Part shown: in pieces, positions 1 to 64,000 of the stretch
How positions within the stretch are numbered: position 1 is the first letter of the stretch
Layout of the letters: every line of letters starts with the position of its first letter
Assembly (NCBI RefSeq): GCF_013201825.1
Contig: NZ_CP053836.1
Location: forward strand, 1,860,001-1,924,000
Reading direction: 5' to 3'
Length of the DNA stretch: 64,000 bases
Source: Halarcobacter ebronensis
GTDB lineage: Bacteria; Campylobacterota; Campylobacteria; Campylobacterales; Arcobacteraceae
Translations under genes and position numbers: made by a program
The notes under the pieces: generated by a model
The model's input: the letters and a program-made list of their open reading frames with translations, nothing else
The model's database searches: none
What the model was told of the DNA's origin: nothing

Positions 1-24
1 TTTCAAACTCTTTACAAATCTCAA

Positions 25-447
25 CTAAACAGTTGTGCATGAATCACTACTTTGGCAAGTACCAATCTCTTTATTAGTATCAATTTCAAGATTTAATGCA
101 AGATTCAATTTAGAAATATCAAAACCACAAATTCTAATATCATCAACTTCAATTAAAGGTCTTTTTATTAAAAGAGGCTCTTTAATCATAAGCTTAATTA
201 ACTCATCTTTTGTGTAATTAGCTATATTTAACTCTCCACTTTTTATTTGTGGTGCAAACTGATTAATTATCTGCTCTTTTTCTAAACCATAGAAAAAAGA
301 GTTAAGTGTTTGGGTATCCCATTTTTGAGAAAGCATTGATTTTACTTCAAAATCAACTCCGTTTGCTTTTAAAACATCTTTCTGCTTTTTATTTCCTGCG
401 CACCCTGGTTTTTCATAAAATGTAATCTTCTTTTTAGCATAAAACAT
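25..447 (-). CDS. nitrogenase-associated ArsC/Spx-fold protein (NifO-like)
   Basis: A 140-residue thioredoxin-fold protein of the ArsC/Spx superfamily. The N-terminus reads FYEKPGCAGNKKQ, with Cys16 where ArsC-type proteins carry the active cysteine, and this lead is the one seen in the nitrogenase-associated subfamily usually found in nif clusters. The basic residues normally placed later in true arsenate reductases are not clear here, so arsenate reduction is unlikely. The last residues contain two more cysteines. It is followed 10 nt upstream on the same strand by an unknown gene, probably one operon, so the window may start at the end of a nif cluster. That context is inferred, since no nif structural gene is in view. 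Confidence 0.75.
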   Translation of the reverse strand: MFYAKKKITFYEKPGCAGNKKQKDVLKANGVDFEVKSMLSQKWDTQTLNSFFYGLEKEQIINQFAPQIKSGELNIANYTKDELIKLMIKEPLLIKRPLIEVDDIRICGFDISKLNLALNLEIDTNKEIGTCQSSDSCTTV

Positions 448-457
448 CTAAAGTCCT

Positions 458-1045
458 TTAGTCCATATATGGTATATCTAAATTTGCATCCCTATCACTT
501 GCTGTAAAATCAAAACTACTATCAACTATCAATTTTGTTAGGTTCTTTTCTATCACTTTTATTTGTAGTTTATGATAGTTGTTATGACTCATATTATTTT
601 CTATTTCTACTTTATAAAACCCCAAAATTATGGGATGTATTCTGTTTTGATTCTCAATTAATTCATCTAAAAAAGATTTTAAAGATGAGATATCATACTC
701 ATTTATCTTTGTTAATTTCCTAACTAAATTTCTTACAAATTGTTTTTGATGATACCCTTCACTCATCTCTAAAAGCTTTGATGCAGCATAAATATCAGCC
801 TCTTGCTCTGAATAATTATAGAGATATCTAAAGTGGTCACAAACGATTTGTACATACTTAGGGTAGTGCTTTAATACAAAAACCAACTCTTTTAAATCAC
901 CATCAATTAGAACTTGAAAAAGAGTAGCTGTACGTTTCTCTATTTTATCCCAGTGATTGCCCTCTTGCTTAAACTCACCTAAAAATCTGTCATAAGTTTC
1001 TAAATCATATTCTTCTTCCATAAAACTTGTATATGCAATATTCAT
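458..1045 (-). CDS. hypothetical protein, probable partner of the ArsC-fold gene
   Basis: A 195-residue acidic, soluble, mostly helical protein with no signal peptide or membrane segment. I do not recognise a family. It lies 10 nt before the nitrogenase-associated gene on the same strand, so the two are probably co-transcribed and it may belong to the same nitrogen-fixation gene set. The ATG at 1045 is preceded by a purine-rich stretch and faces the divergent aldo/keto reductase gene 64 nt away, so the gap between them should hold both promoters. Function unknown. Confidence 0.7.
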   Translation of the reverse strand: MNIAYTSFMEEEYDLETYDRFLGEFKQEGNHWDKIEKRTATLFQVLIDGDLKELVFVLKHYPKYVQIVCDHFRYLYNYSEQEADIYAASKLLEMSEGYHQKQFVRNLVRKLTKINEYDISSLKSFLDELIENQNRIHPIILGFYKVEIENNMSHNNYHKLQIKVIEKNLTKLIVDSSFDFTASDRDANLDIPYMD

Positions 1046-1109
1046 ACCTTGTATTGATAGTGGTATAGAATTTGTATATAATATTTTCTCATAAAAAGAA
1101 AGGTTAAAT

Positions 1110-2282
1110 ATGCTATCAAAATACTCATTTGGAACTTATAGGGTAACTTACCAAAATCCACTTCATAAAGAGGCTCTGAAATTTGCTTTGGATAATGGAA
1201 TAAAACATATTGATACTTCATCAAACTATATGTATGGTGAAGCAGAAGTTTTAATAGGACAAGTTTTAGAAAATAGAAAAAGAGAAGATTTTGTTATTGT
1301 TTCAAAAGGTGGGTATATTCAAGGTCCACTTTTAAAAAAAGTAAAAGAGGGACTTAAAGTTGATGATTTAGTAAAATATGATGAAGATTGTTTTCACTCA
1401 ATAAATCCAGATTTTATAAGTGAACAAATTGAAGCTTCATTAAAAAGACTAAACACTAGCTATATTGATGTGTATCTACTTCACAATCCAGAATATTATC
1501 TTTTAAAAGAGATAAAAGGGGGAATGACTGCTGAAGCTATGTTAGAGCATTATAATACAATGCAACAAAGAATAAAAAGAGTTTTTGCCTTACTTGAACT
1601 AAAAGCAAAAGAGGGAAAAATAAAAGCCTATGGAATTAGTTCAAACTCATTTGCCAAAAAACGTTCAGATATGCACTTTTTAGAATACAAACATTTAGTT
1701 GGTTATGCAAAAGAGATTATGGGAGATAAACACCACTTTAAAGTAATACAACTTCCAATGAATCTTTTTGAAAGAGATGGTGAAGAGTGTGCAAAATGGG
1801 CACATGAAAATGGCTTAGAAGTACAAGTAAATAGACCATTAAATGCTTTTAAAGAGAACAAAATGCTAAGGCTAGCTAGTTATGATGAGTGTATCAACTA
1901 TGAGCTTCTTTTAAATCAAGTAAAAGAGATACCAAATGAACACTTCCAAGAGGCTCTAAAAGAACTTTTAGCTATTGAAAATGAGTATAGATGGGCAGGA
2001 GATGTTGACGATATTATTGAGTATGAAGTTATCCCTTATATGGTAAATAAAGCAGGACTTGATCCAATATATTTCCAACTCTTTGATAACTTTTTAGATG
2101 GTTATAAAAACAATGTAAAAAGTAAAATATCAAAAAAAGTAAGTGAAGAGATAAAAATAGAGGAGCCTTTAGACTTCTATGCACTTAAATTTTTAGAAGA
2201 GAAAGAGTATATAACTAGAATCTTAGTTGGGATGAGAGATGTAAGATATGTACAAAAAGTATTGGCTTATAACAGAAGTTAA
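1110..2282 (+). CDS. aldo/keto reductase
   Basis: A 390-residue NAD(P)H-dependent aldo/keto reductase of the TIM-barrel family. The N-terminal half shows the family signature: Asp35 in HIDTSSNYMYGEAE with the catalytic tyrosine at 40 or 42, a lysine in the VIVSKGGY strand and a histidine in VYLLHNPEY. The chain is longer than the usual 280-330 residues; the C-terminal ~100 residues are helical and end in a conserved-looking GMRDVRYVQKVL segment that resembles the end of AKR-like proteins. The two extra residues between Asp and the YG motif are unusual. Substrate cannot be told. It stands alone, divergent from the unknown gene on its left. Confidence 0.85.
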   Translation: MLSKYSFGTYRVTYQNPLHKEALKFALDNGIKHIDTSSNYMYGEAEVLIGQVLENRKREDFVIVSKGGYIQGPLLKKVKEGLKVDDLVKYDEDCFHSINPDFISEQIEASLKRLNTSYIDVYLLHNPEYYLLKEIKGGMTAEAMLEHYNTMQQRIKRVFALLELKAKEGKIKAYGISSNSFAKKRSDMHFLEYKHLVGYAKEIMGDKHHFKVIQLPMNLFERDGEECAKWAHENGLEVQVNRPLNAFKENKMLRLASYDECINYELLLNQVKEIPNEHFQEALKELLAIENEYRWAGDVDDIIEYEVIPYMVNKAGLDPIYFQLFDNFLDGYKNNVKSKISKKVSEEIKIEEPLDFYALKFLEEKEYITRILVGMRDVRYVQKVLAYNRS

Positions 2283-2297
2283 GAATTAACCTTTGTT

Positions 2298-4889
2298 TTA
2301 AGAAAATTTATCTCCTGTTGAGCCATAAATACTTCTTTTTCCATATATTTCTTCATTCGAAAACTTATTTCCTTTAGTTGAAGGTTTATTTACAATTCCA
2401 AAACTTGAAGAGTGATGTATAAATTTACTTCTTAAACTTAGATGTAACTCTTTTTCTTTTTTATCATAAGTTGAGGCACTATGTTCTTCTAACTTATTTT
2501 TTATATCATATAAAAGTTTTAGTTCCTTGTCATTTAGTGTTTTTATACTTGATAGTTTATACTTATCTAGCAATCTATTTAAAGGTACTCTATCTTTTTC
2601 ACTTTTATTTTTAAACTTATCAATTGCTTCATTGTGCATCAAATATAAAGTTACAAGTTCATACTCCCAAGAAAGGTTTGTTCGACACATTATCACTCCA
2701 CTTACATTTTCTTGGTTATAAGATGATGACTTTTTATAAAATATACCATCTTTTTGTAGATTATAAAAGCTATCTACTCCTTGTATATCTATATCTTCAT
2801 TATCTATCCATCTGTATTTATTATTCCAAGCTTTTATTTTATTATTATCGCCTGAATAATAATCCATAATTTTTACACTCTCAACAGAACCAAAGTTTTC
2901 ATATCCACCACCAACATCAGCATGAGCTCCAGGAACCATAAACTCTTTGAAGTTACCCTCTTCTTTGAATATTCCTTCATATTTATCTTTAAAGATTGAA
3001 TATGCATCAAAATTATATCGGTATTCATCTGCTGCCATTAGATGAAATACTGAACCAACTTTATCTTTTTTGAAATCTATTTTTAAATCTTTCCAGTCAT
3101 TTGATTGTTTCACTCCAAGATGAGTTACGGTATCTACTATATTTACATGTCTAAAAGAGATGGCATCTATTGAGATTTCTGCTTCATTATAATATGGATT
3201 TTGATGATATATTGTAGCTGATTGCCCACTACTTACTGTTTCACTTACTTGTTTTATATCAGTTCGAAGAGGATTAAAATAAACCTTTTTACCAACCTTT
3301 GTATATAAGCCATCTTGATTTGGATAAAAACATGAAAATATATCTTTCTCTTTTGTATCAAGTGCATATTTTAGATAATTTTGTTCATCATTTATAAGCT
3401 CAAACTTTTCTTGAATAGAACATACAAAGTGTCTAGCTTCTGTTGCACCTCTACTAAAACCGAATGTATCTAAAACAAGTTCATCTATATGGGATAATTT
3501 ATTATTTCTTAGTTCAGTTGCTATTTTATGACAAATATATAAAATATGAGCATGAACTCCTGTTTTACCAAGACCTAAACCAAGCCCAACCATTGAGTCA
3601 TCATCCAAAGAATTATTATCAAAAGGATCAACAGTACCAGAACCAGAAGCATATACTCTAAATCTTCTTAAATCATATTCGTGGGCATTTGGATTTTTTG
3701 AGAAACTATCTGCTCCTTCATAGTGTTCATATAGTCTTTTTATATTTGTATATCCATTTGTATAACTACTACTATCACTATTTGATGGAAGGATTTTTTT
3801 GATGATTAGTTCATCTATCTCTTCTTCTTTTCCTGTAACTCCATTTATACCTTGCATACTCTCTACCATATTTTCAAGAAAACTATCTTCACCTTTTAGG
3901 GTATTTCTAACTTCAAGTAAAAAACCAAAAACCTCTTTTGCATCTTTTGAGGCATTGTCTTTGCCATAATTATTTTTTATATTTGCACTTGCTTGAAAAT
4001 ATCTTATTTTATCTGTTATTTCATCTCTTACAAGATTCATAATATTTGGGTAGTTTTCTGGGTCTGGGTGGTAAGTTATAACTTCAATATATGAACTATA
4101 TTGAAATTGTCTTTTTGGAAAACTATTATTTATATTTTCATTAATATACTCACACTGCTCACTCATATACTTTTTATAATCTTGATAAAACTCAATATTG
4201 TACATATTGTTATTTGTACCATCAAAAAAAACTCCATACTCCACTTTAGTTTTAGGCATCAAAGTTAAAGAGTCAGTTCCTTCTTCTAAAGTAAGAACCA
4301 TTTCTTCATTTTTTTTATTATAAACATAGGGTACCATTATTAAAGCATAGGCTTGTTTTGAATCAGAAGTTTTTAGATTTACATTAAACTTTCTTCTCTC
4401 TATATCTAAGATATCATTACATTTTTCTTTTGATTTTTTAAGATATGCAACACCTGCACTTATATCTTCCTCTTTTTTTTCATCATCTAAATTTTTCTGT
4501 TCACAATAAAACTCTTTAGCTTTTAAAAATGTCTCAAATTTTTTTCCATAGATTATTGGTATAGATTGAAGATAAACTATTTTACTATCTATATCTACAC
4601 TACTTAAAAAAGAGTCTTTATATTGTTTTTTATACTTTTCTTCCTCTTTTATAGCTTGTCTAACTATTGCTCCATATTTATTTTTTATATCATTTAAGAC
4701 TTTTTGTTCATCATCTAAACTTCCAGATAGTTCTTTTGCTTCTTCTTTTGATATAACCATATATGCACATCTACTTCGCTCATCATCAATATAGATTTTG
4801 CTAGAATTCACTAAAGAAAAAGACTCTTTTATCATAAACTCATCATTGTTATAATAAACCTCTCCAATAAATCTCTCTTTTTTACCCAT
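2298..4889 (-). CDS. DUF2235 alpha/beta-hydrolase, type VI lipase effector-like
   Basis: An 863-residue protein with the marks of the DUF2235 family, which includes the Tle1 phospholipase effectors of type VI secretion. Seen directly: GVFFDGTNNN near residue 220, the nucleophile elbow GFSRGA near residue 478, and GAHADVGGGY further on. The first ~215 residues are lysine/glutamate-rich and match no domain I know; they could serve in loading or adaptor binding. No signal peptide, as expected for a secreted cytosolic effector. Its start codon overlaps the stop of the upstream Sel1-repeat lipoprotein gene, so both are translated together. No vgrG or hcp gene is in the window, so T6SS delivery is inference. 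Confidence 0.8.
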   Translation of the reverse strand: MGKKERFIGEVYYNNDEFMIKESFSLVNSSKIYIDDERSRCAYMVISKEEAKELSGSLDDEQKVLNDIKNKYGAIVRQAIKEEEKYKKQYKDSFLSSVDIDSKIVYLQSIPIIYGKKFETFLKAKEFYCEQKNLDDEKKEEDISAGVAYLKKSKEKCNDILDIERRKFNVNLKTSDSKQAYALIMVPYVYNKKNEEMVLTLEEGTDSLTLMPKTKVEYGVFFDGTNNNMYNIEFYQDYKKYMSEQCEYINENINNSFPKRQFQYSSYIEVITYHPDPENYPNIMNLVRDEITDKIRYFQASANIKNNYGKDNASKDAKEVFGFLLEVRNTLKGEDSFLENMVESMQGINGVTGKEEEIDELIIKKILPSNSDSSSYTNGYTNIKRLYEHYEGADSFSKNPNAHEYDLRRFRVYASGSGTVDPFDNNSLDDDSMVGLGLGLGKTGVHAHILYICHKIATELRNNKLSHIDELVLDTFGFSRGATEARHFVCSIQEKFELINDEQNYLKYALDTKEKDIFSCFYPNQDGLYTKVGKKVYFNPLRTDIKQVSETVSSGQSATIYHQNPYYNEAEISIDAISFRHVNIVDTVTHLGVKQSNDWKDLKIDFKKDKVGSVFHLMAADEYRYNFDAYSIFKDKYEGIFKEEGNFKEFMVPGAHADVGGGYENFGSVESVKIMDYYSGDNNKIKAWNNKYRWIDNEDIDIQGVDSFYNLQKDGIFYKKSSSYNQENVSGVIMCRTNLSWEYELVTLYLMHNEAIDKFKNKSEKDRVPLNRLLDKYKLSSIKTLNDKELKLLYDIKNKLEEHSASTYDKKEKELHLSLRSKFIHHSSSFGIVNKPSTKGNKFSNEEIYGKRSIYGSTGDKFS

Positions 4890-6280
4890 TATAAAACTCC
4901 CAGCTTTTTAAGTTTTTTTTCTAAGCTTTTATCCCCTAAATCATAAGCCTTTTTAAACCATATTTTTGCTTTTTCTTCATCTTTTAACTCTTTTTCATAT
5001 AACCATGCTAAGTTTCGCGCAGCGATTTCATCTCCTAATTTAGTTGCTTTTTTAAACCAAAATATAGACTTTTTATAATCTTTTTCCATTAATTTATAAT
5101 ATAGTGCTAACCCTCTCATCGAATAAGAATTACCCATTGAAACACCAATCATATAAGATTCTTTTGTTTTATCTTTATCTCCTAAATCATAATACATTGT
5201 ACCTAACCCAGCAGCACAATCACCAAATCCTTTATTAATACACTCCCTAAATATCTCTTCTGCTTTTTTATAATTCTTATGTTTTTTATAATATATTGCT
5301 AAATCAGAATACCCACCACTTTCTCCAAGCTCTTGCAATTTTTTTAAAACTTTTATCATATTTTCTTCATTATTTGTTTTTCTATACAAATATACTAAAG
5401 ATTCTAAAGGATTTACTTCTTTATATTCAATTGGAAACTCTATTTTTTTTGCTTTTAAAGCTTGAACTAACCAATAAACAGCATCATCATATCTATTATA
5501 ACTTGCATATTCAGCACCTAAATTAAGCATTGAAAGCACTTTTCTCTCATTTCCATCTTCTAACTCTTTTGCTGCTTTGGTATAACTATCTATTGCTCTT
5601 CCATGTTTAAGCAAATATGCTGAATACAAATTACCTAAATAAAAATATGCCTCTTTATCTCCTAGGCTAAGCAGTTTTTCATAGGAATCTTTTGCTTCAT
5701 AATAATTTCTCTCTTTTACATGTAGTAAGCCTTGGCAGATATAGGCTTTATTATTCCCTTTTTTTATTTGGTCTTCATAGAAATCAAAGGCATCATCATT
5801 ATCTTTTAAAGCTAATATTCCTCCTATTTGGCAAGTTGAATCTTTATATTCTTTTATACTCATAAATAGTTTTTTTGCTTTTTCTCTTTGTTTTGTTTGT
5901 TCATTATACAAACCAGCTAATGAGTAAGTTGCTTTTTTACTTCCCTTTTTTATTGCCTCTTCATATACTTTTATAGCATTTTGAAATTCTCTTTTTACTA
6001 CATATAATCCTGCTAAGTATTCTAGATTTTTTATTGTTGGTTTATTTTTTACTGCTTCTTTTACACACTCTAAATATTCTTCTTTTTTATTTACTAACTC
6101 TTTACACAAAATATCTTTATCTTTTTTATCAAAGTTTCTTAGAACTTCATCTATATTTATTTTTGATATATCTTTTTGCTCTTTTTCTAATGGTATATCT
6201 TCTATCTCTTTATTGCAACCATTTAGTACAATTATTGTGAGCAGTATTATTAGTAGTTTTTGTAGCTGGGGTATTTGCAT
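4889..6280 (-). CDS. Sel1/TPR-repeat lipoprotein, possible immunity or partner protein
   Basis: A 463-residue protein starting with a lipoprotein signal (hydrophobic stretch LLIILLTIIVLNG followed by Cys22) and then built almost wholly of Sel1-like/TPR repeats of about 34-36 residues, with repeated forms such as AxxLGxxYYxxGDKxKA. It should sit in the periplasm anchored to a membrane. Sel1-repeat or TPR lipoproteins are often encoded beside Tle-type phospholipase effectors, where some act as immunity proteins. The stop codon overlaps the start of the DUF2235 gene downstream, which supports a functional pair. Its role as immunity protein is inferred from position only. Confidence 0.8.
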   Translation of the reverse strand: MQIPQLQKLLIILLTIIVLNGCNKEIEDIPLEKEQKDISKINIDEVLRNFDKKDKDILCKELVNKKEEYLECVKEAVKNKPTIKNLEYLAGLYVVKREFQNAIKVYEEAIKKGSKKATYSLAGLYNEQTKQREKAKKLFMSIKEYKDSTCQIGGILALKDNDDAFDFYEDQIKKGNNKAYICQGLLHVKERNYYEAKDSYEKLLSLGDKEAYFYLGNLYSAYLLKHGRAIDSYTKAAKELEDGNERKVLSMLNLGAEYASYNRYDDAVYWLVQALKAKKIEFPIEYKEVNPLESLVYLYRKTNNEENMIKVLKKLQELGESGGYSDLAIYYKKHKNYKKAEEIFRECINKGFGDCAAGLGTMYYDLGDKDKTKESYMIGVSMGNSYSMRGLALYYKLMEKDYKKSIFWFKKATKLGDEIAARNLAWLYEKELKDEEKAKIWFKKAYDLGDKSLEKKLKKLGVL

Positions 6281-6362
6281 TATTAATCCTAAATAAAATA
6301 AAGATTATACAATATATTATTTATAATAAAATAAATTATGTTTTTTATTTGAGTTTATTTGC

Positions 6363-6470
6363 TAATTTTTTCTAACCTTCTTTCTGCAAAATATGCAAAC
6401 CGCTATTTACAATCCACTCCGAAGCTTTAAAGCTTAAAATATAAAGCCTCCCATAAACTATCGTCTATTA
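6363..6470 (-). pseudogene. decayed remnant of a paralogue of the gene at 9485-10198
   Basis: Read on the minus strand, this stretch gives SLWEALYFKL then, after a stop and a jump, EWIVNSGLHILQKEG. Both match the C-terminal part of the intact protein at 9485-10198 (FLEALYFKLQSF and EWIANSDLHILQKKG). About 60 intervening residues are deleted and stop codons interrupt the frame. At the DNA level the match with 9500-9570 is obvious. It shows that this region once held a second copy, or that a duplication flanked the material now lying between 6470 and 9485. Confidence 0.65.
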
Positions 6471-6511
6471 ACTATTTTTCTTTTTCTAAAAACTTTTTTA
6501 CATAGATTTAA

Positions 6512-6920
6512 TTAGACACCAACTTAAATAAAATGGTATCAAAAATGCAAAAGTCCTTGTCCCTTATCCCCACATTTGAGAAGCCGAGTGTTTATTTATC
6601 TCTTTTGAAAACAAGTGACTAAACTGTTTGAAGCGTAAAGAAATGTGCTAATAGCACATTTTAGCAAGTTTTTAGGCACTCAAAAGAGATAATAAAAAAA
6701 GAGGGAAGCTTCCGCCTTCGAAAGCTTGTGGGTGATTTCTTTGCTACTGTCTTTCTTCATAAAAGAAAGTTGATAAAGTATATAAAAAACAGTAAAAGGT
6801 TTTTGAGAATAAAGTATTATTTAAAATGCTTTGAGCTTATTATGTTTTGAGGAGTAAACTCCTCGCTCTTATACTCACTAAAGTGAGTACGCTTTCATAC
6901 TTTTTAATTGTAAAAAGTAT
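6512..6920. repeat. ~410-bp direct repeat, copy A, with internal inverted repeats
   Basis: This stretch and 7136-7562 are the same element in direct orientation, about 85-90% identical by eye, with a core that is nearly exact (both carry GACTAAACTGTTTGAAGCG and CTTTCTTCATAAAAGAAAGT). No open frame of note runs through it. Parts of copy A also recur inverted downstream: AAGCCGAGTG at 6581-6590 against CACTCGGCTT at 7069-7078, and AAACTGTTTGA at 6621-6631 against TCAAACAGTTT at 7031-7041. It may be a structured non-coding element or a non-autonomous mobile unit. Confidence 0.7.
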
Positions 6921-7135
6921 TGCAAAAAGCAACCAGATGGTTGTTAAAGCTAAAGCTCCCTCATACTTAACTTTTTAAAGCTAGCCTGCAAAACTCCTCG
7001 AAAAAGTGATATTTAATCACTTTTCTCTCGTCAAACAGTTTCGGCTCTTTCCACTTTAAAAAGCAAAGCACTCGGCTTCAATAAAGTCTGGACTGAAATA
7101 CACTAGCCTCGAATTTTCTTTACAATATTTGAGTA

Positions 7136-7562
7136 TCACACCAATCCACATAAAATGGTACTAAAAAAATCAAAAGTCCTTATCCCATATCCCCACATTT
7201 GAGAAGCCGCGTGTTTATTTATCTCTTTTGAAAACAAGTGACTAAACTGTTTGAAGCGTAAAGAAATGTGCTAATAGCACATTTTAGCAAGTTTTTAGGC
7301 ACTCAAAAGAGATAATAATAAGCGAGGGAAGCTTCTGCCTTCGAAACTCTGTGGGTGATTTCTTTGCTACTTTCTTTCTTCATAAAAGAAAGTTGATAGA
7401 GAGTATAAAGAACAGAAATGGTTTTTGAGAATAAAGTATTATTTAAAATGCTTTAAGCTTATTATGATTGAAGAGTAAACTCCTCCCTCTCTTATACTCA
7501 CTAAAGTGAGTACGCTTTAATACTTTTTTGCCTGCAAACAGGATTACATATTGTAAAAAGTG
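7136..7562. repeat. ~410-bp direct repeat, copy B
   Basis: Second copy of the element at 6512-6920. It keeps the same order of blocks, including the ATAATAGCACATTTTAGC-like segment and the hairpin CTTTCTTCATAAAAGAAAG, and ends with the ACTCACTAAAGTGAGTACGC palindrome. It differs by scattered substitutions and small indels. With copy A it accounts for most of the gene-free stretch 6281-7885. The rest of that stretch (6925-7135 and 7563-7885) shows only AT-rich DNA and the inverted segments described under copy A. Confidence 0.7.
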
Positions 7563-7885
7563 AATATTTAGAATTTATCTCTCATGATCTCTAATAATTT
7601 TTTAGCCATAATTATCTCCAATTTTAAATTAATATAAAACTAACAAAATGTTGTTTTATTATGATTTTTGACAAATAAATATACATTATGTAGTTTTATT
7701 GGATATATTCAGTTATAAACTATACATTTGAACTTTATATTAAAATTAAGACAAACTTAAAAAATATTACATTTGTAATATATTATTTTATTAATAGCAT
7801 AAAGTTCCTTATCTTAGGACTTTTTTAAAACTAATATATTAACATTAAATATGTATTATTATTATGTGATTTTATATATTATTTA

Positions 7886-7914
7886 TATATAATGTATTAT
7901 TAATAAATAGTTAT
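7886..7914 (+). promoter_or_regulatory. cassette leader with TATAAT box, shared with the array at 39.3 kb
   Basis: The 29 bases TATATAATGTAT-TAT-TAATAAATAGTTAT match 27 of 29 positions with the minus strand at 39320-39292. A TATAAT -10 box is at 7888-7893; no clear -35 is seen, which is normal in this group. The match runs up to and across AG/TTAT at 7910/7911, the place where the solitary cassette should begin. It therefore looks like a conserved leader or attI-like site with a promoter that drives the first cassette gene. What is seen is the match; its role is inferred. Confidence 0.55.
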
Positions 7915-7931
7915 GCTACAAAGGATATTGA

Positions 7932-9428
7932 ATTAAAAAGCATGAATTAAAAGAAATAGTTCTTAAAAAATTAGACTCAATTTTAAACTCGCCAATAGAA
8001 AAAAAGATTACCTATGGTTTGTTTCTTCTTGGAGGTGGTTTGATTTCTCCAAAAATTTTCAACTTTATTAGTCTTACCCTGCAAACAGATAATTATTCTG
8101 TTGAGTTGGCAAGTAGTCCCAATGACAATATTGCCTTATATATTGGAGTATCTTTAATTGTTATATCTGTCTTATTATTGATCTACTTCAATTTCCAACA
8201 GAAGCTATTAAAAGTTGAAAGTGAAATCACCCATGGATATAAAAGTATTATCTCACAAGTAGATCAGTTGGTTGGAGATTATAGTAAAACAATTGAGCCA
8301 ATAAACTTTATTATCCATAATAATATGTACTTCGTTCTTTCAAAATTTTATGACGTAGAAGGAGAACAAACGATACAAATTCGTATCGATGCCTTTAGAA
8401 AAGATGGTAGTTGGAATGAAGAGTTTGGTGCTTCAGGTAGTGGTTACCGTTTAATTGATTTTGATTCAGGTAGACCAGAACCATCACAGATATTGTCATT
8501 ACCACATAATGAATTATTAATAATAGGAACACTTTACAAAGAAGATGGACCACAAGCATTTATGCTTGTACTTGATAGCAATGGTAAAAATAAAACTACT
8601 TTCAATAATGGTCAGATTAAAACAATTCAAATTAATAATGAGAAAGTTCCAAGATGTAAGAATGCCGTTTTACATAATGGAGTAATTTATTTATTATGTT
8701 CAGAAGTACACGATCTAGGAACAGCGATAATTGCTGTAAATACTGATGGTAATATAGTACCTTCATTTGGACTAAATGGAATTTCTGAAACATTACCACA
8801 AACTTATAAAACTGCTTACCCTTCTGGTATTTCATATGATGTTCACTCAAATGCATTTTACATCGCTGCAAAATCAGGATCTGGTCTTGTAGCAAAATAT
8901 CAATCCGATGGTAAGTTAGATAATAACTTTGGAGATAATGGTGTAAAAAACATTTCTACAGTTTTACTACACAATGGTTTTGTTAATCAAGTCAATAATA
9001 TCACCACTTTACCAAATGGAACAACACTTACCGTAGGTGCAGGAAATAATGGTTTTGTCGTGGCTATAAATCATAGAGGTATTAGTGACAATAAAATTGG
9101 AACAAATGGAAGAATTGATATTAGATCATTTTATCGAGTGGAAAGCAATACGATAGTCACAGATAACGTTGGAAGAATTTTTGTAGGTGGAATGGAATAT
9201 GACGGGAACAGTATAATGAATGGGTTAATTAGTTTTTTTGATCAAAATGGAAAACCTATCCAATTGGCAAAAAGACAATCAATTCACATAAATTCTGGAC
9301 GACCTACTAGGTTAATAGATTTGAAAATTGATAATGATGGTTCTTTATTAGCACTAACAAAAGACAATAATCAAACTATCAGCTTTTCAACTTTTAATAT
9401 TTATAAAATAGATATTACAAATCAATAG
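7932..9428 (+). CDS. membrane-anchored delta-60/beta-propeller-like repeat protein in a solitary cassette
   Basis: A protein with a charged N-terminus, two hydrophobic segments (around YGLFLLGGGLISPKIF and LYIGVSLIVISVLLLIYF), a short coil, then a repeat region with motifs such as DGSWNEEFGASGSG, NGKNKTTFNNG and DGKLDNNFGDNG, typical of delta-60 repeats that fold as a beta-propeller. The first standard start is TTG at 8019, without a good ribosome site. The frame is open back to 7932 and reads IKKHELKEIVLKKLDS; AAAGGA at 7920-7925 sits 6 nt before an ATT codon there, so I place the start at 7932 as a rare ATT start. The stop at 9428 abuts an attC site, and the gene fills a 1.56-kb integron-type cassette. 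Function unknown. Confidence 0.65.
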   Translation: MKKHELKEIVLKKLDSILNSPIEKKITYGLFLLGGGLISPKIFNFISLTLQTDNYSVELASSPNDNIALYIGVSLIVISVLLLIYFNFQQKLLKVESEITHGYKSIISQVDQLVGDYSKTIEPINFIIHNNMYFVLSKFYDVEGEQTIQIRIDAFRKDGSWNEEFGASGSGYRLIDFDSGRPEPSQILSLPHNELLIIGTLYKEDGPQAFMLVLDSNGKNKTTFNNGQIKTIQINNEKVPRCKNAVLHNGVIYLLCSEVHDLGTAIIAVNTDGNIVPSFGLNGISETLPQTYKTAYPSGISYDVHSNAFYIAAKSGSGLVAKYQSDGKLDNNFGDNGVKNISTVLLHNGFVNQVNNITTLPNGTTLTVGAGNNGFVVAINHRGISDNKIGTNGRIDIRSFYRVESNTIVTDNVGRIFVGGMEYDGNSIMNGLISFFDQNGKPIQLAKRQSIHINSGRPTRLIDLKIDNDGSLLALTKDNNQTISFSTFNIYKIDITNQ

Positions 9429-9480
9429 CATAACAAGACCTAGCAGTTAACGCCATGCGTAACTGAAGTCAACCGTTATA
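9429..9480 (+). other. attC recombination site of a solitary cassette
   Basis: Directly after the stop codon lies CATAACAAGACCTAG, then a stem CAGTTAACGC / GCGTAACTG with a 3-base loop and one bulged base, then AAGTCAACCGTTATA. This has the attC layout: R'' ending in AAC, L'' and L' arms, an extrahelical base, and R' with G/TT at 9475/9476. It closely resembles the site at 30277-30329 read on the other strand (both have GACTTCAGT and CTAG in the arms). Orientation is for a plus-strand cassette, matching the gene before it. Confidence 0.75.
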
Positions 9481-9484
9481 AAAA

Positions 9485-10198
9485 TTAATAATCTAACTTC
9501 CCCACTAACTTCTCCAAACCTTTTTTCTGCAAGATATGCAAATCACTATTTGCAATCCACTCCATAGCTTTTTTTTGATAATAGTCTAAAATGATTTTAT
9601 GAACCAACTTTTTTATACCTATAATCTTTTCTAAATACTCTTTTAACTCTTTTTCATCAAACTCTTCAAAGCTTTGAAGCTTGAAATACAGAGCTTCTAA
9701 AAAGCTCTCATCTATATAATCTTTTGCTTTTTGTATAAACTTTGTTGCCTCTATTTCATTTGCAACTATATCATTCCATTTTCTTCCAACTTTTAGTTGA
9801 TCTATTGCCACAGGCAAAAAAACAGGGACTAAATCAAGTACCTGATTTAATTCAGTAAAATCATCATCAGTTAGGCTTCTAAAAAGCATTCTTGTTCTAT
9901 TTCTTATTTTTACTCTTAAACTATCTTCTATGATTACATCTTTGTGAAGCAGTTGAAATCTTTTTAGTGCTGGTAGTTTTGAGTGGTTAAAAGCCATAAT
10001 AGATACCAAAGGTTCAGTGTCTGCTATTTGCTCCTCTCTTGAGCCATTTGGTCTACAAAAAGCCCAATAAAGTCTAGCTTCCATATCAGGATGATTTAGA
10101 TACTTTTCATCCCCTAAACTTTCAAAGTTCTCTTGATCTTTTAACTCTTCAACCTCATCTTTATAGGTCAAATTGAATAACTCTTCCAAAGCTTTCAA
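9485..10198 (-). CDS. hypothetical protein of a VWA-MoxR cluster
   Basis: A 237-residue soluble protein, acidic N-terminus, rich in helices, with no motif I recognise. Its start overlaps the end of the VWA/metallopeptidase-like gene by 38 nt, and that gene in turn overlaps a MoxR-type ATPase gene, so the three form one operon and probably one complex. A broken second copy of its C-terminal half lies at 6363-6470. It may be an adaptor of the AAA-VWA pair; this is a guess from position. Confidence 0.7.
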   Translation of the reverse strand: MKALEELFNLTYKDEVEELKDQENFESLGDEKYLNHPDMEARLYWAFCRPNGSREEQIADTEPLVSIMAFNHSKLPALKRFQLLHKDVIIEDSLRVKIRNRTRMLFRSLTDDDFTELNQVLDLVPVFLPVAIDQLKVGRKWNDIVANEIEATKFIQKAKDYIDESFLEALYFKLQSFEEFDEKELKEYLEKIIGIKKLVHKIILDYYQKKAMEWIANSDLHILQKKGLEKLVGKLDY

Positions 10199-11390
10199 AC
10201 CTCTTTATATTTTTCTTTTCACTTACTACAAACAAAGTACTACAAACCAATGCTTCACTTATGGTAAACTCACCATCTGTTAAAACCATTAGAAGATTAT
10301 TACTTTTTATTTCACTTGATTTTTTTAAAAACCTTAATACCTCATCAAAATCTGTTCCTCCGTCACTTTTAGGGATAAAAAGTTTTTCTTCAATCAAAGG
10401 ATTAAAAGAGTCAAAATTTATAATATATTCCTCTTTTACTTTTAAATCAAAAGGTAGCACTGTAACTTGGTATTCATAAAAACCATCACATACATCTTTT
10501 ACTACACCTAAAAATCTTTTATACTCATCTAAAGTTACACTTGAACTACTATCTAAAGCTATAAAAACCTCAATTAACTCATCATTTTTTTTACTTCCAG
10601 GAAGATATAAACCATTATGTATAAATCTCTTATTTGGTCTATCATAAGTTGTTGTTTTTTCAAATAGTGATGCTATTAAGTACTCTTTTAATATATCTTG
10701 AAAAGATATTTCTGGTTTTATCAAAGTATCAATCTCTATTGCCATACCTTCATACTCACGGGAGTTCTTTTTGGCTATAGATAAAGCTTGAATTATAATA
10801 CCATCAAGTTTTTCTCTCTCTTTCTCATTTCTTTTTTCATCACTTACCTCTTCCAAATCCATCTTAGATTTATCATAAATATTGGTCTCTAAATCACCTT
10901 TTTTATTTGGAGTAGTTTTTATCTCACTATTTTGTTTTTCACCCTCATTTGACTCTTGATTCTGTTCTTTTTCCTCTTTTTTATATAAAATTTCATAAAC
11001 CTCTTCAACACACTTATCTTTTAAATCTAAATCTAAAACTTCATCTAAGGGCATTTGTCCCACATTTGAAAAAGTTGAAAGAATCAAGTTTATAACCAAA
11101 TCACATGCTTGATTCCAAACTCTTCTTTCTCTTGTTTTTTGCCTATAGGGGTGTTTTAATACTATATGTAATAAAGTATGAGCATAAAGATAAGTTATCT
11201 CTTCATTACTATATTTTTCAAGTTTTTTCAAATCAATATGTATCTCATTTCCATTTGTTTGAAAAGCTGAGTTACTATTTTCTTGATAAATAGTTGGAAT
11301 AGATAGTGCTAATACAGATAAAAAAGGGTGATTAAAAAGGAAGTTTATTCGTATTTTTTGAAAGACTTCATCATATGATGTATTGTCCAT
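10161..11390 (-). CDS. VWA-like domain protein with putative metallopeptidase N-terminus (DUF2201 type)
   Basis: About 409 residues. The N-terminal half has the helix HTLLHIVLKHP with two histidines spaced as in zinc metallopeptidase-like domains of the DUF2201 family. A charged, low-complexity linker follows (about residues 150-200), then a von Willebrand A-like domain with the metal-site pattern ALDSSSSV and later LTDGEFT. I start at the ATG at 11390, preceded by TGGAG at a good distance, rather than the in-frame start 30 nt upstream. It overlaps the AAA ATPase gene by 20 nt. MoxR-VWA pairs usually work as chaperones that mature or insert metal into partner enzymes; the client here is unknown. 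Confidence 0.75.
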   Translation of the reverse strand: MDNTSYDEVFQKIRINFLFNHPFLSVLALSIPTIYQENSNSAFQTNGNEIHIDLKKLEKYSNEEITYLYAHTLLHIVLKHPYRQKTRERRVWNQACDLVINLILSTFSNVGQMPLDEVLDLDLKDKCVEEVYEILYKKEEKEQNQESNEGEKQNSEIKTTPNKKGDLETNIYDKSKMDLEEVSDEKRNEKEREKLDGIIIQALSIAKKNSREYEGMAIEIDTLIKPEISFQDILKEYLIASLFEKTTTYDRPNKRFIHNGLYLPGSKKNDELIEVFIALDSSSSVTLDEYKRFLGVVKDVCDGFYEYQVTVLPFDLKVKEEYIINFDSFNPLIEEKLFIPKSDGGTDFDEVLRFLKKSSEIKSNNLLMVLTDGEFTISEALVCSTLFVVSEKKNIKRFESFGRVIQFDL

Positions 11391-12378
11391 ATTGCTCCAT
11401 CCAAGCATCAAAAGCTTCAAGTTCTGCTATATCTTCATCTTTTACAATTAAATCTTTTATAAGCATTACATTAAACTCAACTGGTAGATGTTTTACATAC
11501 AAAAATAGATTTACAGCTTGCTCTTTATTGCTATATTTTTCAATAATTGCAGCACATAAAGCATATAAAGCACTTGGTTCATTGGGAACCATTTCACTTT
11601 TCCCTTCCAAAATTGCATCAATATTTGGTAGTGTTTTATAAACTTTTACAAAAGAGATAAACTCAATTGCAGCACCATATCCAACTGTTCCATAAATGAT
11701 TGGATGCAGACTTGCTATCTCTTCATTTCTTTTTATGATATTTGAGAGCATATTCCAAGCTCTAGGAGTACAAAAAGCAGGATTTGTCTCAGTTGAGCTT
11801 GGAACTTCACTACTTAAAAGATCTGGTCTAAAACCTAAAAATCCAATAATAAAAGGGTGTATCTCATTTTTGATTGCCCAACCTTTAAAATCATCATATT
11901 TTGCTTCAAGTACAATATGAACCATTCTATTTATAAGAGGACTAGGAAGTTTAAAAACAATTCCCTTATCATTTATTTTATTACCCGCACAGATAATTCT
12001 CCACCCTTTTGGAAGTGTATATTCACCTATTTTTCTATCAAGAACCAACTGATAAATTGCAGCTTGTACTGAAAGTGGAGCAGAGTTTAATTCATCTAAA
12101 AACAAAATTCCTTTTGAATTTTCATCACTTGGTAGAAAAATTGGTGGCATCCATTTAGTTTGTTCGTTTTTTATTGTAGGAATTCCCCTTAAATCAACTG
12201 CATCAAGTTGAGATAATCTCACATCAATTAGTTGTAAGTCACTTCTTTTTGCAATGTCATTTACTATATATGATTTTCCAATACCAGGACTTCCGTGAAT
12301 AAAACATGGAATATCAGCATCTAAAAGTGCCTTTAATTGTTTATATAATTCGCTTGTTCCAATTGCTGGTGTAATCAT
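11371..12378 (-). CDS. MoxR-type AAA+ ATPase
   Basis: A 335-residue AAA+ ATPase. Walker A is GSPGIGKSY near residue 30, Walker B is GILFLDELNSAP near residue 93, sensor-like IICAGNK follows and an NPAFCTPRAW segment near 200 holds the arginine region. Such ATPases act with VWA-domain partners, and the next gene encodes one, with overlapping stop and start. Size and motif order fit the family. Preceded by a small gene and a hemerythrin gene on the same strand. Confidence 0.85.
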   Translation of the reverse strand: MITPAIGTSELYKQLKALLDADIPCFIHGSPGIGKSYIVNDIAKRSDLQLIDVRLSQLDAVDLRGIPTIKNEQTKWMPPIFLPSDENSKGILFLDELNSAPLSVQAAIYQLVLDRKIGEYTLPKGWRIICAGNKINDKGIVFKLPSPLINRMVHIVLEAKYDDFKGWAIKNEIHPFIIGFLGFRPDLLSSEVPSSTETNPAFCTPRAWNMLSNIIKRNEEIASLHPIIYGTVGYGAAIEFISFVKVYKTLPNIDAILEGKSEMVPNEPSALYALCAAIIEKYSNKEQAVNLFLYVKHLPVEFNVMLIKDLIVKDEDIAELEAFDAWMEQYGQYII

Positions 12379-12386
12379 CTTTTATC

Positions 12387-12575
12387 CTATGAAAGTTTTT
12401 TGTTTTTAAGTACTCTATTTAACTCTTCATTAAATTTTGAAACAAGGTCTAAAACCTTTGATTTTTCGCTCTCATCAAGTTTGAATTTTGAATTTATAGT
12501 CTCAAAAGTTTTTAAATTATTTGTAAAGATTGTTTGCATCAATTCATCTTTGATTTTATCTTCAAACAATCCCAT
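12387..12575 (-). CDS. small hypothetical protein between hemerythrin and AAA ATPase
   Basis: A 62-residue charged helical protein with no known motif. It overlaps the hemerythrin gene by 14 nt at its start and ends 8 nt before the AAA ATPase start, so it lies in the same operon. The tight packing and a coding-like lysine/glutamate composition support it as real. Function unknown. Confidence 0.6.
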   Translation of the reverse strand: MGLFEDKIKDELMQTIFTNNLKTFETINSKFKLDESEKSKVLDLVSKFNEELNRVLKNKKLS

Positions 12576-12963
12576 TTTCTACCTTTTTCAAGAATGCAGT
12601 TAAATCACTATCCATACTTAAAAGGTGTAAATCAAACCAATCTCCTAACTTCTCGTTATAGTAAGCTTTTAGCATCTTTTTACCAAATAGTGAGTTTGTA
12701 TTGTTTATAAAATATTGCATCTCTGCAAGAACTTTTCTATGTTCATCTTTGTGTTCTCTACTTCTTGGATAACTATATTTATCCATAAGTTCTTCTTCTA
12801 CATTAAAGTGTCTCTTGCTTTGTTGTAAAAGTGCCGTTAACTTTTGGATATAACTATCAATACTAGAACTATCTACACTATTGTAAATATCTAAAAATTC
12901 CCTATGAAGTTCATCAATTTCATCATAATTAAGTAGGTGTTTTTCATTCTCAAAATTTTTCAT
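12562..12963 (-). CDS. bacteriohemerythrin
   Basis: A 133-residue four-helix di-iron oxygen-binding protein. Ligands visible in order: His in DELHREF near residue 20, His in SKRHFNVEEELMD followed by Glu, the pair in EHKDEHRKVL (HxxxH), and HLLSMDSD (HxxxxD) near the end. Length is normal for single-domain bacteriohemerythrins. It leads the operon that continues into the small gene, the MoxR ATPase and the VWA protein. Such proteins buffer or deliver oxygen or sense it in microaerophiles; whether it serves the AAA-VWA complex is unknown. Confidence 0.88.
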   Translation of the reverse strand: MKNFENEKHLLNYDEIDELHREFLDIYNSVDSSSIDSYIQKLTALLQQSKRHFNVEEELMDKYSYPRSREHKDEHRKVLAEMQYFINNTNSLFGKKMLKAYYNEKLGDWFDLHLLSMDSDLTAFLKKVENGIV

Positions 12964-13049
12964 ACTATTTTATATGCAATTTTTATTCCTAGTTATTAAA
13001 AAAAATAAAAGTATAAATTGGTTATAAAATTAAAGATAAAAGGATAAAA

Positions 13050-13733
13050 ATGAAATTTGACAAACTATACAGTGGTAAACTAATAAAAAGATATAAAAGA
13101 TTTTTGGCTGATATTGTTTTGGATAGTGGAGAAACTATAACTGCTCATGTACCAAATAGTGGGGCTATGACCAGCTGTATTGAAGAGAACTGTCCTGTTT
13201 GGGTAACTTTCCATGATGATAAAAAAAGAAAACTAAAATATACTTTGGAGCTTACTAAAATGGGTGAAAATCTTATTTGTACCAATACAGGAGTTGCAAA
13301 TAAGATTGCAATTGAAGCAATAGAAAATGGCACAATAAAAGAGCTTCAAGGTTACAAAAATCTAAAACCTGAACAAAAATATGGACAAAATAGTAGAATT
13401 GATATTCTTTTAGAAGATGAAAACAAAAAGTGTTATGTTGAGATAAAAAGCGTAAGTTTAAGGCTAAATAATACCCTTGCTTTTCCTGATGCAGTTACTT
13501 CAAGAGGAACAAAACATCTTTTAGAGTTAGAACAAATGGTAAAAGAGGGTCACCGTTCTGTTATGCTATATGTTATACAAAGAACTGACAATCTACCTTT
13601 TAGATTAGCAGAAGAGATTGATAAAAAATATGCAAAGACTTTTGAAGAGGTTACTAAAAATGGTGTAGAAGTTTTAGTCTACCAATCAGAAATAGATTTA
13701 GAAGAGATAAAAATAATAAAAAAGATTAGTTAA
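13050..13733 (+). CDS. sfsA: SfsA family protein (sugar fermentation stimulation)
   Basis: A 227-residue protein of the SfsA family, full length. Diagnostic stretches are ITAHVPNSGAMTSC near residue 30, RIDILL and CYVEIKSVSL near 140, FPDAVTSRGTKHLLEL and VMLYVIQR. The central region has a PD-(D/E)xK nuclease-like fold (IDILL, VEIKS) and the N-terminus an OB-like fold, so nucleic-acid binding or cutting is possible; the original sugar-fermentation role is poorly defined. Monocistronic, with a ribosome site AAAAGGA before the ATG. Confidence 0.92.
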   Translation: MKFDKLYSGKLIKRYKRFLADIVLDSGETITAHVPNSGAMTSCIEENCPVWVTFHDDKKRKLKYTLELTKMGENLICTNTGVANKIAIEAIENGTIKELQGYKNLKPEQKYGQNSRIDILLEDENKKCYVEIKSVSLRLNNTLAFPDAVTSRGTKHLLELEQMVKEGHRSVMLYVIQRTDNLPFRLAEEIDKKYAKTFEEVTKNGVEVLVYQSEIDLEEIKIIKKIS

Positions 13734-13822
13734 ATTATAAGTTTTACTTAACTTACTTTTTAAATTTATAATAAGTTTTAATAATATATAATTCCTCTAA
13801 AATTATTAGGGGAAATTATATT

Positions 13823-14014
13823 ATGAATAAATATGACAAAATTAGAAACTTTTGTAGAAAGTTTAGGATTATAATTGGGATTTTATTAATTGCTGCAGGT
13901 GTTTATACTGGAATTTTTTGGTTTTATTTAGGGGTAATACCTTTAATTGTAGGACTTATTGATTTCTGCCCTATTTGTATTTTCACTAAAAAGTGTACAC
14001 CTAAAAATCTCTAA
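13823..14014 (+). CDS. DUF2892-type small inner-membrane protein
   Basis: A 63-residue protein with two hydrophobic segments (FRIIIGILLIAAGVYTG and FWFYLGVIPLIVGLIDF) and a C-terminal cysteine pair in DFCPICIFTKKC. This is the layout of DUF2892 (YgaP-like membrane) proteins. AGGGGA lies just before the ATG. The cysteines could bind metal or a persulfide, since relatives fuse to rhodanese domains, but no rhodanese gene is nearby. Confidence 0.75.
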   Translation: MNKYDKIRNFCRKFRIIIGILLIAAGVYTGIFWFYLGVIPLIVGLIDFCPICIFTKKCTPKNL

Positions 14015-14022
14015 AAGAGTAT

Positions 14023-14050
14023 TTTGTATATTTCCACTTTTGTGGGAATA
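14023..14050. terminator. bidirectional hairpin between convergent genes
   Basis: A stem GTATATTTCCAC / GTGGGAATATAC with a TTTT loop lies between the convergent DUF2892 and IclR genes. One position is a G-T type mismatch. The following bases are AT-rich on both strands but no long T run is present, so termination is likely though not certain. Confidence 0.5.
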
Positions 14051-14052
14051 TA

Positions 14053-14787
14053 CTAACAGATAATCTCATACTCTTCCACAATATCTAAAATCTCTTTACC
14101 TAAACTTTTTAGTTTTTCCAAAGACAATCTATCTTTCGTTCCAGAGATTCCAACTGCTCCTAAAAGTATATTTTCATGATTAAATAGAGGTACAGCAACA
14201 CACTGCATATTATCTTGATATTCACCTATATCCAAAGAGTAGCCATTTTCTAAAACCTCTTGCAAGCTCTTTTTCAAAAGTTCTATGTCTGTAATTGTAT
14301 TTAGAGTATATTGTTCTAATTTTAGATTATCTACACTATAGTTTCCAAAAGCTAAAATTGATTTTCCCAAAGCATTTGTATGTAAAGGGGTTTGAAGTCC
14401 TATACTATTTCTTGTTTTAATTTTTCTATTAGAATTATCTACCTGATTTAGATATAAAACTTTATAGTTATCAAAAATACCAAGGTATGAGCACTCATTT
14501 GTTTTTTTATGAATCTCTTCAAGAAGAGGTTTGCTCTTTTCAACCAAAAGTTGAATTCTTGTTTTTTTTAAATCTATATTCTCCAAGTTTTTTGCTATAA
14601 CTTCACTACTCCCATCTAAATAGATAATATAATCTTCATCTTTTAGGGTTTTTAAAATTCTAGACATTGTGCTTTTGTTTATATCAAGCTTTTGACAAAG
14701 GGTTGAAGCTAAAATTGGTTTTCCATAGTTTACTATCTCTTTGTAAACAATAAGACCTTTAGAGAGAGATTTAAGTTGTGAAGACAT
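14053..14787 (-). CDS. IclR family transcriptional regulator
   Basis: A 244-residue regulator. The N-terminal ~65 residues form the winged helix (LCQKLDINKSTMSRILKTLKDEDYI), followed by the IclR effector domain with NSIGLQTPLHTNALGKSILAF, the linker helix typical of the family, and AVPLFNHENILLGAVGISG. The effector cannot be told. The DJ-1/PfpI gene 45 nt upstream is on the same strand and could be co-transcribed or controlled by it. Confidence 0.88.
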   Translation of the reverse strand: MSSQLKSLSKGLIVYKEIVNYGKPILASTLCQKLDINKSTMSRILKTLKDEDYIIYLDGSSEVIAKNLENIDLKKTRIQLLVEKSKPLLEEIHKKTNECSYLGIFDNYKVLYLNQVDNSNRKIKTRNSIGLQTPLHTNALGKSILAFGNYSVDNLKLEQYTLNTITDIELLKKSLQEVLENGYSLDIGEYQDNMQCVAVPLFNHENILLGAVGISGTKDRLSLEKLKSLGKEILDIVEEYEIIC

Positions 14788-14831
14788 CTATTTCCTTGGT
14801 GCAAAACTAGTCTCCTAGTCTTGCACAAGTT

Positions 14832-15392
14832 TTATAAAAGTTCGTTAAATTTTGCTAAAAGTTCTGGATGAGCTGGCCAAGCTGCAGCTGAAACAAGATT
14901 TCCATCCACATGTGCTGCTTCAAAACCTACATCAACCCAAGTTCCACCATTAATATTTACATCTGGAGAACAAGCTGGATAAGAAGAACAAGTTCTTCCT
15001 TTGATAATCCCTGCTGCCACTAAAACTTGAATTCCATGGCATACTGAACCAATTGGTTTATTTTTTGCATCAAAATGTTTTACTATCTCTAACACTCTTT
15101 GATTTAACCTAATATATTCAGGAGCTCTACCGCCAGGGATAAAAAGTGCATCATAACTAGTTTCATCTATTTCATCAAAACTTGCATTCAAAGTAAAATT
15201 GTGACCTGGTTTCTCTGTATAAGTTTGATCACCTTCAAAATCATGAATTGCAGTTTTTACATGCTCTCCTGCTTTTTTGTCTGGACAAATAACATCAACT
15301 GTATGACCTAACATTTTAAGGCATTGAAAAGGAACCATAAGCTCATAATCTTCTACAAAATCACCTGCAATAATAAGAATCTTTTTTGACAT
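14832..15392 (-). CDS. DJ-1/PfpI family protein
   Basis: A 186-residue DJ-1/PfpI-fold protein. The nucleophile elbow is [11 protein letters not shown] (Cys near residue 117) and the acidic residue of the active site lies in the [13 protein letters not shown] start. The start is taken at the ATG with AAGGAG five bases before it, rather than the GTG two codons earlier. Members act as glyoxalases, deglycases, hydratases or proteases; which applies is not clear. It precedes the IclR gene on the same strand. Confidence 0.85.
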
Positions 15393-15480
15393 AATCACTC
15401 CTTGTAATAATTTGTATCTATATTATTACAATTGGTGTTAATAAAAAATATAAGAGAGTTTCTAAATGATTAATGTTTCA

Positions 15481-16185
15481 CTATATGAAACTAAACCACT
15501 CTTTTATCTCTTTTGCAACAATCTCTGGCTCTTCCAAAGGTAACATATGGCTTCTGCCTTCCATAACAAGCATCTCTATCTTTGAAGCTTTTTCTCTCAT
15601 CTTTTTTATTGAGTTTTGGTTTAAGAGTTTATCCCCTTTTGAGTATAAAAGTTTTATTGGTATATTTGAGCTTATTAACTCATTATGTAAATCAACTCTA
15701 TTAAATGTTGAGCGCAATTGTATCTTATACTCATCTAAACTAAAACTTAAAAACATTCTATGAATCAAATTTATTAATTCACTATTCTCTTTATTCTCTT
15801 TGTTAAGATGTGCTTTTATAATTAGTAGTGATAAACTTTTGAATTTTAAGTTATCTAGTTGCTTTAAGAGAAGCTCTCTTCTCTCATTTTCTGCTTTTTT
15901 AAGTGAACTTGGAGTTCCTGATATCAAAAAAGCCTTTTTTATTCTATTGGCTCTTTTTGAAATATAGTAGGAAGCTAAATAAGCCCCCAAAGAGAAACCT
16001 ACAAGATTTATTTTCTCTTCATCAAAAGATTTGTCTAGTTCTTTAATTGCCTCTTCAAAATCATCACTGTTTGGGATGGGAATATGTATTAGTTCAAAAC
16101 TCTTTTCAAGCTGGGGTTTTATTTTACTCCAAAGCTCCTCGTTGTTCATTAGTCCCGGAATTAAGTATATTTTCTCTTTTTTCAT
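15481..16185 (-). CDS. alpha/beta hydrolase, paralogue 1
   Basis: A 234-residue alpha/beta hydrolase. Start KIYLIPGLMNNEELWSKIKP gives the oxyanion loop, GFSLGAY the nucleophile Ser near residue 62, and GRSHMLPLEEP the catalytic His; an Asp lies in SKGDKLL. It is clearly paralogous to the hydrolase at 17304-17999, including the start, and both flank the DUF3095 gene. Its first 62 nt overlap the 3' end of the DUF3095 gene in another frame. Substrate unknown. Confidence 0.82.
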   Translation of the reverse strand: MKKEKIYLIPGLMNNEELWSKIKPQLEKSFELIHIPIPNSDDFEEAIKELDKSFDEEKINLVGFSLGAYLASYYISKRANRIKKAFLISGTPSSLKKAENERRELLLKQLDNLKFKSLSLLIIKAHLNKENKENSELINLIHRMFLSFSLDEYKIQLRSTFNRVDLHNELISSNIPIKLLYSKGDKLLNQNSIKKMREKASKIEMLVMEGRSHMLPLEEPEIVAKEIKEWFSFI

Positions 16186-17311
16186 TTTTTAATCTCTTTT
16201 TCAATGCAGATGCTGCAAGAGCATAACCTCCATTACTTGTATCTATAAAATGTATATGTTTTCCATGCCTTTCAAAAATCAAACAAGTCATTAAACTATA
16301 CTTTGATTTATGCAAGCCATAAACTAAAATACTCTTCTTAAACTTATTTTCTAAATAATTTTCCAACTCTTCACTCTTTTCATAGGAAGTTGAAAATACC
16401 ATTTTTACCATATTATCAAACTTTTGAATATCTGCACTTTGAACAATTCTTTTTTTGTAATTTGCCCATTGCCCTATTTTTAACCCCATAAGAAGAGATC
16501 CCAAAAGATTAATAACTCTTAGTTTGAAAAGGACTATTTGCTTTTTTAAAAAAGTTTTAGAAAAAATTGATGCCTCAACACTTAAATTGCTACTATCAAA
16601 AGCTAAATTCAAATTTTCTATTGAAAGGGGATGTCTGCTTTGTACATCACCTATTATACTCTCAATGCCATTTAAGATATCTTTATAACTATCCTGATTT
16701 AGGCATTTAAAAATTAAAGAGATAGATTCATCTTTTGTAGATTTAATATATTGCCATCTACACTCTAATCCTTGCAAATCAAGGGAAAAATCTTTTTTAG
16801 GTTTACCTTTTAAATGATACTTCTCATCTTTTTTCAGTAAATAATCAAAATAGTCTAAACCCTCACCTCTTATTAATGCTTGAGAAAATTCAGCGTTTGA
16901 ACTATATTTTGCAACTAATATAGATTTTTTCTCTTTTTGAAGTTCTAATAAAGATATAAGCCCTACTCTCAAATCCAAATCATAAGACTCTTTTGCAAGT
17001 TCTTTAAGAGCTAAAAGAACTTGTTTAGACTGCTCATATATAAATTTTGGTATTAATAAAAAAGCACCATCTCCCCCAAAAACAAAAGGCAAATCAAGGG
17101 TTTTATCAATATTTAAAATTGCAATAATAGTCATTGCACCAACCATATTTATCTCTTTGTATTTACCCTCTTCTATTTTCAAAGTTGAATTTTTTATATC
17201 ACTTGCAAGTAAATACCAATCAGAGGGAACCTCTTTATACACTTCATCAATATATAGTTTTTCAAAACTATTAATTGCTTTTAAGTCTCTAAAGAAAGTT
17301 CTGTTACTCAC
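16124..17311 (-). CDS. DUF3095 family protein
   Basis: A 395-residue protein of the DUF3095 family. Characteristic are WYLLASDIKNSTLKIEEGKYK near residue 32, VGAMTIIAILNI and PFVFGGDGAFLLIP near 80, which resemble the nucleotidyl cyclase fold (an SDIKNST metal site and a GGDGA turn). The activity of the family is not established. The start overlaps the preceding hydrolase gene by 8 nt and the end overlaps the next hydrolase by 62 nt, so all three are translationally linked. The C-terminal ~20 residues are encoded within the start of the next gene and may be non-conserved. Confidence 0.75.
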   Translation of the reverse strand: MSNRTFFRDLKAINSFEKLYIDEVYKEVPSDWYLLASDIKNSTLKIEEGKYKEINMVGAMTIIAILNIDKTLDLPFVFGGDGAFLLIPKFIYEQSKQVLLALKELAKESYDLDLRVGLISLLELQKEKKSILVAKYSSNAEFSQALIRGEGLDYFDYLLKKDEKYHLKGKPKKDFSLDLQGLECRWQYIKSTKDESISLIFKCLNQDSYKDILNGIESIIGDVQSRHPLSIENLNLAFDSSNLSVEASIFSKTFLKKQIVLFKLRVINLLGSLLMGLKIGQWANYKKRIVQSADIQKFDNMVKMVFSTSYEKSEELENYLENKFKKSILVYGLHKSKYSLMTCLIFERHGKHIHFIDTSNGGYALAASALKKRLKNEKRENILNSGTNEQRGALE

Positions 17312-17999
17312 TCTTCATCCACCTTTGTATCTCAAAGCTAAGCTCTTTTGAGAACTCCAAAGGAATATTATGGCTCTCTCCTTTTCTTGAAATCACTCTC
17401 ATTTTATGCTCTTTTTGTAAAATTGCATTAATTGCAGTATGGTTTAAAAGTCTGTCTTCACTACTGTAATAAAAACTAATAGGAATATCAAGTTTAATCA
17501 AATCATCAAAAAGATTTACTCTTTTTAAAGTTGAAGAGAGTTGAGGAATAAAAGTCTCTCTTCCCAAATCATTAAACATATTAGCAACTATATGAATTAA
17601 CTCTTCATCCTCTTTTATCTCCAAAAGATCTTTTGCTTTTTCTAAACTAAGGGGAGAAAATTCATTTTCTTTTGCCTCTTGTAGTTTTTTTTGCCTTCTT
17701 GGAATATCTTTATCTTCTGTTGAACTTGGAGTTGAACTAACTAAAAAAAGTCTTTTAACTTTTTGGGGATATTTTAAAGAATAGTGTGTAGCTACATATC
17801 CTCCTAAAGAGAATCCCAAAAGATTAACTTTATCATTACCTATTTTTTTATCCAAAAGTTCAGCTATTTCATCAAAGTTTTCACAAGGTGGTAGTTGAAA
17901 ATGAATTAACTCATACTCATCTTCTAAATGGGGTTTTAATCTACTCCATAATCTATTGTCAGTCATAAGACCAGGTATTAAATATATTTTTTCTTTCAT
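17304..17999 (-). CDS. alpha/beta hydrolase, paralogue 2
   Basis: A 231-residue alpha/beta hydrolase with GFSLGGY (nucleophile Ser near residue 62), an Asp in SSEDRLL and the catalytic His in GESHNIPLEF. It matches the hydrolase at 15481-16185 along its whole length. It is the first gene of a three-gene operon hydrolase-DUF3095-hydrolase. The substrate is unknown; the tight coupling with DUF3095 suggests a joint role in signalling or lipid turnover, which is inference. Confidence 0.82.
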   Translation of the reverse strand: MKEKIYLIPGLMTDNRLWSRLKPHLEDEYELIHFQLPPCENFDEIAELLDKKIGNDKVNLLGFSLGGYVATHYSLKYPQKVKRLFLVSSTPSSTEDKDIPRRQKKLQEAKENEFSPLSLEKAKDLLEIKEDEELIHIVANMFNDLGRETFIPQLSSTLKRVNLFDDLIKLDIPISFYYSSEDRLLNHTAINAILQKEHKMRVISRKGESHNIPLEFSKELSFEIQRWMKSE

Positions 18000-18042
18000 A
18001 GAGTAGTTTTATCACGATTTTTATTAGAAAAAACTAAATACT

Positions 18043-18975
18043 TTAACTAATTTTAACTTTTGCCAAATAGATAGAGGTTTTATTATCTTCGTGTGAAGAG
18101 TAGTAGCTTATCCAAAGTATATCTTCAAAATATACCATCCCAGCATAACTTGTATCTCCACAAGAAGGCAATTCTAAAACTTCTTTGAGTTTGGATTTTT
18201 TTGGGTCTATTAAACATAAAGATGTTCTAACTTTTTCATCATTTAACCTAACAACAGTTAAAAATAGATTTTTCTCTTCCAAAAAAATCATTTTAGGACC
18301 ACCTATTCGAACCTCTAAATCTTTCCAATTCCAATTTTTATAAGGTGGTTTAGAGTATCCAAGCACTCCTGTACAAGTTCCATTGTCCCTTCTTAAAAGA
18401 CAATATGCATCTTTGTTTTTTAAAAAGAGTATAGAACTCTCATTTCCTAAAGAGAGGCTGTCTGGGAAAAACTCTTTTTTAACAACTTTCCAAGTTTTTC
18501 CATCTTTTGAGCTATATAAACAACCTAATCTGTCTTTCCCTATATAAGCAACACTATATGCTTTTTTATCTACCCAAGATACACTCCATCGCCAACTATC
18601 TTTTCCACTTTCACAAATATATGCTTCACTCCAATTTTTACCATCATTACATAACCAAGTTGCTGATTGATATAGATTTTTATTTGAAGAGTCAATAGTG
18701 TGTATTGCTGTATTAATCATAAGTTCATTTTTAGCTGTTATGGAAAATTTTGGGTCACGATAATCAAACTTCTTATTCCTAAAAAATTTAATATTTTTCC
18801 ACTTTTTACCATCTTTTGAACTAATTACTCTAATCTTCCCATTTGTGAAATGGTCCTCACCCTCTCTAAATGTACAATACCAGCTATTATCATATCTAAT
18901 TAGATCAGTAAAGGCATTGTGTGGGGCTTTATCCCAAATTTTATCTACACTTATTAGTTCAAATTTATCTTTCAT
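18043..18975 (-). CDS. sialidase-fold (BNR/Asp-box) protein
   Basis: A 310-residue protein of the six-bladed propeller sialidase fold. Asp-box-like repeats are visible: SSKDGKKWKNI near residue 50 and SSKDGKTWKVV near 165, plus CNDGKNWSEA between them. No signal peptide, so it is probably cytosolic, unusual for sialidases. The arginine triad of true sialidases is not obvious. It may be a glycosidase-like or unknown-function member. Monocistronic, start close to the divergent small membrane protein gene. Confidence 0.65.
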   Translation of the reverse strand: MKDKFELISVDKIWDKAPHNAFTDLIRYDNSWYCTFREGEDHFTNGKIRVISSKDGKKWKNIKFFRNKKFDYRDPKFSITAKNELMINTAIHTIDSSNKNLYQSATWLCNDGKNWSEAYICESGKDSWRWSVSWVDKKAYSVAYIGKDRLGCLYSSKDGKTWKVVKKEFFPDSLSLGNESSILFLKNKDAYCLLRRDNGTCTGVLGYSKPPYKNWNWKDLEVRIGGPKMIFLEEKNLFLTVVRLNDEKVRTSLCLIDPKKSKLKEVLELPSCGDTSYAGMVYFEDILWISYYSSHEDNKTSIYLAKVKIS

Positions 18976-19067
18976 AAACTATTTTTAGCACGATTTCTAT
19001 TAGAAGTAGATAAATTTTTATATTAATAATTTTATGATAAAATCATCTTTAACGATAAGGAGAGAGT

Positions 19068-19463
19068 TTGAACAAACCTATTTTTCTATTTCCAACAACA
19101 TTTATAATAATCATTGCAACCTATTTATTTGTTTTTGGAGAAATTAAAACCCTAGAGATAATAAAAGGAGAATACCTCTCAATTTTTGCTCTAATTTTAA
19201 TTACTTCTATTTTTTTTATTTTCAAATTCAAGCTAAAAGATTATGAAATAATTGAGTTCATTCCCATAAATAATAGTTCCCTTAAATCACTAATAATCTT
19301 CTTTTTAATCTTTGAAGTAATCGACTTTTATAGTGAAGATGGCTTTATAGGAATGATTAAACTTTGGTTTTTATACTGGGTAATGGGATTAATTGCATTA
19401 ATTTTAATGCAAACATTAAACTACTACAAAAATTATAAACTGCTACAAAGAATAGAGAAGTAA
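19068..19463 (+). CDS. hypothetical four-helix membrane protein
   Basis: A 131-residue protein with about four hydrophobic segments (PTTFIIIIATYLFVFG, SIFALILITSIFFIF, LKSLIIFFLIFEVIDFY, LWFLYWVMGLIALILM). The start is TTG, with AAGGAGAGAG just before it, so the assignment is good despite the rare codon. No family recognised. It converges with the PhzF gene five bases after its stop. Confidence 0.6.
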   Translation: MNKPIFLFPTTFIIIIATYLFVFGEIKTLEIIKGEYLSIFALILITSIFFIFKFKLKDYEIIEFIPINNSSLKSLIIFFLIFEVIDFYSEDGFIGMIKLWFLYWVMGLIALILMQTLNYYKNYKLLQRIEK

Positions 19464-19468
19464 ACTAC

Positions 19469-20263
19469 TTAAATAGTAATATTACCCTCTAAATAGTGAG
19501 CTGCTTTCCCAGAAATTAAAACTCTATCTTTAGAGACTTTACAGTATAAAACACCTGTTCTTTTTGAAGCTTGAAGGGCAACTAAACTCTCTTTTGACAT
19601 TTTTTGTCCCCACAAAGGTGCAAGCCCTGTATGAATAGAACCTGTAACAGGATCTTCATCCCCTCCATTTGCAGGCCAAAAATATCTTGAGGTAAAATCA
19701 TAACTCTTATTATTTGATGGTGCTGTTACAACCACATCAAAGGGTGCCAATTTTTTCAACTCAGTACTATCATATTTTACATTTAAAACATCATCTTCAT
19801 TAGTATAAACTGCAAAATAAGCTTGTTGATTTTTATAAACTTCCAAAGGAGTTATTGATAAGCCATCAAAGAGCTCTTTTGGAGCTTCTTCAACTTTTGA
19901 TGGTTTTCTATTTGGGAAATCCATTAAAATAAAATCATTATCTTTTTTAACTTCTAACTCTCCAACTGCTTTTGCAAAAAAAGTTATTGTTTCTATATTA
20001 GAGTTACTATTAAATAGTATATATGCACTTGCTAATGTTGCATGCCCACAAAAGTCAATTTCAGAAATTGGAGAAAACCATCTAATATGATAAACCCCTT
20101 TCTCATTTTTTACTAAAAAGGCTGTTTCAGAGAGGTTGTTTTCTGTTGCAATATTTTGCATTAATTCATCACTTAACCACTCATCTAAGACTATTACTGC
20201 TGCTTGATTTCCTTTAAAAAGTTCATCAGCAAATGCATCAACTATATCTATTTTTAGTCTCAT
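19469..20263 (-). CDS. PhzF family isomerase
   Basis: A 264-residue protein of the PhzF/diaminopimelate epimerase-like fold. Diagnostic: VDAFADELFKGNQAAVIVL at the start, the catalytic Glu in NLSETAFL near residue 45, DFCGHATLASAYIL near 72 and GDEDPVTGSIHTGLAPLW near 200. Members isomerise small acids; substrate unknown. It starts 9 nt after the end of the dehydrogenase gene upstream on the same strand, so the two likely share an operon. Confidence 0.88.
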   Translation of the reverse strand: MRLKIDIVDAFADELFKGNQAAVIVLDEWLSDELMQNIATENNLSETAFLVKNEKGVYHIRWFSPISEIDFCGHATLASAYILFNSNSNIETITFFAKAVGELEVKKDNDFILMDFPNRKPSKVEEAPKELFDGLSITPLEVYKNQQAYFAVYTNEDDVLNVKYDSTELKKLAPFDVVVTAPSNNKSYDFTSRYFWPANGGDEDPVTGSIHTGLAPLWGQKMSKESLVALQASKRTGVLYCKVSKDRVLISGKAAHYLEGNITI

Positions 20264-20272
20264 TATTTTCCC

Positions 20273-21226
20273 TTATAGTCCATTAACAATATTTATTGGT
20301 TTTTTCCCTTCTATTACTCTTTTTGCATTTAATGCAGCTTTTTGTCTCATATCAAAATAGGCTTTATCACTATAAAAAGCTGAATGAGGATTTATCATAA
20401 ATCTTCCATCAAGCCAAGACTCTTTTGCTCTCCAAGCATCAAGCATTAGACCAGTTCCAGGAGGTTCAGTTGGCAAAACATCAAGATTGACACAGTTTAA
20501 ATGTCCGCTTTTTAGTGGTTCATAAAAAACATCCAAATCTTTTACAATAGCACCTCTTGCAGTGTTTACAATAGAAGCTCCCTTTTTCATTTTTGCTATA
20601 AACTTTTCATCTATCATTGCTTTTGTCTCAGAAGTTAAAGGACAGTTTATTGAGATAATATCACTACTTTCAATCAACTCTTCTAAACTCTCGCATCTTT
20701 TTGCCCCAAGCATTTTTTCAGTTCCACTTGATAGATATGGGTCATAAAATTGTGTTTGAAATCTAAGGGCATTTGCTTTTAGAATTACACTTCCCCCTAT
20801 TCTTCCAGCTCCAATTACCCCAAGTTTATAATCACTTGTTCTTTTTATATAATCTAATGTATTTATTTGCCAAGAGTCTCTGTAATCTCTACATTTATAA
20901 TCATATCTTGAGATACCACGAGCTATATTCATAATCATTGCAATTGCTGTATCACTAACCTCTTCTGTACCATAATCAGGAGTATTTGAAGCATAAATAC
21001 CTTTTTGTTTTATATACTCCAAGTCTAAAAAAACATCATACCCCACACCAAATCTAATTAGTGCTTTTAAGTTTGGTAGGCTATCTATAAATTCATTGGT
21101 TATTTTTTTGTGCCAAACTAATAAAACTTCTACCTCTTCATGTAGTGTCATTGATAATTCATCACCTAAAACATCTTTTTCTATGTAAGGGTCTGTTATT
21201 TTATCTGTAATGTAAACTCTGTTCAT
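20273..21226 (-). CDS. D-isomer-specific 2-hydroxyacid dehydrogenase (CtBP-like)
   Basis: A 317-residue NAD-dependent dehydrogenase. Rossmann motif GVIGAGRIGGSVILKA near residue 155, catalytic Arg in NTARGAIV near 236, Asp/Glu in DVLPTEPPG near 262 and His in NPHSAFYSD near 285. The sequence around these sites resembles C-terminal-binding-protein-like and phosphoglycerate dehydrogenase-like members. Substrate unknown. Shares an operon with phzF-like gene downstream. Confidence 0.85.
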   Translation of the reverse strand: MNRVYITDKITDPYIEKDVLGDELSMTLHEEVEVLLVWHKKITNEFIDSLPNLKALIRFGVGYDVFLDLEYIKQKGIYASNTPDYGTEEVSDTAIAMIMNIARGISRYDYKCRDYRDSWQINTLDYIKRTSDYKLGVIGAGRIGGSVILKANALRFQTQFYDPYLSSGTEKMLGAKRCESLEELIESSDIISINCPLTSETKAMIDEKFIAKMKKGASIVNTARGAIVKDLDVFYEPLKSGHLNCVNLDVLPTEPPGTGLMLDAWRAKESWLDGRFMINPHSAFYSDKAYFDMRQKAALNAKRVIEGKKPINIVNGL

Positions 21227-21305
21227 AATATTTCAATCCAATCTTTATTAAAATTTTAAAAATTTAATTTATCTAATTATTGATTAAAAATCTAACTTAT
21301 TTCTA

Positions 21306-22595
21306 CTAATATGGTCGATTAAAGATATGTTTTCTAATCATTCTTCCATAAAAAACTTCAAAAAGAATTGATATTAGAATAAAGAGTATAAAAATATAAA
21401 TTGAGTCCCTATTTGTAAAAAAAGTATGAACTAAAAGCGTAACTAATGCAATAAAACTAATAGTACATGAAACCAAAAGCAAATGCTTATTTGCTTCTAT
21501 CTCCTTATAAAGTTTTAGTGCTGCTACATTTACAATAAAAAAGATAAGAAGAAAACTTGCACTCCCAATTATGGCTATCTGAGATAAATCAATACTATTT
21601 GCTAAAACTAAACTAAAAAATGCTGTTACACTTATACTAAGAGAAGGTATTCCATCTTTTTCTTTATCAAAAAGTTTAGGTAACTCTCCTTTAATAGCCA
21701 AAAGATATCCTAATCTTCCATTTCCATAAATAGTTGCATTAATAGCCGAAAAGGTTGCCAAAAGAGCAGCAATAGAAACAATTGTGAATCCAGCTTGTCC
21801 TAATGCAGGTTTAGCTGCAATTGCAAGAGCATAATCTTTTGCATTCATTAACTCCTTTTCATCAACCGCTCCAATTGTTGTAACTGCTATTAGAAGATAG
21901 AGAATAATTACTATTAGAACAGAGGTATAAAAAGCTTTTGGTAGGTTTTTATTTGGTTCTTTTATCTCTTGAGCTGAATTTGCAATAAGTTCAAACCCTT
22001 CATAAGCAACAAAAATAATCATTCCAGCAACCAAAATAGAGAAACTTCCCTGCCATTTTGAAGGAGATAATCGTTCAAAATCAAGATAAGAAAAACTTGC
22101 AATTATTATTAAAAAAAGTAACAAAACTTTTATTATAACAACTGCCGTTTCAGATTTACTTACAAAAGAAGCACTAATAAGATTGATAATTAAAGGCAAA
22201 ATAATAGCTATCGAAATAAATAAATGATTATAAAAATTGTTTGAACTACCTAATAATGCTTGGGCATAAGAGGAAAAAGCAACAGCATATAAAGAGATTG
22301 TAACTAAATAACTAAGCCAAAGCATAAAGTTTACACTTCCTGATAAATAGTTATGTCCAAAGGCATTATCTATAAAACTAACTGTACCTCCAAGGGTTTG
22401 ATATTTTACTGAGAGTTTTGAGTAAGAGTAAGAAGTAAATAAAGCAACTATACCTGCAAATAAAAATGCTACTACGGTTGCTCCATGTGCCAAAGAGACA
22501 GCTTCACCTAAAACAGCAAAGATACCTCCTCCTACCATACCACCAATACCAATTGCAACAGCACCAAAAAACCCTATAGTTCTTTTATTTTGCAA
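21306..22595 (-). CDS. APC-family amino-acid permease
   Basis: A 429-residue transporter with about 12 hydrophobic helices. The first helix carries the APC substrate-site signature GIGGMVGGGIFAVLGEAVSLAHGA, and helix 6 reads FVAYEGFELIANSAQEIKEPNKNLPKA, the usual TM6-7 loop of the family. It sits in the inner membrane and imports or exchanges amino acids or amines. The next gene on the strand, 17 nt away, encodes a GNAT acetyltransferase; co-transcription is possible. Confidence 0.88.
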   Translation of the reverse strand: MQNKRTIGFFGAVAIGIGGMVGGGIFAVLGEAVSLAHGATVVAFLFAGIVALFTSYSYSKLSVKYQTLGGTVSFIDNAFGHNYLSGSVNFMLWLSYLVTISLYAVAFSSYAQALLGSSNNFYNHLFISIAIILPLIINLISASFVSKSETAVVIIKVLLLFLIIIASFSYLDFERLSPSKWQGSFSILVAGMIIFVAYEGFELIANSAQEIKEPNKNLPKAFYTSVLIVIILYLLIAVTTIGAVDEKELMNAKDYALAIAAKPALGQAGFTIVSIAALLATFSAINATIYGNGRLGYLLAIKGELPKLFDKEKDGIPSLSISVTAFFSLVLANSIDLSQIAIIGSASFLLIFFIVNVAALKLYKEIEANKHLLLVSCTISFIALVTLLVHTFFTNRDSIYIFILFILISILFEVFYGRMIRKHIFNRPY

Positions 22596-22612
22596 AACTT
22601 AGTCTCCTTATA

Positions 22613-23101
22613 TTACATTTCTAGTTGCCAAAGTCCTACATTTAACCATTTATCAAATTTAATCCCAATATTTGGAAGTTCTCCAACTTTTTTAAAACCA
22701 AACTTTTCATGCAAAGCTATACTTGCATCATTTGGTACAGTTATTAAACCTAGAGCATTTTTTATTCCCAACTCTTTTAATTTTGTTAAAAGTTGTTTGT
22801 ACAAAGCCTTTCCTACACCATTTCCAATAAATTTTTTATTTAAATAAATTGACGGTTCAACACTAAATCTATAAGCGCTTCTATCATGCCAAAAGTGTGC
22901 ATATGCATATCCTAAAATCTCTCCATCTTTTTGTGCAACCAGCCAAGGTAGCCCTGATTTTTTAATCTTTTCAAATCTTTTAATCATCTCTTCTTTGTCT
23001 ATCTCTTCCTCTTCAAAAGTAATAACTGTCTCTTTAATATAATAGTTGTATATTTTTGTAATCTCTTCAAAATCAGAGATATTTGCATCACGTATAAGCA
23101 T
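22613..23101 (-). CDS. GNAT acetyltransferase, phosphinothricin acetyltransferase type
   Basis: A 162-residue GNAT. It begins IRDANISDFEEITKIYNYYI, has VEPSIYLNKKFIGNGVGKALYKQLL with the acetyl-CoA loop near residue 95, and NDASIALHEKFGFKKVGEL near the end; this arrangement is that of the Pat/YncA group that acetylates amino groups of small amino-acid-like compounds. Ends near the APC permease gene start on the same strand, and starts 45 nt after an EamA gene. Confidence 0.85.
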   Translation of the reverse strand: MLIRDANISDFEEITKIYNYYIKETVITFEEEEIDKEEMIKRFEKIKKSGLPWLVAQKDGEILGYAYAHFWHDRSAYRFSVEPSIYLNKKFIGNGVGKALYKQLLTKLKELGIKNALGLITVPNDASIALHEKFGFKKVGELPNIGIKFDKWLNVGLWQLEM

Positions 23102-23146
23102 TATTTTTCCTTAATTTGAAGAAACATTATAATAAGAAGAAACTTT

Positions 23147-23992
23147 CTATTTGTTTATTTTAAGTAAGCCTGCACCTATTAAAGTAGTGATTGAAGCAAA
23201 AAGTTTAACCAAATCTAATCTCTCTTTTAAAACAAAAACTCCTAAGAGCAGAGCAAAAACAATGCTTGTTTCCCTTAAAGCTGTCACTAAAGGTATTGGT
23301 GCCATTGTAAAAGCCCAAATAACTAAAGAATAAGCAGTAAAAGAGAAAAGTCCACCACTTAATGCCAATTTTGAATTTTTTGTAATAACTTGCTTTAATG
23401 TATTTGGCTGTTTAATAGAGACAAATACCATAAAAATTATTGCATTTAATATGGTAAGAAAAGAGTAAAACCCTACAGGACTTTGTGAAACCCTAGCTCC
23501 AAGTCCATCAACTATAGAGTATGAAGCAATAAAACAGCCAGTAACAATAGCCAAAAATGCTGCTTTGTAATTTCTTAGACCATCACTTCGTCTAACAAGA
23601 ACTAAACTAATAATTCCCGTACAGATTACTATAATTGCACAAATTTCAAGATAACTCAAACTCTCTTTTAAAATAAAAACTGCTACAAATGCCACAAGAA
23701 GAGGTGCTACACCTCTTGCCAAAGGATAGACTTGACTTAAGTCTCCTATTTTATATGAATTTAAAAGAAAGAGTTGATAACCTGTATGCAGTAGTGCTCC
23801 TGCTATTATATAAGGCAAAGAAGATATTTCTGGCATTGGCACAAATAAAAGTGCAATAAAAGCAAAAGGAGTATGCCCTAATACAACAGCAGACATACTA
23901 AGATTTTTATTGCTATTTTGTTTAACTAAAAAATTCCAACTTGCATGAAGTAACGCAGCTAATAAAACTACTAACATAACTGTTAAAGACAC
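23147..23992 (-). CDS. EamA/DMT-family transporter
   Basis: A 281-residue inner-membrane protein with ten hydrophobic helices in two EamA repeats (first ends near residue 135, second starts near 145). Features such as GALLHTGYQLFLLNSYKIGDLSQVYPLARGVAPLLV and TALRETSIVFALLLGVFVLKE are typical of drug/metabolite exporters. Substrate unknown. Upstream on the same strand, 9 nt away, is a small membrane protein gene. Confidence 0.85.
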   Translation of the reverse strand: MSLTVMLVVLLAALLHASWNFLVKQNSNKNLSMSAVVLGHTPFAFIALLFVPMPEISSLPYIIAGALLHTGYQLFLLNSYKIGDLSQVYPLARGVAPLLVAFVAVFILKESLSYLEICAIIVICTGIISLVLVRRSDGLRNYKAAFLAIVTGCFIASYSIVDGLGARVSQSPVGFYSFLTILNAIIFMVFVSIKQPNTLKQVITKNSKLALSGGLFSFTAYSLVIWAFTMAPIPLVTALRETSIVFALLLGVFVLKERLDLVKLFASITTLIGAGLLKINK

Positions 23993-24001
23993 TGCTTTCC
24001 T

Positions 24002-24376
24002 TTATCTCATCATTGCGCTATTTGTGGTAATCATCTCTAAAGTATTTAAAATTTTAGCTATGAATATAAGAGTTGAAGATATTAAAATAAGAACATACAT
24101 AATCACTCTTGACTCTTTTGAAATTCCCTCTTGTGACTGCTCAATATAAAATATTGAAGCACCTGCATCTTTTCCAGCAAGATATAAAGAGATTAATAAA
24201 AATATTGAAGCTATAGATAAAATTGCCAAAGATAAAAAATCATTTGTTATATCAATAGAACTTCCAGTGTATGCCATTAGAGCTAAGATTGTTGTTACAA
24301 TTAGATATTTAATAGTTTGTATACGATTTAGCACCCATTTATAATGAATAAGCTCTTTATCTTTTATCTCTTCCAT
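24002..24376 (-). CDS. hypothetical three-helix membrane protein
   Basis: A 124-residue protein with three hydrophobic segments (YLIVTTILALMAYTG, SLAILSIASIFLLISLYLAG, VIMYVLILISSTLIFIAKI) and a charged N-terminus. No family recognised with confidence. It is 9 nt from the EamA transporter gene, so probably in one operon with it. Confidence 0.65.
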   Translation of the reverse strand: MEEIKDKELIHYKWVLNRIQTIKYLIVTTILALMAYTGSSIDITNDFLSLAILSIASIFLLISLYLAGKDAGASIFYIEQSQEGISKESRVIMYVLILISSTLIFIAKILNTLEMITTNSAMMR

Positions 24377-24421
24377 AGTTTTGCTCCAAATTATTTTTCT
24401 ATTATTTTAGTTATTTTTAGA

Positions 24422-24901
24422 TTAAAAGTAGATATTCATATACAAAACTTCAAAGGGTAAATGGGGAAAAGATTTTTTATTTGACTCTTTAAAACCTAAT
24501 TTTATATACCACTGTTTTAAAACTTGATGTTCTGCAATTATTCCAATACTTAATCTCTTTATATTTTTACTCTTTGCATACTCAAAGATATATTTTACCA
24601 ACTCTTCTCCTATACCTTTATGACGATAAGAAGGAATTACAGAAAGACGATTTAAATAACCAACCTCTTCTCTTGGATTTTCAAAAGCAACACAAGCAAC
24701 CACTTCTTTATCTTTTTTATATAAAAAATACTCTTCTTGCCTTTGCATATCTGAAAGCACCCACTGGGTTGTATAAAAAGAGGGATGTTTAGGGCAATTA
24801 TTTATATCCAAAGAGAACTTATTTGCTATATCTTTGTTTGCTTTACTAATAATTGATGAAATAAGCTTTGCATCATCTATTGTTGCTTTATAAATTGACA
24901 A
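24422..24901 (-). CDS. GNAT acetyltransferase
   Basis: A 159-residue GNAT protein. The acetyl-CoA site is LSVIPSYRHKGIGEELVKYI near residue 92, and IKRLSIGIIAEHQVLKQWYIKLGF gives the C-terminal part. Short N-terminal part with ISKANKDIANKFSLD. Target unknown. It follows the LysE-type exporter gene 15 nt downstream on the same strand. Confidence 0.82.
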   Translation of the reverse strand: MSIYKATIDDAKLISSIISKANKDIANKFSLDINNCPKHPSFYTTQWVLSDMQRQEEYFLYKKDKEVVACVAFENPREEVGYLNRLSVIPSYRHKGIGEELVKYIFEYAKSKNIKRLSIGIIAEHQVLKQWYIKLGFKESNKKSFPHLPFEVLYMNIYF

Positions 24902-24916
24902 AAGAATCCTTACAAG

Positions 24917-25528
24917 TTATCTATCTGTAAAAGCAAGTTTTAGCCCAAGTAAAGCAAAAGTTCCTGCAAATACTCTTTGTATATATTTACTAATCTTTTC
25001 AGAATTTATTAAATACTCTCTAACACTTGTTGCAAGTAAACCATACAAAATAAAAACAACCAAAGTCATAAGCATAAAAATCAAACCTAAAACCAACATT
25101 TCACTTGTATATGAACTACTATTTGAAGAGAGGAATTGAGGAATAAAAGCCAAAAAGAAAAGTGTTAATTTAGGATTTAAAATATTTATTAAAAACCCTT
25201 TTATCATAACTGAAAAAAGTCTTTCATCAGACTTTTCTTTTTTTAAAGCCAAGGCATTACTATTTTTCCACATTGACCATGACAAATAAAGAAGATATGC
25301 AACACCAATATATTTTATAACTTGAAAAGCTAAAGCACTTGAGTGAATAACAACAGCAAGTCCTAATATACTTGCAAGTAAAGAAGGCAAGATACCAAAA
25401 GTACATCCAATAGCTGCAAAAACAGCAGCCCTTGCGCCAATAAACAAACCTGCTGAAACTGTATATAAAACTCCCGTTCCAGGTATTAAAACCACTACTA
25501 AAGAGGTAATTAAAAACTCCGTACTCAT
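24917..25528 (-). CDS. LysE/RhtB-family amino-acid exporter
   Basis: A 203-residue inner-membrane exporter with about six helices. The start LITSLVVVLIPGTGVLYTVSAGLFIGARAAVFAAIGCTFG and the IKGFLINILNPKLTLFFLAFIPQF loop are characteristic of the LysE/RhtB family. Probably exports amino acids such as threonine or homoserine lactone. It precedes a GNAT gene and follows the HAD gene closely, so all may be one transcription unit. Confidence 0.88.
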   Translation of the reverse strand: MSTEFLITSLVVVLIPGTGVLYTVSAGLFIGARAAVFAAIGCTFGILPSLLASILGLAVVIHSSALAFQVIKYIGVAYLLYLSWSMWKNSNALALKKEKSDERLFSVMIKGFLINILNPKLTLFFLAFIPQFLSSNSSSYTSEMLVLGLIFMLMTLVVFILYGLLATSVREYLINSEKISKYIQRVFAGTFALLGLKLAFTDR

Positions 25529-25544
25529 TATTTTCCTTTTTATT

Positions 25545-26012
25545 CTAATTTCTTAGTGTTGCAATAAGCCTATTTTTATCTCTTAAAAACCCAAATACAT
25601 CAAAAATAGATTTAACCAAAATATCAGAGTTTAAAAAAGTTTGCGTACATAAACCTTCATCTTGCAAAATTGCAATGCCTAAAATAGACTCTTTTAACAT
25701 CAACTTATCATTTCTACCATTTCCTACACTTAAAACAGTTTTAGAATCTAAACTCTTTATAAACTCTAGTTTTTTTTCATCTTGATTCTCTTTACCTATA
25801 GTAATAACTTTACAACTTGTATTCTCAAGCTCTTTTTGAACAGTTCCATAAGTATCAGCAGTAATTACATAAAAATCAAAACTCTTTGATAATTCATTAA
25901 TCTGTTCTAAAATACCTTCTATCACTCTTCCATCTATTGCAATGGTTCCATTATAGTCAAATACTATACTCTTTATCTCAAAAGCTTCTCTTCCTGGTAT
26001 CTCTATTCTCAT
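25545..26012 (-). CDS. HAD-superfamily phosphatase, soluble P-type ATPase-like
   Basis: A 155-residue HAD protein. The nucleophile motif is VFDYNGTIAIDG near residue 18, motif II lies in YVITADTYG, and the end motif is VLSVGNGRNDKLMLKES. The DYNGT sequence in place of DxDGT is typical of the soluble P-type-ATPase-like subgroup, which lacks a cap. Function of this subgroup is unclear. Next to an alpha/beta hydrolase gene (10 nt apart) on the same strand. Confidence 0.82.
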   Translation of the reverse strand: MRIEIPGREAFEIKSIVFDYNGTIAIDGRVIEGILEQINELSKSFDFYVITADTYGTVQKELENTSCKVITIGKENQDEKKLEFIKSLDSKTVLSVGNGRNDKLMLKESILGIAILQDEGLCTQTFLNSDILVKSIFDVFGFLRDKNRLIATLRN

Positions 26013-26022
26013 ACTCTCTCTT

Positions 26023-26841
26023 TTAGTTATCTAAAATAAAATCTGCTACAACGCGATTGAATTTTTCAGAATCATCCCAGAACAACATATGTCCACAATC
26101 TTCAAAAAACTCTATTTTTGCATTTGGTATATTTTCTCCTACCCACGCACTTCCTTGCCAAGGAAACACTTGACTCTGTTTTGCAACACATACTAATGTT
26201 GGTATTGATATATATGGAATAAAATCACGCCAATCAAGATTTGTATGATCTCTCATTATATCTATCTTTACTCTTGCTGGACATTCCATAATCTCATCTG
26301 CTAAAAATTTTACCTCTTCTTCTGTTGGTTTTTTATGCATACAACCATAAACAGTACCTTCTGCACTTGCTCTCTCTTCATATGTCAAAGAGGCACAAAG
26401 ACGCAAATATGACTCAACATCATAACAGCCAAGTTGCCCCCATTTCCAATCAGGTGCAAAATATTGAGCAGGAGATTGGTCAATACTAATATGTTTACTA
26501 ACTCTATAATTACCAAATAGCTCCAAATAACTCCAAAGAATTGAAGCACCCATAGACCAGCCAGCAATAGTTACATCTTCCAAATCTAAATAATCTAAAA
26601 GTTCTTTTATATCCATTGCAAAACGAGAAATTCTATATCCATGATCAGGTTTGTCTGATTTGCCATGACCACGCAAATCCATTGCAATAACTTTAAAATT
26701 TTTAGATAGGACAGGTATATTTTTATCAAAAAAGTGTAAACTACAACTCCAACCTGGAATTAGTAACAAAGGTTTACCACTACCTTCCATAATGTAATTT
26801 ATATTTACATTATCAGATGTTTTCATTGTAAGATTTTTCAT
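26023..26841 (-). CDS. alpha/beta hydrolase
   Basis: A 272-residue alpha/beta hydrolase. Oxyanion loop LLIPGWSCSLHFF, the family RGHGKSDKP loop near residue 60, nucleophile elbow AGWSMGAS near 100, and catalytic His in CGHMLFWDD near 255. These fit haloperoxidase/esterase-type members. Substrate not known. It begins the operon followed by the HAD and LysE genes. Followed upstream by a 190-bp gap that holds a cupin remnant. Confidence 0.85.
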   Translation of the reverse strand: MKNLTMKTSDNVNINYIMEGSGKPLLLIPGWSCSLHFFDKNIPVLSKNFKVIAMDLRGHGKSDKPDHGYRISRFAMDIKELLDYLDLEDVTIAGWSMGASILWSYLELFGNYRVSKHISIDQSPAQYFAPDWKWGQLGCYDVESYLRLCASLTYEERASAEGTVYGCMHKKPTEEEVKFLADEIMECPARVKIDIMRDHTNLDWRDFIPYISIPTLVCVAKQSQVFPWQGSAWVGENIPNAKIEFFEDCGHMLFWDDSEKFNRVVADFILDN

Positions 26842-26944
26842 AATAAATCCTTTGGTATATATAATTGATTATATTCCATTTTATAAGCTATGTCAATAAA
26901 AAATAATTTTTAAGAATAGTTATTTTAGTTTTAAAAAATCACCA

Positions 26945-27013
26945 TCAATTATGTTCTATTTTAGGTTTTTTTGACCAATCTATTGTTTGAAAAGGTATGT
27001 TTTTATTTTCCAT
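26945..27013 (-). pseudogene. 22-residue remnant of a cupin-domain protein
   Basis: A short frame starts with ATG and gives MENKNIPFQTIDWSKKPKIE followed by HN and a stop. The IPFQTIDWSKKPKIEH part looks like the conserved N-terminus of small cupin proteins, which continue with KGETG. No cupin barrel follows in any frame between this and the neighbouring genes. It is most likely the tip of a deleted gene. Low certainty. Confidence 0.35.
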
Positions 27014-27033
27014 TTTAACTCTTTATATAAAAA

Positions 27034-27906
27034 TTATTGATTTTTACTTTTACGGCTAACTAATACACCACCGCTTACAATAAGTATAATACCTATTAAA
27101 GTATAAGTATCAGGCAATAAATCTCCTAATATTACACCAAAACCTATTGCAAAAGGAATATTTGTATAACTTACAATACCAATTATACTTGCTTTGCTAA
27201 GACTGTAAGCTCTTGTTAAAAACCATTGTGAAGTTGTTGATAAAATTGCCATAAATATTAAAAGAAACCAAATATAAGACTCCACATGCATAGTAAATTT
27301 TACATAAGGAGTAAATATAAATAGTAATAAAGGAATAATCACACCCATCCCCATAAATGAGAGCATAATAACTCTTGCATCATAAATATCTTTTATTTTT
27401 TTTATAGTTGCATAAGCTGCTGCTGCAAAAAATCCTCCAAGCACACCTAATATATGCTCATAAGAAAACTCTACTCCAAAAGGTTTCATAATAAATAAAA
27501 TCCCTAAAAAGCCAATAATAAGAGCAATAAAAGTTTTTAAGTTTATTGTCTCTTTCATTAAATAGTAGGCAAGAATTGTTATAAAAAAAGGTGAAGTCTT
27601 ATTTAAAACAACAGCCTCTCCTAAAGGAATAGTTGCAATAGTATAAATAAATAAAACCATTGCAAGTGCACCAAAGATACCTCTTAAAAAGAGTAAATGT
27701 AATTTTGAAGTATTTATAGAGATATGATATTTTTTTAAACTGTATATTACAATCAAAACGCCTATTAAATTTCTATAAAAAACTATTTCAAAAGGATCCA
27801 TACTTTGTGATAGATATTTTGTAAAAGCTCCATTTAGTGCACCAAGTAATGCACTAATAAGCATAAAAAGGACGCCTTTATCTATTGATTTTAACTTTTC
27901 ACACAT
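27034..27906 (-). CDS. EamA/DMT-family transporter
   Basis: A 290-residue exporter with ten predicted helices in two EamA repeats. Features: FMLISALLGALNGAFTKYLSQSMDPFEIVFYRNLIGVLIVIYSL and TIPLGEAVVLNKTSPFFITILAYYLMKE in repeat one, FLTRAYSLSKASIIGIVSYTNIPFAI in repeat two. Resembles the RhaT/S-adenosylmethionine-like DMT transporters. Substrate unknown. Unrelated in close detail to the EamA protein at 23147-23992. Stands alone. Confidence 0.85.
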   Translation of the reverse strand: MCEKLKSIDKGVLFMLISALLGALNGAFTKYLSQSMDPFEIVFYRNLIGVLIVIYSLKKYHISINTSKLHLLFLRGIFGALAMVLFIYTIATIPLGEAVVLNKTSPFFITILAYYLMKETINLKTFIALIIGFLGILFIMKPFGVEFSYEHILGVLGGFFAAAAYATIKKIKDIYDARVIMLSFMGMGVIIPLLLFIFTPYVKFTMHVESYIWFLLIFMAILSTTSQWFLTRAYSLSKASIIGIVSYTNIPFAIGFGVILGDLLPDTYTLIGIILIVSGGVLVSRKSKNQ

Positions 27907-28027
27907 CTATAACCTTTTTGAATTTATAAAATAAATAGTATTATTTAATTAAAATCTATAAAGGTGGAGTTTGTAATAAGAGTATTTATATTATTTAAAA
28001 CTTCATATAGGTAGATTTTAAAGATAG

Positions 28028-29257
28028 TTATCTTAACCCTTTCTCTCTTAATTTATCTTTTTTACTTTTTCTTTTACCTTTTATAGGTAAGCTTCCCTTT
28101 TGTTTTGTAGTATTTGCAATAGTGAAATCAAAGCCTTCAATTTGCTCTTTTGGTATATCTAATTTATATCTTTTTTCTATTAGTTTAAAATGGTTTAAAT
28201 TTTCATTGTCTAAAAATGAAATAGCTGTTCCACTTTTCCCTGCCCTTGCAGTTCTTCCTATTCTATGGATATACTCCTCTGTACTTCTTGGTAAATCAAA
28301 ATTAACAACACAATCTATATCATCAATATGTAATCCTCTTGAAGCAATATCTGTAGAGAATAAAATATCGATTTTTTTATTTTTAAAATCATTAAGAGTA
28401 GAGATTCTCTCTTCTTGGCTCAAATCTCCATGAAAAGATTCAGCTTCAAAACCTTTTTTTATAAACTTATTTGCTATATTATCTGCTGCTCTTTTATTTG
28501 CCATAAAAACCAATACAGACTTAAAGTTATTCTCTTTTATCAAGTGCCTTAAAAGTGTACTTCTATCCTCTTTTTTTACAAATATTGCCCTTTGAGTTAT
28601 CTCTTTTACATTTGTATTTGAATCTTCTATTTTCACTTTTAAAGCTTTATTAGTTATCTTTGAAGCTATATCAATAACTTTTGGTGAAAATGTTGCAGAA
28701 AATAAAAGATTTTGTCTATTCTTTGGAATAATTTTTAAAATCTCATCAAGCTCTTGAACAAAACCTAAATCAAGCATTTTGTCAGCTTCATCTAAAACAA
28801 AATATTCAATTGTAGATAAATCAATTTGCTTTTTTCCTATAATATCAACTAATCTTCCTGAAGTAGCGACTACTATATCGCAGCCTTTTTGTATCTTTAA
28901 AAGTTGTTCACCGATTTTCTCTCCACCTATAACTGAAACTATAGAAAGTTGTTTTGAAAAAGTTTGACTTAAAGTTGAAAAAGTTTGAGCAATTTGAAGA
29001 GTAAGTTCTCTTGTTGGAGCTAAAACTAAAACTTTTATTTTTGCTTTTTTTTGTACTTCATCTTCTTTTAGTGTTTCAAGTATAGGGATTACAAAACTTG
29101 CAGTTTTGCCACTTCCTGTTTTTGCTTGTGCCATAATATCTTGTTTTGTTTTTACAAGAGGAATTACTGCTTCTTGAATAGGAGTCGGCACTTTATAATT
29201 GTTTTTTTCTAATGCTTTTGTAAGTTCTAGAGATAAGTTAAATATATCAAATGACAA
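28028..29257 (-). CDS. DEAD-box RNA helicase (RhlE-like)
   Basis: A 409-residue helicase with all motifs: Q-motif TPIQEAVIP, motif I AKTGSGKT near residue 43, Ia APTRELTLQ, II VLDEADKML near 153, III SATFS, V STDIASRGLHIDD and VI HRIGRTARAG. The C-terminal tail is short and basic (GKRKSKKDKLREKGLR), typical of RhlE-type RNA helicases in rRNA processing and cold adaptation. A gene for a lysine-rich small protein lies just upstream. Confidence 0.9.
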   Translation of the reverse strand: MSFDIFNLSLELTKALEKNNYKVPTPIQEAVIPLVKTKQDIMAQAKTGSGKTASFVIPILETLKEDEVQKKAKIKVLVLAPTRELTLQIAQTFSTLSQTFSKQLSIVSVIGGEKIGEQLLKIQKGCDIVVATSGRLVDIIGKKQIDLSTIEYFVLDEADKMLDLGFVQELDEILKIIPKNRQNLLFSATFSPKVIDIASKITNKALKVKIEDSNTNVKEITQRAIFVKKEDRSTLLRHLIKENNFKSVLVFMANKRAADNIANKFIKKGFEAESFHGDLSQEERISTLNDFKNKKIDILFSTDIASRGLHIDDIDCVVNFDLPRSTEEYIHRIGRTARAGKSGTAISFLDNENLNHFKLIEKRYKLDIPKEQIEGFDFTIANTTKQKGSLPIKGKRKSKKDKLREKGLR

Positions 29258-29376
29258 GTATTTCCTTTTGGTTTATTATATTAAGAAATCTCTTAATAGC
29301 TATAATCTCTTTTATGAATTTATTAGAATCAACTGAAAACTGAGTATTATAAATATGCTATATAAAAGCTTTATAA

Positions 29377-29523
29377 TTAATCCTCAGTATTTGAGTTTGA
29401 ATCATTAGAAGATTCAGATGTGTTTTCTTTTTTAGCTTGTTTTTTTAAACGTTTTTCCTCTTTTTTCTTCTGTTTTTCTATCTCTTTTGCTCTTTTTTCA
29501 TAATTATAATTAGGTTTAGCCAT
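29377..29523 (-). CDS. small lysine-rich conserved protein
   Basis: A 48-residue protein: MAKPNYNYEKRAKEIEKQKK at the start, then a basic helix KEEKRLKKQAKKE and an acidic, serine-rich tail ending in NTED. Small proteins beginning MAKPNY with the basic KKKEEKR helix are widespread in proteobacteria and unannotated in function; RNA or ribosome binding is plausible. A purine-rich AAAGGAATC precedes the ATG. It lies upstream of the DEAD helicase gene on the same strand, though 119 nt apart. Confidence 0.7.
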   Translation of the reverse strand: MAKPNYNYEKRAKEIEKQKKKEEKRLKKQAKKENTSESSNDSNSNTED

Positions 29524-29771
29524 ATAGATTCCTTTTTTTTATTTATAAATTAATAGAACAATCAATTATTTCTGATATAAAAATTACTAAATGAGCTAAA
29601 AACTTATGTTTTTGTTATATCCTAGAGTATATCGTAGCTTAATGAGATTCTACTTAATTATACTAATTTAATTAAATCTATTAAAAAAATGTATTTAAAA
29701 TTAAAAAAAGATTAATATAAACTTATCATCATGTTTTATTTAATAATTTTTGGATTTTTAAGTATATATAA

Positions 29772-29820
29772 CTGCCTCTTTCATTGTAGTCTAACTTATT
29801 TCTCTCAAATGATTTGTTAT
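29772..29820 (-). other. degenerate attC site at the 3' end of the cassette array
   Basis: Minus strand: ATAACAAATCATTTGAGAG overlaps the Nudix stop codon and looks like a normal R''-L'' half. The other half ends in GGCAGTTATATA, giving a G/TT at 29772/29771, but its arm does not pair well with the first. It may be a truncated or hybrid site. It marks the left limit of the array. Confidence 0.4.
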
Positions 29821-30260
29821 GATTTAATTCTTTCTTTAGCAATTTCCTGCATTAAAATAGGACTTGAGAAATCCATTTCTTTATCTAAAGCCAAAGGAAT
29901 TAGCCATTGTAAGTTCGGAATAATATTTTTTGGTAAGTTATTAACTTTTACTATATGAACTTCTTCTTTTTCAATAGTCCTGACATCAAAAGCAAGATCA
30001 GAATGAGCATAATATAGATCCAAGTGATAAAAGTTGGGACGATGAATATGTGAAAAATGAACCCATTTTTCAGCGTTTATGACAACTCCCGTCTCTTATT
30101 TAAATTCCCTCGACATAGCATCGCAAGGCTTTTCATTTTCTTCTACTTTCCCACCCACACCATTAAATAAGCCTCGTTGCCATTCTGGATTTAGTTTTTT
30201 TATTAAAACAACATGTTTAAAATCTTTTGTAAATAAAAAACCAGTTACATAGTGTTTCAC
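29817..30260 (-). pseudogene. Nudix hydrolase with a nonsense codon in the Nudix box
   Basis: One open frame from a GTG at 30260 (AAAGGA five bases before it) to a stop at 29817 is broken once, by TAA at 30096-30098. Before it: KHYVTGFLFTKDFKHVVLIK and GGKVEENEKPCDAMSREFK; after it: ETGVVINAEKWVHFSH and the C-terminal domain. The Nudix signature GX5EX7REUXEEXGU is complete save that the first of the two Glu residues after REFK is the stop, so a single G-to-T change (GAA to TAA) explains it. The gene fills its own cassette with an attC-like end. Members clear oxidised or damaged nucleotides. Inactive unless the stop is read through. Confidence 0.75.
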
Positions 30261-30276
30261 AGATTTTCCTTTGAAT

Positions 30277-30329
30277 CATAACGTTTGACTTCAGTGATGC
30301 TTTAGCGTTCACTGCTAGATTTTGTTATG
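30277..30329 (-). other. attC site of the restriction-modification cassette
   Basis: Minus strand: CATAACAAAATCTAG, stem around CAGTGA / TCACTG, then GAAGTCAAACGTTATG. R'' overlaps the last codons of the methyltransferase gene and R' has the G/TT crossover at 30282/30281. Strongly similar to the solitary attC at 9429-9480, so the two sites share a recent ancestor. Confidence 0.8.
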
Positions 30330-31937
30330 TTTTTTTCCACGATTTAATCTACGATTTGATAGTTTTTTCCAAATTTGATCAGCTAATTTTATTTCACTAT
30401 CTGAAAAACCAAAGTTTTCCTTTAGTATCTTTTGATTTGTAATTTTTAATATTTCGGATATATCTTTTTTATCTCTAATCATCTTGTCAATAAAAGGAAG
30501 TAGTTCAGCATTACTTTCATTATAAGGTAAAAGAATTTCTTCAACTTCATTTGGCATAAGTTCTAAAACTCCTCCTCCATGACTTCTTCCACAAATTTCT
30601 GAAAATGCTAAAGAGATAGAATTATAATAACTTGCAGTGAGTGCTTTTATATTAATATTTTCTTTTATGCTAACTCTATGCATTGTATCTGTTGTATAGG
30701 CATTGGCTTCATTAATTATAAATTTAGGATATAGATTATTTCTTCTAATAAATAAAGCATCAGAGATTCTTAATGATGGTATTATTTGCCATTCATTCCT
30801 AATTCTACATTTATATCCTTTATGGATATGTTCATTTTCTCCAAATTTAATATATTCCAGTGCACCTTTTTCATTTTTTAATTTAGAATTTTCTGGAAAA
30901 ACTAATAGATGTGTTCGAGCCTCTACCTCTCTATTTTTCTCCCAATCTTTCTCTGTAAAAATAGCACTAGGTACTTGTACACTTCTACCAACTAACGGTT
31001 TTGCATATTTTTCTAAATTATATTTTTTTACAGTGAATAAAGGAACTGTAAAAAATGGATTTGAACCTGTTGTTATACCAACTTCTACTTTTGCATAATT
31101 ATCTAGTTTCGGGATAATTCTATCTTCTTGAAGTTTTTCTAAAAAATCTATCTCTTCTTGGTCTAAGAAATAGAATGTCCATTTATTAGATTTAAAATCT
31201 ATTTTCTTTTTTGGACTTTTTAGTTTAGATACATCAAGTTTTTTTAGCTCTTCTGCATCTTTTAATTCTAAATGTTCTATTAAATGTGTATTGGAATTAT
31301 TTTTCTCACAAAGCAATAAAACAACTTCTTGTTGTATCTTTGGGAAAACTAGTTTTTCAAAAGATACTATATTTACTTTATTGTAAAAGTGTGCTAAAAA
31401 CTCTCTTAAAGGTTTTGCATAACCCACTTGAAGTATTTCAGCAGGAAGAACAAAACCTATTTTTCCAGTTTCTTTTAAAAGTAATGAAGAACCTATTACA
31501 AAGGAAACCCAAGCATTTGTTAATTTTGAGTATTTTATATCTGCTTTATTAAATATATCAGAAGCATATTGTTGTTGCTCTTTATCAAAATATTGATATC
31601 TTATATAAGGAGGATTACCTATAATTAAATCAAATTTTTTATTTGTATTAATGCAATATTTATGAAAATCTGTATTTATAATAGTCGATTTATCTAATTC
31701 AATACTTTTAGACTTATTGGCTTCAATCTCATCAAATTCTATTGCAGTTACTGAATTATACTCATAAGCACCTTTTTGAATCTCTTCTAAAAATACTCCA
31801 TCACCACAGCTTGGTTCAAGAATATCTAGTTTTTTATTCCCGTTAAATGCCCATTTTAAAATAAATGACGCTATAGGGGAAGGAGTATAAAAGCCACCTC
31901 TTAACTTTTCTTCTGATGCATCATTAATCAATCGCAT
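30315..31937 (-). CDS. N6-adenine DNA methyltransferase (M.Eco57I-like)
   Basis: About 540 residues. SAM motif I LEPSCGDGVFLEE near residue 42, catalytic motif IV GNPPYIRYQYF near 100, and the LRGGFYTP lead-in typical of gamma-class N6-adenine methyltransferases; the C-terminal half is a target-recognition region. The ATG at 31937, with GGA five bases ahead, is preferred to one 15 nt upstream. It overlaps the restriction gene by 14 nt. Its size and pairing with a ~990-residue bifunctional partner match what I recall of the Eco57I system (544 and 997 residues), where the second methyltransferase protects both strands. Confidence 0.8.
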   Translation of the reverse strand: MRLINDASEEKLRGGFYTPSPIASFILKWAFNGNKKLDILEPSCGDGVFLEEIQKGAYEYNSVTAIEFDEIEANKSKSIELDKSTIINTDFHKYCINTNKKFDLIIGNPPYIRYQYFDKEQQQYASDIFNKADIKYSKLTNAWVSFVIGSSLLLKETGKIGFVLPAEILQVGYAKPLREFLAHFYNKVNIVSFEKLVFPKIQQEVVLLLCEKNNSNTHLIEHLELKDAEELKKLDVSKLKSPKKKIDFKSNKWTFYFLDQEEIDFLEKLQEDRIIPKLDNYAKVEVGITTGSNPFFTVPLFTVKKYNLEKYAKPLVGRSVQVPSAIFTEKDWEKNREVEARTHLLVFPENSKLKNEKGALEYIKFGENEHIHKGYKCRIRNEWQIIPSLRISDALFIRRNNLYPKFIINEANAYTTDTMHRVSIKENINIKALTASYYNSISLAFSEICGRSHGGGVLELMPNEVEEILLPYNESNAELLPFIDKMIRDKKDISEILKITNQKILKENFGFSDSEIKLADQIWKKLSNRRLNRGKKHNKI

Positions 31938-34899
31938 AAATATCCGATACATTTAGTATTAAGTTATCTTTGTCTTTTAAGTCATATAACTCTTTTAATA
32001 AATTTTCTAGTTCTTGTTTTTTAGTTCTAAATTGTCTTTGTAGTGGAGTTTGTTTTCTTTTATTGCCATTATTTTTATCTATTCTAGTTTGCAAATTATT
32101 TAAATCTTTTTGAGTATTTGATATATTATCATGCAGTTTTTTTGACGTAGCACTTGAAAAGTCTATTTTAATTATTGGTAGTTTTTTTAATATTTTTGTT
32201 CCTCTAGCCACAAAATTGCCTCTAAAAATTTCGCCATACCAATAAGCAAACCACTCTAAGTATTTTGAAGATAATAGTGCTTGAATATAGTATATTGAAT
32301 AATCAGAATCACTTGGAATCTTTATCATTGCATATCCTGCGGTACCTCCTGACGATACAAATGTATCATTATAATCAATAGAGTATTTATAGCCATTAGA
32401 TAATACACCAACTATAATTTTTGATTCGCAAATTGCAGATGTCAAATGTTGACTTCTGCCAAATTTATACCAATCAAAGTCATTTGCTTCAGGTGAAATA
32501 TCTCTACTGACAAGCTTTTCTTTATAGTGAGTAAAATAACTATATAGCCCATTATAGTTTGCTTTTAAATCATCTAGCGATACCAGTTTTAGATTACCAT
32601 TAGAGTCAAATTTATATGGATATATGACAAAAGAATTTGCTTGAACATCTCGAAATGTATTAAATTTTGTATCATTTTTTGTTGTTTGGTAATACGGTTT
32701 TGTAAGCTCTTTTTCAATCTTCCATATTTTTTTATCTTTTTCTATATAGTAATAAGTTGAGTCTTCTTTTGCGAGCTTTGAACATAGATGAATATATAAA
32801 GTATTTGAGCTAGTTTGAATACCATTAATAATATTATCTTCCAACACTAAATCTTTTAATAAAATGCTATTACTAATAATTTTATCGTATATATTTTTTA
32901 AGTGTGGTGGAATCAATACCCAATTATCATCTTTAATCACTTTATTTGAAACTAGATTAGAGGTAATGTTTTTTTGTGCTTTCCATTCATTTAGTTTATT
33001 AACACTTACATAATTAAATTTATCATTCTTTTTTTTACCTAAAATTAAAATATTTGTGTATGTTGTTTTATTATTAAAAACTTGATTTGAACCAAAAGAG
33101 ATTAATGAATCTAATAGGTTGTTGTCACTTATAAATTTTCGTAATTTTTTTCCAGATGTAACTTTGATAAATTTACTAGGAACAATATACCCAAAGTATC
33201 CATTTTCTTTTAAAAGGTTTATCCCTTGTTCTATAAAAAGAAAATATTTATCATACTGCTTATATGCAGATTGATAAATTTTTTCAAAAATTGGTTTTTC
33301 TAATGGTGTAAACTCTTTAATGTCTTCTGTTGACATATAAGGAGGATTTCCTACAATTACATCAAATTTAGTATCAAAAAAATCAAATGGGTTTATTGCA
33401 TCAATATTTGCATCATCAGTTTCATTTGAACTAATTAAGCTATTTCCAAAGTATATATTTTCCTCTAAGCTTGGTAGAACAGGTATTGTTATAGAAGAGT
33501 TGTTTTCATTTTCTAAAAGTTTAAGAAGTAATCCAAATTTAGTAGCTTCAACTGCATTGAAATCTTTATCTACTCCAAAAATACAGTTTTTTAATATTTG
33601 TTTTTTTATATCAAAAGGTAATTTATATGTATTTATAGATATTTGTATTAGTTTATCTACATTATTTTCTATATAATAGTCAACTAAAATATCATGTAGT
33701 AACTGATAAACTTCCAATAGAAATGCACCAGAACCACATGCAATATCAGCAAAAGTAGAATTTAATATTTCCTCATCTGATTTATCTTCACAGTGTTTAA
33801 CAACAGTTTTGCGAAGAATATCTTGAATAATAAATGTTGGAGTAGTTACAATATCTCTATCTATATGTTCTGCTTTTTTTATTAGTAATACTTCATTGTC
33901 AATAATATTTAACTGCTCTGCTAAAAATATTTCATAAATACTTCCCAGTATATCAGAAGCAAATACAGAAAAAGAATAAGTACTTTCAGGAAAATAAAGC
34001 TGTTTTATTATTGTCCAAAAAGATGAGCTATTATTAGAAATAATTTCATCTACAAAATCAAGATTAAATAAACCTGCATTATATTTTTTATCTGATTCTT
34101 TGAATTTATTTATTAATGAATTAAAATCATTTTTATCTGCATAGTTTAAAAGAGTTTTATAAGTTTCTAAATCTCTATCTTCACAAACTCTTAAAAAAAC
34201 AATACTATTAATATAAGATTGAACAATATCATTCAGTTCTTCAATAGTTAAATCTTGTTTATGTGAGTATATTTCTTTGCCTAATAATATTCTCCAATCA
34301 TTAATCTGTTTTAAAAATAGTTTATCGACACTGAATCGTTCTAATTGTGCCTCAATATCTTTCCATATTTCATCAAATACACCATTGTAAACAATTTCAT
34401 AACTTAATTGCTGTTTTATCTCTTCAAATTTTTCTTCATATTCAGAGTAATGATATAGTTTAATTCTTGAGTTATTAGCTAAATCAGTGGCTTCAACTTT
34501 TTGTGAACAATCATAAATTGATAAATATTCAAAGTTTGATAAAACTGAAATTTTTAGTTTTGCAGTAAATCCATATCTTCTAACTTGCTTAGCTGATTTT
34601 TCATCAGATTCAATCTTCACACTAGGTTTTTTAGCTTCTAGAAAAAATTTTCTTTCAGAAAAAAGTCTAAATGTATAATCAGGTTTTTTTGTAGTAGAAT
34701 AAGTGTCTTCTTTTAGTCCCTCTTCTAATAAAACTTCTCGTTCATTAGTAGGTTTACCTTTAGTATTGCGAATATCCCATCCAAGTAATTCAAAAAAAGG
34801 ATTTAAAAAATCTGTTCTTAACTGGGTTTCATTGTATTTAGGTGTTTGATAATAATCTTTATTTTCATCATATTTTTTGATTAAGTCGTTAATATTCAT
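31924..34899 (-). CDS. type IIG restriction-modification protein (Eco57I-like)
   Basis: A 991-residue fusion of nuclease and methyltransferase. The N-terminal domain carries a PD-(D/E)xK site: PDYTF at 73-77 and FLEAKKP with Glu88 and Lys90. Then motif I ADIACGSGAFLLEVY near residue 385, catalytic GNPPYMSTED near 523, and a specificity region to about 900 ending in a coiled part (LHDNISNTQKDLNNLQTRI). Such enzymes cut outside their site and methylate one strand. With the methyltransferase gene overlapping downstream it makes a complete system, and it is carried in a 4.8-kb cassette. Specificity cannot be read from sequence. Confidence 0.85.
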   Translation of the reverse strand: MNINDLIKKYDENKDYYQTPKYNETQLRTDFLNPFFELLGWDIRNTKGKPTNEREVLLEEGLKEDTYSTTKKPDYTFRLFSERKFFLEAKKPSVKIESDEKSAKQVRRYGFTAKLKISVLSNFEYLSIYDCSQKVEATDLANNSRIKLYHYSEYEEKFEEIKQQLSYEIVYNGVFDEIWKDIEAQLERFSVDKLFLKQINDWRILLGKEIYSHKQDLTIEELNDIVQSYINSIVFLRVCEDRDLETYKTLLNYADKNDFNSLINKFKESDKKYNAGLFNLDFVDEIISNNSSSFWTIIKQLYFPESTYSFSVFASDILGSIYEIFLAEQLNIIDNEVLLIKKAEHIDRDIVTTPTFIIQDILRKTVVKHCEDKSDEEILNSTFADIACGSGAFLLEVYQLLHDILVDYYIENNVDKLIQISINTYKLPFDIKKQILKNCIFGVDKDFNAVEATKFGLLLKLLENENNSSITIPVLPSLEENIYFGNSLISSNETDDANIDAINPFDFFDTKFDVIVGNPPYMSTEDIKEFTPLEKPIFEKIYQSAYKQYDKYFLFIEQGINLLKENGYFGYIVPSKFIKVTSGKKLRKFISDNNLLDSLISFGSNQVFNNKTTYTNILILGKKKNDKFNYVSVNKLNEWKAQKNITSNLVSNKVIKDDNWVLIPPHLKNIYDKIISNSILLKDLVLEDNIINGIQTSSNTLYIHLCSKLAKEDSTYYYIEKDKKIWKIEKELTKPYYQTTKNDTKFNTFRDVQANSFVIYPYKFDSNGNLKLVSLDDLKANYNGLYSYFTHYKEKLVSRDISPEANDFDWYKFGRSQHLTSAICESKIIVGVLSNGYKYSIDYNDTFVSSGGTAGYAMIKIPSDSDYSIYYIQALLSSKYLEWFAYWYGEIFRGNFVARGTKILKKLPIIKIDFSSATSKKLHDNISNTQKDLNNLQTRIDKNNGNKRKQTPLQRQFRTKKQELENLLKELYDLKDKDNLILNVSDIYAID

Positions 34900-35087
34900 T
34901 GAAAGTAAATCCCATAGTTATAATTTAGTAATTTTATCTAAAAATATTAATCAAATTGATTAAATATCATAAGAAAGATTCTATCAAGAAAATTTGTGAA
35001 AATAGTAAAATATGTCATTTTGTAATATTTTTTCTTTCTGGAAGATAAATGCACAGAAGCAGTCAAGTGCTTTAAAATGAAACATAA

Positions 35088-35261
35088 CGGCAGTGCTGAG
35101 CGACACTCAGAAGGGAGGATTGAAAACGAAGTTTTCGAAATCCAACTGAATGAGTGGAAAAGAGTGTTCGCTCCTGCGACTTGTTATCCGAGCCGAAGGC
35201 GAAGGATGACAAGAACTCGCTCAGCACTGCCGTTATCGGGTCGCCGTAGGCGAGCCGATAA
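35088..35261 (-). repeat. 174-bp GC-rich mini-cassette, copy 1
   Basis: One of three near-identical 174-bp units, about half G+C in a window near 29%. The ends are G/TT on both sides: CCG/TTATG at the left and ACG/TTATCGG at the right, and homology with the other copies stops there. Inside: a short hairpin GTTATCGGCTCGCC / GGCGACCCGATAAC and a long-range pair GGCAGTGCTGAGCGA / TCGCTCAGCACTGCC around an ~110-base loop. Copies 1 and 3 differ at only a few bases. It lies between the HHTD cassette and the restriction cassette. Confidence 0.75.
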
Positions 35262-35324
35262 CGTTTGAGTTGAGAAATATTTGAGCCGCTAGGGTCAAAT
35301 ATTTCTCTCCAATGATTTGTTATA
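35257..35324 (-). other. attC site of the HHTD cassette
   Basis: Minus strand: ATATAACAAATCATTGGAG, stem GAGAAATATTTGA / TCAAATATTTCTC around CCCTAGCGGC, then CTCAACTCAAACGTTATC. This has the layout and much of the arm sequence of the aadA-type attC (TAACAATTCGTTCAAG and CTCAAGCGTTAG). R'' overlaps the HHTD gene stop and the G/TT crossover is at 35262/35261, joining straight to a 174-bp unit. Confidence 0.85.
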
Positions 35325-35529
35325 TTTTTACTGTAAGTTTATTGCCTGCAACTTTTGCCATTTTCTCTATATCAGTATGGTGATATTTTTTTTCTATTGT
35401 AACAGTAGCTCCATTTTCTATAGCAATTTCAATAATTTTCATTGCATCTGTATGATGAATATTTGATTCATCACTTATTACGATATTGGCACCTAGTTTT
35501 GCAATTTTTTGAACATCCGTATGATGCAT
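35320..35529 (-). CDS. small cassette protein with three HHTD repeats
   Basis: A 69-residue protein made wholly of three repeats of about 23-25 residues, each opening with His-His-Thr-Asp (residues 2-5, 25-28 and 50-53) followed by a helix (KIAKLGA, KIIEIAIENGA, KMAKVAG) and a short strand (ANIVIS, TVTIEK, KLTVKI). The ribosome site AGGAG precedes the ATG by about nine bases. No family known to me; the HHTD clusters could bind metal or nucleotide. It is alone in a ~310-bp cassette. Confidence 0.75.
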   Translation of the reverse strand: MHHTDVQKIAKLGANIVISDESNIHHTDAMKIIEIAIENGATVTIEKKYHHTDIEKMAKVAGNKLTVKI

Positions 35530-35564
35530 AATATTTTCTCCTATTATTGTAAGTTAATTTTATA

Positions 35565-35630
35565 TATAACGTTTGAATAGAGCTAATAAGTGACCGCAAG
35601 GTAACTTATTAGCTCCTATGTTTTGTTATA
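35565..35630 (-). other. attC site of the HNH-PLD cassette
   Basis: Minus strand: TATAACAAAACATAGG, stem AGCTAATAAGT / ACTTATTAGCT with a 12-base loop, then ATTCAAACGTTATA. R'' follows the PLD stop directly and the G/TT crossover is at 35570/35569. The arm ending TTCAAACGTTAT is like that in the other sites of this array. Confidence 0.85.
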
Positions 35631-35633
35631 TAT

Positions 35634-36560
35634 TTAATAGTTGTAATTCTCTATAATATTTTCAATTTGTTCATCATTATATAGTTCGCTAGGTATAATT
35701 TTTCTAAAATACATATCTCTCCATATAATTTTAATTTCCCAATCTGGTGCTTCATTCCATTTATAATGTTGTGTAGAATTAGTTAAAATCTTTTGTCCTA
35801 TAGCATGCATAGGCACATTATGACTAGAATTGAAATAATTTTGAATTTCAATAGTTTTCTTTCTTTCTGAATTAAGTTCAGCTAACATAATTTCTTTATT
35901 ATATTCATTTTCATCATCATTGAAATCATCTGTATCATTTTCTAATAACCAAGAATGTATAAATTGCTCATCTTGTTCTGATATTAGTTTAGTATGTTGA
36001 TTAGCATAACAAATTTGCCATATCTGAACTACTGAATCTGAATATTTACCTTCTTCTTCTCTAAATATACCTAGATTATATGTATTTGAATTACACTGTG
36101 TACATTTTTGTTTGTATGGTATATTTTGCTGAACATAATAAAAATGGTTTTTTAAATCTTCAAATTCGTGTAGAAATTGTTTAATTAGTTTATAGTCCTG
36201 ATAAATAATTACAATATTTTCAAAACTATTTCTTGCATTTATAGACCAGTTAAAGCTACCAGTAATTAATATTTCATCATCAATGATACAAAATTTATCA
36301 TGCATTAGTGCACTTCTTAATCTAGGTAACACAGGAAATAATAGTATTTTATCAAGTTTTATAATAGGTGTCTTCGCATTAATATAATCATCGTTATAGA
36401 TTATTTCAATATTAACGCCACGAGCATTTAATTCTTGAAATATTGTATTATAAATATTTCCATTAATCCAAGCAACACAAATCTTTACAGAATACTTTGC
36501 AGAGAGTAATGTTCTACGAATATGATAACTAATATCTTCAAAATGTGCTACAGAATACAT
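35634..36560 (-). CDS. phospholipase D-like nuclease/lipase domain protein
   Basis: A 308-residue protein with one PLD (HKD) motif: His87-x-Lys89-x4-Asp94, then GSFNWS at 101-106. Single-HKD proteins of this kind dimerise and act as nucleases (Nuc-like) or cardiolipin hydrolases. A CxxC pair near residue 154 (CTQC) suggests a small zinc site; the last ~130 residues are acidic and unknown. Encoded 33 nt after the HNH nuclease gene in the same cassette, so the pair may be a defence module. That is inference. Confidence 0.8.
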   Translation of the reverse strand: MYSVAHFEDISYHIRRTLLSAKYSVKICVAWINGNIYNTIFQELNARGVNIEIIYNDDYINAKTPIIKLDKILLFPVLPRLRSALMHDKFCIIDDEILITGSFNWSINARNSFENIVIIYQDYKLIKQFLHEFEDLKNHFYYVQQNIPYKQKCTQCNSNTYNLGIFREEEGKYSDSVVQIWQICYANQHTKLISEQDEQFIHSWLLENDTDDFNDDENEYNKEIMLAELNSERKKTIEIQNYFNSSHNVPMHAIGQKILTNSTQHYKWNEAPDWEIKIIWRDMYFRKIIPSELYNDEQIENIIENYNY

Positions 36561-36593
36561 TTATTTTTCTCTAATGTTTTTTTGTACATTTTA

Positions 36594-37415
36594 TCAATAC
36601 CATCTTTCATAATCATTTGAAATTTTTGTATGCTTACTACCTTTTGAAGTATTACAAGATTCGCATAACAGTTGTAAATTTGAAACATCATTTAGTCCAT
36701 ATTTTTCTAATGGTACAATATGATCTATATGATATTTATTTGAAATATTCATAACACCTGATAAATCTTTTTTACAGTATGTACAGATTCCTCTATCTCT
36801 ATAGAATACTGCTTTTTCTGCCCATTTTGGTATATGCTTTCTTTTTAATACAAGTTTATTTTGTTTTACTAATGTGAAATCATTTATATCATCTATATCT
36901 GATATTTCTAATATTCCTGAAAGATTTAAGTTAAATTCTCGTAAAAATTTTCTATTTAAAAACAAAATAAAAAAAGTTTCTTCTATCATTTGATTTTTTA
37001 ACTTTATATAAAAATCACTAAACTCTAAAAATTCTAAATATTTATACATTAAATCTTCTGCATGAGTTGAAATATTACTATTATTTTTATACCATTCTTT
37101 AAATGATATATGTTCAATATTATGGTAGTCAAGTGTGTTATTTATCCAAAACCTCTTATTTAAAAGTTCATCAATTGTAAATTCTGAATAATTTTGATTT
37201 GATTCATAAAATAGTCTATCAATAGTAAATTCAATAAACATATGTAAGTTACTATATTTTTGAAAAGGTTTTATAAAATTACTTATGTGCCCATTTCCCC
37301 AAAAATCATCTAAGGTTCTTAAATATTCAAATTCATTTTCCATAATAGTGTTGCAAATATCCGCAAAATAATATGTTTGATAGTAATCCATCTTAAATAT
37401 GTCTTTTTCTTTCAT
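36594..37415 (-). CDS. HNH endonuclease
   Basis: A 273-residue protein. The N-terminal ~190 residues are helical and unknown; the C-terminal HNH domain is clear: CTYCKKDLSG, HIDHIVPLEKYG and NLQLLCESCNTSKGSK, with the CxxC pairs that bind zinc and the catalytic His in IDHIVPL. A strong AAGGAG lies before the ATG. It is first in a two-gene cassette with the PLD protein. A TATAAT-like stretch between 37446 and 37466 could give it a promoter of its own. Confidence 0.85.
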   Translation of the reverse strand: MKEKDIFKMDYYQTYYFADICNTIMENEFEYLRTLDDFWGNGHISNFIKPFQKYSNLHMFIEFTIDRLFYESNQNYSEFTIDELLNKRFWINNTLDYHNIEHISFKEWYKNNSNISTHAEDLMYKYLEFLEFSDFYIKLKNQMIEETFFILFLNRKFLREFNLNLSGILEISDIDDINDFTLVKQNKLVLKRKHIPKWAEKAVFYRDRGICTYCKKDLSGVMNISNKYHIDHIVPLEKYGLNDVSNLQLLCESCNTSKGSKHTKISNDYERWY

Positions 37416-37466
37416 ACTACTCCTTAGAATTTTTAATTATGAATAAATTATATCGATTATATACAA

Positions 37467-37640
37467 CGGCAGTTCTGAGCGACACTCATAAGGGAGGATT
37501 GAAAACGAAGTTTTCGAAATCCAACTGAATGAGTGGGAAAGAGTGTTCGCTCCTGCGACTTGTTATCCGAGCCGAAGGCGAAGGATGACAAGAACTCGCT
37601 CAGCACTGCCGTTATCGGGTCGCCGTAGGCGAGCCGATAA
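37467..37640 (-). repeat. 174-bp GC-rich mini-cassette, copy 2
   Basis: Same length and sequence as copies 1 and 3 but for a few substitutions (for example one in the left arm, GTTCTG instead of GTGCTG, that weakens the palindrome). Bounded by CCG/TTGTA on the left and ACG/TTATC on the right. It lies between the PIN cassette and the HNH-PLD cassette. Confidence 0.75.
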
Positions 37641-37705
37641 CGTTTAAAATGAGCAATCAAAAAGCCGCCCGCGGGTTTTTGATTGGCCTCCTTTGATTTG
37701 TTATA
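37636..37705 (-). other. attC site of the PIN cassette
   Basis: Minus strand: ATATAACAAATCAAAGGAG, stem CAATCAAAAA / TTTTTGATTG with a GC-rich CCGCGGGC loop, then ATTTTAAACGTTATC. R'' follows the PIN stop codon by a few bases and the G/TT crossover is at 37641/37640, joining to a 174-bp unit. Confidence 0.8.
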
Positions 37706-37710
37706 TTTTT

Positions 37711-38820
37711 TCAACAGTATTTTTCTAAGTTCATTTCTATAACCTCAAAACTTGATACATATTCCTTATTGACATCACAAAATATTTCTAATTCTAAACA
37801 TATATCGGGAGGCGAAAAAAAGTAAGTGGTTGTTTCATTTGTTTTATCATCCTGAAATAGAGCATAAATGGTATCTTCAACAAAAGAACAATAAAAATTT
37901 GGTATTTCAAAATATATCATGCAGTTACGGATCCACAAGTGGTAGTCTACAAGCATATTGTCATTATCATCTAGATATTGTACTCTGTCGATTTCTGGGT
38001 CTTCGGTTCCATCAATGATTTCAATTCTAAAATTGAACATATTACTTAAAATGTAGGTATCTAAAGAATATTTTTTCTTTATAGCTTGTCGTATCTCTGA
38101 GTATGGAATATTGGAGAAATATTCTTCTATTTGATAGTCAATCATTTCTTCAATTAAGTAAGTATATTGATCTTGAAATTTATGAAATTCATCGTTTTTT
38201 AGTTCTTTGAATGGAATGGAAATATGATGGGAGTCAAAAAAACTTTTCAAGTCTATATATACAGATACATTTTCATCATCTAGATCTTTTTGTAGATCAT
38301 GGTGTAGAGAATAAGTATCACCTTGTTTTAGAAAAAAATCTTTATGATTTTTTGAAATAAAAATATACTCATCTACTCCTACTTTTGTATGTTTTATGGC
38401 ATTTACAAAGGAAAGCCATATTAATGCATCTCTATAGCCTATGTCACTGTTTTTAATAGGTTTTTCTTTTTTAAAAATTTTAGAAATAATTTTTTCGTGA
38501 GGCACATCAGTATAGTCAAAGTATATTAGAGGAAATTTTTTCTCTAAAATTGAAGAGATATTGTAATCATGGATATTCTCTAATGAAATTGATATTTCAC
38601 CTTTAGTAAGGTTATTAATATCTGTTATTGACTTTTCAATTGTATGGCTTAATTCAACAAAACTTTCATTGAATTTATTGTTTGTTTCTTCGCAAACTAA
38701 TCTAGATACTAATAATTCATTATCCGATGTATTAATATAATGCTTTAATATTTCAAAATCTTTGCTGTCAAGATACCAATTTTTAAAGAATATATTTGTG
38801 TCTAAAAATATGTATTTCAT
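37711..38820 (-). CDS. PIN-domain ribonuclease-like protein (DUF4935 type)
   Basis: A 369-residue protein. The PIN domain is N-terminal: Asp7 in IFLDTNIF, a Glu in RLVCEETNNKF near residue 45, Asp in SDIGYRDALIWLSF near 145 and Asn/Asp near ISKNHKDF. This matches the DUF4935 group. The C-terminal half is unknown. The start is two bases from the stop of the 91-residue gene ahead, so the pair is co-translated and may be a toxin with a partner. Mg-dependent RNA cleavage is the family activity. Confidence 0.8.
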   Translation of the reverse strand: MKYIFLDTNIFFKNWYLDSKDFEILKHYINTSDNELLVSRLVCEETNNKFNESFVELSHTIEKSITDINNLTKGEISISLENIHDYNISSILEKKFPLIYFDYTDVPHEKIISKIFKKEKPIKNSDIGYRDALIWLSFVNAIKHTKVGVDEYIFISKNHKDFFLKQGDTYSLHHDLQKDLDDENVSVYIDLKSFFDSHHISIPFKELKNDEFHKFQDQYTYLIEEMIDYQIEEYFSNIPYSEIRQAIKKKYSLDTYILSNMFNFRIEIIDGTEDPEIDRVQYLDDNDNMLVDYHLWIRNCMIYFEIPNFYCSFVEDTIYALFQDDKTNETTTYFFSPPDICLELEIFCDVNKEYVSSFEVIEMNLEKYC

Positions 38821-38822
38821 TA

Positions 38823-39098
38823 TCAGCTATTTTTTTTCAAATGTACTTGACTTGACAAAAATCTAGAAATATTTTTTTCAGACAATTCTTCGAATATCAT
38901 ATTTAAATGACTTTCAATTCTAAACGTATTGATTTCTTGGAGTGTAAAAGAATTAAAAAGTTCTCTGATTTCATTAATCATTTTTTTACTTTCTAACTCC
39001 ATAGCATTGTCTGCCCATTCATTCACAACTAAGAATGGATTTCTTTCATCAAGTTCTTTTTTTAGTTTAGTTTGTTCAATGTACTTATACATAGTCAT
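38823..39098 (-). CDS. small hypothetical protein paired with the PIN protein
   Basis: 91 residues from the ATG at 39098, which has GAAGGA before it; a longer reading from upstream would enter the 174-bp unit and is not credible. Helical, charged (YIEQTKLKKELDERNPF), no DNA-binding motif seen. It is the first gene of the PIN cassette, directly ahead of the PIN gene, so an antitoxin-like role is possible but unproven. Confidence 0.6.
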   Translation of the reverse strand: MTMYKYIEQTKLKKELDERNPFLVVNEWADNAMELESKKMINEIRELFNSFTLQEINTFRIESHLNMIFEELSEKNISRFLSSQVHLKKNS

Positions 39099-39121
39099 TT
39101 TGATTCCTTCTAATAATATAA

Positions 39122-39295
39122 CGGCAGTGCTGAGCGACACTCAGAAGGGAGGATTGAAAACGAAGTTTTCGAAATCCAACTGAATGAGAGGGAAAGAGTG
39201 TTCGCTCCTGCGACTTGTTATCCGAGCCGAAGGCGAAGGATGACAAGAACTCGCTCAGTACTGCCGTTATCGGGTCGCCGTAGGCGAGCCGATAA
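39122..39295 (-). repeat. 174-bp GC-rich mini-cassette, copy 3 (first in the array)
   Basis: Third copy, at the promoter-proximal end of the array. Same G/TT bounds: CCG/TTATA on the left and, on the right, AATAG/TTATCGG. Here the right-hand neighbour is the leader, not an attC, as expected for the first cassette of an array. Differences from copy 1 are a handful of bases (for example GTACTGCC for GCACTGCC). Confidence 0.75.
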
Positions 39296-39320
39296 CTATT
39301 TATTAAACATACATTATATA
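39292..39320 (-). promoter_or_regulatory. array leader with TATAAT box, attI-like junction
   Basis: Minus strand TATATAATGTAT-GTT-TAATAAATAGTTAT, matching 27 of 29 bases of 7886-7914. TATAAT is at 39318-39313 on the minus strand; no good -35 is seen. The shared part ends across the G/TT at 39296/39295, where the first cassette begins. This is the position of Pc promoter and attI in a complete integron. No integrase gene is found to the right, up to guaA. Confidence 0.55.
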
Positions 39321-39490
39321 AGTTTATCACTTAAATAGCTCGATAACGTAACATTCACATAAAATATCCTTAAAATAGTTATTCAACGAAAAATATTACG
39401 AAAATATGGCGACTATCACCGGATTTTTGTAAAATTGTGTAATATAACTAAATTCATTTGTATGAATAAAGTAAGTCAGGTTATATTTTA

Positions 39491-39829
39491 TTAATAATTG
39501 AAAGCATTTAGATGAAGTATGTAGTCATCACCAGCTACTAACGTATTAGCTGCTTTAAAAAAATGTTGTTCTAAAGTAGAGTAAGGGTCATCAAACTCAT
39601 AAACAGCTTTTGAGACACCTAATCTGTTATATTCTTTTAGTTGACAATCCAGAGTAAAGTCTTGGTCTTTCTTGATTACTTTAATTGTGTTGCTATGAAT
39701 ATATTTTTCAGATTTTCTTGGCAATCCACATAATTGAAGCATATCTTCATACTCTAGAGTTTCTGAAATTACATATCTTTCGTCTTTGTCTACATGAATA
39801 ATTAACTTACAAATACCATAGTCTGACAT
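39491..39829 (-). CDS. hypothetical protein
   Basis: A 112-residue protein with a compact, mixed alpha/beta composition (KLIIHVDKDERYVISETL at the start, DDYILHLNAFNY at the end). No family recognised. It lies outside the cassette array, 195 bp from its leader. The gap holds AT-rich DNA and the leader only. Confidence 0.55.
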   Translation of the reverse strand: MSDYGICKLIIHVDKDERYVISETLEYEDMLQLCGLPRKSEKYIHSNTIKVIKKDQDFTLDCQLKEYNRLGVSKAVYEFDDPYSTLEQHFFKAANTLVAGDDYILHLNAFNY

Positions 39830-39998
39830 GATAAATTCCTTAGAATGGTCTTATTTTTACTCTTACTATACCTATAATAGAAAGTGTATCCATCTTTTTT
39901 TAGTTCTCTAGAGAAATTCCGAGTATATATAATTAACTATATAGTCAAAAATATTTCTAATTGCTATTGCTAATTTAAATTTTTATTTGTATTAAAAA

Positions 39999-40250
39999 TT
40001 ATTGGTGTAAAATTAGCTCATTATCAGTAGGATTTAATTTTATTAAAATAATATCATAAAAATGAGCTAGTGCCTCAAGCAATGAGCCAATTATAAGAAA
40101 AATAAATGGCAAATTAATTGGAGTATTGTCTAAAAAGAAAGTCATAATAAGACCTAAAATACATAAACCTGCCAATAAATGAACAATTCTCAAAAATAAC
40201 CCTCTTATTAACATCATAGGGTAAAATAATAACGATTTAAGTATTTTCAT
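39999..40250 (-). CDS. hypothetical small membrane protein
   Basis: An 83-residue protein with two hydrophobic segments (LFLRIVHLLAGLCILGLIMTFF and INLPFIFLIIGSLLEALAHFY). No family recognised. Possibly monocistronic, with purines before the ATG. Function unknown. Confidence 0.55.
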   Translation of the reverse strand: MKILKSLLFYPMMLIRGLFLRIVHLLAGLCILGLIMTFFLDNTPINLPFIFLIIGSLLEALAHFYDIILIKLNPTDNELILHQ

Positions 40251-40298
40251 ATTTATTTCCTAATTTATATTCTTTTTTCTAAAATTAATAGTTTGCTT

Positions 40299-40371
40299 TA
40301 GATTGTGCTGGATTTAGATGAAGATGTACTATAAGTACCTCGAAATCTAAATCTAGTGCAAGATGAAGTTA
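40299..40371. terminator. long imperfect hairpin downstream of guaA
   Basis: Arms TGTGCTGGATTTAGAT and ATCTAAATCTAGTGCA pair with a few wobble positions, and a second small hairpin GTACTATAAGTAC sits in the loop. It follows the guaA stop on the minus strand and no strong T run is present, so it may be a terminator, an mRNA stabiliser or a repeat palindrome. Confidence 0.35.
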
Positions 40372-40382
40372 AATTTAAATTT

Positions 40383-41918
40383 TTACTCCCATTCGATTGT
40401 TGCTGGTGGTTTGCTAGATATGTCATACACTACTCTATTGATCCCATCAACTTCATTGATAATTCTTCTTGAAATTGTTTCTAATATATCATGTGGTATA
40501 TGAGCAAATGTTGCAGTCATACCATCTGTTGCTTCAACTATTCTAACACAAACAGTATTATCATACGTTCTATTATCTCCCATAACTCCAACAGATTTTA
40601 CATTTAATAAAACTGTAAAAGCTTGCCAAGTTTTATCATAATATCCAGTTGATCTAAGAACATCAAGCATAATTACATCTGCTTTTCTTAACAGTTCTAA
40701 ATCAGGTCTGTTTACATCACCCATAATTCTAATTGCAAGACCTGGTCCAGGGAATGGATGTCGTCCTATCATATGAGAAGGAAGTCCAAGTTCAAGTCCT
40801 AAAGCTCTAACTTCATCTTTAAAAATCTCTCTTAAAGGTTCAATTAGTTCAAAAGTCATCCAATCTGGTAATCCTCCCACATTATGGTGAGATTTAATTG
40901 TTTTAGATGGTCCTTTTACAGAAACAGACTCAATAACATCTGTATAAAGAGTACCTTGAGCTAAAAACTCAATGCCATCATGTTTTTTAGCTTCTTGGTC
41001 AAATACTTCAATAAAAGTTTCACCTATAATTTTTCTTTTTCTCTCAGGATCTGTAACACCTTCTAGTTTTTTTAAGAAGATTTCAGAAGCATCAACAGTA
41101 ATAAGGTTTACACCTCTTGATTTAAACATTGCTTCAACATCTTCTCTCTCATTTGCTCTAAGTAATCCATGGTCAACAAATACTGGAATAAGTTGATCTC
41201 CAATTGCTTCAGCTAAAAGTGTTGCTACAACAGAAGAGTCAACTCCTCCACTAACACCACAAAGAACTTTTTTATCTCCAACTTTTTCTTGAATTTTTGC
41301 AATTTGTTCTTTTGCAAAAGAACCCATATTCCATGTACTTTCACATCCACAAATATATTTTGCAAAGTTTTTAAGAATCTTTGAACCTTGCTCTGAGTGG
41401 TAAACTTCTGGGTGAAATTGGAAAGCATAAATACTATCTTTTTCATTTGCAATAGCCGCAAATGGAGAGTTTTCACTGGTACCAATTATCTCAAAACCAT
41501 TTGGAAGAACATCAACTTTGTCCCCATGTGACATCCAAACTGTTTGCCCATTGGTTGTATCTTTAAAAATATCACACTCTTTTTCAAATGTAAGTTTTGC
41601 TTTTCCATATTCATGATGACTTGCTGGAATAACTGAACCTCCAAAATATTGAGAGATAAGTTGCATTCCATAACAAATACCTAAAATAGGAAGTCCTAAT
41701 TTAAAAATTTCTTCATCTGGATGATAAGAATCTACAGCGTAAACAGAAGCTGGTCCACCAGAAAGGATAATTCCTTTTGGAGTTCTTTGTTTTATATCTT
41801 CGATTTTTTCATTATATGGAACAATCTCCGAATAAACTCCAGCTTCTCTTAATTTTCTTGCAATAATTTGTGTATATTGACTACCAAAATCTAATACAAC
41901 TATTGGTACATGTTTCAT
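40383..41918 (-). CDS. guaA: GMP synthase (glutamine-hydrolysing)
   Basis: A 511-residue enzyme making GMP from XMP, glutamine and ATP. Class I amidotransferase domain first: [10 protein letters not shown], nucleophile Cys in GICYGMQL near residue 83, and the His-Glu pair in [10 protein letters not shown] near 170. ATP pyrophosphatase domain from about 205 with [12 protein letters not shown] (PP-loop), then the dimerisation domain ending with [15 protein letters not shown], the conserved C-terminus. Length is normal. Housekeeping. Confidence 0.97.
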
Positions 41919-42016
41919 AAAAAAGATTCCTTTGAATTTTGTAAGTATCCGCGATTATATCTTAAAAGCTATTTGAAGTTAATTAAATAAGAGTTTATAT
42001 TAAAGCTATAAAGAGT

Positions 42017-42053
42017 AAAAAAATTGTGGCATAAGAGGATAAACCTCTTATGC
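42017..42053 (-). terminator. rho-independent terminator of nhaD
   Basis: Minus strand: stem GCATAAGAGG / CCTCTTATGC with a TTTAT loop, then CACAA and a run of seven Ts. The stem begins inside the nhaD stop codon. A strong factor-independent terminator for the nadB-nhaD operon. Confidence 0.8.
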
Positions 42054-43436
42054 TCCAAAACCAAACATTTGAAATTGTATATACCAGATAACACAAGATA
42101 GGATATAACCTACAAGTACCATCCATGCATATTTCATATGAGAACCAAATGTGTAAATTCCATGAAGTTTACCCATAACTCCAACACCTGCTGCACTACC
42201 AAAAGAGATTAGTGAACCACCAACCCCTGCTGTTAAAGTTACAAGCATCCATTGAGAGTGTTCCATTGTTGGATTTGCTTTTAGAACCGCTGACATAACA
42301 GGCACGTTATCAACAATTGCAGATAAGAATCCAACTGCAATATTTGCTATTGTTGGACCTAATACTGTTGGGTCATAAACAATTGAAGCAAGTGCTAGCC
42401 ATCCAATAAAGTATAATGCACCAACTGCTGCTAAGATACCAAAGAAGAACATTAAAGTATTGTTTTCAATTTTTGCCATTGAATGAAAAATATTGAAGTG
42501 TTCTTTCCCATGTTTTCTTTTTAGTCCATAAGCATATACTTTTAGTAAAGATAAACCAAACATCATACCCCACATTGCTGGTAGATGTAAAACTTGGTGA
42601 GACATTACAGCACAAAAGATTGTAAATACTCCAAGTCCCATTACAACTTTTGCACCTTCTGCCATTTTAGGAGCAACCTCTTTTGAAGCATCAAAAGATG
42701 GAGCTTCATTTGGAACCACTTTAGATAATAAAAATGCAGTTACAATATATCCTAAAATTGAAGCTGGGAAAAGGAATAAGAAGTCAGAAAAAGCACCTTT
42801 CCCTGATGTCCAAGCCATAAGAGTCGTGATATCTCCAAAAGGAGACCAAGCACCACCAGCATTTGCTGCAACAACTATATTTATTGCACCTGGAACTAAG
42901 AAATCTTTTCTTGTTTTTTCAATTGTAATTAACACAGTTGAAAGAATAAGTGCAGTTGTTAAGTTATCTGCAATTGGAGAGATAAAAAACGCTAAAAATC
43001 CAGTAACCCAAAAGAGTTTTCTATACGTATACCCTTTTGAAACAAGATCATATTTTAGCTTATCAAATACACTCATATGAATTAGAGATTCTATATATGT
43101 CATAGCAACAAATAAAAAGAAGAAAATTTCTGCAATTTCTAATATCAAATGTTGTGCTTGCGTATGCACTAATCCCATATCTAAATGATTTAGCGCATAA
43201 TAAATAGCAACTAGAATAAACATAAATGTACCAATAAATAAAGCTGGTTTAGCCTTATCAATTTCATATTTCTCTTCAGCAGCTACAAAATAGTAACCCA
43301 CAACAAAAATAAACAGACATGCAAAACCTACCCATGTCATGGTTAAGTCAGGTGCAACCTCTCCTGAAGTAGCACCACCGCCACTTGCAAATAAAGCTAG
43401 AGATGATAACAATAATACCATCAGAATCTTTAACAT
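42048..43436 (-). CDS. nhaD: Na+/H+ antiporter NhaD
   Basis: A 462-residue inner-membrane antiporter of the IT superfamily, with a cleavable-looking N-terminal segment and about 12 helices. Diagnostic regions: FFLFVAMTYIESLIHMSVFDKL, FFISPIADNLTTALILSTVL, VPGAINIVVAANAGGAWSPFGDITTLMAW and SAIVDNVPVMSAVLKA, the paired half-helices of the ion site. Exchanges Na+ or Li+ for H+. Its ATG overlaps the nadB stop in TAATG. Common in marine and epsilon-type bacteria. Confidence 0.92.
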   Translation of the reverse strand: MLKILMVLLLSSLALFASGGGATSGEVAPDLTMTWVGFACLFIFVVGYYFVAAEEKYEIDKAKPALFIGTFMFILVAIYYALNHLDMGLVHTQAQHLILEIAEIFFFLFVAMTYIESLIHMSVFDKLKYDLVSKGYTYRKLFWVTGFLAFFISPIADNLTTALILSTVLITIEKTRKDFLVPGAINIVVAANAGGAWSPFGDITTLMAWTSGKGAFSDFLFLFPASILGYIVTAFLLSKVVPNEAPSFDASKEVAPKMAEGAKVVMGLGVFTIFCAVMSHQVLHLPAMWGMMFGLSLLKVYAYGLKRKHGKEHFNIFHSMAKIENNTLMFFFGILAAVGALYFIGWLALASIVYDPTVLGPTIANIAVGFLSAIVDNVPVMSAVLKANPTMEHSQWMLVTLTAGVGGSLISFGSAAGVGVMGKLHGIYTFGSHMKYAWMVLVGYILSCVIWYIQFQMFGFGA

Positions 43437-44887
43437 TAATTCTCCTTAATAAAGTGAGCTCCAAGGGACTCTTTTCTGTCAATTGCAGCTTTTAAAATAG
43501 ATTTTGCCGTAAGCAACCTTAAATAAAGCAGTCTTCCAACATCCTGCTTTAAAAATTCATCTATCTCAAATAGTGCTGCTTTTAAAGAGTCAAAATCCCT
43601 AACTATTGCAGCATTTTCCCACATTAACTTTCTTACTCTATCTTTAATAGGTTTATCTATCTCTTTATTTCTTATATAATATTTTATCTCTTTTTTATAT
43701 GCTTTTTTATCTATAGTGAAATTATTTTTAAAACTATCATTTACAGCTAATTTTGAAAACACTAAACCTTCTAACATTGAGTTTGATGCTAATCTATTTG
43801 CACCATGAATTCCTGTGCAAGCTGCTTCTCCAACAGCATAAAGGTTTTTCATATTTATAACTTTACCATTTAGATCAGTCAAAATTCCTCCCATTGCATA
43901 ATGAAAAGCTGGAGAAATAGGAACTTTTTCAAAAGGTAAATCATAACCTAGATCTTCAAAGTTTGCATAAATATTTGGAAATCTTTTTCTAAACCAAATT
44001 TTTTCAAATTTATCAAAAGAGAGAAAAATACCATGCCCTGTTCTTTTGTGATAATCAAAGATTGATCTACTTACAACATCCCTTGGGGCTAATTCTCCGT
44101 CAGGATGGTATTCAAAAAGAAATCTATAATCATTGTCATCAACAATATAAGCGCCCTCGCCTCTTAAAGCTTCACTTAAAAGTGCTTTTCTAGCAAATGA
44201 AGTTCCTTTAAATACTGTCGGATGAAACTGCATCATCTCCATATCTTTTAATTCAAGACCTTTTTCTATACATATACCTTGAACTTCCCCAGCAACTGCT
44301 GTTGAGTTTGTATGATATTTATAGATTGATCCTACTCCACCACTTGCAATTATAGTGTTATGGGCATAGGCAACTTTTTCTTCAGTCTCACTTATAAAAT
44401 ATTTAACCCCATAGCAAATTCCATCTTGAATTAATAAATCATTAACAACACAATTTGTCTCTATTTTATGAATAAAAGTACCCATTAGAAAGAGGTGCAA
44501 CATTCTTCCTGTCGCATCTCCATCTGCATGAAGAATTCTATTTCTACTATGTGCAGCCTCTTTTGTAAAAGCTAATTCACCCTTATCATTTAAATCGAAC
44601 TTCATTCCATTTTCTATTAAGTTATCAATTGCTTCTCTTGAATTTTCACTAAGAACTTCAACTGCTTTTTTGTCATTATGATTGACACCTGCTACTAGAG
44701 TATCTTCTATATGCACAGGGATATCATCTTTATCAACAGCAGCGGCAATACCACCTTGGGCATAAAAAGTATTACACTCCCAAGGCTCTTTTTTACATAA
44801 AAGTAAAACATTTTTTGATGGAGGGATCAGTCTTGCTGCATTTAATCCTGCAACCCCTGAACCTATAATAATATAATCGTAAATCAT
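43436..44887 (-). CDS. nadB: L-aspartate oxidase
   Basis: A 483-residue FAD enzyme that oxidises L-aspartate to iminoaspartate in NAD synthesis. FAD site YIIIGSGVAGLNAARLI at the start, GGIAAAVDKDDIP near residue 45, substrate-site residues in HAADG-like AHSRNRILHADGDATGRML near 115, EALRGEGAYIVD and CTGIHGANRLASNSMLEGLVF near 350. Related to succinate dehydrogenase flavoproteins, but the start and length favour NadB. TAATG overlaps on both sides tie it to the small lipoprotein and nhaD. Confidence 0.93.
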   Translation of the reverse strand: MIYDYIIIGSGVAGLNAARLIPPSKNVLLLCKKEPWECNTFYAQGGIAAAVDKDDIPVHIEDTLVAGVNHNDKKAVEVLSENSREAIDNLIENGMKFDLNDKGELAFTKEAAHSRNRILHADGDATGRMLHLFLMGTFIHKIETNCVVNDLLIQDGICYGVKYFISETEEKVAYAHNTIIASGGVGSIYKYHTNSTAVAGEVQGICIEKGLELKDMEMMQFHPTVFKGTSFARKALLSEALRGEGAYIVDDNDYRFLFEYHPDGELAPRDVVSRSIFDYHKRTGHGIFLSFDKFEKIWFRKRFPNIYANFEDLGYDLPFEKVPISPAFHYAMGGILTDLNGKVINMKNLYAVGEAACTGIHGANRLASNSMLEGLVFSKLAVNDSFKNNFTIDKKAYKKEIKYYIRNKEIDKPIKDRVRKLMWENAAIVRDFDSLKAALFEIDEFLKQDVGRLLYLRLLTAKSILKAAIDRKESLGAHFIKEN

Positions 44888-45012
44888 TATTTTGAAACTT
44901 CCTGTTTATCGTCAACATATGTAGGTGGTGCTTTGTAACCGCATCCAGTAGCAGCTAATAAAAAACCTGCTATAATTAGAACATGAAAAAATTGAGTGAA
45001 ATACTTTATCAT
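44887..45012 (-). CDS. small lipoprotein (41 residues)
   Basis: Frame from the ATG at 45012 gives MIKYFTQFFHVLIIAGFLLA, then ATGCGYKAPPTYVDD and a short tail. The hydrophobic stretch and ATG/C lipobox (Cys24) make it a lipoprotein with a 17-residue mature part. The CGYKAPP start recalls LptM-like mini-lipoproteins (CGLKGP), which help LptD mature. Its stop overlaps the nadB start (TAATG), and its 5' end overlaps the divergent DUF721 gene by 30 nt. Short, so moderate confidence. Confidence 0.6.
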   Translation of the reverse strand: MIKYFTQFFHVLIIAGFLLAATGCGYKAPPTYVDDKQEVSK

Positions 45013-45402
45013 CTTAAAAATAATCCTGAATTCAGAAGAATTAATACCCAAGAGACAATTCATAAATTTATTGAATTGTTACCACCTAAAATGAAAAAAG
45101 GGGTCAAATTTGCCTATATTAGGCAACAAATCTTCTTTTTTGTATTAACCCATCCTGTTTATAAAATGGAGTTTGAGTATAACAAGAGTTTGATAAATGA
45201 CTTATTAAAACAATCTAATATAGCAAATGTTCAAGAGATAAGATTTTTCGTAACCAATAAAATAGAGAAAAAAGAACAAGAAAAACAAGCTATCAATGAA
45301 AGTTATAAAGAGCGTTCTTACGGTATTTTTGCAAATAAAATTACAGATAAAAAACTACATGATAAATTTGAAGAGATAAGAGCAATTATAAAAAACTCTT
45401 AA
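44983..45402 (+). CDS. DUF721/DciA-like protein
   Basis: A 139-residue protein. The middle part FAYIRQQIFFFVLTHPVYKMEFEYNKSLINDLLKQ and NVQEIRFFVTNK matches the DUF721 pattern of short beta strands with a VxxPxxxxEL-like element; family members such as DciA assist replicative helicase loading. Divergence from typical members is high. It overlaps divergent lipoprotein and convergent metalloprotease genes at its ends. Confidence 0.65.
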   Translation: MKKLSEILYHLKNNPEFRRINTQETIHKFIELLPPKMKKGVKFAYIRQQIFFFVLTHPVYKMEFEYNKSLINDLLKQSNIANVQEIRFFVTNKIEKKEQEKQAINESYKERSYGIFANKITDKKLHDKFEEIRAIIKNS

Positions 45403-45973
45403 ACTCTTTCATCCTTCTTTTATAATCAGGACAATACTCTTCAACCAAAGACCAAAATCTTTTTGAATGGTTTTTCTCTTTTATGTGGGCAAGTTCATGT
45501 ATAACCACATATTCAATTAAAGGAATTGGAAATTTCATCAAAAGAATATTAAAATTTAATTCATTTTTATAGTTACAACTTCCCCAAGTTCTTTTATTTT
45601 TCCTAAATTTTATAGAGGTTGGACTTAGATTCATAATTTTTGAATATTTTTCCACTATTGGAGGTATCAATCTTTTTGCTTCACTTTTATAGAACTTATC
45701 TAAATCTCTAAAATCAAGATTTTTGTGTCTAATTCCCAAAAAAAGAAATTCATCTTTTTCCATAAAATTTTTCTCTAATTTTACTAAGCCTTTTTCTAAC
45801 CATTCTATTTTGTTATCAATCAATCTTTTTGCATCATCTACAGTAAAAAAAATATTCGCACTAATTTGTATTAAATCTTTGGAAATAAGCCTTAAGTAAG
45901 TATGTTTTAAAGCTCTTTTTCTAATAAGATCTACGGTGACCTCTTTATTATTAATATATGTTGAAAAATTCAA
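45386..45973 (-). CDS. YgjP/SprT-like zinc metallopeptidase
   Basis: About 195 residues. The zinc site is HELAHIKEKNHSKRFWSLVEEYCP, HExxH plus a later His, and NKRTWGSCNYKNELNFN is the other conserved block of YgjP-like (DUF45) peptidases. I choose the TTG at 45973, which has AAGGAT five bases ahead, over an ATG further upstream that would run into the aspC leader. Overlaps the DUF721 gene convergently by 17 nt. Confidence 0.85.
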   Translation of the reverse strand: MNFSTYINNKEVTVDLIRKRALKHTYLRLISKDLIQISANIFFTVDDAKRLIDNKIEWLEKGLVKLEKNFMEKDEFLFLGIRHKNLDFRDLDKFYKSEAKRLIPPIVEKYSKIMNLSPTSIKFRKNKRTWGSCNYKNELNFNILLMKFPIPLIEYVVIHELAHIKEKNHSKRFWSLVEEYCPDYKRRMKEFKSFL

Positions 45974-46063
45974 GCTAATCCTTAAGTTTTTTTTAGATAG
46001 AATCCACGAAATATTATGTCTTCGTAATATTAACATATTGAAAATTATTAGAGGGAAAAACTA

Positions 46064-47233
46064 ATGAAAATTGCGCAAAGAATGGAGAATTTATCTCCGT
46101 CAGTAACAATGGCTATTACTGCTTTAGGTAGAGAACTTAAAGCGCAAGGTAGAGACATTTTAAGTTTTAGTGCTGGGGAACCAGATTTTGACACACCTGA
46201 AATGATTAAAAATGCAGCTATTAAAGCTCTAAATGGTGGGTTCACAAAATATACTGCAGTAGAAGGTATCACTGAAACGAAGCAAGCAATTATTAATAAA
46301 TTAAAAAGAGACCATGGATTAGATTATGAATTAAATCATATTGTAATAAGCAATGGAGCAAAACATTCACTATTTAACTTATGTCAAGTTTTGATTGAAA
46401 AAGGGGATGAAGTAATTATTCCAGCTCCATATTGGGTTACATATCCAGAACAAGTAAAATTTTCTGATGGGGTACCAGTTATTATAAATACTGATGAAAA
46501 AACAGATTTTAAAATTACGCCTGATCAATTACAAGCAGCTATTACACCTAAAACAAAAGCCTTAATTTTAAATACACCTTCAAACCCAACTGGTGCTGTT
46601 TATACAAAAGAGGAGTTAGAAGATATTGCAAAAGTTTTAGAGGGAACTGATATTCTTGTTTGGTCTGATGAGATGTATGAAAAAATCATTTATGATGGTA
46701 AAAAATTTGTATCTGCTGCAAGTATCAGCGAAGATATGTATCAAAGAACTATTACAATAAATGGTTTAAGCAAAGCAGTTGCTATGACTGGTTGGAGATT
46801 TGGATATATTGCAACTCCAAAAACTGAAATTGCAAAAGCAATGATTAAACTTCAAGGTCAAGTAACTTCAAATATTAACTCAATAACTCAACATGCAGCT
46901 ATCCCTGCACTTTTAGGTGAAGTTGATGCAGATATTGAGATGATGAGAGTACAGTTTGAAAAAAGAAGAGATTATGCTGTATCAGCATTTAATGCGATTG
47001 AGGGAGTATCATGTTTTAAACCTCAAGGAGCATTTTATCTATTTGTAAATATAAAAGATATCAATCCAGATTCTATAAGATTTGCAGCTGACCTTTTAGA
47101 AGAAAAAGGTGTAGCAGTAGTACCTGGTCTTGCATTTGGAATGGAAAGATATTTTAGATTCTCTTTTGCTACAGATTTAGCAAGTATTGAAGAGGGAATT
47201 AAAAGAATTAGAGAGTTTATAGAAAAAAAATAA
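46064..47233 (+). CDS. aspC: class I aspartate aminotransferase
   Basis: A 389-residue PLP enzyme. PLP lysine in INGLSKAVAMTGWRFGY near residue 235, substrate and cofactor residues in NTPSNPTGAVY near 170 and WSDEMYEKIIYDG near 200; the end has YFRFSFATD with the carboxylate-binding Arg. Subgroup I-gamma type, which in many bacteria also acts on prephenate. Followed 3 nt later by a CDF transporter gene. Confidence 0.88.
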   Translation: MKIAQRMENLSPSVTMAITALGRELKAQGRDILSFSAGEPDFDTPEMIKNAAIKALNGGFTKYTAVEGITETKQAIINKLKRDHGLDYELNHIVISNGAKHSLFNLCQVLIEKGDEVIIPAPYWVTYPEQVKFSDGVPVIINTDEKTDFKITPDQLQAAITPKTKALILNTPSNPTGAVYTKEELEDIAKVLEGTDILVWSDEMYEKIIYDGKKFVSAASISEDMYQRTITINGLSKAVAMTGWRFGYIATPKTEIAKAMIKLQGQVTSNINSITQHAAIPALLGEVDADIEMMRVQFEKRRDYAVSAFNAIEGVSCFKPQGAFYLFVNIKDINPDSIRFAADLLEEKGVAVVPGLAFGMERYFRFSFATDLASIEEGIKRIREFIEKK

Positions 47234-47236
47234 AAA

Positions 47237-48142
47237 ATGACTACACAAAAAAAAGCCACAGTCGTATCAAGTAGTGTTGCGGCACTACTTACTTTATTAA
47301 AACTTGTTGTAGGAATAGCAAGTGGATCAGTTGCAGTTTTGGCTTCTGCAATTGATTCAGTTTTAGATATGTTTGTATCTTTATTTAACTACTTTGCAAT
47401 TCACAACTCAGAAAAACCTGCCGATGAAACTTTCAATTATGGAAGAGGAAAGATTGAAGCCTTAGCTTCAGTAATTGAAGGAACAATTATTACCATATCT
47501 GGGCTTTTCCTTCTTTATCAAGCAATAGAAAAAGCTATAACAGGTGAGACTTCAAAATATCTTGGAATATCTTTGACAATAATGATTATTTCATTAGTAA
47601 TAACTATTTTGCTTGTTCTATTTTTAAATAATGTTGCCAAAAAAACTGATAATATGGTAATCAAAGCCGATGTGTTACACTATAAAACAGATGTTTATAC
47701 AAACCTTGCAGTACTTATATCTTTAGTTTTAGTTAATTTTACAGGTATTGAGCTAATTGATGTTATTGTCGGAGGAGGAATATCTTTATTTATTATTTAT
47801 TCTGCATATGAACTTATTCAAGAGGGAGTTTTGGTTTTACTTGATAGAGCTGTTGATGAAAAGATAGTAGAAAAAATTACAAATATAATAAAAGCTGAGC
47901 AAAGGGTAAACACACACCATCTACTTAAAACAAGAGAGGCAGGGAATCAAACCTTTGTTGATGTTCATCTTGTTTTTGATTGTCTAATTACACTTATGGA
48001 AGCACATAGAATAAGTGATAGAATCGAAGAAAAAATAAAAATGATTGAACCAAATAGAGATTGGGTTATAACTATTCATATGGACCCATACGATGACTTC
48101 GAAATAAATGACAATGGGGCAAATAACTGTCCTATTAATTAG
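47237..48142 (+). CDS. cation diffusion facilitator (FieF-like)
   Basis: A 301-residue metal exporter with six helices. Metal site residues in VLASAIDSVLDMFVSLFNYFAIH near residue 38 (DxxxD) and KADVLHYKTDVYTNLAVLI near 145 (HxxxD); NYGRGKIEALASVIEG is the cytosolic loop. C-terminal domain follows. Exports zinc or iron from the cytosol. Follows aspC by 3 nt, likely co-transcribed. Confidence 0.88.
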   Translation: MTTQKKATVVSSSVAALLTLLKLVVGIASGSVAVLASAIDSVLDMFVSLFNYFAIHNSEKPADETFNYGRGKIEALASVIEGTIITISGLFLLYQAIEKAITGETSKYLGISLTIMIISLVITILLVLFLNNVAKKTDNMVIKADVLHYKTDVYTNLAVLISLVLVNFTGIELIDVIVGGGISLFIIYSAYELIQEGVLVLLDRAVDEKIVEKITNIIKAEQRVNTHHLLKTREAGNQTFVDVHLVFDCLITLMEAHRISDRIEEKIKMIEPNRDWVITIHMDPYDDFEINDNGANNCPIN

Positions 48143-48233
48143 TTTTTTTATAAAAAAAATGACTATAAACTATATGTAATTAAATTATGATAAAATTATT
48201 AAATAATCATTATTTTATTATTTAGGAATAGTT

Positions 48234-50585
48234 ATGAATTATTTAAAAGTATTAGGTTCTTCAGGAAGCAAAACCAAATTCTCAGGTACTACATCATTTC
48301 AAGTTTACAAAGATATTGTTATAGATGCAGGGAATATATTAAATGTTTTAGGTAATAATGCCTTAGATATAAACCATATTTTTCTAACTCATTCCCATGC
48401 TGATCATATCACTGATTTACCTTTTATTATTGATAACTTTTTTGAGCAAAGAAGAACTCCATTAAGAATCTATGCTTCAAAACAGACAATCAGTTCTTTG
48501 AAAAATCATACTTTTAACAATGAAGTTTGGCCAGATTTCTCAAAAATAAAACTTTTAGATTCAGAGGAATACTCTTTAATATTTATAGAAATCAATGTTG
48601 ATGAACCAATATATCTAGACCCTCTAAAAATAACTCCTATTGAAGCAAATCATATTAATGGTTCTTTTGGCTTTATGATTGAAAAGGAAAATAGCAATGG
48701 CTACATAATAAGTGGAGATACCCACAAAAATGCAAAAATTTGGGAATATATTAATAAAAATGAAAACATTACTGCCCTTTTAATAGAGTGTTCTTTCCCC
48801 TCAAATTTAGGGAAGCTAGCTAAAGACAGTAAACATTTAACTGCAAAATATTTGGCTGAAGATATAGAAGAGAATCTAAAAAGAGATGATTTACAAATCT
48901 TTATTTATCACCTAAAATCTTCACATTATGAAGAGATTAAACAAGAAATTATTGATAGAAAACTATTTAGAAATGGTGGAAAAATCTTAGAAGATGAAGA
49001 TGTTATCCATTTTGATTTAAGAGTAACAGAATCAAATATGATAAGCAAAGATAAGTTTGACAAAATCTTAGCAATAAACTTGGAGCTTTCAAGTGAGCTT
49101 GACAAAGATAAACTTTTTGAGATGATTTTAACTTTAACTAAAGAGCTTACTCACTGTGAAGGTGGAACTTTATATATAGTCTCAAAAGATAAAAAATATT
49201 TAGATTTCAAAGTTGTCCAAAATACTCCTTTAAATATCAATATGGGAGGAACAAAAGACAATATAACCTGGAACTCTTTGCCTCTATATTTGGAAGATGG
49301 AAGTGAAAACAAACAGATGGTTGCAGTTGTTTCTGCTTTAGAAAAAAGAATTATCAATATTTCAGATGTTTACAATGAAACTGCATATAATTTTGAAGGT
49401 ACAAAAAAGTTCGATAAATCAACAGGCTATCACTCTCAAACAATGCTTGTAATACCTCTAATCAACCATGAACAAGATGTTATAGGAGTTTTACAACTTA
49501 TAAACAAAACCAAAACAATTAATCATGTAATACCTTTTACAATAGATGATGAAAAGATAATTAAAGCTTTTTCCAGCCAAGCTGCCATGGCTTTAACAAA
49601 CAGCTTATTAATAAATAGTTTGGAAGAGTTTTTAAATGCCTTTGTGGAAACTATTGCCCATGCAATTGATGCAAAATCAACTCATACAAGAAACCATATA
49701 GGAAAAGTTGCAAAAATTGCAAGCTACTTAGCCCAAGCAATTGATAGTGATGAAACAATTTATAAAGATGTAAAATACTCATCAAATGAATTTAGACAAA
49801 TTGAACTAGCTGCATGGATGCATGATATTGGTAAAATATCTATGCCAGAATCAATAATCGATAAAGCTACTAAACTTCAATCTATGCTTGATAGAATAGA
49901 GATAATCAAAGAACGATTTGAAGTTATAAAAAGGGATTATGAAATAAGTTATCTAAAAAATGAAATTTCAAAAGATGAATATAAAAAAAGAGTTCAAGAG
50001 TTAGAAGAGAATGAAATTTTTGTTGAAAAAGTAAATATTGGTGGAGAGTTTATGAGAGATGAAGACCTAGAGAGAATAAAAGAGGTTTCAAAACTTACAT
50101 ATAAAAGAGATAAAGAGACAATTCCACTTCTTAATGAAGATGAAGTTGCAAACCTATCAATTAGAAAAGGAACTCTAACAGAAGAAGAGAAAGATATAAT
50201 GAATAGTCATGCTCAACTTACCCTTGATATGTTATCAGCACTTCCTTTTCCCAAAAAGTACAATAGAGTTCTAAATATTGCATCAAACCACCATGAAAAA
50301 CTAAATGGAAAAGGATACCCAAGAGGTTTAGATGAAAAAGTTCTAACATTAGAAGACAAAATTATGATACTTGCAGATATTTTTGAAGCCTTAACAGCAA
50401 GTGACAGACCATATAAAGAGGGGAAAAAACTCTCTGAGGTCTTTAAAATTCTCTCATTTATGGTAAAAGATAAAGAGATAGATGGAGAACTTTTGAAATT
50501 TTTCCATGAACATGAAGTATTAAAAAAATATTCGGATGAAGAGTTAAAAGAGTTTCAAAAAGATAAGAGCGAAGTAACTATTTAA
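48234..50585 (+). CDS. MBL-fold/GAF/HD-GYP multidomain phosphodiesterase
   Basis: A 783-residue protein with three domains. Residues 1-265: metallo-beta-lactamase fold with the zinc motif HSHADHITDLPF, like class II cyclic-nucleotide phosphodiesterases. About 285-460: GAF sensor with ALTNSLLINSLEEF at its end. About 470-780: HD-GYP with HDIGKISMPESI and HHEKLNGKGYPRGL intact, so c-di-GMP hydrolysis is expected; an extra helical insertion separates the parts. The stop overlaps the cyclase gene start (TAATG). Together they may control both cAMP and c-di-GMP. Confidence 0.85.
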   Translation: MNYLKVLGSSGSKTKFSGTTSFQVYKDIVIDAGNILNVLGNNALDINHIFLTHSHADHITDLPFIIDNFFEQRRTPLRIYASKQTISSLKNHTFNNEVWPDFSKIKLLDSEEYSLIFIEINVDEPIYLDPLKITPIEANHINGSFGFMIEKENSNGYIISGDTHKNAKIWEYINKNENITALLIECSFPSNLGKLAKDSKHLTAKYLAEDIEENLKRDDLQIFIYHLKSSHYEEIKQEIIDRKLFRNGGKILEDEDVIHFDLRVTESNMISKDKFDKILAINLELSSELDKDKLFEMILTLTKELTHCEGGTLYIVSKDKKYLDFKVVQNTPLNINMGGTKDNITWNSLPLYLEDGSENKQMVAVVSALEKRIINISDVYNETAYNFEGTKKFDKSTGYHSQTMLVIPLINHEQDVIGVLQLINKTKTINHVIPFTIDDEKIIKAFSSQAAMALTNSLLINSLEEFLNAFVETIAHAIDAKSTHTRNHIGKVAKIASYLAQAIDSDETIYKDVKYSSNEFRQIELAAWMHDIGKISMPESIIDKATKLQSMLDRIEIIKERFEVIKRDYEISYLKNEISKDEYKKRVQELEENEIFVEKVNIGGEFMRDEDLERIKEVSKLTYKRDKETIPLLNEDEVANLSIRKGTLTEEEKDIMNSHAQLTLDMLSALPFPKKYNRVLNIASNHHEKLNGKGYPRGLDEKVLTLEDKIMILADIFEALTASDRPYKEGKKLSEVFKILSFMVKDKEIDGELLKFFHEHEVLKKYSDEELKEFQKDKSEVTI

Positions 50586-52756
50586 TGAATAAAAAGCTAA
50601 TCAAAAAAATTTTACTATTTCTATTTTTAGGTATTTTATTAGCAACTACCCTTACTTCTATATATATAAATTTTGATAAATTACCTAACTCTTTAGATAA
50701 TAGACTAAGAGATTACTTTTTTACTATTAGAGGAAGCATTAAAGATAATGGAAGTGTAGTTATAATAGATGTTGATGAAGCTTCCCTAGCTGAAGTTGGT
50801 CAATGGCCTTGGTCAAGACCAAAAGTATCTGAACTTTTAGAAAAATTAACCCAAGCAAATACAGCAATTATTGCCTTTGATATGGTTTTTGCAGAACCTG
50901 ATAAAAGTTCTCCCCATAGAGTATTTAAAAAATATAATATCAATGTTCCAAATCCTCCAAACTATGACAAAATTTTAGGGGAAACTGTCTCAAATACTCC
51001 AACAATCTTAGGTTATGTATTTGAGTTTAACAAAGATGAATACACAAATAAAAAAGCTCCAACTATTCCTGCAATTTTTATTGAAAAAAATAAACATTTA
51101 GGAGATGATTATCTTTTAAAAGCCCAAGGCACGATACTAAATGTTCCTGAAATACAAGATTTAGCTTATAGTAGTGGTTTTTTTAATAACATCCCTGATG
51201 AATCTGGAATAATTAGAAGTGTTCCTTTACTAATCTCTTATAATAATCTTATCTATCCCTCTTTGGCACTTGAAATTATGCGTGTAATTACTCAAACACA
51301 AAGAGTTATAATCAATTATGATGAGTTTGGAGTTGAAAGTATTAAACTAAATAATATAACAATTCCAACAGATAGATATGGAAGATTGTTACTTAATTTT
51401 AGAGGTGGAGAAAAAACCTTTAAATACTACTCAGCAAAAGATGTATTAAATGGAAAGATTAGCAAAAAAGAGTTAGAAGGAAAAATTGCAATAATAGGAA
51501 CCTCTGCAGCTGGACTTTTAGATTTAAGAGCAACTCCTTTTGATTCAGTATATCCAGGAGTTGAAGTTCATGCAAATGTTATTGATAATATTCTTGAAGG
51601 AGATTTTTTATCAAAACCTTCTTGGGTTGATGGTGTAAATATTTGGTTGATTTTCCTTTTATCTATAGTTACTGTTCTATTTATAACTTTTACTCCATTT
51701 TGGTTAAATCCTATAATAAGTTTAACTCTTCTTGGAGGAACACTTTTTGGCTTGTATCAAGCAATGTTCAAGTATGGACTTATACTAAATATTTTTTTCC
51801 CAGTAATAACTATTGTATTGGGAACGATTCTTGTAACGTTAGTTGATTATTTTTATGAGATAAAAAAAGAGGAAGCTATTAAGAAAAAGTTTGCTTCAAA
51901 AGTATCAAAATCTGTTATGGATAACTTACTAAAAAATATTGATAGTAATGAGTTTCAAGCAATGGAAAAAGAGGTTACTATCTTTTTTAGTGATGTAAGA
52001 GGTTTTACAAATATTTCTGAACAAATGGGAAATGCAAAAGAGTTAATCCAATACCTAAATGAGTATATGGAACCAATGAGTAATATTATTACAAAATATG
52101 AAGGGACTATTGATAAATATATTGGTGATGCTATTATGGCATATTGGAATGCTCCAGCAAATGTGGTAAACCATCAAGACAAAGCTGTACAAGCAGCACT
52201 TGCTCAGCTAAGAGAACTTGAAACTCTAAATAAAAAATTAAGTGAAGCTAATCTTCCTTTGATTGATATAGGTATTGGTATAAATACAGGGCTTGCAATA
52301 GTTGGGGAGATGGGAAGTATTGGAAGAAGTGATTATACAGTTATAGGAGATCCTATAAATCTTGGTTCAAGACTTGAATCTTTGTGTAAATATTATAACT
52401 CTAGACTTAATATTTCAAACTATACAAAAGAGAAGTTAAAAGATGAATATATTTTTAGATTTTTAGACTTAGTTACAGTAAAAGGGAAAAAAGAACCTGT
52501 AGAGATTTGGCAAGTACTAGAGCAAGGCAAACCAAATAAAGAGTTAAAAGAAGAGCTTGATTGTTATCAAAATGCAATTGATTTATATAAAAATTCAAAA
52601 TTTAGTGAAGCTTTAAAACTTTTTAGAGAGTTAGAAGAGAATGAAAATAAAACAAATAAAAATATTTATAATATATATATTAATAGATGTGAAGAGTATA
52701 TAAAAACTCCCCCAGAAAATTTTAACGGAGTTTATAAGCACAAAATTAAGGGATAA
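50585..52756 (+). CDS. CHASE2-domain adenylate cyclase
   Basis: A 723-residue membrane cyclase. One N-terminal helix (LLFLFLGILLATTLTSIYI), a periplasmic CHASE2 domain to about 345 (VVIIDVDEASLAEVGQWPWS, FDMVFAEPDK, VIGTSAAGLLDLRATP), three helices around 355-425, then a class III cyclase domain with metal-site FFSDVRGFTNISEQ, DKYIGDAIMAYW and TVIGDPINLGSRLE. It ends in a TPR-like tail. Translationally coupled to the MBL-HD-GYP gene and followed 27 nt later by a FecR gene, a frequent neighbour of CHASE2 cyclases. Confidence 0.88.
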   Translation: MNKKLIKKILLFLFLGILLATTLTSIYINFDKLPNSLDNRLRDYFFTIRGSIKDNGSVVIIDVDEASLAEVGQWPWSRPKVSELLEKLTQANTAIIAFDMVFAEPDKSSPHRVFKKYNINVPNPPNYDKILGETVSNTPTILGYVFEFNKDEYTNKKAPTIPAIFIEKNKHLGDDYLLKAQGTILNVPEIQDLAYSSGFFNNIPDESGIIRSVPLLISYNNLIYPSLALEIMRVITQTQRVIINYDEFGVESIKLNNITIPTDRYGRLLLNFRGGEKTFKYYSAKDVLNGKISKKELEGKIAIIGTSAAGLLDLRATPFDSVYPGVEVHANVIDNILEGDFLSKPSWVDGVNIWLIFLLSIVTVLFITFTPFWLNPIISLTLLGGTLFGLYQAMFKYGLILNIFFPVITIVLGTILVTLVDYFYEIKKEEAIKKKFASKVSKSVMDNLLKNIDSNEFQAMEKEVTIFFSDVRGFTNISEQMGNAKELIQYLNEYMEPMSNIITKYEGTIDKYIGDAIMAYWNAPANVVNHQDKAVQAALAQLRELETLNKKLSEANLPLIDIGIGINTGLAIVGEMGSIGRSDYTVIGDPINLGSRLESLCKYYNSRLNISNYTKEKLKDEYIFRFLDLVTVKGKKEPVEIWQVLEQGKPNKELKEELDCYQNAIDLYKNSKFSEALKLFRELEENENKTNKNIYNIYINRCEEYIKTPPENFNGVYKHKIKG

Positions 52757-52782
52757 AAAATTAATAAAAAGAGGAAGAGAAC

Positions 52783-54333
52783 ATGAAAAAGATACTGCTA
52801 CTTTTAACAGTATGTTTTCTAACAACACTGTTTGGTTCAATAGGCTCTATATCAACAATAGAGGGAAAAGTAGAGATACAAAGACAAAATAGTCTTATTC
52901 AAGCACAAGTTAATAGTGAAATAGAGAGATATGACATTATTACTACTGGCAAAGACTCTATTGCTAGAATAGTTTTAAATGATAATACTTTAATTACTAT
53001 TGGTAAAGAATCTGCACTTAATATTGAAGAGTATGTTTTTGATGAGAAAGATTCATCTAAAAATGAAACTAATTTCAATTTTTTTAAAGGTGCTTTTAAA
53101 TCTGTTACTGGAAAAATTGGGAAAATCAATCCTTCTAAATTCAAACTAAAAACTAAAAGTGCCACTATAGGTATTAGAGGTACAACAATTATTGGAAACC
53201 AAGAGAGAATTATTGTTTTAGAGGGTTCTGTTTTAGTAACATCTCAAAACAAAAGTGTAATTGTTAATTCTGGGCAATATACTAATACTTTACCAAATCA
53301 AGCTCCAAGTGATGCACAAGACTATAATCAAGATCAAGAACAACCAATAAGTGAACAATTAGGAGAAGAGGAAAAAGAAGCAGAAGCAACTCTTCCTCAA
53401 ACAGAAGGTGCAACTGATAATCCTTCAACTTCTAATGCCTCTTCTGTAGCTAATGATGTTCAAAATGATGCTCAAGATATAGCTAATACTCCTGCAGCAT
53501 TTGATAGTGAAAGAGTTTATCCAACTAAATGGAACAAACCTTCTCAAGCAAGTGAGGATATATCTGGATTAAATCAATTAGAAGGATATAGTACTTCATA
53601 TTCAGAAGGAACTTATTCAGCAACAGAAGATAACATTATAAGAGTATTTCTTGATAGTAGTCAAATTTTTGCACAAATAGGTAGTTATGAGTTAGGTACT
53701 AAAACTGAACCTGATAGTTACTACTATATAAATAGTGACTACTTTGGAGGAATTAATGAAGATAGAATTTGGATGCAAGCAATTCCTGATGTACTAAATA
53801 CAGATGGAACTTATAGCGTAAACAATGATAATCATATTTCTTGGGGTTATTGGGGAAATAGCGCAGATATAAAAGGAACATGGGTTGCTGGAAATCTTAT
53901 AACTATTAATAATTATGACACGAGTATAAATGTAAATTATTCAGGACATATGATTGGATATACAAAAGCGATAGGAGATCCTACTTTAAATACTATTTTA
54001 TATGATAATAATAACTCATTTAATATGAATCTTAACCTTGGAGCTGGGACGAATGGTCAAGTCACAGGAACTTTCTCTTTTAATACTTCGAATAATGAAA
54101 GTTGGTCTGGAAGCTTTAACTCTACAACAAACGTTTCATCAGATAGGTTTTCAGCAACCATATCTACTCTTGATAAATCACCAGGAGTACTAGATTCTCA
54201 AAGTATTAGCAATTTAAATGGTAAATTTTATGGAACAGGGAATAATACAGTTCCTACAAGTGTTGGAGGAAACTTTAGTATTAATACAACTACAAATCAA
54301 GCCTTTGGTTCATTTATAGGAGATAGACAATAA
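52783..54333 (+). CDS. FecR-domain protein with TbpB-like C-terminal barrel, copy 1
   Basis: A 516-residue exported protein. Signal peptide LLLLTVCFLTTLFG (no good lipobox), FecR domain at about 25-165 with TKSATIGIRGTTIIG, an acidic linker (EQPISEQLGEEEKE) to about 230, then a glycine/asparagine-rich beta region to the end. Its close, KFYGTGNN...SVGGNFSINTTTNQAFGSFIGDRQ split here by an ellipsis, has the GxFYG/GGxF/GxFxGxR pattern of TbpB-like barrels, the export signal of Slam (T11SS) cargo. The next gene overlaps its stop and is Slam-like. Shares 572 bp with the gene at 55794. Confidence 0.75.
   Translation: MKKILLLLTVCFLTTLFGSIGSISTIEGKVEIQRQNSLIQAQVNSEIERYDIITTGKDSIARIVLNDNTLITIGKESALNIEEYVFDEKDSSKNETNFNFFKGAFKSVTGKIGKINPSKFKLKTKSATIGIRGTTIIGNQERIIVLEGSVLVTSQNKSVIVNSGQYTNTLPNQAPSDAQDYNQDQEQPISEQLGEEEKEAEATLPQTEGATDNPSTSNASSVANDVQNDAQDIANTPAAFDSERVYPTKWNKPSQASEDISGLNQLEGYSTSYSEGTYSATEDNIIRVFLDSSQIFAQIGSYELGTKTEPDSYYYINSDYFGGINEDRIWMQAIPDVLNTDGTYSVNNDNHISWGYWGNSADIKGTWVAGNLITINNYDTSINVNYSGHMIGYTKAIGDPTLNTILYDNNNSFNMNLNLGAGTNGQVTGTFSFNTSNNESWSGSFNSTTNVSSDRFSATISTLDKSPGVLDSQSISNLNGKFYGTGNNTVPTSVGGNFSINTTTNQAFGSFIGDRQ
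52810..53381 (+). repeat. 572-bp near-identical duplication, copy 1
   Basis: From GTATGTTTTCTAACAACACT in the signal-peptide region to GAAAAAGAAGC after the FecR domain. The same 572 bases lie at 55821-56392; by direct reading I find one mismatch (AGA for AAA at the Arg/Lys in KDSIA). Outside it the genes diverge sharply. Confidence 0.9.
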
Positions 54334-55640
54334 TGAAAAGAACAGTTTTAATAAGTAGTATAATAATCTCTACATTTTTAAATGCACAAGAGATAAAAAC
54401 ATCAACAGAGATTACAAAAGCCTTTGATTCAAAAAATTATGAAAAAGTTTATGAGACTTTAAATAAAAAAACAAAAACTGCAGTTTTAACATCAAATGAG
54501 TATTTTATTTTAGGTAGAAGTGCTTATGAACTTGGTAGATACAATGAAGCCATTTTAAACTACCAAATGATTTTACAAGAAGAACCAAGTAATAGAAGAG
54601 TCCAACTAGAAATTGCTCAATCTTATGAGAAACTAGGAAATCTTAGAGAGGCAAAAGAGATTTTTTTATCTGTTTTAGACACAAAAGTTCCTGCACAAGT
54701 AAAAGAGAATATTATCTTAAAACTCAATAGTATTGAGACAAGACTACAAAAAAGTGTACTTAAGTTAGAGACTCTTTTAAGCCTATCTTATGACTCAAAT
54801 GTGAAAAATCAGGCAGATAAAGGGAGCTACTCTTTATATATTCCTGCATTTGGAGATTTAAATATAACAGATAATACAGAAAAAGAGGGAGATACACTTT
54901 CTGAACTTGTAGGACTTTTAACTCATACTTATAGAGTTAATAATAAAATCGATATTCAAAATAAATTGACTGCTTATACTCAAAGATATTTTAGTCACTC
55001 TGAAAATAATATCAATCTACTCTCTTGGGCTATTGAACCAAGTTATCAATTAGATAAATCAAAACTTTCAGTTGAATTGTATAAAGATTTTATCCAAGTA
55101 GGAAATAGAAACTATCAAACAAATACTTATTTAAAACCAAAAGTAACTTATAATCTTTCACAAAATTCAAACTATATTGCTTCGTTTAAATTAAATAAAA
55201 AGAGTTATTTACAATCATCAAATAAAGATAGAGGCTCTTATGAATACACTTTTGCAAACACCTACTCAATCTATGATGAAACTTATGGGTTAAACTCTTT
55301 TACCCTTGAAGTTGGTCTTAGCGATAGAAGAAAAGGTACAAGAACAGATGTAAACAATAGCTTTTATACTTTAAGATATGTAAATAGATATCCTCTTGAA
55401 GAGGGATTAGTATTAAGTAATTATCTTGAATATAAAGATACTTCATATAAAGATACAGATGTAAACTTTAGAACTAAAAGAGAAGATAAAAACTATTTTT
55501 ATTCTATTGAACTTACTAAATCTTTGAAAAATAATATTTCAGTTGGTGGAAGTTGGCAATATATAAATAGAGAGTCAAACCATAAACCATTTGAATATGA
55601 TAAGATGATTACAAAACTCTTTTTATATTATCCTTTCTAA
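54333..55640 (+). CDS. TPR plus outer-membrane barrel protein, Slam/type XI secretion-like
   Basis: A 435-residue protein with a signal peptide (TVLISSIIISTFLNA), TPR repeats at about 25-140 (GRSAYELGRYNEAILNYQMI, EIAQSYEKLGNLREAKEIF), a KLETLLSLSYDSNVKN lead into a C-terminal region of alternating beta strands ending in Phe (LFLYYPF), the outer-membrane signature. This is the order in DUF560/Slam proteins, which move TbpB-like cargo to the surface. Start overlaps the FecR gene stop by a base, so cargo and transporter are coupled. Slam assignment is inference from domain order and neighbours. Confidence 0.7.
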   Translation: MKRTVLISSIIISTFLNAQEIKTSTEITKAFDSKNYEKVYETLNKKTKTAVLTSNEYFILGRSAYELGRYNEAILNYQMILQEEPSNRRVQLEIAQSYEKLGNLREAKEIFLSVLDTKVPAQVKENIILKLNSIETRLQKSVLKLETLLSLSYDSNVKNQADKGSYSLYIPAFGDLNITDNTEKEGDTLSELVGLLTHTYRVNNKIDIQNKLTAYTQRYFSHSENNINLLSWAIEPSYQLDKSKLSVELYKDFIQVGNRNYQTNTYLKPKVTYNLSQNSNYIASFKLNKKSYLQSSNKDRGSYEYTFANTYSIYDETYGLNSFTLEVGLSDRRKGTRTDVNNSFYTLRYVNRYPLEEGLVLSNYLEYKDTSYKDTDVNFRTKREDKNYFYSIELTKSLKNNISVGGSWQYINRESNHKPFEYDKMITKLFLYYPF

Positions 55641-55643
55641 AAA

Positions 55644-55683
55644 TATTATTCTTTACTAAATATTCAATTAGTAAAGAATAATA
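55644..55683 (+). terminator. hairpin after the Slam-like gene
   Basis: Stem TATTATTCTTTACTAA / TTAGTAAAGAATAATA, 16 bp with an 8-base loop, starting just after the stop codon. No long T run follows on the plus strand, so termination is likely but not ideal. The CTTTACTAA stem recurs in the hairpin at 57360. Confidence 0.55.
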
Positions 55684-55793
55684 ATCTTTCTAATAATAAT
55701 ATTAATTAATAAAAGTAACCATTTTTTAACTATTTATTTAGTAATATAAATAAAATATCAAAAATAATAATTTATTATTACAAAAGAGAAGAT

Positions 55794-57347
55794 ATGCAAA
55801 AAATTTTAATCCTCTTAGGTGTATGTTTTCTAACAACACTGTTTGGTTCAATAGGCTCTATATCAACAATAGAGGGAAAAGTAGAGATACAAAGACAAAA
55901 TAGTCTTATTCAAGCACAAGTTAATAGTGAAATAGAGAGATATGACATTATTACTACTGGCAAAGACTCTATTGCTAAAATAGTTTTAAATGATAATACT
56001 TTAATTACTATTGGTAAAGAATCTGCACTTAATATTGAAGAGTATGTTTTTGATGAGAAAGATTCATCTAAAAATGAAACTAATTTCAATTTTTTTAAAG
56101 GTGCTTTTAAATCTGTTACTGGAAAAATTGGGAAAATCAATCCTTCTAAATTCAAACTAAAAACTAAAAGTGCCACTATAGGTATTAGAGGTACAACAAT
56201 TATTGGAAACCAAGAGAGAATTATTGTTTTAGAGGGTTCTGTTTTAGTAACATCTCAAAACAAAAGTGTAATTGTTAATTCTGGGCAATATACTAATACT
56301 TTACCAAATCAAGCTCCAAGTGATGCACAAGACTATAATCAAGATCAAGAACAACCAATAAGTGAACAATTAGGAGAAGAGGAAAAAGAAGCTAGTGGAA
56401 CTGCCCCTAAGGTAGAACCTAATACATTAGATAAACCTAAAGAAGCTGATGATGTTGATAAAGAGAAGAAGGACGATGACACTAAAAATGATGCTCAAGA
56501 TATAAAAGATAAAATAGATTTATCTATATTAAATAACCAAAGAGTTTATCCAACCCAATACAATAAACCAGAAAACTCTAATAGTAGCCCTTCAGAAGAG
56601 TTTAATTTTGAAGGATACCATACCTATTTAGGACCTGAAGATTATTCTGGAACAATTGAGTTAAGTAATAGTAATAGTGTATATGAAGCCGTTAAAACAG
56701 AGCAACACCATCTTTTGCCAACTATTACAACCTATGATACAAACACCTATTATGTCAATAGTGACTATTTTGGTATGCAATCAGAAAAAGGTTGGTTTCA
56801 AGCTATTCCTGATGTACTAAATGCAGATGGCACTTATAGTACAAATAGTGATAATGAAGTCTCTTGGGGTTATTGGAATGATTTAGATGGGCTAAATCGT
56901 ACAATAAAAGGTACATGGGTTGCAGGAAATAGTATTAATCTTTCATCTCTTTCTGAATCAGGAGATATAAGCTTTTCAGGACATGCTATAGGATATACAA
57001 AGGCCATAGGAAATTCTACTCTAAATCCAATTTTATATAATAATAACAACTCTTTTAATATGAACCTTAATCTTGGAAGTGGAGCTTACACAGGAAATCT
57101 TAGCTTCAATACTGCAAATGGTGAAATTTGGTCAGCAAATTTTTCAGGTAATGATGCAAGTGGAGAGAGAAGTACATTTTATACTTCAAATGTTGGAGGA
57201 ACTGGCGCAGGTGGAACAATAAGTAGTGGTTCAGTATATGGTCATGCTTATGGTTCTAATGGAACAATAAAAAGTGTTGGAGGAAATTTCAACCTTAGCA
57301 CAGACTCAAACCAAGCTATTGGTTCTTTTATAGGAACTAGACAATAA
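55794..57347 (+). CDS. FecR-domain protein with TbpB-like C-terminal barrel, copy 2
   Basis: A 517-residue paralogue of the gene at 52783, with the same signal peptide region, FecR domain (TKSATIGIRGTTIIG) and acidic linker (with an extra charged DDVDKEKKDDDTKNDAQD part), but a diverged barrel region ending GSVYGHAYGSNGT and SVGGNFNLST...NQAIGSFIGTRQ. Shared blocks include YFG, IPDVLNADGTYS and GTWVAGN. It has its own upstream region and hairpin; probably a second cargo for the same exporter. Confidence 0.75.
   Translation: MQKILILLGVCFLTTLFGSIGSISTIEGKVEIQRQNSLIQAQVNSEIERYDIITTGKDSIAKIVLNDNTLITIGKESALNIEEYVFDEKDSSKNETNFNFFKGAFKSVTGKIGKINPSKFKLKTKSATIGIRGTTIIGNQERIIVLEGSVLVTSQNKSVIVNSGQYTNTLPNQAPSDAQDYNQDQEQPISEQLGEEEKEASGTAPKVEPNTLDKPKEADDVDKEKKDDDTKNDAQDIKDKIDLSILNNQRVYPTQYNKPENSNSSPSEEFNFEGYHTYLGPEDYSGTIELSNSNSVYEAVKTEQHHLLPTITTYDTNTYYVNSDYFGMQSEKGWFQAIPDVLNADGTYSTNSDNEVSWGYWNDLDGLNRTIKGTWVAGNSINLSSLSESGDISFSGHAIGYTKAIGNSTLNPILYNNNNSFNMNLNLGSGAYTGNLSFNTANGEIWSANFSGNDASGERSTFYTSNVGGTGAGGTISSGSVYGHAYGSNGTIKSVGGNFNLSTDSNQAIGSFIGTRQ
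55821..56392 (+). repeat. 572-bp near-identical duplication, copy 2
   Basis: Partner of 52810-53381, same length, one mismatch seen. The borders of identity are sharp on both sides, and the first ~9 codons of the two genes differ, which points to gene conversion or a recent partial duplication rather than slow divergence. Confidence 0.9.
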
Positions 57348-57355
57348 TAAAGATT

Positions 57356-57413
57356 TGTTCCTTTACTAAGTAGTATTTCGCTATCATTGGCAAAAACTTA
57401 GTAAAGAGAACAA
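57356..57413 (+). promoter_or_regulatory. leader hairpin before the ABC-F gene
   Basis: Stem GTTCCTTTACTAAGT / ACTTAGTAAAGAGAAC with an internal bulge and a loop of about 23 bases lies between the second FecR gene stop and the ABC-F start. Its 3' arm contains the AAAGAG that precedes the start codon, so it could hide the ribosome site or end upstream transcription. Leader hairpins are known before some ABC-F genes. Confidence 0.45.
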
Positions 57414-57420
57414 AGATTTC

Positions 57421-59376
57421 ATGGCATTAATAGATCTTCAAAATATAAATAAACAATATGATATAAAAGTAATTTTAAAAGATGTAAATTTCACTTTGAC
57501 ACAAGGTCAAAGAATAGCTGTTATAGGACAAAATGGTCAAGGAAAATCAACACTATTTAAAATAATAATGAATCAAGTTGAGCCAGATAGTGGTGAGATG
57601 GCAATCGACAAATCTATAAAAATAGAGATGCTTGATCAACAACCAAAATTCAAAGCAAACTTAAGTGTTAGAGAAGCTATTGAAGCTCAACTAAGTGAAC
57701 TTAAAGAAGCAAAAACAGAATATGAGGATATTACTCATAGATTATCAACAGAGTATGAGAATGGAGAGTTGATAAAAAGACAGAGCGAATTAGCAACTTT
57801 TATTGAGTTTCACAATGCATGGGATTTGGACAATATGATTGAAAGAATCCTTATTGAGTTTCAGTTAAAACAGTTTGAATATAAAGATGTAAATCTTTTA
57901 AGTGGAGGGGAACAAAGAAGAGTAAGTTTGGCTGGACTTTTGCTAAAAAAACCAGATGTTCTTCTTCTTGATGAGCCTACAAACCATCTTGATGTATATA
58001 TGGTTGAGTTTTTGGAAAGTCTTCTTTTAAGAAATAATTTTACTCTACTTTTTATCTCTCACGATAGATATTTTATTGATAATATTGCAACTTCTGTTGT
58101 TGAGATAGATGCTGGAGTTTTAAAAAAGTTTAATGGAGGTTACTCTTCATATTTGGAACAAAAAGAGCAGATGCTTGAAAGTATGCAAAAAGAGCATGAC
58201 AATCTTTTAAGGCTAGTAAAAAGAGAAGCCCATTGGATGCAACATGGAGTAACAGCTAGAAGAAAAAGAAATGAGAGAAGAAAAGCAGAATATTTTGATC
58301 TAAAGAAAAAAGCAAAATCAAACCCAGCACTTATAAAAAAGATGAGCTTAGAGCTTCAAAGGGAGCAAAAATCTTTTAATAGTGAAGAGAAACAACAAAA
58401 CAAAAAAAAGATGCTTTATGAGTTAGATAATATCACCAAATCTTTAGGGGATAAACTTTTAATAGAAAACTTTACAACAAGAATTCTGCAAAAGGATACG
58501 ATAGCAATAGTTGGACCAAATGGAAGTGGAAAATCAACAATGCTAAAAATCTTTATGGAAAAACTCAAAATTGACTCTGGAAACTTTAAAAAGGGAGATT
58601 TCAACATTGGTTACTTTGACCAACAAAGAGATATGTTAGATGATGAAAAAAACCTTATGGAGACCTTTTGCCCAAATGGAGGAGATAGGGTTATATTAGA
58701 TGATGGAAGATCAATGCATGTTTTTGGTTATCTTAAAAACTTCCTTTTCCCTAAAGAATATTTAGATAAAAAAATTGGTGTGTTAAGTGGTGGTGAAAAA
58801 AACAGAGTTGCCCTTGCCCTTTTATTTACTAAAAAAGTTGACTGTCTAATCCTTGATGAACCAACAAATGATTTGGATATTCCTACAATAAACATACTTG
58901 AAGAGTATCTTCAAAACTTCCAAGGTGCACTTATTTTTGTATCTCACGATAGATATTTTGTTGATAAAATTGCAAAAAAACTTTTTGTTTTTAAAGGAGA
59001 TGGTAATGTTGAAGAGAGTTTTCAACCATATACAGAATATTTAGAAATTGAAAAAGAGTTAAAAGAGCTTTTTACCCTTGAAGAGGAGAGTTCAAAACAA
59101 GAGAATCTTCAAAAACAAGAGAACACTCAAAAAGATAAAAAACAAACAAAACTCTCTTATAAAGACCAAAGAGAGTATGATAATTTACCAAAAGAGATAG
59201 AAGAATTAGAAGAAAAAATTGAAGAGATAAATGGATGTTTATATAACCCTTCATGTTATGAACAAAAGGGAATCGTAGCCCTTTCAAAGGAGCTTGAAGA
59301 TATTAAAGAGCTTTATGAACAAAAGGTTGAAAGATTTTTAGAGTTAGAAGAACTGGTTGAAAGCTTTAACTCTTAA
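57421..59376 (+). CDS. ABC-F family ATPase (Uup-like)
   Basis: A 651-residue soluble twin-ABC protein. Domain 1: GQNGQGKST near residue 37, LSGGEQRRVSLAGLLLKKPD and LLLDEPTNHLDVYM; linker with REAHWMQHGVTARRKRNERR; domain 2: GPNGSGKST near 363, LSGGEKNRVALALLF and LILDEPTNDLDIP. C-terminal coiled-coil at 555-650, as in Uup. ABC-F proteins act on the ribosome E site. Housekeeping. Confidence 0.9.
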   Translation: MALIDLQNINKQYDIKVILKDVNFTLTQGQRIAVIGQNGQGKSTLFKIIMNQVEPDSGEMAIDKSIKIEMLDQQPKFKANLSVREAIEAQLSELKEAKTEYEDITHRLSTEYENGELIKRQSELATFIEFHNAWDLDNMIERILIEFQLKQFEYKDVNLLSGGEQRRVSLAGLLLKKPDVLLLDEPTNHLDVYMVEFLESLLLRNNFTLLFISHDRYFIDNIATSVVEIDAGVLKKFNGGYSSYLEQKEQMLESMQKEHDNLLRLVKREAHWMQHGVTARRKRNERRKAEYFDLKKKAKSNPALIKKMSLELQREQKSFNSEEKQQNKKKMLYELDNITKSLGDKLLIENFTTRILQKDTIAIVGPNGSGKSTMLKIFMEKLKIDSGNFKKGDFNIGYFDQQRDMLDDEKNLMETFCPNGGDRVILDDGRSMHVFGYLKNFLFPKEYLDKKIGVLSGGEKNRVALALLFTKKVDCLILDEPTNDLDIPTINILEEYLQNFQGALIFVSHDRYFVDKIAKKLFVFKGDGNVEESFQPYTEYLEIEKELKELFTLEEESSKQENLQKQENTQKDKKQTKLSYKDQREYDNLPKEIEELEEKIEEINGCLYNPSCYEQKGIVALSKELEDIKELYEQKVERFLELEELVESFNS

Positions 59377-59414
59377 TAAGATATAATGGTACAAATATAA
59401 AGAAGGATTTTTAG

Positions 59415-59858
59415 ATGAGTTTAAAAGAGCAATTAAAAGAAGATTTAAAAATTGCAATGAGAGAAAAAGATGTTGTAAAAAGAGACTCAATTAGAGCTAT
59501 TAATACAATGATTAAACAGATTGAAGTAGATGAAAGAAAAGAGCTAAATGACCAAGATGTTATAAAGCTTATCCAAAAAGGAATCAAACAAAGAGAAGAA
59601 GCTGTTGCTCAGTATAAAGAGGCTTCAAGGGATGATTTAGTACAAAAAGAGCAAGAACAAATTGATGTTTTTAGTCTATATTTACCTGCACAATTAGGTG
59701 ATGGTGAGCTTGAAGCTGGTCTTAGAGAGATTATCACAGCAGTTGGTGCACAATCAATGAAAGATATTGGTAAAGTTATGGGACAAGCATCAAAAAAATT
59801 TGCTGGTGTTGCTGATGGGAAAAGAATCAACGAAATGACTAAAAAAATATTAGGATAA
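59415..59858 (+). CDS. GatB/YqeY domain protein
   Basis: A 147-residue protein of the YqeY family, full length: LKEDLKIAMREKDVVKRDSIRAI, KLIQKGIKQREEAVAQYKEASRDDL, LPAQLGDGELEAGLREI and MKDIGKVMGQASKKFAGVADG. Related to the C-terminus of GatB, and suspected to work with tRNA-dependent amidation. Ribosome site AAGGA. Likely in one transcript with the next gene 16 nt away. Confidence 0.9.
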   Translation: MSLKEQLKEDLKIAMREKDVVKRDSIRAINTMIKQIEVDERKELNDQDVIKLIQKGIKQREEAVAQYKEASRDDLVQKEQEQIDVFSLYLPAQLGDGELEAGLREIITAVGAQSMKDIGKVMGQASKKFAGVADGKRINEMTKKILG

Positions 59859-59874
59859 TATACTAGGACTAAAA

Positions 59875-61134
59875 ATGGATTCAGAAGTTCAAAAAGTAGT
59901 AAAAGAGACTCTCTTAAACCTTCACAAAAAAGGTGTTTTGGCAACTCCAAATGAGTATAGAAAAGAGTTCTGTAAAGTTTCAAAAAAGTTTAATCTTTCA
60001 GTTGATGAGTGTGAATTATTTAAAGAATTAGTTGAGAAACTAAGTAAAGATGAACAACTCAATATTGATGAAAAAGAGATAAATAGCTTTGAAGATATTA
60101 TACCCATACTTCTAAACAGAGTTTCAAAAGATAATATAAATGCACTGGCTGAACTTTTTCAACAATCAATTAAACCCTCTATTAGTATAGATATAGATGA
60201 AGACTTAAAAAAGTTTTCAGTAAAAATAGGAAACTCTCCTGCTCTCATTTTTGAAGATGACATTCAAAAAGAGATGCAAGAGTTTATTATAAAAAGATTT
60301 GAAGCTGACAAAAAAGTTGTAAAACAAAAGACCTCAGAGATTGCAAAACTATTAACTCTTATGGGACAATATTTCAATGATGCAATAAAAAGCAGTGGAG
60401 ATGGTTCAAAAGAGGTATCAGATATCAAATCTCAAATCCAATCTATGGATATGGAATCACCAAGTATAAAAGCCTTAACAGAGTTACAATCAAAACTTAT
60501 AGATGCAGCAAAATCAATAGAAGAAGAGATGAACTCTGTAGAGAAAAAACTCTCAACAGGAAAATCAGAAGTTGAGTCTTTGGAACTACAAGTTAAAAAA
60601 CTTCAAGAAGAGCTTGAAAAGACAAGAGAAGAGAGTATAAGAGACCATTTAACAGGGGTTTTAACAAGAAAAGCCTATGAAGAATCTGTTAAAAAAATAG
60701 AGAATAACTTTATTCGCAATAATACCCAATATGCAGTTGTATTTTTTGATATAGATCACTTTAAAAAGATAAATGACACTTTTGGACATGATGCTGGAGA
60801 TGTTGTATTATCAACTTTTGGAAAAGTATTAGAAAAAAATACAAGAGAAGTGGATGTTGTAGGAAGATATGGTGGAGAAGAGTTTGTAGCTATAGTTCAC
60901 TTTAATCTAAAAAGAGAACTTCTTAAATACCTAAAAAGAATAAAAGCTATTATTCAAGAAAACAACTTTTTATATAAAAATAATAAAATTCACATTACCT
61001 TTTCAGCTGGTGTCTCTATTAGAAATAGTTACAATAGTTATGAAAGTACCCTCCAAAAAGCAGATATGCTTTTGTATCAAGCAAAAGAGGATGGAAGAAA
61101 TAAAATCATCTTAGAAGATGGAACAATAATTTAA
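59875..61134 (+). CDS. diguanylate cyclase (GGDEF)
   Basis: A 419-residue soluble protein. N-terminal ~240 residues are helical with a coiled coil (residues ~195-255, VEKKLSTGKSEVESLELQVK), then a GGDEF domain: DHLTGVLTRKAYEE, FFDIDHFKKINDTFGHDAGD and the active motif GGEEF. A likely RxxD inhibitory site is not clear (NTREVDVVGRYGGEE). Makes c-di-GMP. No membrane part. Confidence 0.9.
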   Translation: MDSEVQKVVKETLLNLHKKGVLATPNEYRKEFCKVSKKFNLSVDECELFKELVEKLSKDEQLNIDEKEINSFEDIIPILLNRVSKDNINALAELFQQSIKPSISIDIDEDLKKFSVKIGNSPALIFEDDIQKEMQEFIIKRFEADKKVVKQKTSEIAKLLTLMGQYFNDAIKSSGDGSKEVSDIKSQIQSMDMESPSIKALTELQSKLIDAAKSIEEEMNSVEKKLSTGKSEVESLELQVKKLQEELEKTREESIRDHLTGVLTRKAYEESVKKIENNFIRNNTQYAVVFFDIDHFKKINDTFGHDAGDVVLSTFGKVLEKNTREVDVVGRYGGEEFVAIVHFNLKRELLKYLKRIKAIIQENNFLYKNNKIHITFSAGVSIRNSYNSYESTLQKADMLLYQAKEDGRNKIILEDGTII

Positions 61135-61244
61135 TTTGGAAATGAAAGAATAGCAATAATCAAAGTCTGGATTCCCAAAAGTATCCAGATGATTTTGCTA
61201 GTATTATCATCAAAATATCTACTAAACTTTTGCCAAAGATTCAT
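61131..61244 (-). CDS. small single-pass membrane protein
   Basis: 37 residues from the ATG at 61244, which has GAGGT seven bases ahead: a charged N-terminus (NLWQKFSRYFDDNTSK) followed by one hydrophobic helix (IIWILLGIQTLIIAILSF). A longer reading frame with a start upstream has no ribosome site. Function unknown. It converges with the GGDEF gene, overlapping by 4 nt. Confidence 0.55.
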   Translation of the reverse strand: MNLWQKFSRYFDDNTSKIIWILLGIQTLIIAILSFPN

Positions 61245-61308
61245 ATTAATACCTCTTGTAATAATTTTACACTCTTTTTCAAAGAAAATCAAATAAAACT
61301 TACATACC

Positions 61309-61458
61309 CTATATTGCAAAGGAGAATGGGAAGTGTTTTTTTAAAATGATTATGAAAGAAGAAACATTCATATCACAAACCCTAGCCAAACTCTCTATAT
61401 CTTGGTTTTGTTTATAGTTATCATGAAGTAGTTTTAAAGCCTTTGCAATTTTCGATTC
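61309..61458 (-). pseudogene. remnant of an AraC-family regulator
   Basis: Minus strand gives SKIAKALKLLHDNYKQNQD, IESLARVCDMNVSSF, which is the first helix-turn-helix of an AraC/XylS C-terminal domain. Then the frame shifts: SFIIILKKHF in one frame against FHNHFKK in the next, where functional proteins read SFHRHFKxxT. The N-terminal part and second helix-turn-helix are missing. A decayed regulator close to the phenolic acid decarboxylase gene. Confidence 0.55.
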
Positions 61459-61523
61459 GTTATTTTATTACAAAAACATTTTGTGAAGTATTTTTGCATG
61501 ATCTCCTATGATTTGATACGATA

Positions 61524-62066
61524 CTATTTATTAATACGTTTATAGTCTTTTGAATAATAGTTTCCTTTTTTAATATCATCTATCATCCCGTCATATGGAG
61601 CTTCAGAAATCACATCGTTATTATTTTTGCCAGCATTACCCATATAAGTGATAGTTGCAAATTCTGGAACTACATATTTGGGATAAGTTTCATATTTATT
61701 TCTAGATTCTTCCATTAAATCAATATGTTCATTTTGATAGCAAACAGTGATTTCAGGATGCTCATGAACCCATTTTGGGAAAAAGATAACACCATGTAAT
61801 TTACCTTCATTTGGCATAAAATCTAAGGCTACATCTGTTCCTGTAGGCTCTGTCCAAGTGATTTTAAAAACACCATCTGTCAATTTAACTATATCAGCTT
61901 TCTGATCTGTTACCCATCTACCTGCAACCATACCTCCATGAATACGGTAGTCTACTGTATTTTCATTTTTTGCATACCATTCATATTCCCAGCCATTGTC
62001 ATATGTATATATAAAATGTGTTCCTATAAAATCTTCTAAATCTTTGAATGTTTTTTTGATTTCCAT
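61524..62066 (-). CDS. padC: phenolic acid decarboxylase
   Basis: A 180-residue enzyme of the PAD lipocalin-like barrel family: [19 protein letters not shown] near residue 13, [19 protein letters not shown] near 55, [22 protein letters not shown], and EFATITYMG. It removes CO2 from hydroxycinnamic acids such as ferulate and p-coumarate, detoxifying them. Length is normal (about 165-180). A MarR regulator is 19 nt upstream on the same strand, unlike the usual PadR link. Confidence 0.93.
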
Positions 62067-62085
62067 TTGTAATTCCTTTTATTAA

Positions 62086-62514
62086 TTATTTGTCAAAATT
62101 TAATGACACTTCTTTTAGATTTTTATTTACCCTCTCCAAATATTCTATAAACTGTTCTTTCTCTTTGTTTGTAAAATTATTTAATGCAAGGTTTGATAAT
62201 GTATTAAAAGCTTTTTTAACATATCTAGCTTCCTCTTTCCCTTTTTCAGTTAAAAAGACATATAAGGATCTGCGATTACCATCTTTTGTTTTTCGTTCGA
62301 TCATCCCACTTTTTTCCATGCGATATAACAGGCTTGTAACTGTTGCGGGCTCAATTATGCAAGCCAATGCAATTTCTTTTTGTACGGAACCATTATGTTC
62401 ATATAAGTACTCTAGAATTTTGGGTTGACCTGAAGAAAGTTCTCGATCTGCTAGCTGTTCATATACCTTTTTTGTAAATAATAAGTGATTTTCCACCATT
62501 AATTTATGATACAC
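62086..62514 (-). CDS. MarR-family regulator
   Basis: A 142-residue winged-helix repressor: ADRELSSGQPKILEYLYEHNG, SVQKEIALACIIEPATVTSLLYRMEKSGMIERK and the wing TKDGNRRSLYVFLTEKG. The start is GTG with AGGAG six bases ahead. It is the first gene of an operon with padC and likely represses both, with a phenolic acid as the ligand; the promoter region shows a clear operator. Confidence 0.88.
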   Translation of the reverse strand: MYHKLMVENHLLFTKKVYEQLADRELSSGQPKILEYLYEHNGSVQKEIALACIIEPATVTSLLYRMEKSGMIERKTKDGNRRSLYVFLTEKGKEEARYVKKAFNTLSNLALNNFTNKEKEQFIEYLERVNKNLKEVSLNFDK

Positions 62515-62544
62515 AATTGTCTCCTATCTTTTAATACAATTAGA

Positions 62545-62573
62545 ATTATAATAGTTAGAATTCTAATTGTCAA
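62545..62573 (-). promoter_or_regulatory. consensus sigma-70 promoter with palindromic operator for marR-padC
   Basis: Minus strand: TTGACA (62573-62568), a 17-base spacer, TATAAT (62550-62545), both hexamers exact. The spacer holds the palindrome TTAGAATTCTAA (62555-62566), and a wider pair ACAATTAGAAT / ATTCTAATTGT (62536-62546 and 62560-62570) surrounds the -10. Protein bound there would block polymerase, so MarR autorepression and padC control are expected. The start codon is 31 bases further on. Confidence 0.8.
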
Positions 62574-62596
62574 GAGTTAGTAGTTAGTTAGTAGGG

Positions 62597-62619
62597 TCTT
62601 AGTAGGGTCAGGTGATAAC
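62597..62619 (-). repeat. REP-like element left of the transposase
   Basis: TCAGGTGATAAC at 62608-62619, with GGGTC before it. The same twelve bases occur inverted at 63533-63544, so a pair brackets the transposase gene, as REP pairs do around RAYT genes. Confidence 0.5.
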
Positions 62620-62626
62620 AATAACA

Positions 62627-63397
62627 TTATCCACCAAATCTTTTTATTATTCTATTTACTGCTGGTTGAGATATTCCTATAGTTTTTGCAATTAAATATT
62701 GAGAATATCCCTGATTATATACTTCTACTATATATCTATTTCTTATTTTCTTATCACTAATTCCATAAAAAACTTTTTTTAACTTTTCATTATCTATTTC
62801 TTTATTAATATCTGGTGCATCAACTAAGCTTGATGCTTTTTTAAGTTCTAATAAATCCTCTTTATCAATTTCCAATGAAAAAAAATCTTCTATCTCCTTT
62901 ATATTTTCTTTATATGTTTTTACTATCCATGAATTTTCTAAATATTCGGGTACTTTATCTTTTTTAAAAAAATAGAAACTTGAGCTATATGGATAATATT
63001 CTATTTTCTCTACCATTTTTGCCTTTATTGGATTTTGTTCAATATATCTCATCAAAATATAAAGATAAGCTTCATTTGTCACATACCATGACTTAAATCT
63101 TCCTTGCCACAGATGTCCTACTCTTTTATATTTTTTATTAAAATAAATTGCATAAGTAGCATTTAAGTATCTCATAAATTTTGAAAGGTTTTCCTCTATT
63201 AATTCAATCAAAAGATGGTAGTGATTACTCATTATGCAATAATTGTGCAATTTTATATTAAAGTTCTTACATCCCCTAGATAATAAATCTATAAAATACT
63301 CAAAATCATCCTTATCATAAAATACTACTCTTCTCTCTACTCCCCTATTTATTATGTGATAATATCCTGCAATCTCTATTCGTGGTCTTCTTGCCAT
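62627..63397 (-). CDS. REP-associated tyrosine transposase (RAYT)
   Basis: A 256-residue Y1-type transposase: ARRPRIEIAGYYHIINRGVE start, HUH-like metal pair in MSNHYHLLIEL near residue 57, and KSWYVTNEAYLYILMRYIEQNP with the catalytic tyrosine. The C-terminal ~50 residues hold a helix-turn-helix (YSQYLIAKTIGISQPAVNRII). RAYTs are single-copy domesticated IS200-like enzymes linked to REP sequences. It is flanked by inverted REP-like elements. Confidence 0.85.
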   Translation of the reverse strand: MARRPRIEIAGYYHIINRGVERRVVFYDKDDFEYFIDLLSRGCKNFNIKLHNYCIMSNHYHLLIELIEENLSKFMRYLNATYAIYFNKKYKRVGHLWQGRFKSWYVTNEAYLYILMRYIEQNPIKAKMVEKIEYYPYSSSFYFFKKDKVPEYLENSWIVKTYKENIKEIEDFFSLEIDKEDLLELKKASSLVDAPDINKEIDNEKLKKVFYGISDKKIRNRYIVEVYNQGYSQYLIAKTIGISQPAVNRIIKRFGG

Positions 63398-63488
63398 ACT
63401 CTCACCTTATATTAAGATAAGATTATTTTAGCTTAAGTTCTTTTTATAATTAAATTAATTACATTTTGCAATATAAATTCTTCTCTTA

Positions 63489-63547
63489 CTTGTTATTATT
63501 ATCCCTTGACTCCTATTTTTCTATTTTTTATCGTTATCACCTGATCT
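63489..63547 (+). repeat. REP-like elements right of the transposase
   Basis: GTTATCACCTGA at 63533-63544 is the inverse of the left element. A second, diverged copy lies beside it: ATTATTATCCCTTGACT near 63494-63512, which read on the other strand gives AGTCAAGGGATAATAAT, a variant of GGTCAGGTGATAACAAT on the left side. Confidence 0.45.
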
Positions 63548-63670
63548 ATTTTGTTGATTCAAATCGCCAGTTGTCACTTTTTGAAAATACTTACTCTCTA
63601 AAGTTAAATAAGAAAACTCGGAGATTAAACCATATTCTAAAGTATTGGCCATAGTTGGTTTTATTGCCAT
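63521..63670 (-). pseudogene. gene start cut off by the REP/RAYT element
   Basis: From the ATG at 63670 the frame gives MAIKPTMANTLEYGLISEFS then YLTLESKYFQKVTTGDLNQQ and, exactly at the REP sequence, NRSGDNDKK and a stop (49 residues). The start looks like a normal protein N-terminus, perhaps of a lipase-like (Mbeg1/class 3) protein. It follows two bases after the stop of the gene at the right edge, so the two formed an operon. The rest of the gene is not found left of the transposase. Confidence 0.5.
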
Positions 63671-63671
63671 C

Positions 63672-64000
63672 TTATAATCCTTTTATATCAAATAGTTGAT
63701 TTTTGCAATCTTCAAATGTTATTATTGGTTTAGTGCCAAACATAGGAGCACCTCCTCCACCGCTTATAAGCATTAAAATACCACCTCGAAATAGATTCAT
63801 AATATAAGGGGTTCCAACACGAATACTTGGAGCTACTGCTATAGTTTTATTTTTTTTAGTATCAATAAATTCAGCTTGAGATTTAAATATCTTAAATCCT
63901 AAAAGTGTATCATCTTCAGAGTCAACAAGTTTATATATATACCTAGCCTCTGATTTTTCAATAATCTCATAATCTTTTTTTGAGTTTGGGTCTAAATATA
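63672..64000 (-). CDS. partial hypothetical protein at the right edge
   Basis: The last 109 residues of a gene entering from the right. Seen: DYEIIEKSEARYIYKLVDSE, GFKIFKSQAEFIDTKKNK, VGTPYIMNLFRGGILMLISGGGGAPMF and KPIITFEDCKNQLFDIKGL. No family recognised; the glycine-rich hydrophobic segment may be membrane-associated. Overlapping spacing with the truncated lipase-like gene suggests one operon. Confidence 0.6.
   Translation of the reverse strand, partial: YLDPNSKKDYEIIEKSEARYIYKLVDSEDDTLLGFKIFKSQAEFIDTKKNKTIAVAPSIRVGTPYIMNLFRGGILMLISGGGGAPMFGTKPIITFEDCKNQLFDIKGL

Follow-up and report, generated by a model that had tools for sequence, protein, structure and literature searches.

In the Halarcobacter ebronensis genome, a run of closely spaced genes appears to place a receptor-like protein on the cell surface through a dedicated outer-membrane exporter, while the other end of that protein would be kept inside the envelope next to a cAMP-making enzyme. 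If this reading is correct, a possibility that we rate at about 0.5, it would represent a new way to pass outside signals through two membranes. The window analysed is a stretch of 64,000 nucleotides (NCBI RefSeq assembly GCF_013201825.1, contig NZ_CP053836.1, positions 1,860,001 to 1,924,000 of the forward strand), and all coordinates given below are positions within it. The initial annotation, made from the sequence alone, had pointed to cyclic-nucleotide signalling genes overlapping or lying within 27 nt of a FecR/TbpB-barrel gene and a TPR-barrel gene, followed by a second cargo gene, and this observation is confirmed. Specifically, five open reading frames, all on the plus strand, occupy positions 48234-50585 (783 aa), 50585-52756 (723 aa), 52783-54333 (516 aa), 54333-55640 (435 aa) and 55794-57347 (517 aa), the joints between them being a 1-nt overlap, a 26-nt gap, a 1-nt overlap and a distance of 153 nt.

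The first two genes of this operon-like run are cyclic-nucleotide signalling genes. In particular, the protein encoded at 48234-50585 combines an MBL class-II cAMP phosphodiesterase domain (PDEase_II, PF02112, 2.7e-13), a GAF domain (1.1e-10) and an HD-GYP domain (HD_5, 9.3e-34), each over the Pfam cut-off, and carries the HxHxDH motif of the phosphodiesterase (HSHADH, residues 53-58) and the HD/HHE-GxGYP motifs of HD-GYP proteins (HDIGK, 530-534; HHEKLNGKGYP, 686-696). The protein encoded at 50585-52756 is a CHASE2 adenylate cyclase, with matches to CHASE2 (1.1e-62, residues 26-362) and Guanylate_cyc (3.8e-22), and it is the only PF00211 match in the genome. Hydrophobic segments at residues 9-27, 351-369 and 399-417 would put its CHASE2 domain in the periplasm.

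The third gene (52783-54333) encodes a FecR protein ending in a predicted TbpB-type lobe, referred to here as cargo 1. Its FecR match is over the Pfam cut-off (PF04773, 3.4e-13), and its FecR domain (residues 21-168; 52843-53286) is modelled with strands at a pLDDT of about 86-97 and matches the fold of the PupR cell-surface signalling domain (Z 15.3, 132 residues aligned, 2.6 A, model residues 48-196). The TbpB-type C-terminus, in contrast, does not show in single-sequence Pfam scans of the window proteins, and it appears with family profiles and in the predicted fold of cargo 1. A profile of 40 cargo proteins finds, among PDB sequences, TbpB at 4e-19, NHBA (GNA2132) at 2.8e-10, LbpB at 3e-7 and hemophilin at 1.6e-6; moreover, of 35 cargo proteins, 19 match TbpB_B_D at E<=0.5 (best 4.2e-11) and 35 match FecR. 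The lobe extends over residues 264-516 (53572-54330), with eight longer barrel strands at 383-515 and one further 3-residue strand at 403-405, and its fold matches the TbpB C-lobe 5kkx (Z 16.2, 205 aligned, 3.5 A), with NHBA at Z 14.0, HpuA at 12.8 and hemophilin at 12.1. Taken together, sequence profiles and predicted folds tie the lobe to known type XI cargo (TbpB, hemophilin, fHbp), although the AlphaFold model of cargo 1 has a pTM of 0.50 and a disordered linker. The second FecR-lobe gene (cargo 2, 55794-57347; FecR 1.9e-13, over the cut-off) has 196 of 200 residues identical to cargo 1 over residues 1-200 and 145 of 303 aligned residues identical after that; its lobe is assigned on the basis of this similarity, as cargo 2 was not folded on its own. 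At the DNA level, a block of 572 nt in the FecR-coding part (52810-53381) is shared with 55821-56392 with a single mismatch (52967), that is 571 of 572 nt match, while the lobe of the second copy has diverged. No lipobox was found in 82 FecR proteins of the locus set L077-L156 (one of our two numbered sets of relative loci, the other being L037-L076), nor by eye in the window cargo proteins, so that the lipobox of a surface lipoprotein is absent here. A signal-peptidase motif count on the same proteins (13 of 82) used a poor pattern and is not relied upon.

The fourth gene (54333-55640) encodes a TPR protein with a predicted outer-membrane barrel, which resembles Slam-type exporters. Its model (mean pLDDT 93) shows a helical TPR domain at residues 23-138 (54399-54746), expected in the periplasm and matching TPR structures at about Z 15-16, followed by a barrel of 14 long strands at residues 141-434 (54753-55634), with two extra 7-residue strands at 164-180. 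A TPR domain of about 140 aa followed by 14 strands is the arrangement published for DUF560/T11SS proteins (PMC8406197), and the model conforms to it. However, the window's own protein matches TPR_Slam only at 8e-5, below Pfam's cut-off, and no SlipAM match was found in it or elsewhere in its genome. Relatives of the exporter do pass the SlipAM cut-off: among 38 aligned members of the family, 32 match TPR_Slam and 10 match SlipAM at E<=0.5, and of 21 SlipAM places over cut-off in 100 genomes, 14 coincide with exporter places, several of them over nearly the whole 288-position model, while 0 of 14 control genomes gave a match. The remaining 7 over-cut-off places lie outside the exporter hits, six of them in reading frames of about 300-340 aa. 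Among the 50 fold matches listed in each of two structure searches with the exporter model, CymA (Z 23.0), OmpG (21.7), FadL, PelB and BcsC appeared and no Slam structure did, which excludes nothing. Whether the protein exports its cargo was not assayed.

The association of these genes goes beyond chance. In 100 genomes, the window's own included, exporter and CHASE2 coincide (41 of 44 exporter-positive genomes against 17 of 56 exporter-negative ones; Fisher p 5e-11, although related genomes are not independent). Exporter and FecR gene lie within 100 nt of each other in 34 of 39 exporter ORFs and in 60 of 80 FecR loci, and in every one of these close pairs (34 of 34 and 60 of 60) the two genes are on one strand, whereas cyclase and phosphodiesterase change place and direction, with 11 arrangements, counted by eye, among the 32 loci that hold each of the four genes once. 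The two locus sets share some genomes and include related species, so they are not independent, and most cargo loci came from a scan of which only the best 80 were kept. FecR genes also lie near CHASE2 genes in stretches where no exporter was found. Of 17 CHASE2 stretches, one per genome without an initial exporter hit, 10 hold a FecR gene; two of these ten turned out to have the exporter, leaving 8 of 15. In addition, the window's genome has a FecR gene overlapping a CHASE2-GGDEF gene. On the other hand, of 34 FecR loci longer than 16 kb, 11 hold neither cyclase nor phosphodiesterase, and the window's genome has such a FecR/exporter pair.

The initial annotation had read the cluster as a sensor whose FecR part stays in or passes the periplasm and whose barrel part is surface-exported by a Slam-like protein, under cAMP and c-di-GMP control, and this interpretation is partly supported. 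It had itself proposed that the idea would fall if the predicted cargo C-termini lacked an eight-stranded barrel or if the exporter were not a DUF560-type barrel; the domain calls withstand both conditions, as the cargo 1 model has the eight strands matching TbpB, NHBA and hemophilin and the exporter model has its 14 strands behind a TPR domain, and the gene set recurs in relatives. Three things limit the interpretation. First, the four-gene cluster was already described for Campylobacterota (mBio 2022; PMC9239204). Second, at least 12 FecR proteins beside the same exporter family have no lobe. Third, neither export nor signalling has been shown, and the nearest tested system, NsrA/CyaK of Sinorhizobium, suggests that the barrel itself can be the receptor.

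The best explanation of these findings is an outer-membrane-to-cyclase relay, a split counterpart of the NsrA/CyaK system, in which the FecR protein is both exporter cargo and periplasmic partner of CHASE2. In this view, the FecR protein enters the periplasm by Sec, as an N-terminal hydrophobic segment that reads as a signal sequence and the lack of a lipobox are directly seen. Its TbpB-type lobe would then be passed to the TPR-barrel protein and fold on the cell surface, a step inferred from homology and from published T11SS cargo, while the FecR domain would stay in the periplasm, touch the CHASE2 domain of the cyclase and set cAMP synthesis; these latter steps are likewise inferred, the analysis having shown only the FecR-CHASE2 gene neighbourhood. 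The FecR domain of cargo 1 was not co-folded with the CHASE2 domain or with the TPR domain. The MBL domain of the first gene would break down cAMP and its HD-GYP domain c-di-GMP, the motifs being seen and the activities inferred. Two cargo genes with almost identical FecR stems and different lobes would let one cyclase read two surface tips. Co-variation analysis over 20 loci, with all other domains controlled, gives some support, as barrel and lobe (r 0.21, p 0.004) and CHASE2 and FecR (r 0.20, p 0.018) co-vary while CHASE2 and lobe do not (r -0.22, p 0.997). However, CHASE2 also co-varies with the barrel (r 0.20, p 0.010), and the TPR domain does not clearly co-vary with the lobe (r 0.11, p 0.16) or with FecR (r 0.19, p 0.062).

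The lobe, moreover, is optional. With a profile seeded from the same family, it was detected in 85 of 111 FecR proteins of both locus sets. The 26 negatives comprise 12 short FecR proteins (227-305 aa, two near-identical) with an exporter beside them, one of which has only an exporter fragment at a contig end; 4 short ones without an exporter in the locus (L084, L102, L129, L156); those of L100, L065, L075 and L136, whose ends look lobe-like by eye; one split by a frame change (L144); one cut by a contig end (L042); one crossing a run of N; a bare 142-aa FecR (L073); a FecR-TPR fusion (L148); and the FecR-Ig protein of L039. Export of a lobe cannot, consequently, be the universal job of the cluster.

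A parallel in a single chain is found in Sinorhizobium, where FecR, TPRs and a barrel form one 1190-aa protein whose gene overlaps cyaK. This protein is very likely NsrA, a published outer-membrane receptor needed for CHASE2 cyclase signalling through CyaK/CyaD1/CyaD2 and Clr (PMC7529298, PMC13001267, PMC10463352), an identity inferred from size and barrel position. Both systems link FecR, TPRs and an outer-membrane barrel to a CHASE2 cyclase, but the Sinorhizobium protein is one chain instead of two and has no TbpB-type match. Homology of its barrel to the exporter described here was considered and set aside, since the comparison aligned only the TPR part (probability 29); no barrel homology was detected, which leaves common descent of the two barrels undecided, and we refer to a parallel and not to a relative. 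Whether an outside signal raises cAMP through the barrel protein of the present cluster was not measured. In one Ensifer cluster, the FecR and TPR proteins beside a CHASE2 cyclase are short (220 and 104 aa), with no lobe or barrel match, and a Shinella FecR protein compared with the cargo profile aligned only over the FecR part.

Two alternatives, both less likely and similarly ranked, survive. In the first, the TPR-barrel protein is a receptor and not an exporter, as proposed for NsrA, and the FecR-lobe protein stays wholly periplasmic, its lobe docking on the barrel or TPRs from inside and passing conformational change to CHASE2. The fused Sinorhizobium protein, the lobe-less FecR proteins beside the same barrel family and the co-variation of CHASE2 with the barrel speak for it, whereas the match of the lobe to TbpB, hemophilin and fHbp, named as surface or secreted T11SS cargo (PMC12282271, PMC8406197), and the Slam-type profile matches in the barrel family speak against it. 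In the second, the cluster operates plain T11SS secretion with regulation: the FecR domain is only an anchor holding an unlipidated cargo at the outer membrane, and the cyclase/phosphodiesterase pair sets expression or timing instead of receiving a signal from the cargo. In favour of this, the one PDB sequence match of the FecR profile (E<=1) is 5ix9, the cell-surface anchoring domain of an antifreeze protein (E 0.0016), which the model also matches (Foldseek E 0.026, rmsd 1.0 over 62 columns); furthermore, some cargo proteins are adhesin-sized, up to 2991 aa, no lipobox was found, and many FecR/exporter pairs have no cyclase nearby. Against it stand the FecR genes near CHASE2 genes where no exporter was found, including the one beside the CHASE2-GGDEF gene, and the fold match to the PupR signalling domain. 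That the genes are neighbours by chance or by general operon packing and act separately is very unlikely, as the FecR/exporter pairs without cyclase are outweighed by the co-occurrence, the 11 arrangements of the same four genes and their published clustering.

A more speculative and rather unlikely version, which is however not ruled out, is export-coupled signalling. That is, a T11SS-type translocon might thread a receptor tip to the surface but leave its FecR stem in the periplasm as a plug that reads whether the tip is folded or bound and passes this to a CHASE2 cyclase, with recombination keeping the stem of duplicate cargo genes identical while tips diversify, so that one cyclase reads interchangeable surface tips.

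With respect to what is already in print, the Campylobacterota cluster of PMC9239204 contains the same four genes, namely those for a CHASE2 cyclase, a cAMP phosphodiesterase, a FecR-domain outer membrane protein and a TPR protein, for which one pathway was proposed. The text examined, figures and supplements excluded, does not identify the TPR protein as a Slam-type barrel or the FecR protein as T11SS-type cargo, nor does it describe two cargo genes with shared stems. Literature searches combining FecR with T11SS or with "surface lipoprotein assembly modifier" returned no papers, and none linking the cluster to Slam/T11SS was found, although they covered openly licensed papers only and absence from print is not proven; other papers examined were PMC5498481, PMC9927233 and PMC9090332. 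Compared with type XI secretion (Slam/NilB/HrpB with TbpB, fHbp and hemophilin cargo), the present cluster shares the predicted exporter architecture, the C-terminal eight-strand barrel of the cargo and the position of the cargo gene beside a T11SS-type outer membrane protein, but the N-terminal cargo domain is a FecR signalling domain, there is no lipobox, and a cyclase and a phosphodiesterase are adjacent. Compared with FecR/PupR cell-surface signalling, the fold of the periplasmic signalling domain is shared, while no sigma factor or TonB receptor is present among the five genes, the FecI-FecR-FecA-like set of the genome, read by eye, lying elsewhere. As far as the papers examined go, the way signals cross the outer membrane to CHASE2 cyclases is known genetically for one receptor, NsrA. 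The cluster offers a split form in which receptor tip, translocon, periplasmic adaptor and cyclase are separate genes or domains, so each step can be removed and tested. If confirmed, the relay would also extend type XI secretion from nutrient capture and adhesion to second-messenger control, and into Campylobacterota; the main texts of two T11SS surveys (PMC12282271, PMC8406197) hold no mention of Campylobacter, Arcobacter, FecR or cyclase.

Other readings of the loci were considered and rejected. An apparent FecR-CHASE2 fusion ORF in one relative crosses a run of N and changes frame, and it was not used. Phase variation through repeats found no support: of three cargo genes split into two ORFs, two were scanned for tandem repeats and had none at the break, one of these breaks lying in a run of N, while the third (L144) was only read by eye, and locus L041 had no tandem repeat. 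Within the window, no known RNA element was found at gathering score, and the promoter scan (49 sites against 53.1 expected) and the terminator scan (5 against 2.8) were uninformative. A 16-pair hairpin follows the exporter gene on the plus strand at 55644-55683 (-15.8 kcal/mol, z -7.7, with 0 of 200 shuffles as stable) and is a possible transcript end before the second cargo gene; a further plus-strand hairpin after cargo 2, at 57354-57414, has the same CTTTACTAA/TTAGTAAAG core (-24.5 kcal/mol for 57345-57420, z -7.2).

The window lies in a 3.17-Mb single-contig genome, and the cluster consists of five ORFs standing head to tail on the + strand at positions 48234-57347. The first four ORFs touch or nearly touch each other (with a 1-nt overlap, a gap of 26 nt and a further 1-nt overlap, in this order), while the fifth follows after 153 nt. 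A 16-pair hairpin sits in this last gap and a second hairpin with the same core follows the fifth gene, so that the second FecR gene may be transcribed apart from the first four. Specifically, gene 1 joins a class-II cAMP phosphodiesterase, characterized by the metallo-beta-lactamase fold, to a GAF and an HD-GYP domain, and displays the expected metal-site motifs. Gene 2 encodes a CHASE2 adenylate cyclase, in which the CHASE2 domain is located between hydrophobic segments, and it holds the only PF00211 match in the genome; five cNMP-binding places were found. Genes 3 and 5 both begin with a hydrophobic segment and a FecR domain, whereas gene 4 has TPRs followed by a predicted barrel. In addition, a GGDEF diguanylate cyclase is encoded three genes downstream of the cluster, at 59875-61134 of the window.

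With regard to the cargo proteins, Pfam scans of the single sequences detect only FecR in genes 3 and 5, while family profiles see more. In particular, among 35 aligned relatives, window copies included, FecR matches 35, TbpB_B_D matches 19 at E<=0.5 (best 4.2e-11) and FHBP_C matches 3. Among PDB sequences, the profile of 40 cargo proteins finds both lobes of TbpB (4e-19), NHBA (2.8e-10), LbpB (3e-7) and hemophilin (1.6e-6), while the match to a 'lipoprotein' entry, corresponding to fHbp, is weak (0.032). The predicted fold of gene 3 shows a FecR domain at pLDDT about 86-97, a disordered linker and a C-terminal lobe with eight longer barrel strands at residues 383-515. Fold comparison puts this lobe next to TbpB (Z 16.2), NHBA (14.0), HpuA (12.8), hemophilin (12.1) and fHbp (11.7), and the FecR part next to the PupR cell-surface signalling domain (Z 15.3). 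The only PDB sequence match of the FecR profile is 5ix9, listed as an antifreeze protein (E 0.0016), and Foldseek places the model on the same entry, a 'cell surface anchoring domain' (rmsd 1.0 over 62 columns, E 0.026), which is the N-terminal part of a large ice-binding adhesin. No lipobox was found in 82 FecR proteins, so the protein is not a classical surface lipoprotein. A much larger protein of this kind was observed at locus L044 (7051-18915), where a 2991-aa FecR protein ending in the lobe motif stands between two exporter genes.

The AlphaFold model of the putative exporter is confident (pLDDT 93, pTM 0.76) and shows TPR helices at residues 23-138 and 14 long strands from 141 to 434, that is, the layout published for DUF560/T11SS proteins, with a TPR domain of about 140 aa and a 14-strand barrel (PMC8406197). 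TPR_Slam matches 32 of 38 family members and SlipAM 10 of 38 at E<=0.5. When 100 genomes were searched, 21 SlipAM places passed the cut-off, of which 14 coincide with places found by the exporter search; of the other 7, six are frames of about 300-340 aa and all match only the later part of the model. The window's own copy does not match SlipAM. Overall, the family is Slam-like, although the window copy alone would not prove it. None of 14 control genomes gave a match.

The genomic neighborhood of these genes was then considered. Out of 100 genomes, the window's own included, 44 have the exporter and 58 have CHASE2, while 41 have both (Fisher p 5e-11), with the caveat that relatives are not independent. 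The exporter lies within 100 nt of a FecR gene in 34 of 39 exporter ORFs and in 60 of the 80 FecR loci examined (7 have the exporter farther off and 13 have none), and in these close pairs the two genes are always on the same strand. In contrast, cyclase and phosphodiesterase change place and direction around the pair: 32 loci hold each of the four genes once, in 11 arrangements as counted by eye, and in two of these the exporter is not next to FecR. Of 34 FecR loci longer than 16 kb, 21 hold the cyclase, 21 the phosphodiesterase, 19 both and 11 neither. The window's genome itself contains a second exporter/FecR-lobe pair with no cyclase nearby (locus L037, 6331-9183), and similar pairs occur in several relatives.

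From the 17 genomes with CHASE2 but no exporter hit, one CHASE2 stretch each was re-read. Ten of these hold a FecR gene, in one case nearly 4 kb away; two of the ten have an exporter that the single-sequence search had missed, and several of the rest are cut by contig ends. Moreover, at another locus of the window's genome (L039, 6579-9496), a gene for a FecR plus Ig-like protein overlaps a CHASE2-GGDEF diguanylate cyclase gene, representing a FecR-CHASE2 pair with c-di-GMP output. We read FecR as the regular CHASE2 partner and the exporter/lobe as an addition. A FecI-FecR-FecA-like set is also present in the same genome (locus L038, 4243-8130), with sigma-like and TonB-receptor-like ORFs, identified by eye, around a PF04773 match.

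A simple export model is, however, insufficient to account for all of these loci. At least 12 FecR proteins of 227-305 aa beside this exporter family carry no lobe, one of them in the same genus (locus L041), and no separate lobe gene was found in their loci, L041 not being included in this last search. In these cases the barrel may act alone. A further variation was observed at locus L148 (272-1291), where FecR is fused to TPRs in one 339-aa ORF without a barrel.

A parallel is found in Sinorhizobium meliloti, in which the gene overlapping cyaK encodes FecR, TPRs and a C-terminal barrel (weak OMP_b-brl_3 match, 0.0067) in a single protein of 1190 aa. Its size and domain layout fit NsrA (barrel at 600-1200; PMC7529298), the outer-membrane receptor needed for CHASE2 cyclase signalling (PMC7529298, PMC13001267, PMC10463352), even though this identity is our inference. 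The barrels of the two systems are not detectably homologous. In Shinella, a TPR-barrel gene homologous to this exporter (99.3% probability over 384 columns) lies together with a CHASE2 cyclase and with a FecR protein showing FHBP_C and TbpB_B_D matches below their cut-offs (0.0021 and 0.019, respectively), of which the cargo profile aligned only the FecR part; the split form, therefore, seems not confined to Campylobacterota. In an Ensifer plasmid, on the other hand, the FecR and TPR genes beside a CHASE2 cyclase are short, without lobe or barrel match. Finally, the rhizobial FecR/CHASE2-cyclase clusters of loci L158 and L159 lie beside NHLP-type peptide exporters and a cyclic-nucleotide-binding protein.

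Co-variation was examined over 20 loci with all genes, a small sample, controlling for every other domain. Under these conditions barrel and lobe co-vary (r 0.21, p 0.004), FecR and CHASE2 co-vary (r 0.20, p 0.018), and CHASE2 and lobe do not (r -0.22). Barrel and FecR (r 0.25, p 0.0003) as well as FecR and lobe (r 0.23, p 0.011) co-vary, CHASE2 also co-varies with the barrel (r 0.20, p 0.010), and the TPR domain does not clearly co-vary with lobe (r 0.11, p 0.16) or FecR (r 0.19, p 0.062). The first three of these results fit a lobe handled by the barrel and a FecR domain read by CHASE2, while the last ones do not follow from it.

Taken as a whole, what the analysis demonstrates is the gene run, the domain homologies, the predicted folds, the conservation and the linkage, whereas export of the lobe, retention of FecR, its contact with CHASE2 and the effect on cAMP and c-di-GMP are inferred. 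The four-gene cluster has already been described (PMC9239204), while no report joining it to T11SS and to NsrA was found in the literature searched.

The two cargo genes of the window share an almost identical FecR stem. Specifically, 571 of 572 nt are identical between 52810-53381 and 55821-56392, after which identity drops to about 70-80% with many gaps; at the protein level, 196 of 200 residues are identical, against 145 of 303 in the remaining part. We infer that recent gene conversion or partial duplication has kept one FecR stem for two lobes. This pattern is not shown by L090, another locus with two cargo genes.
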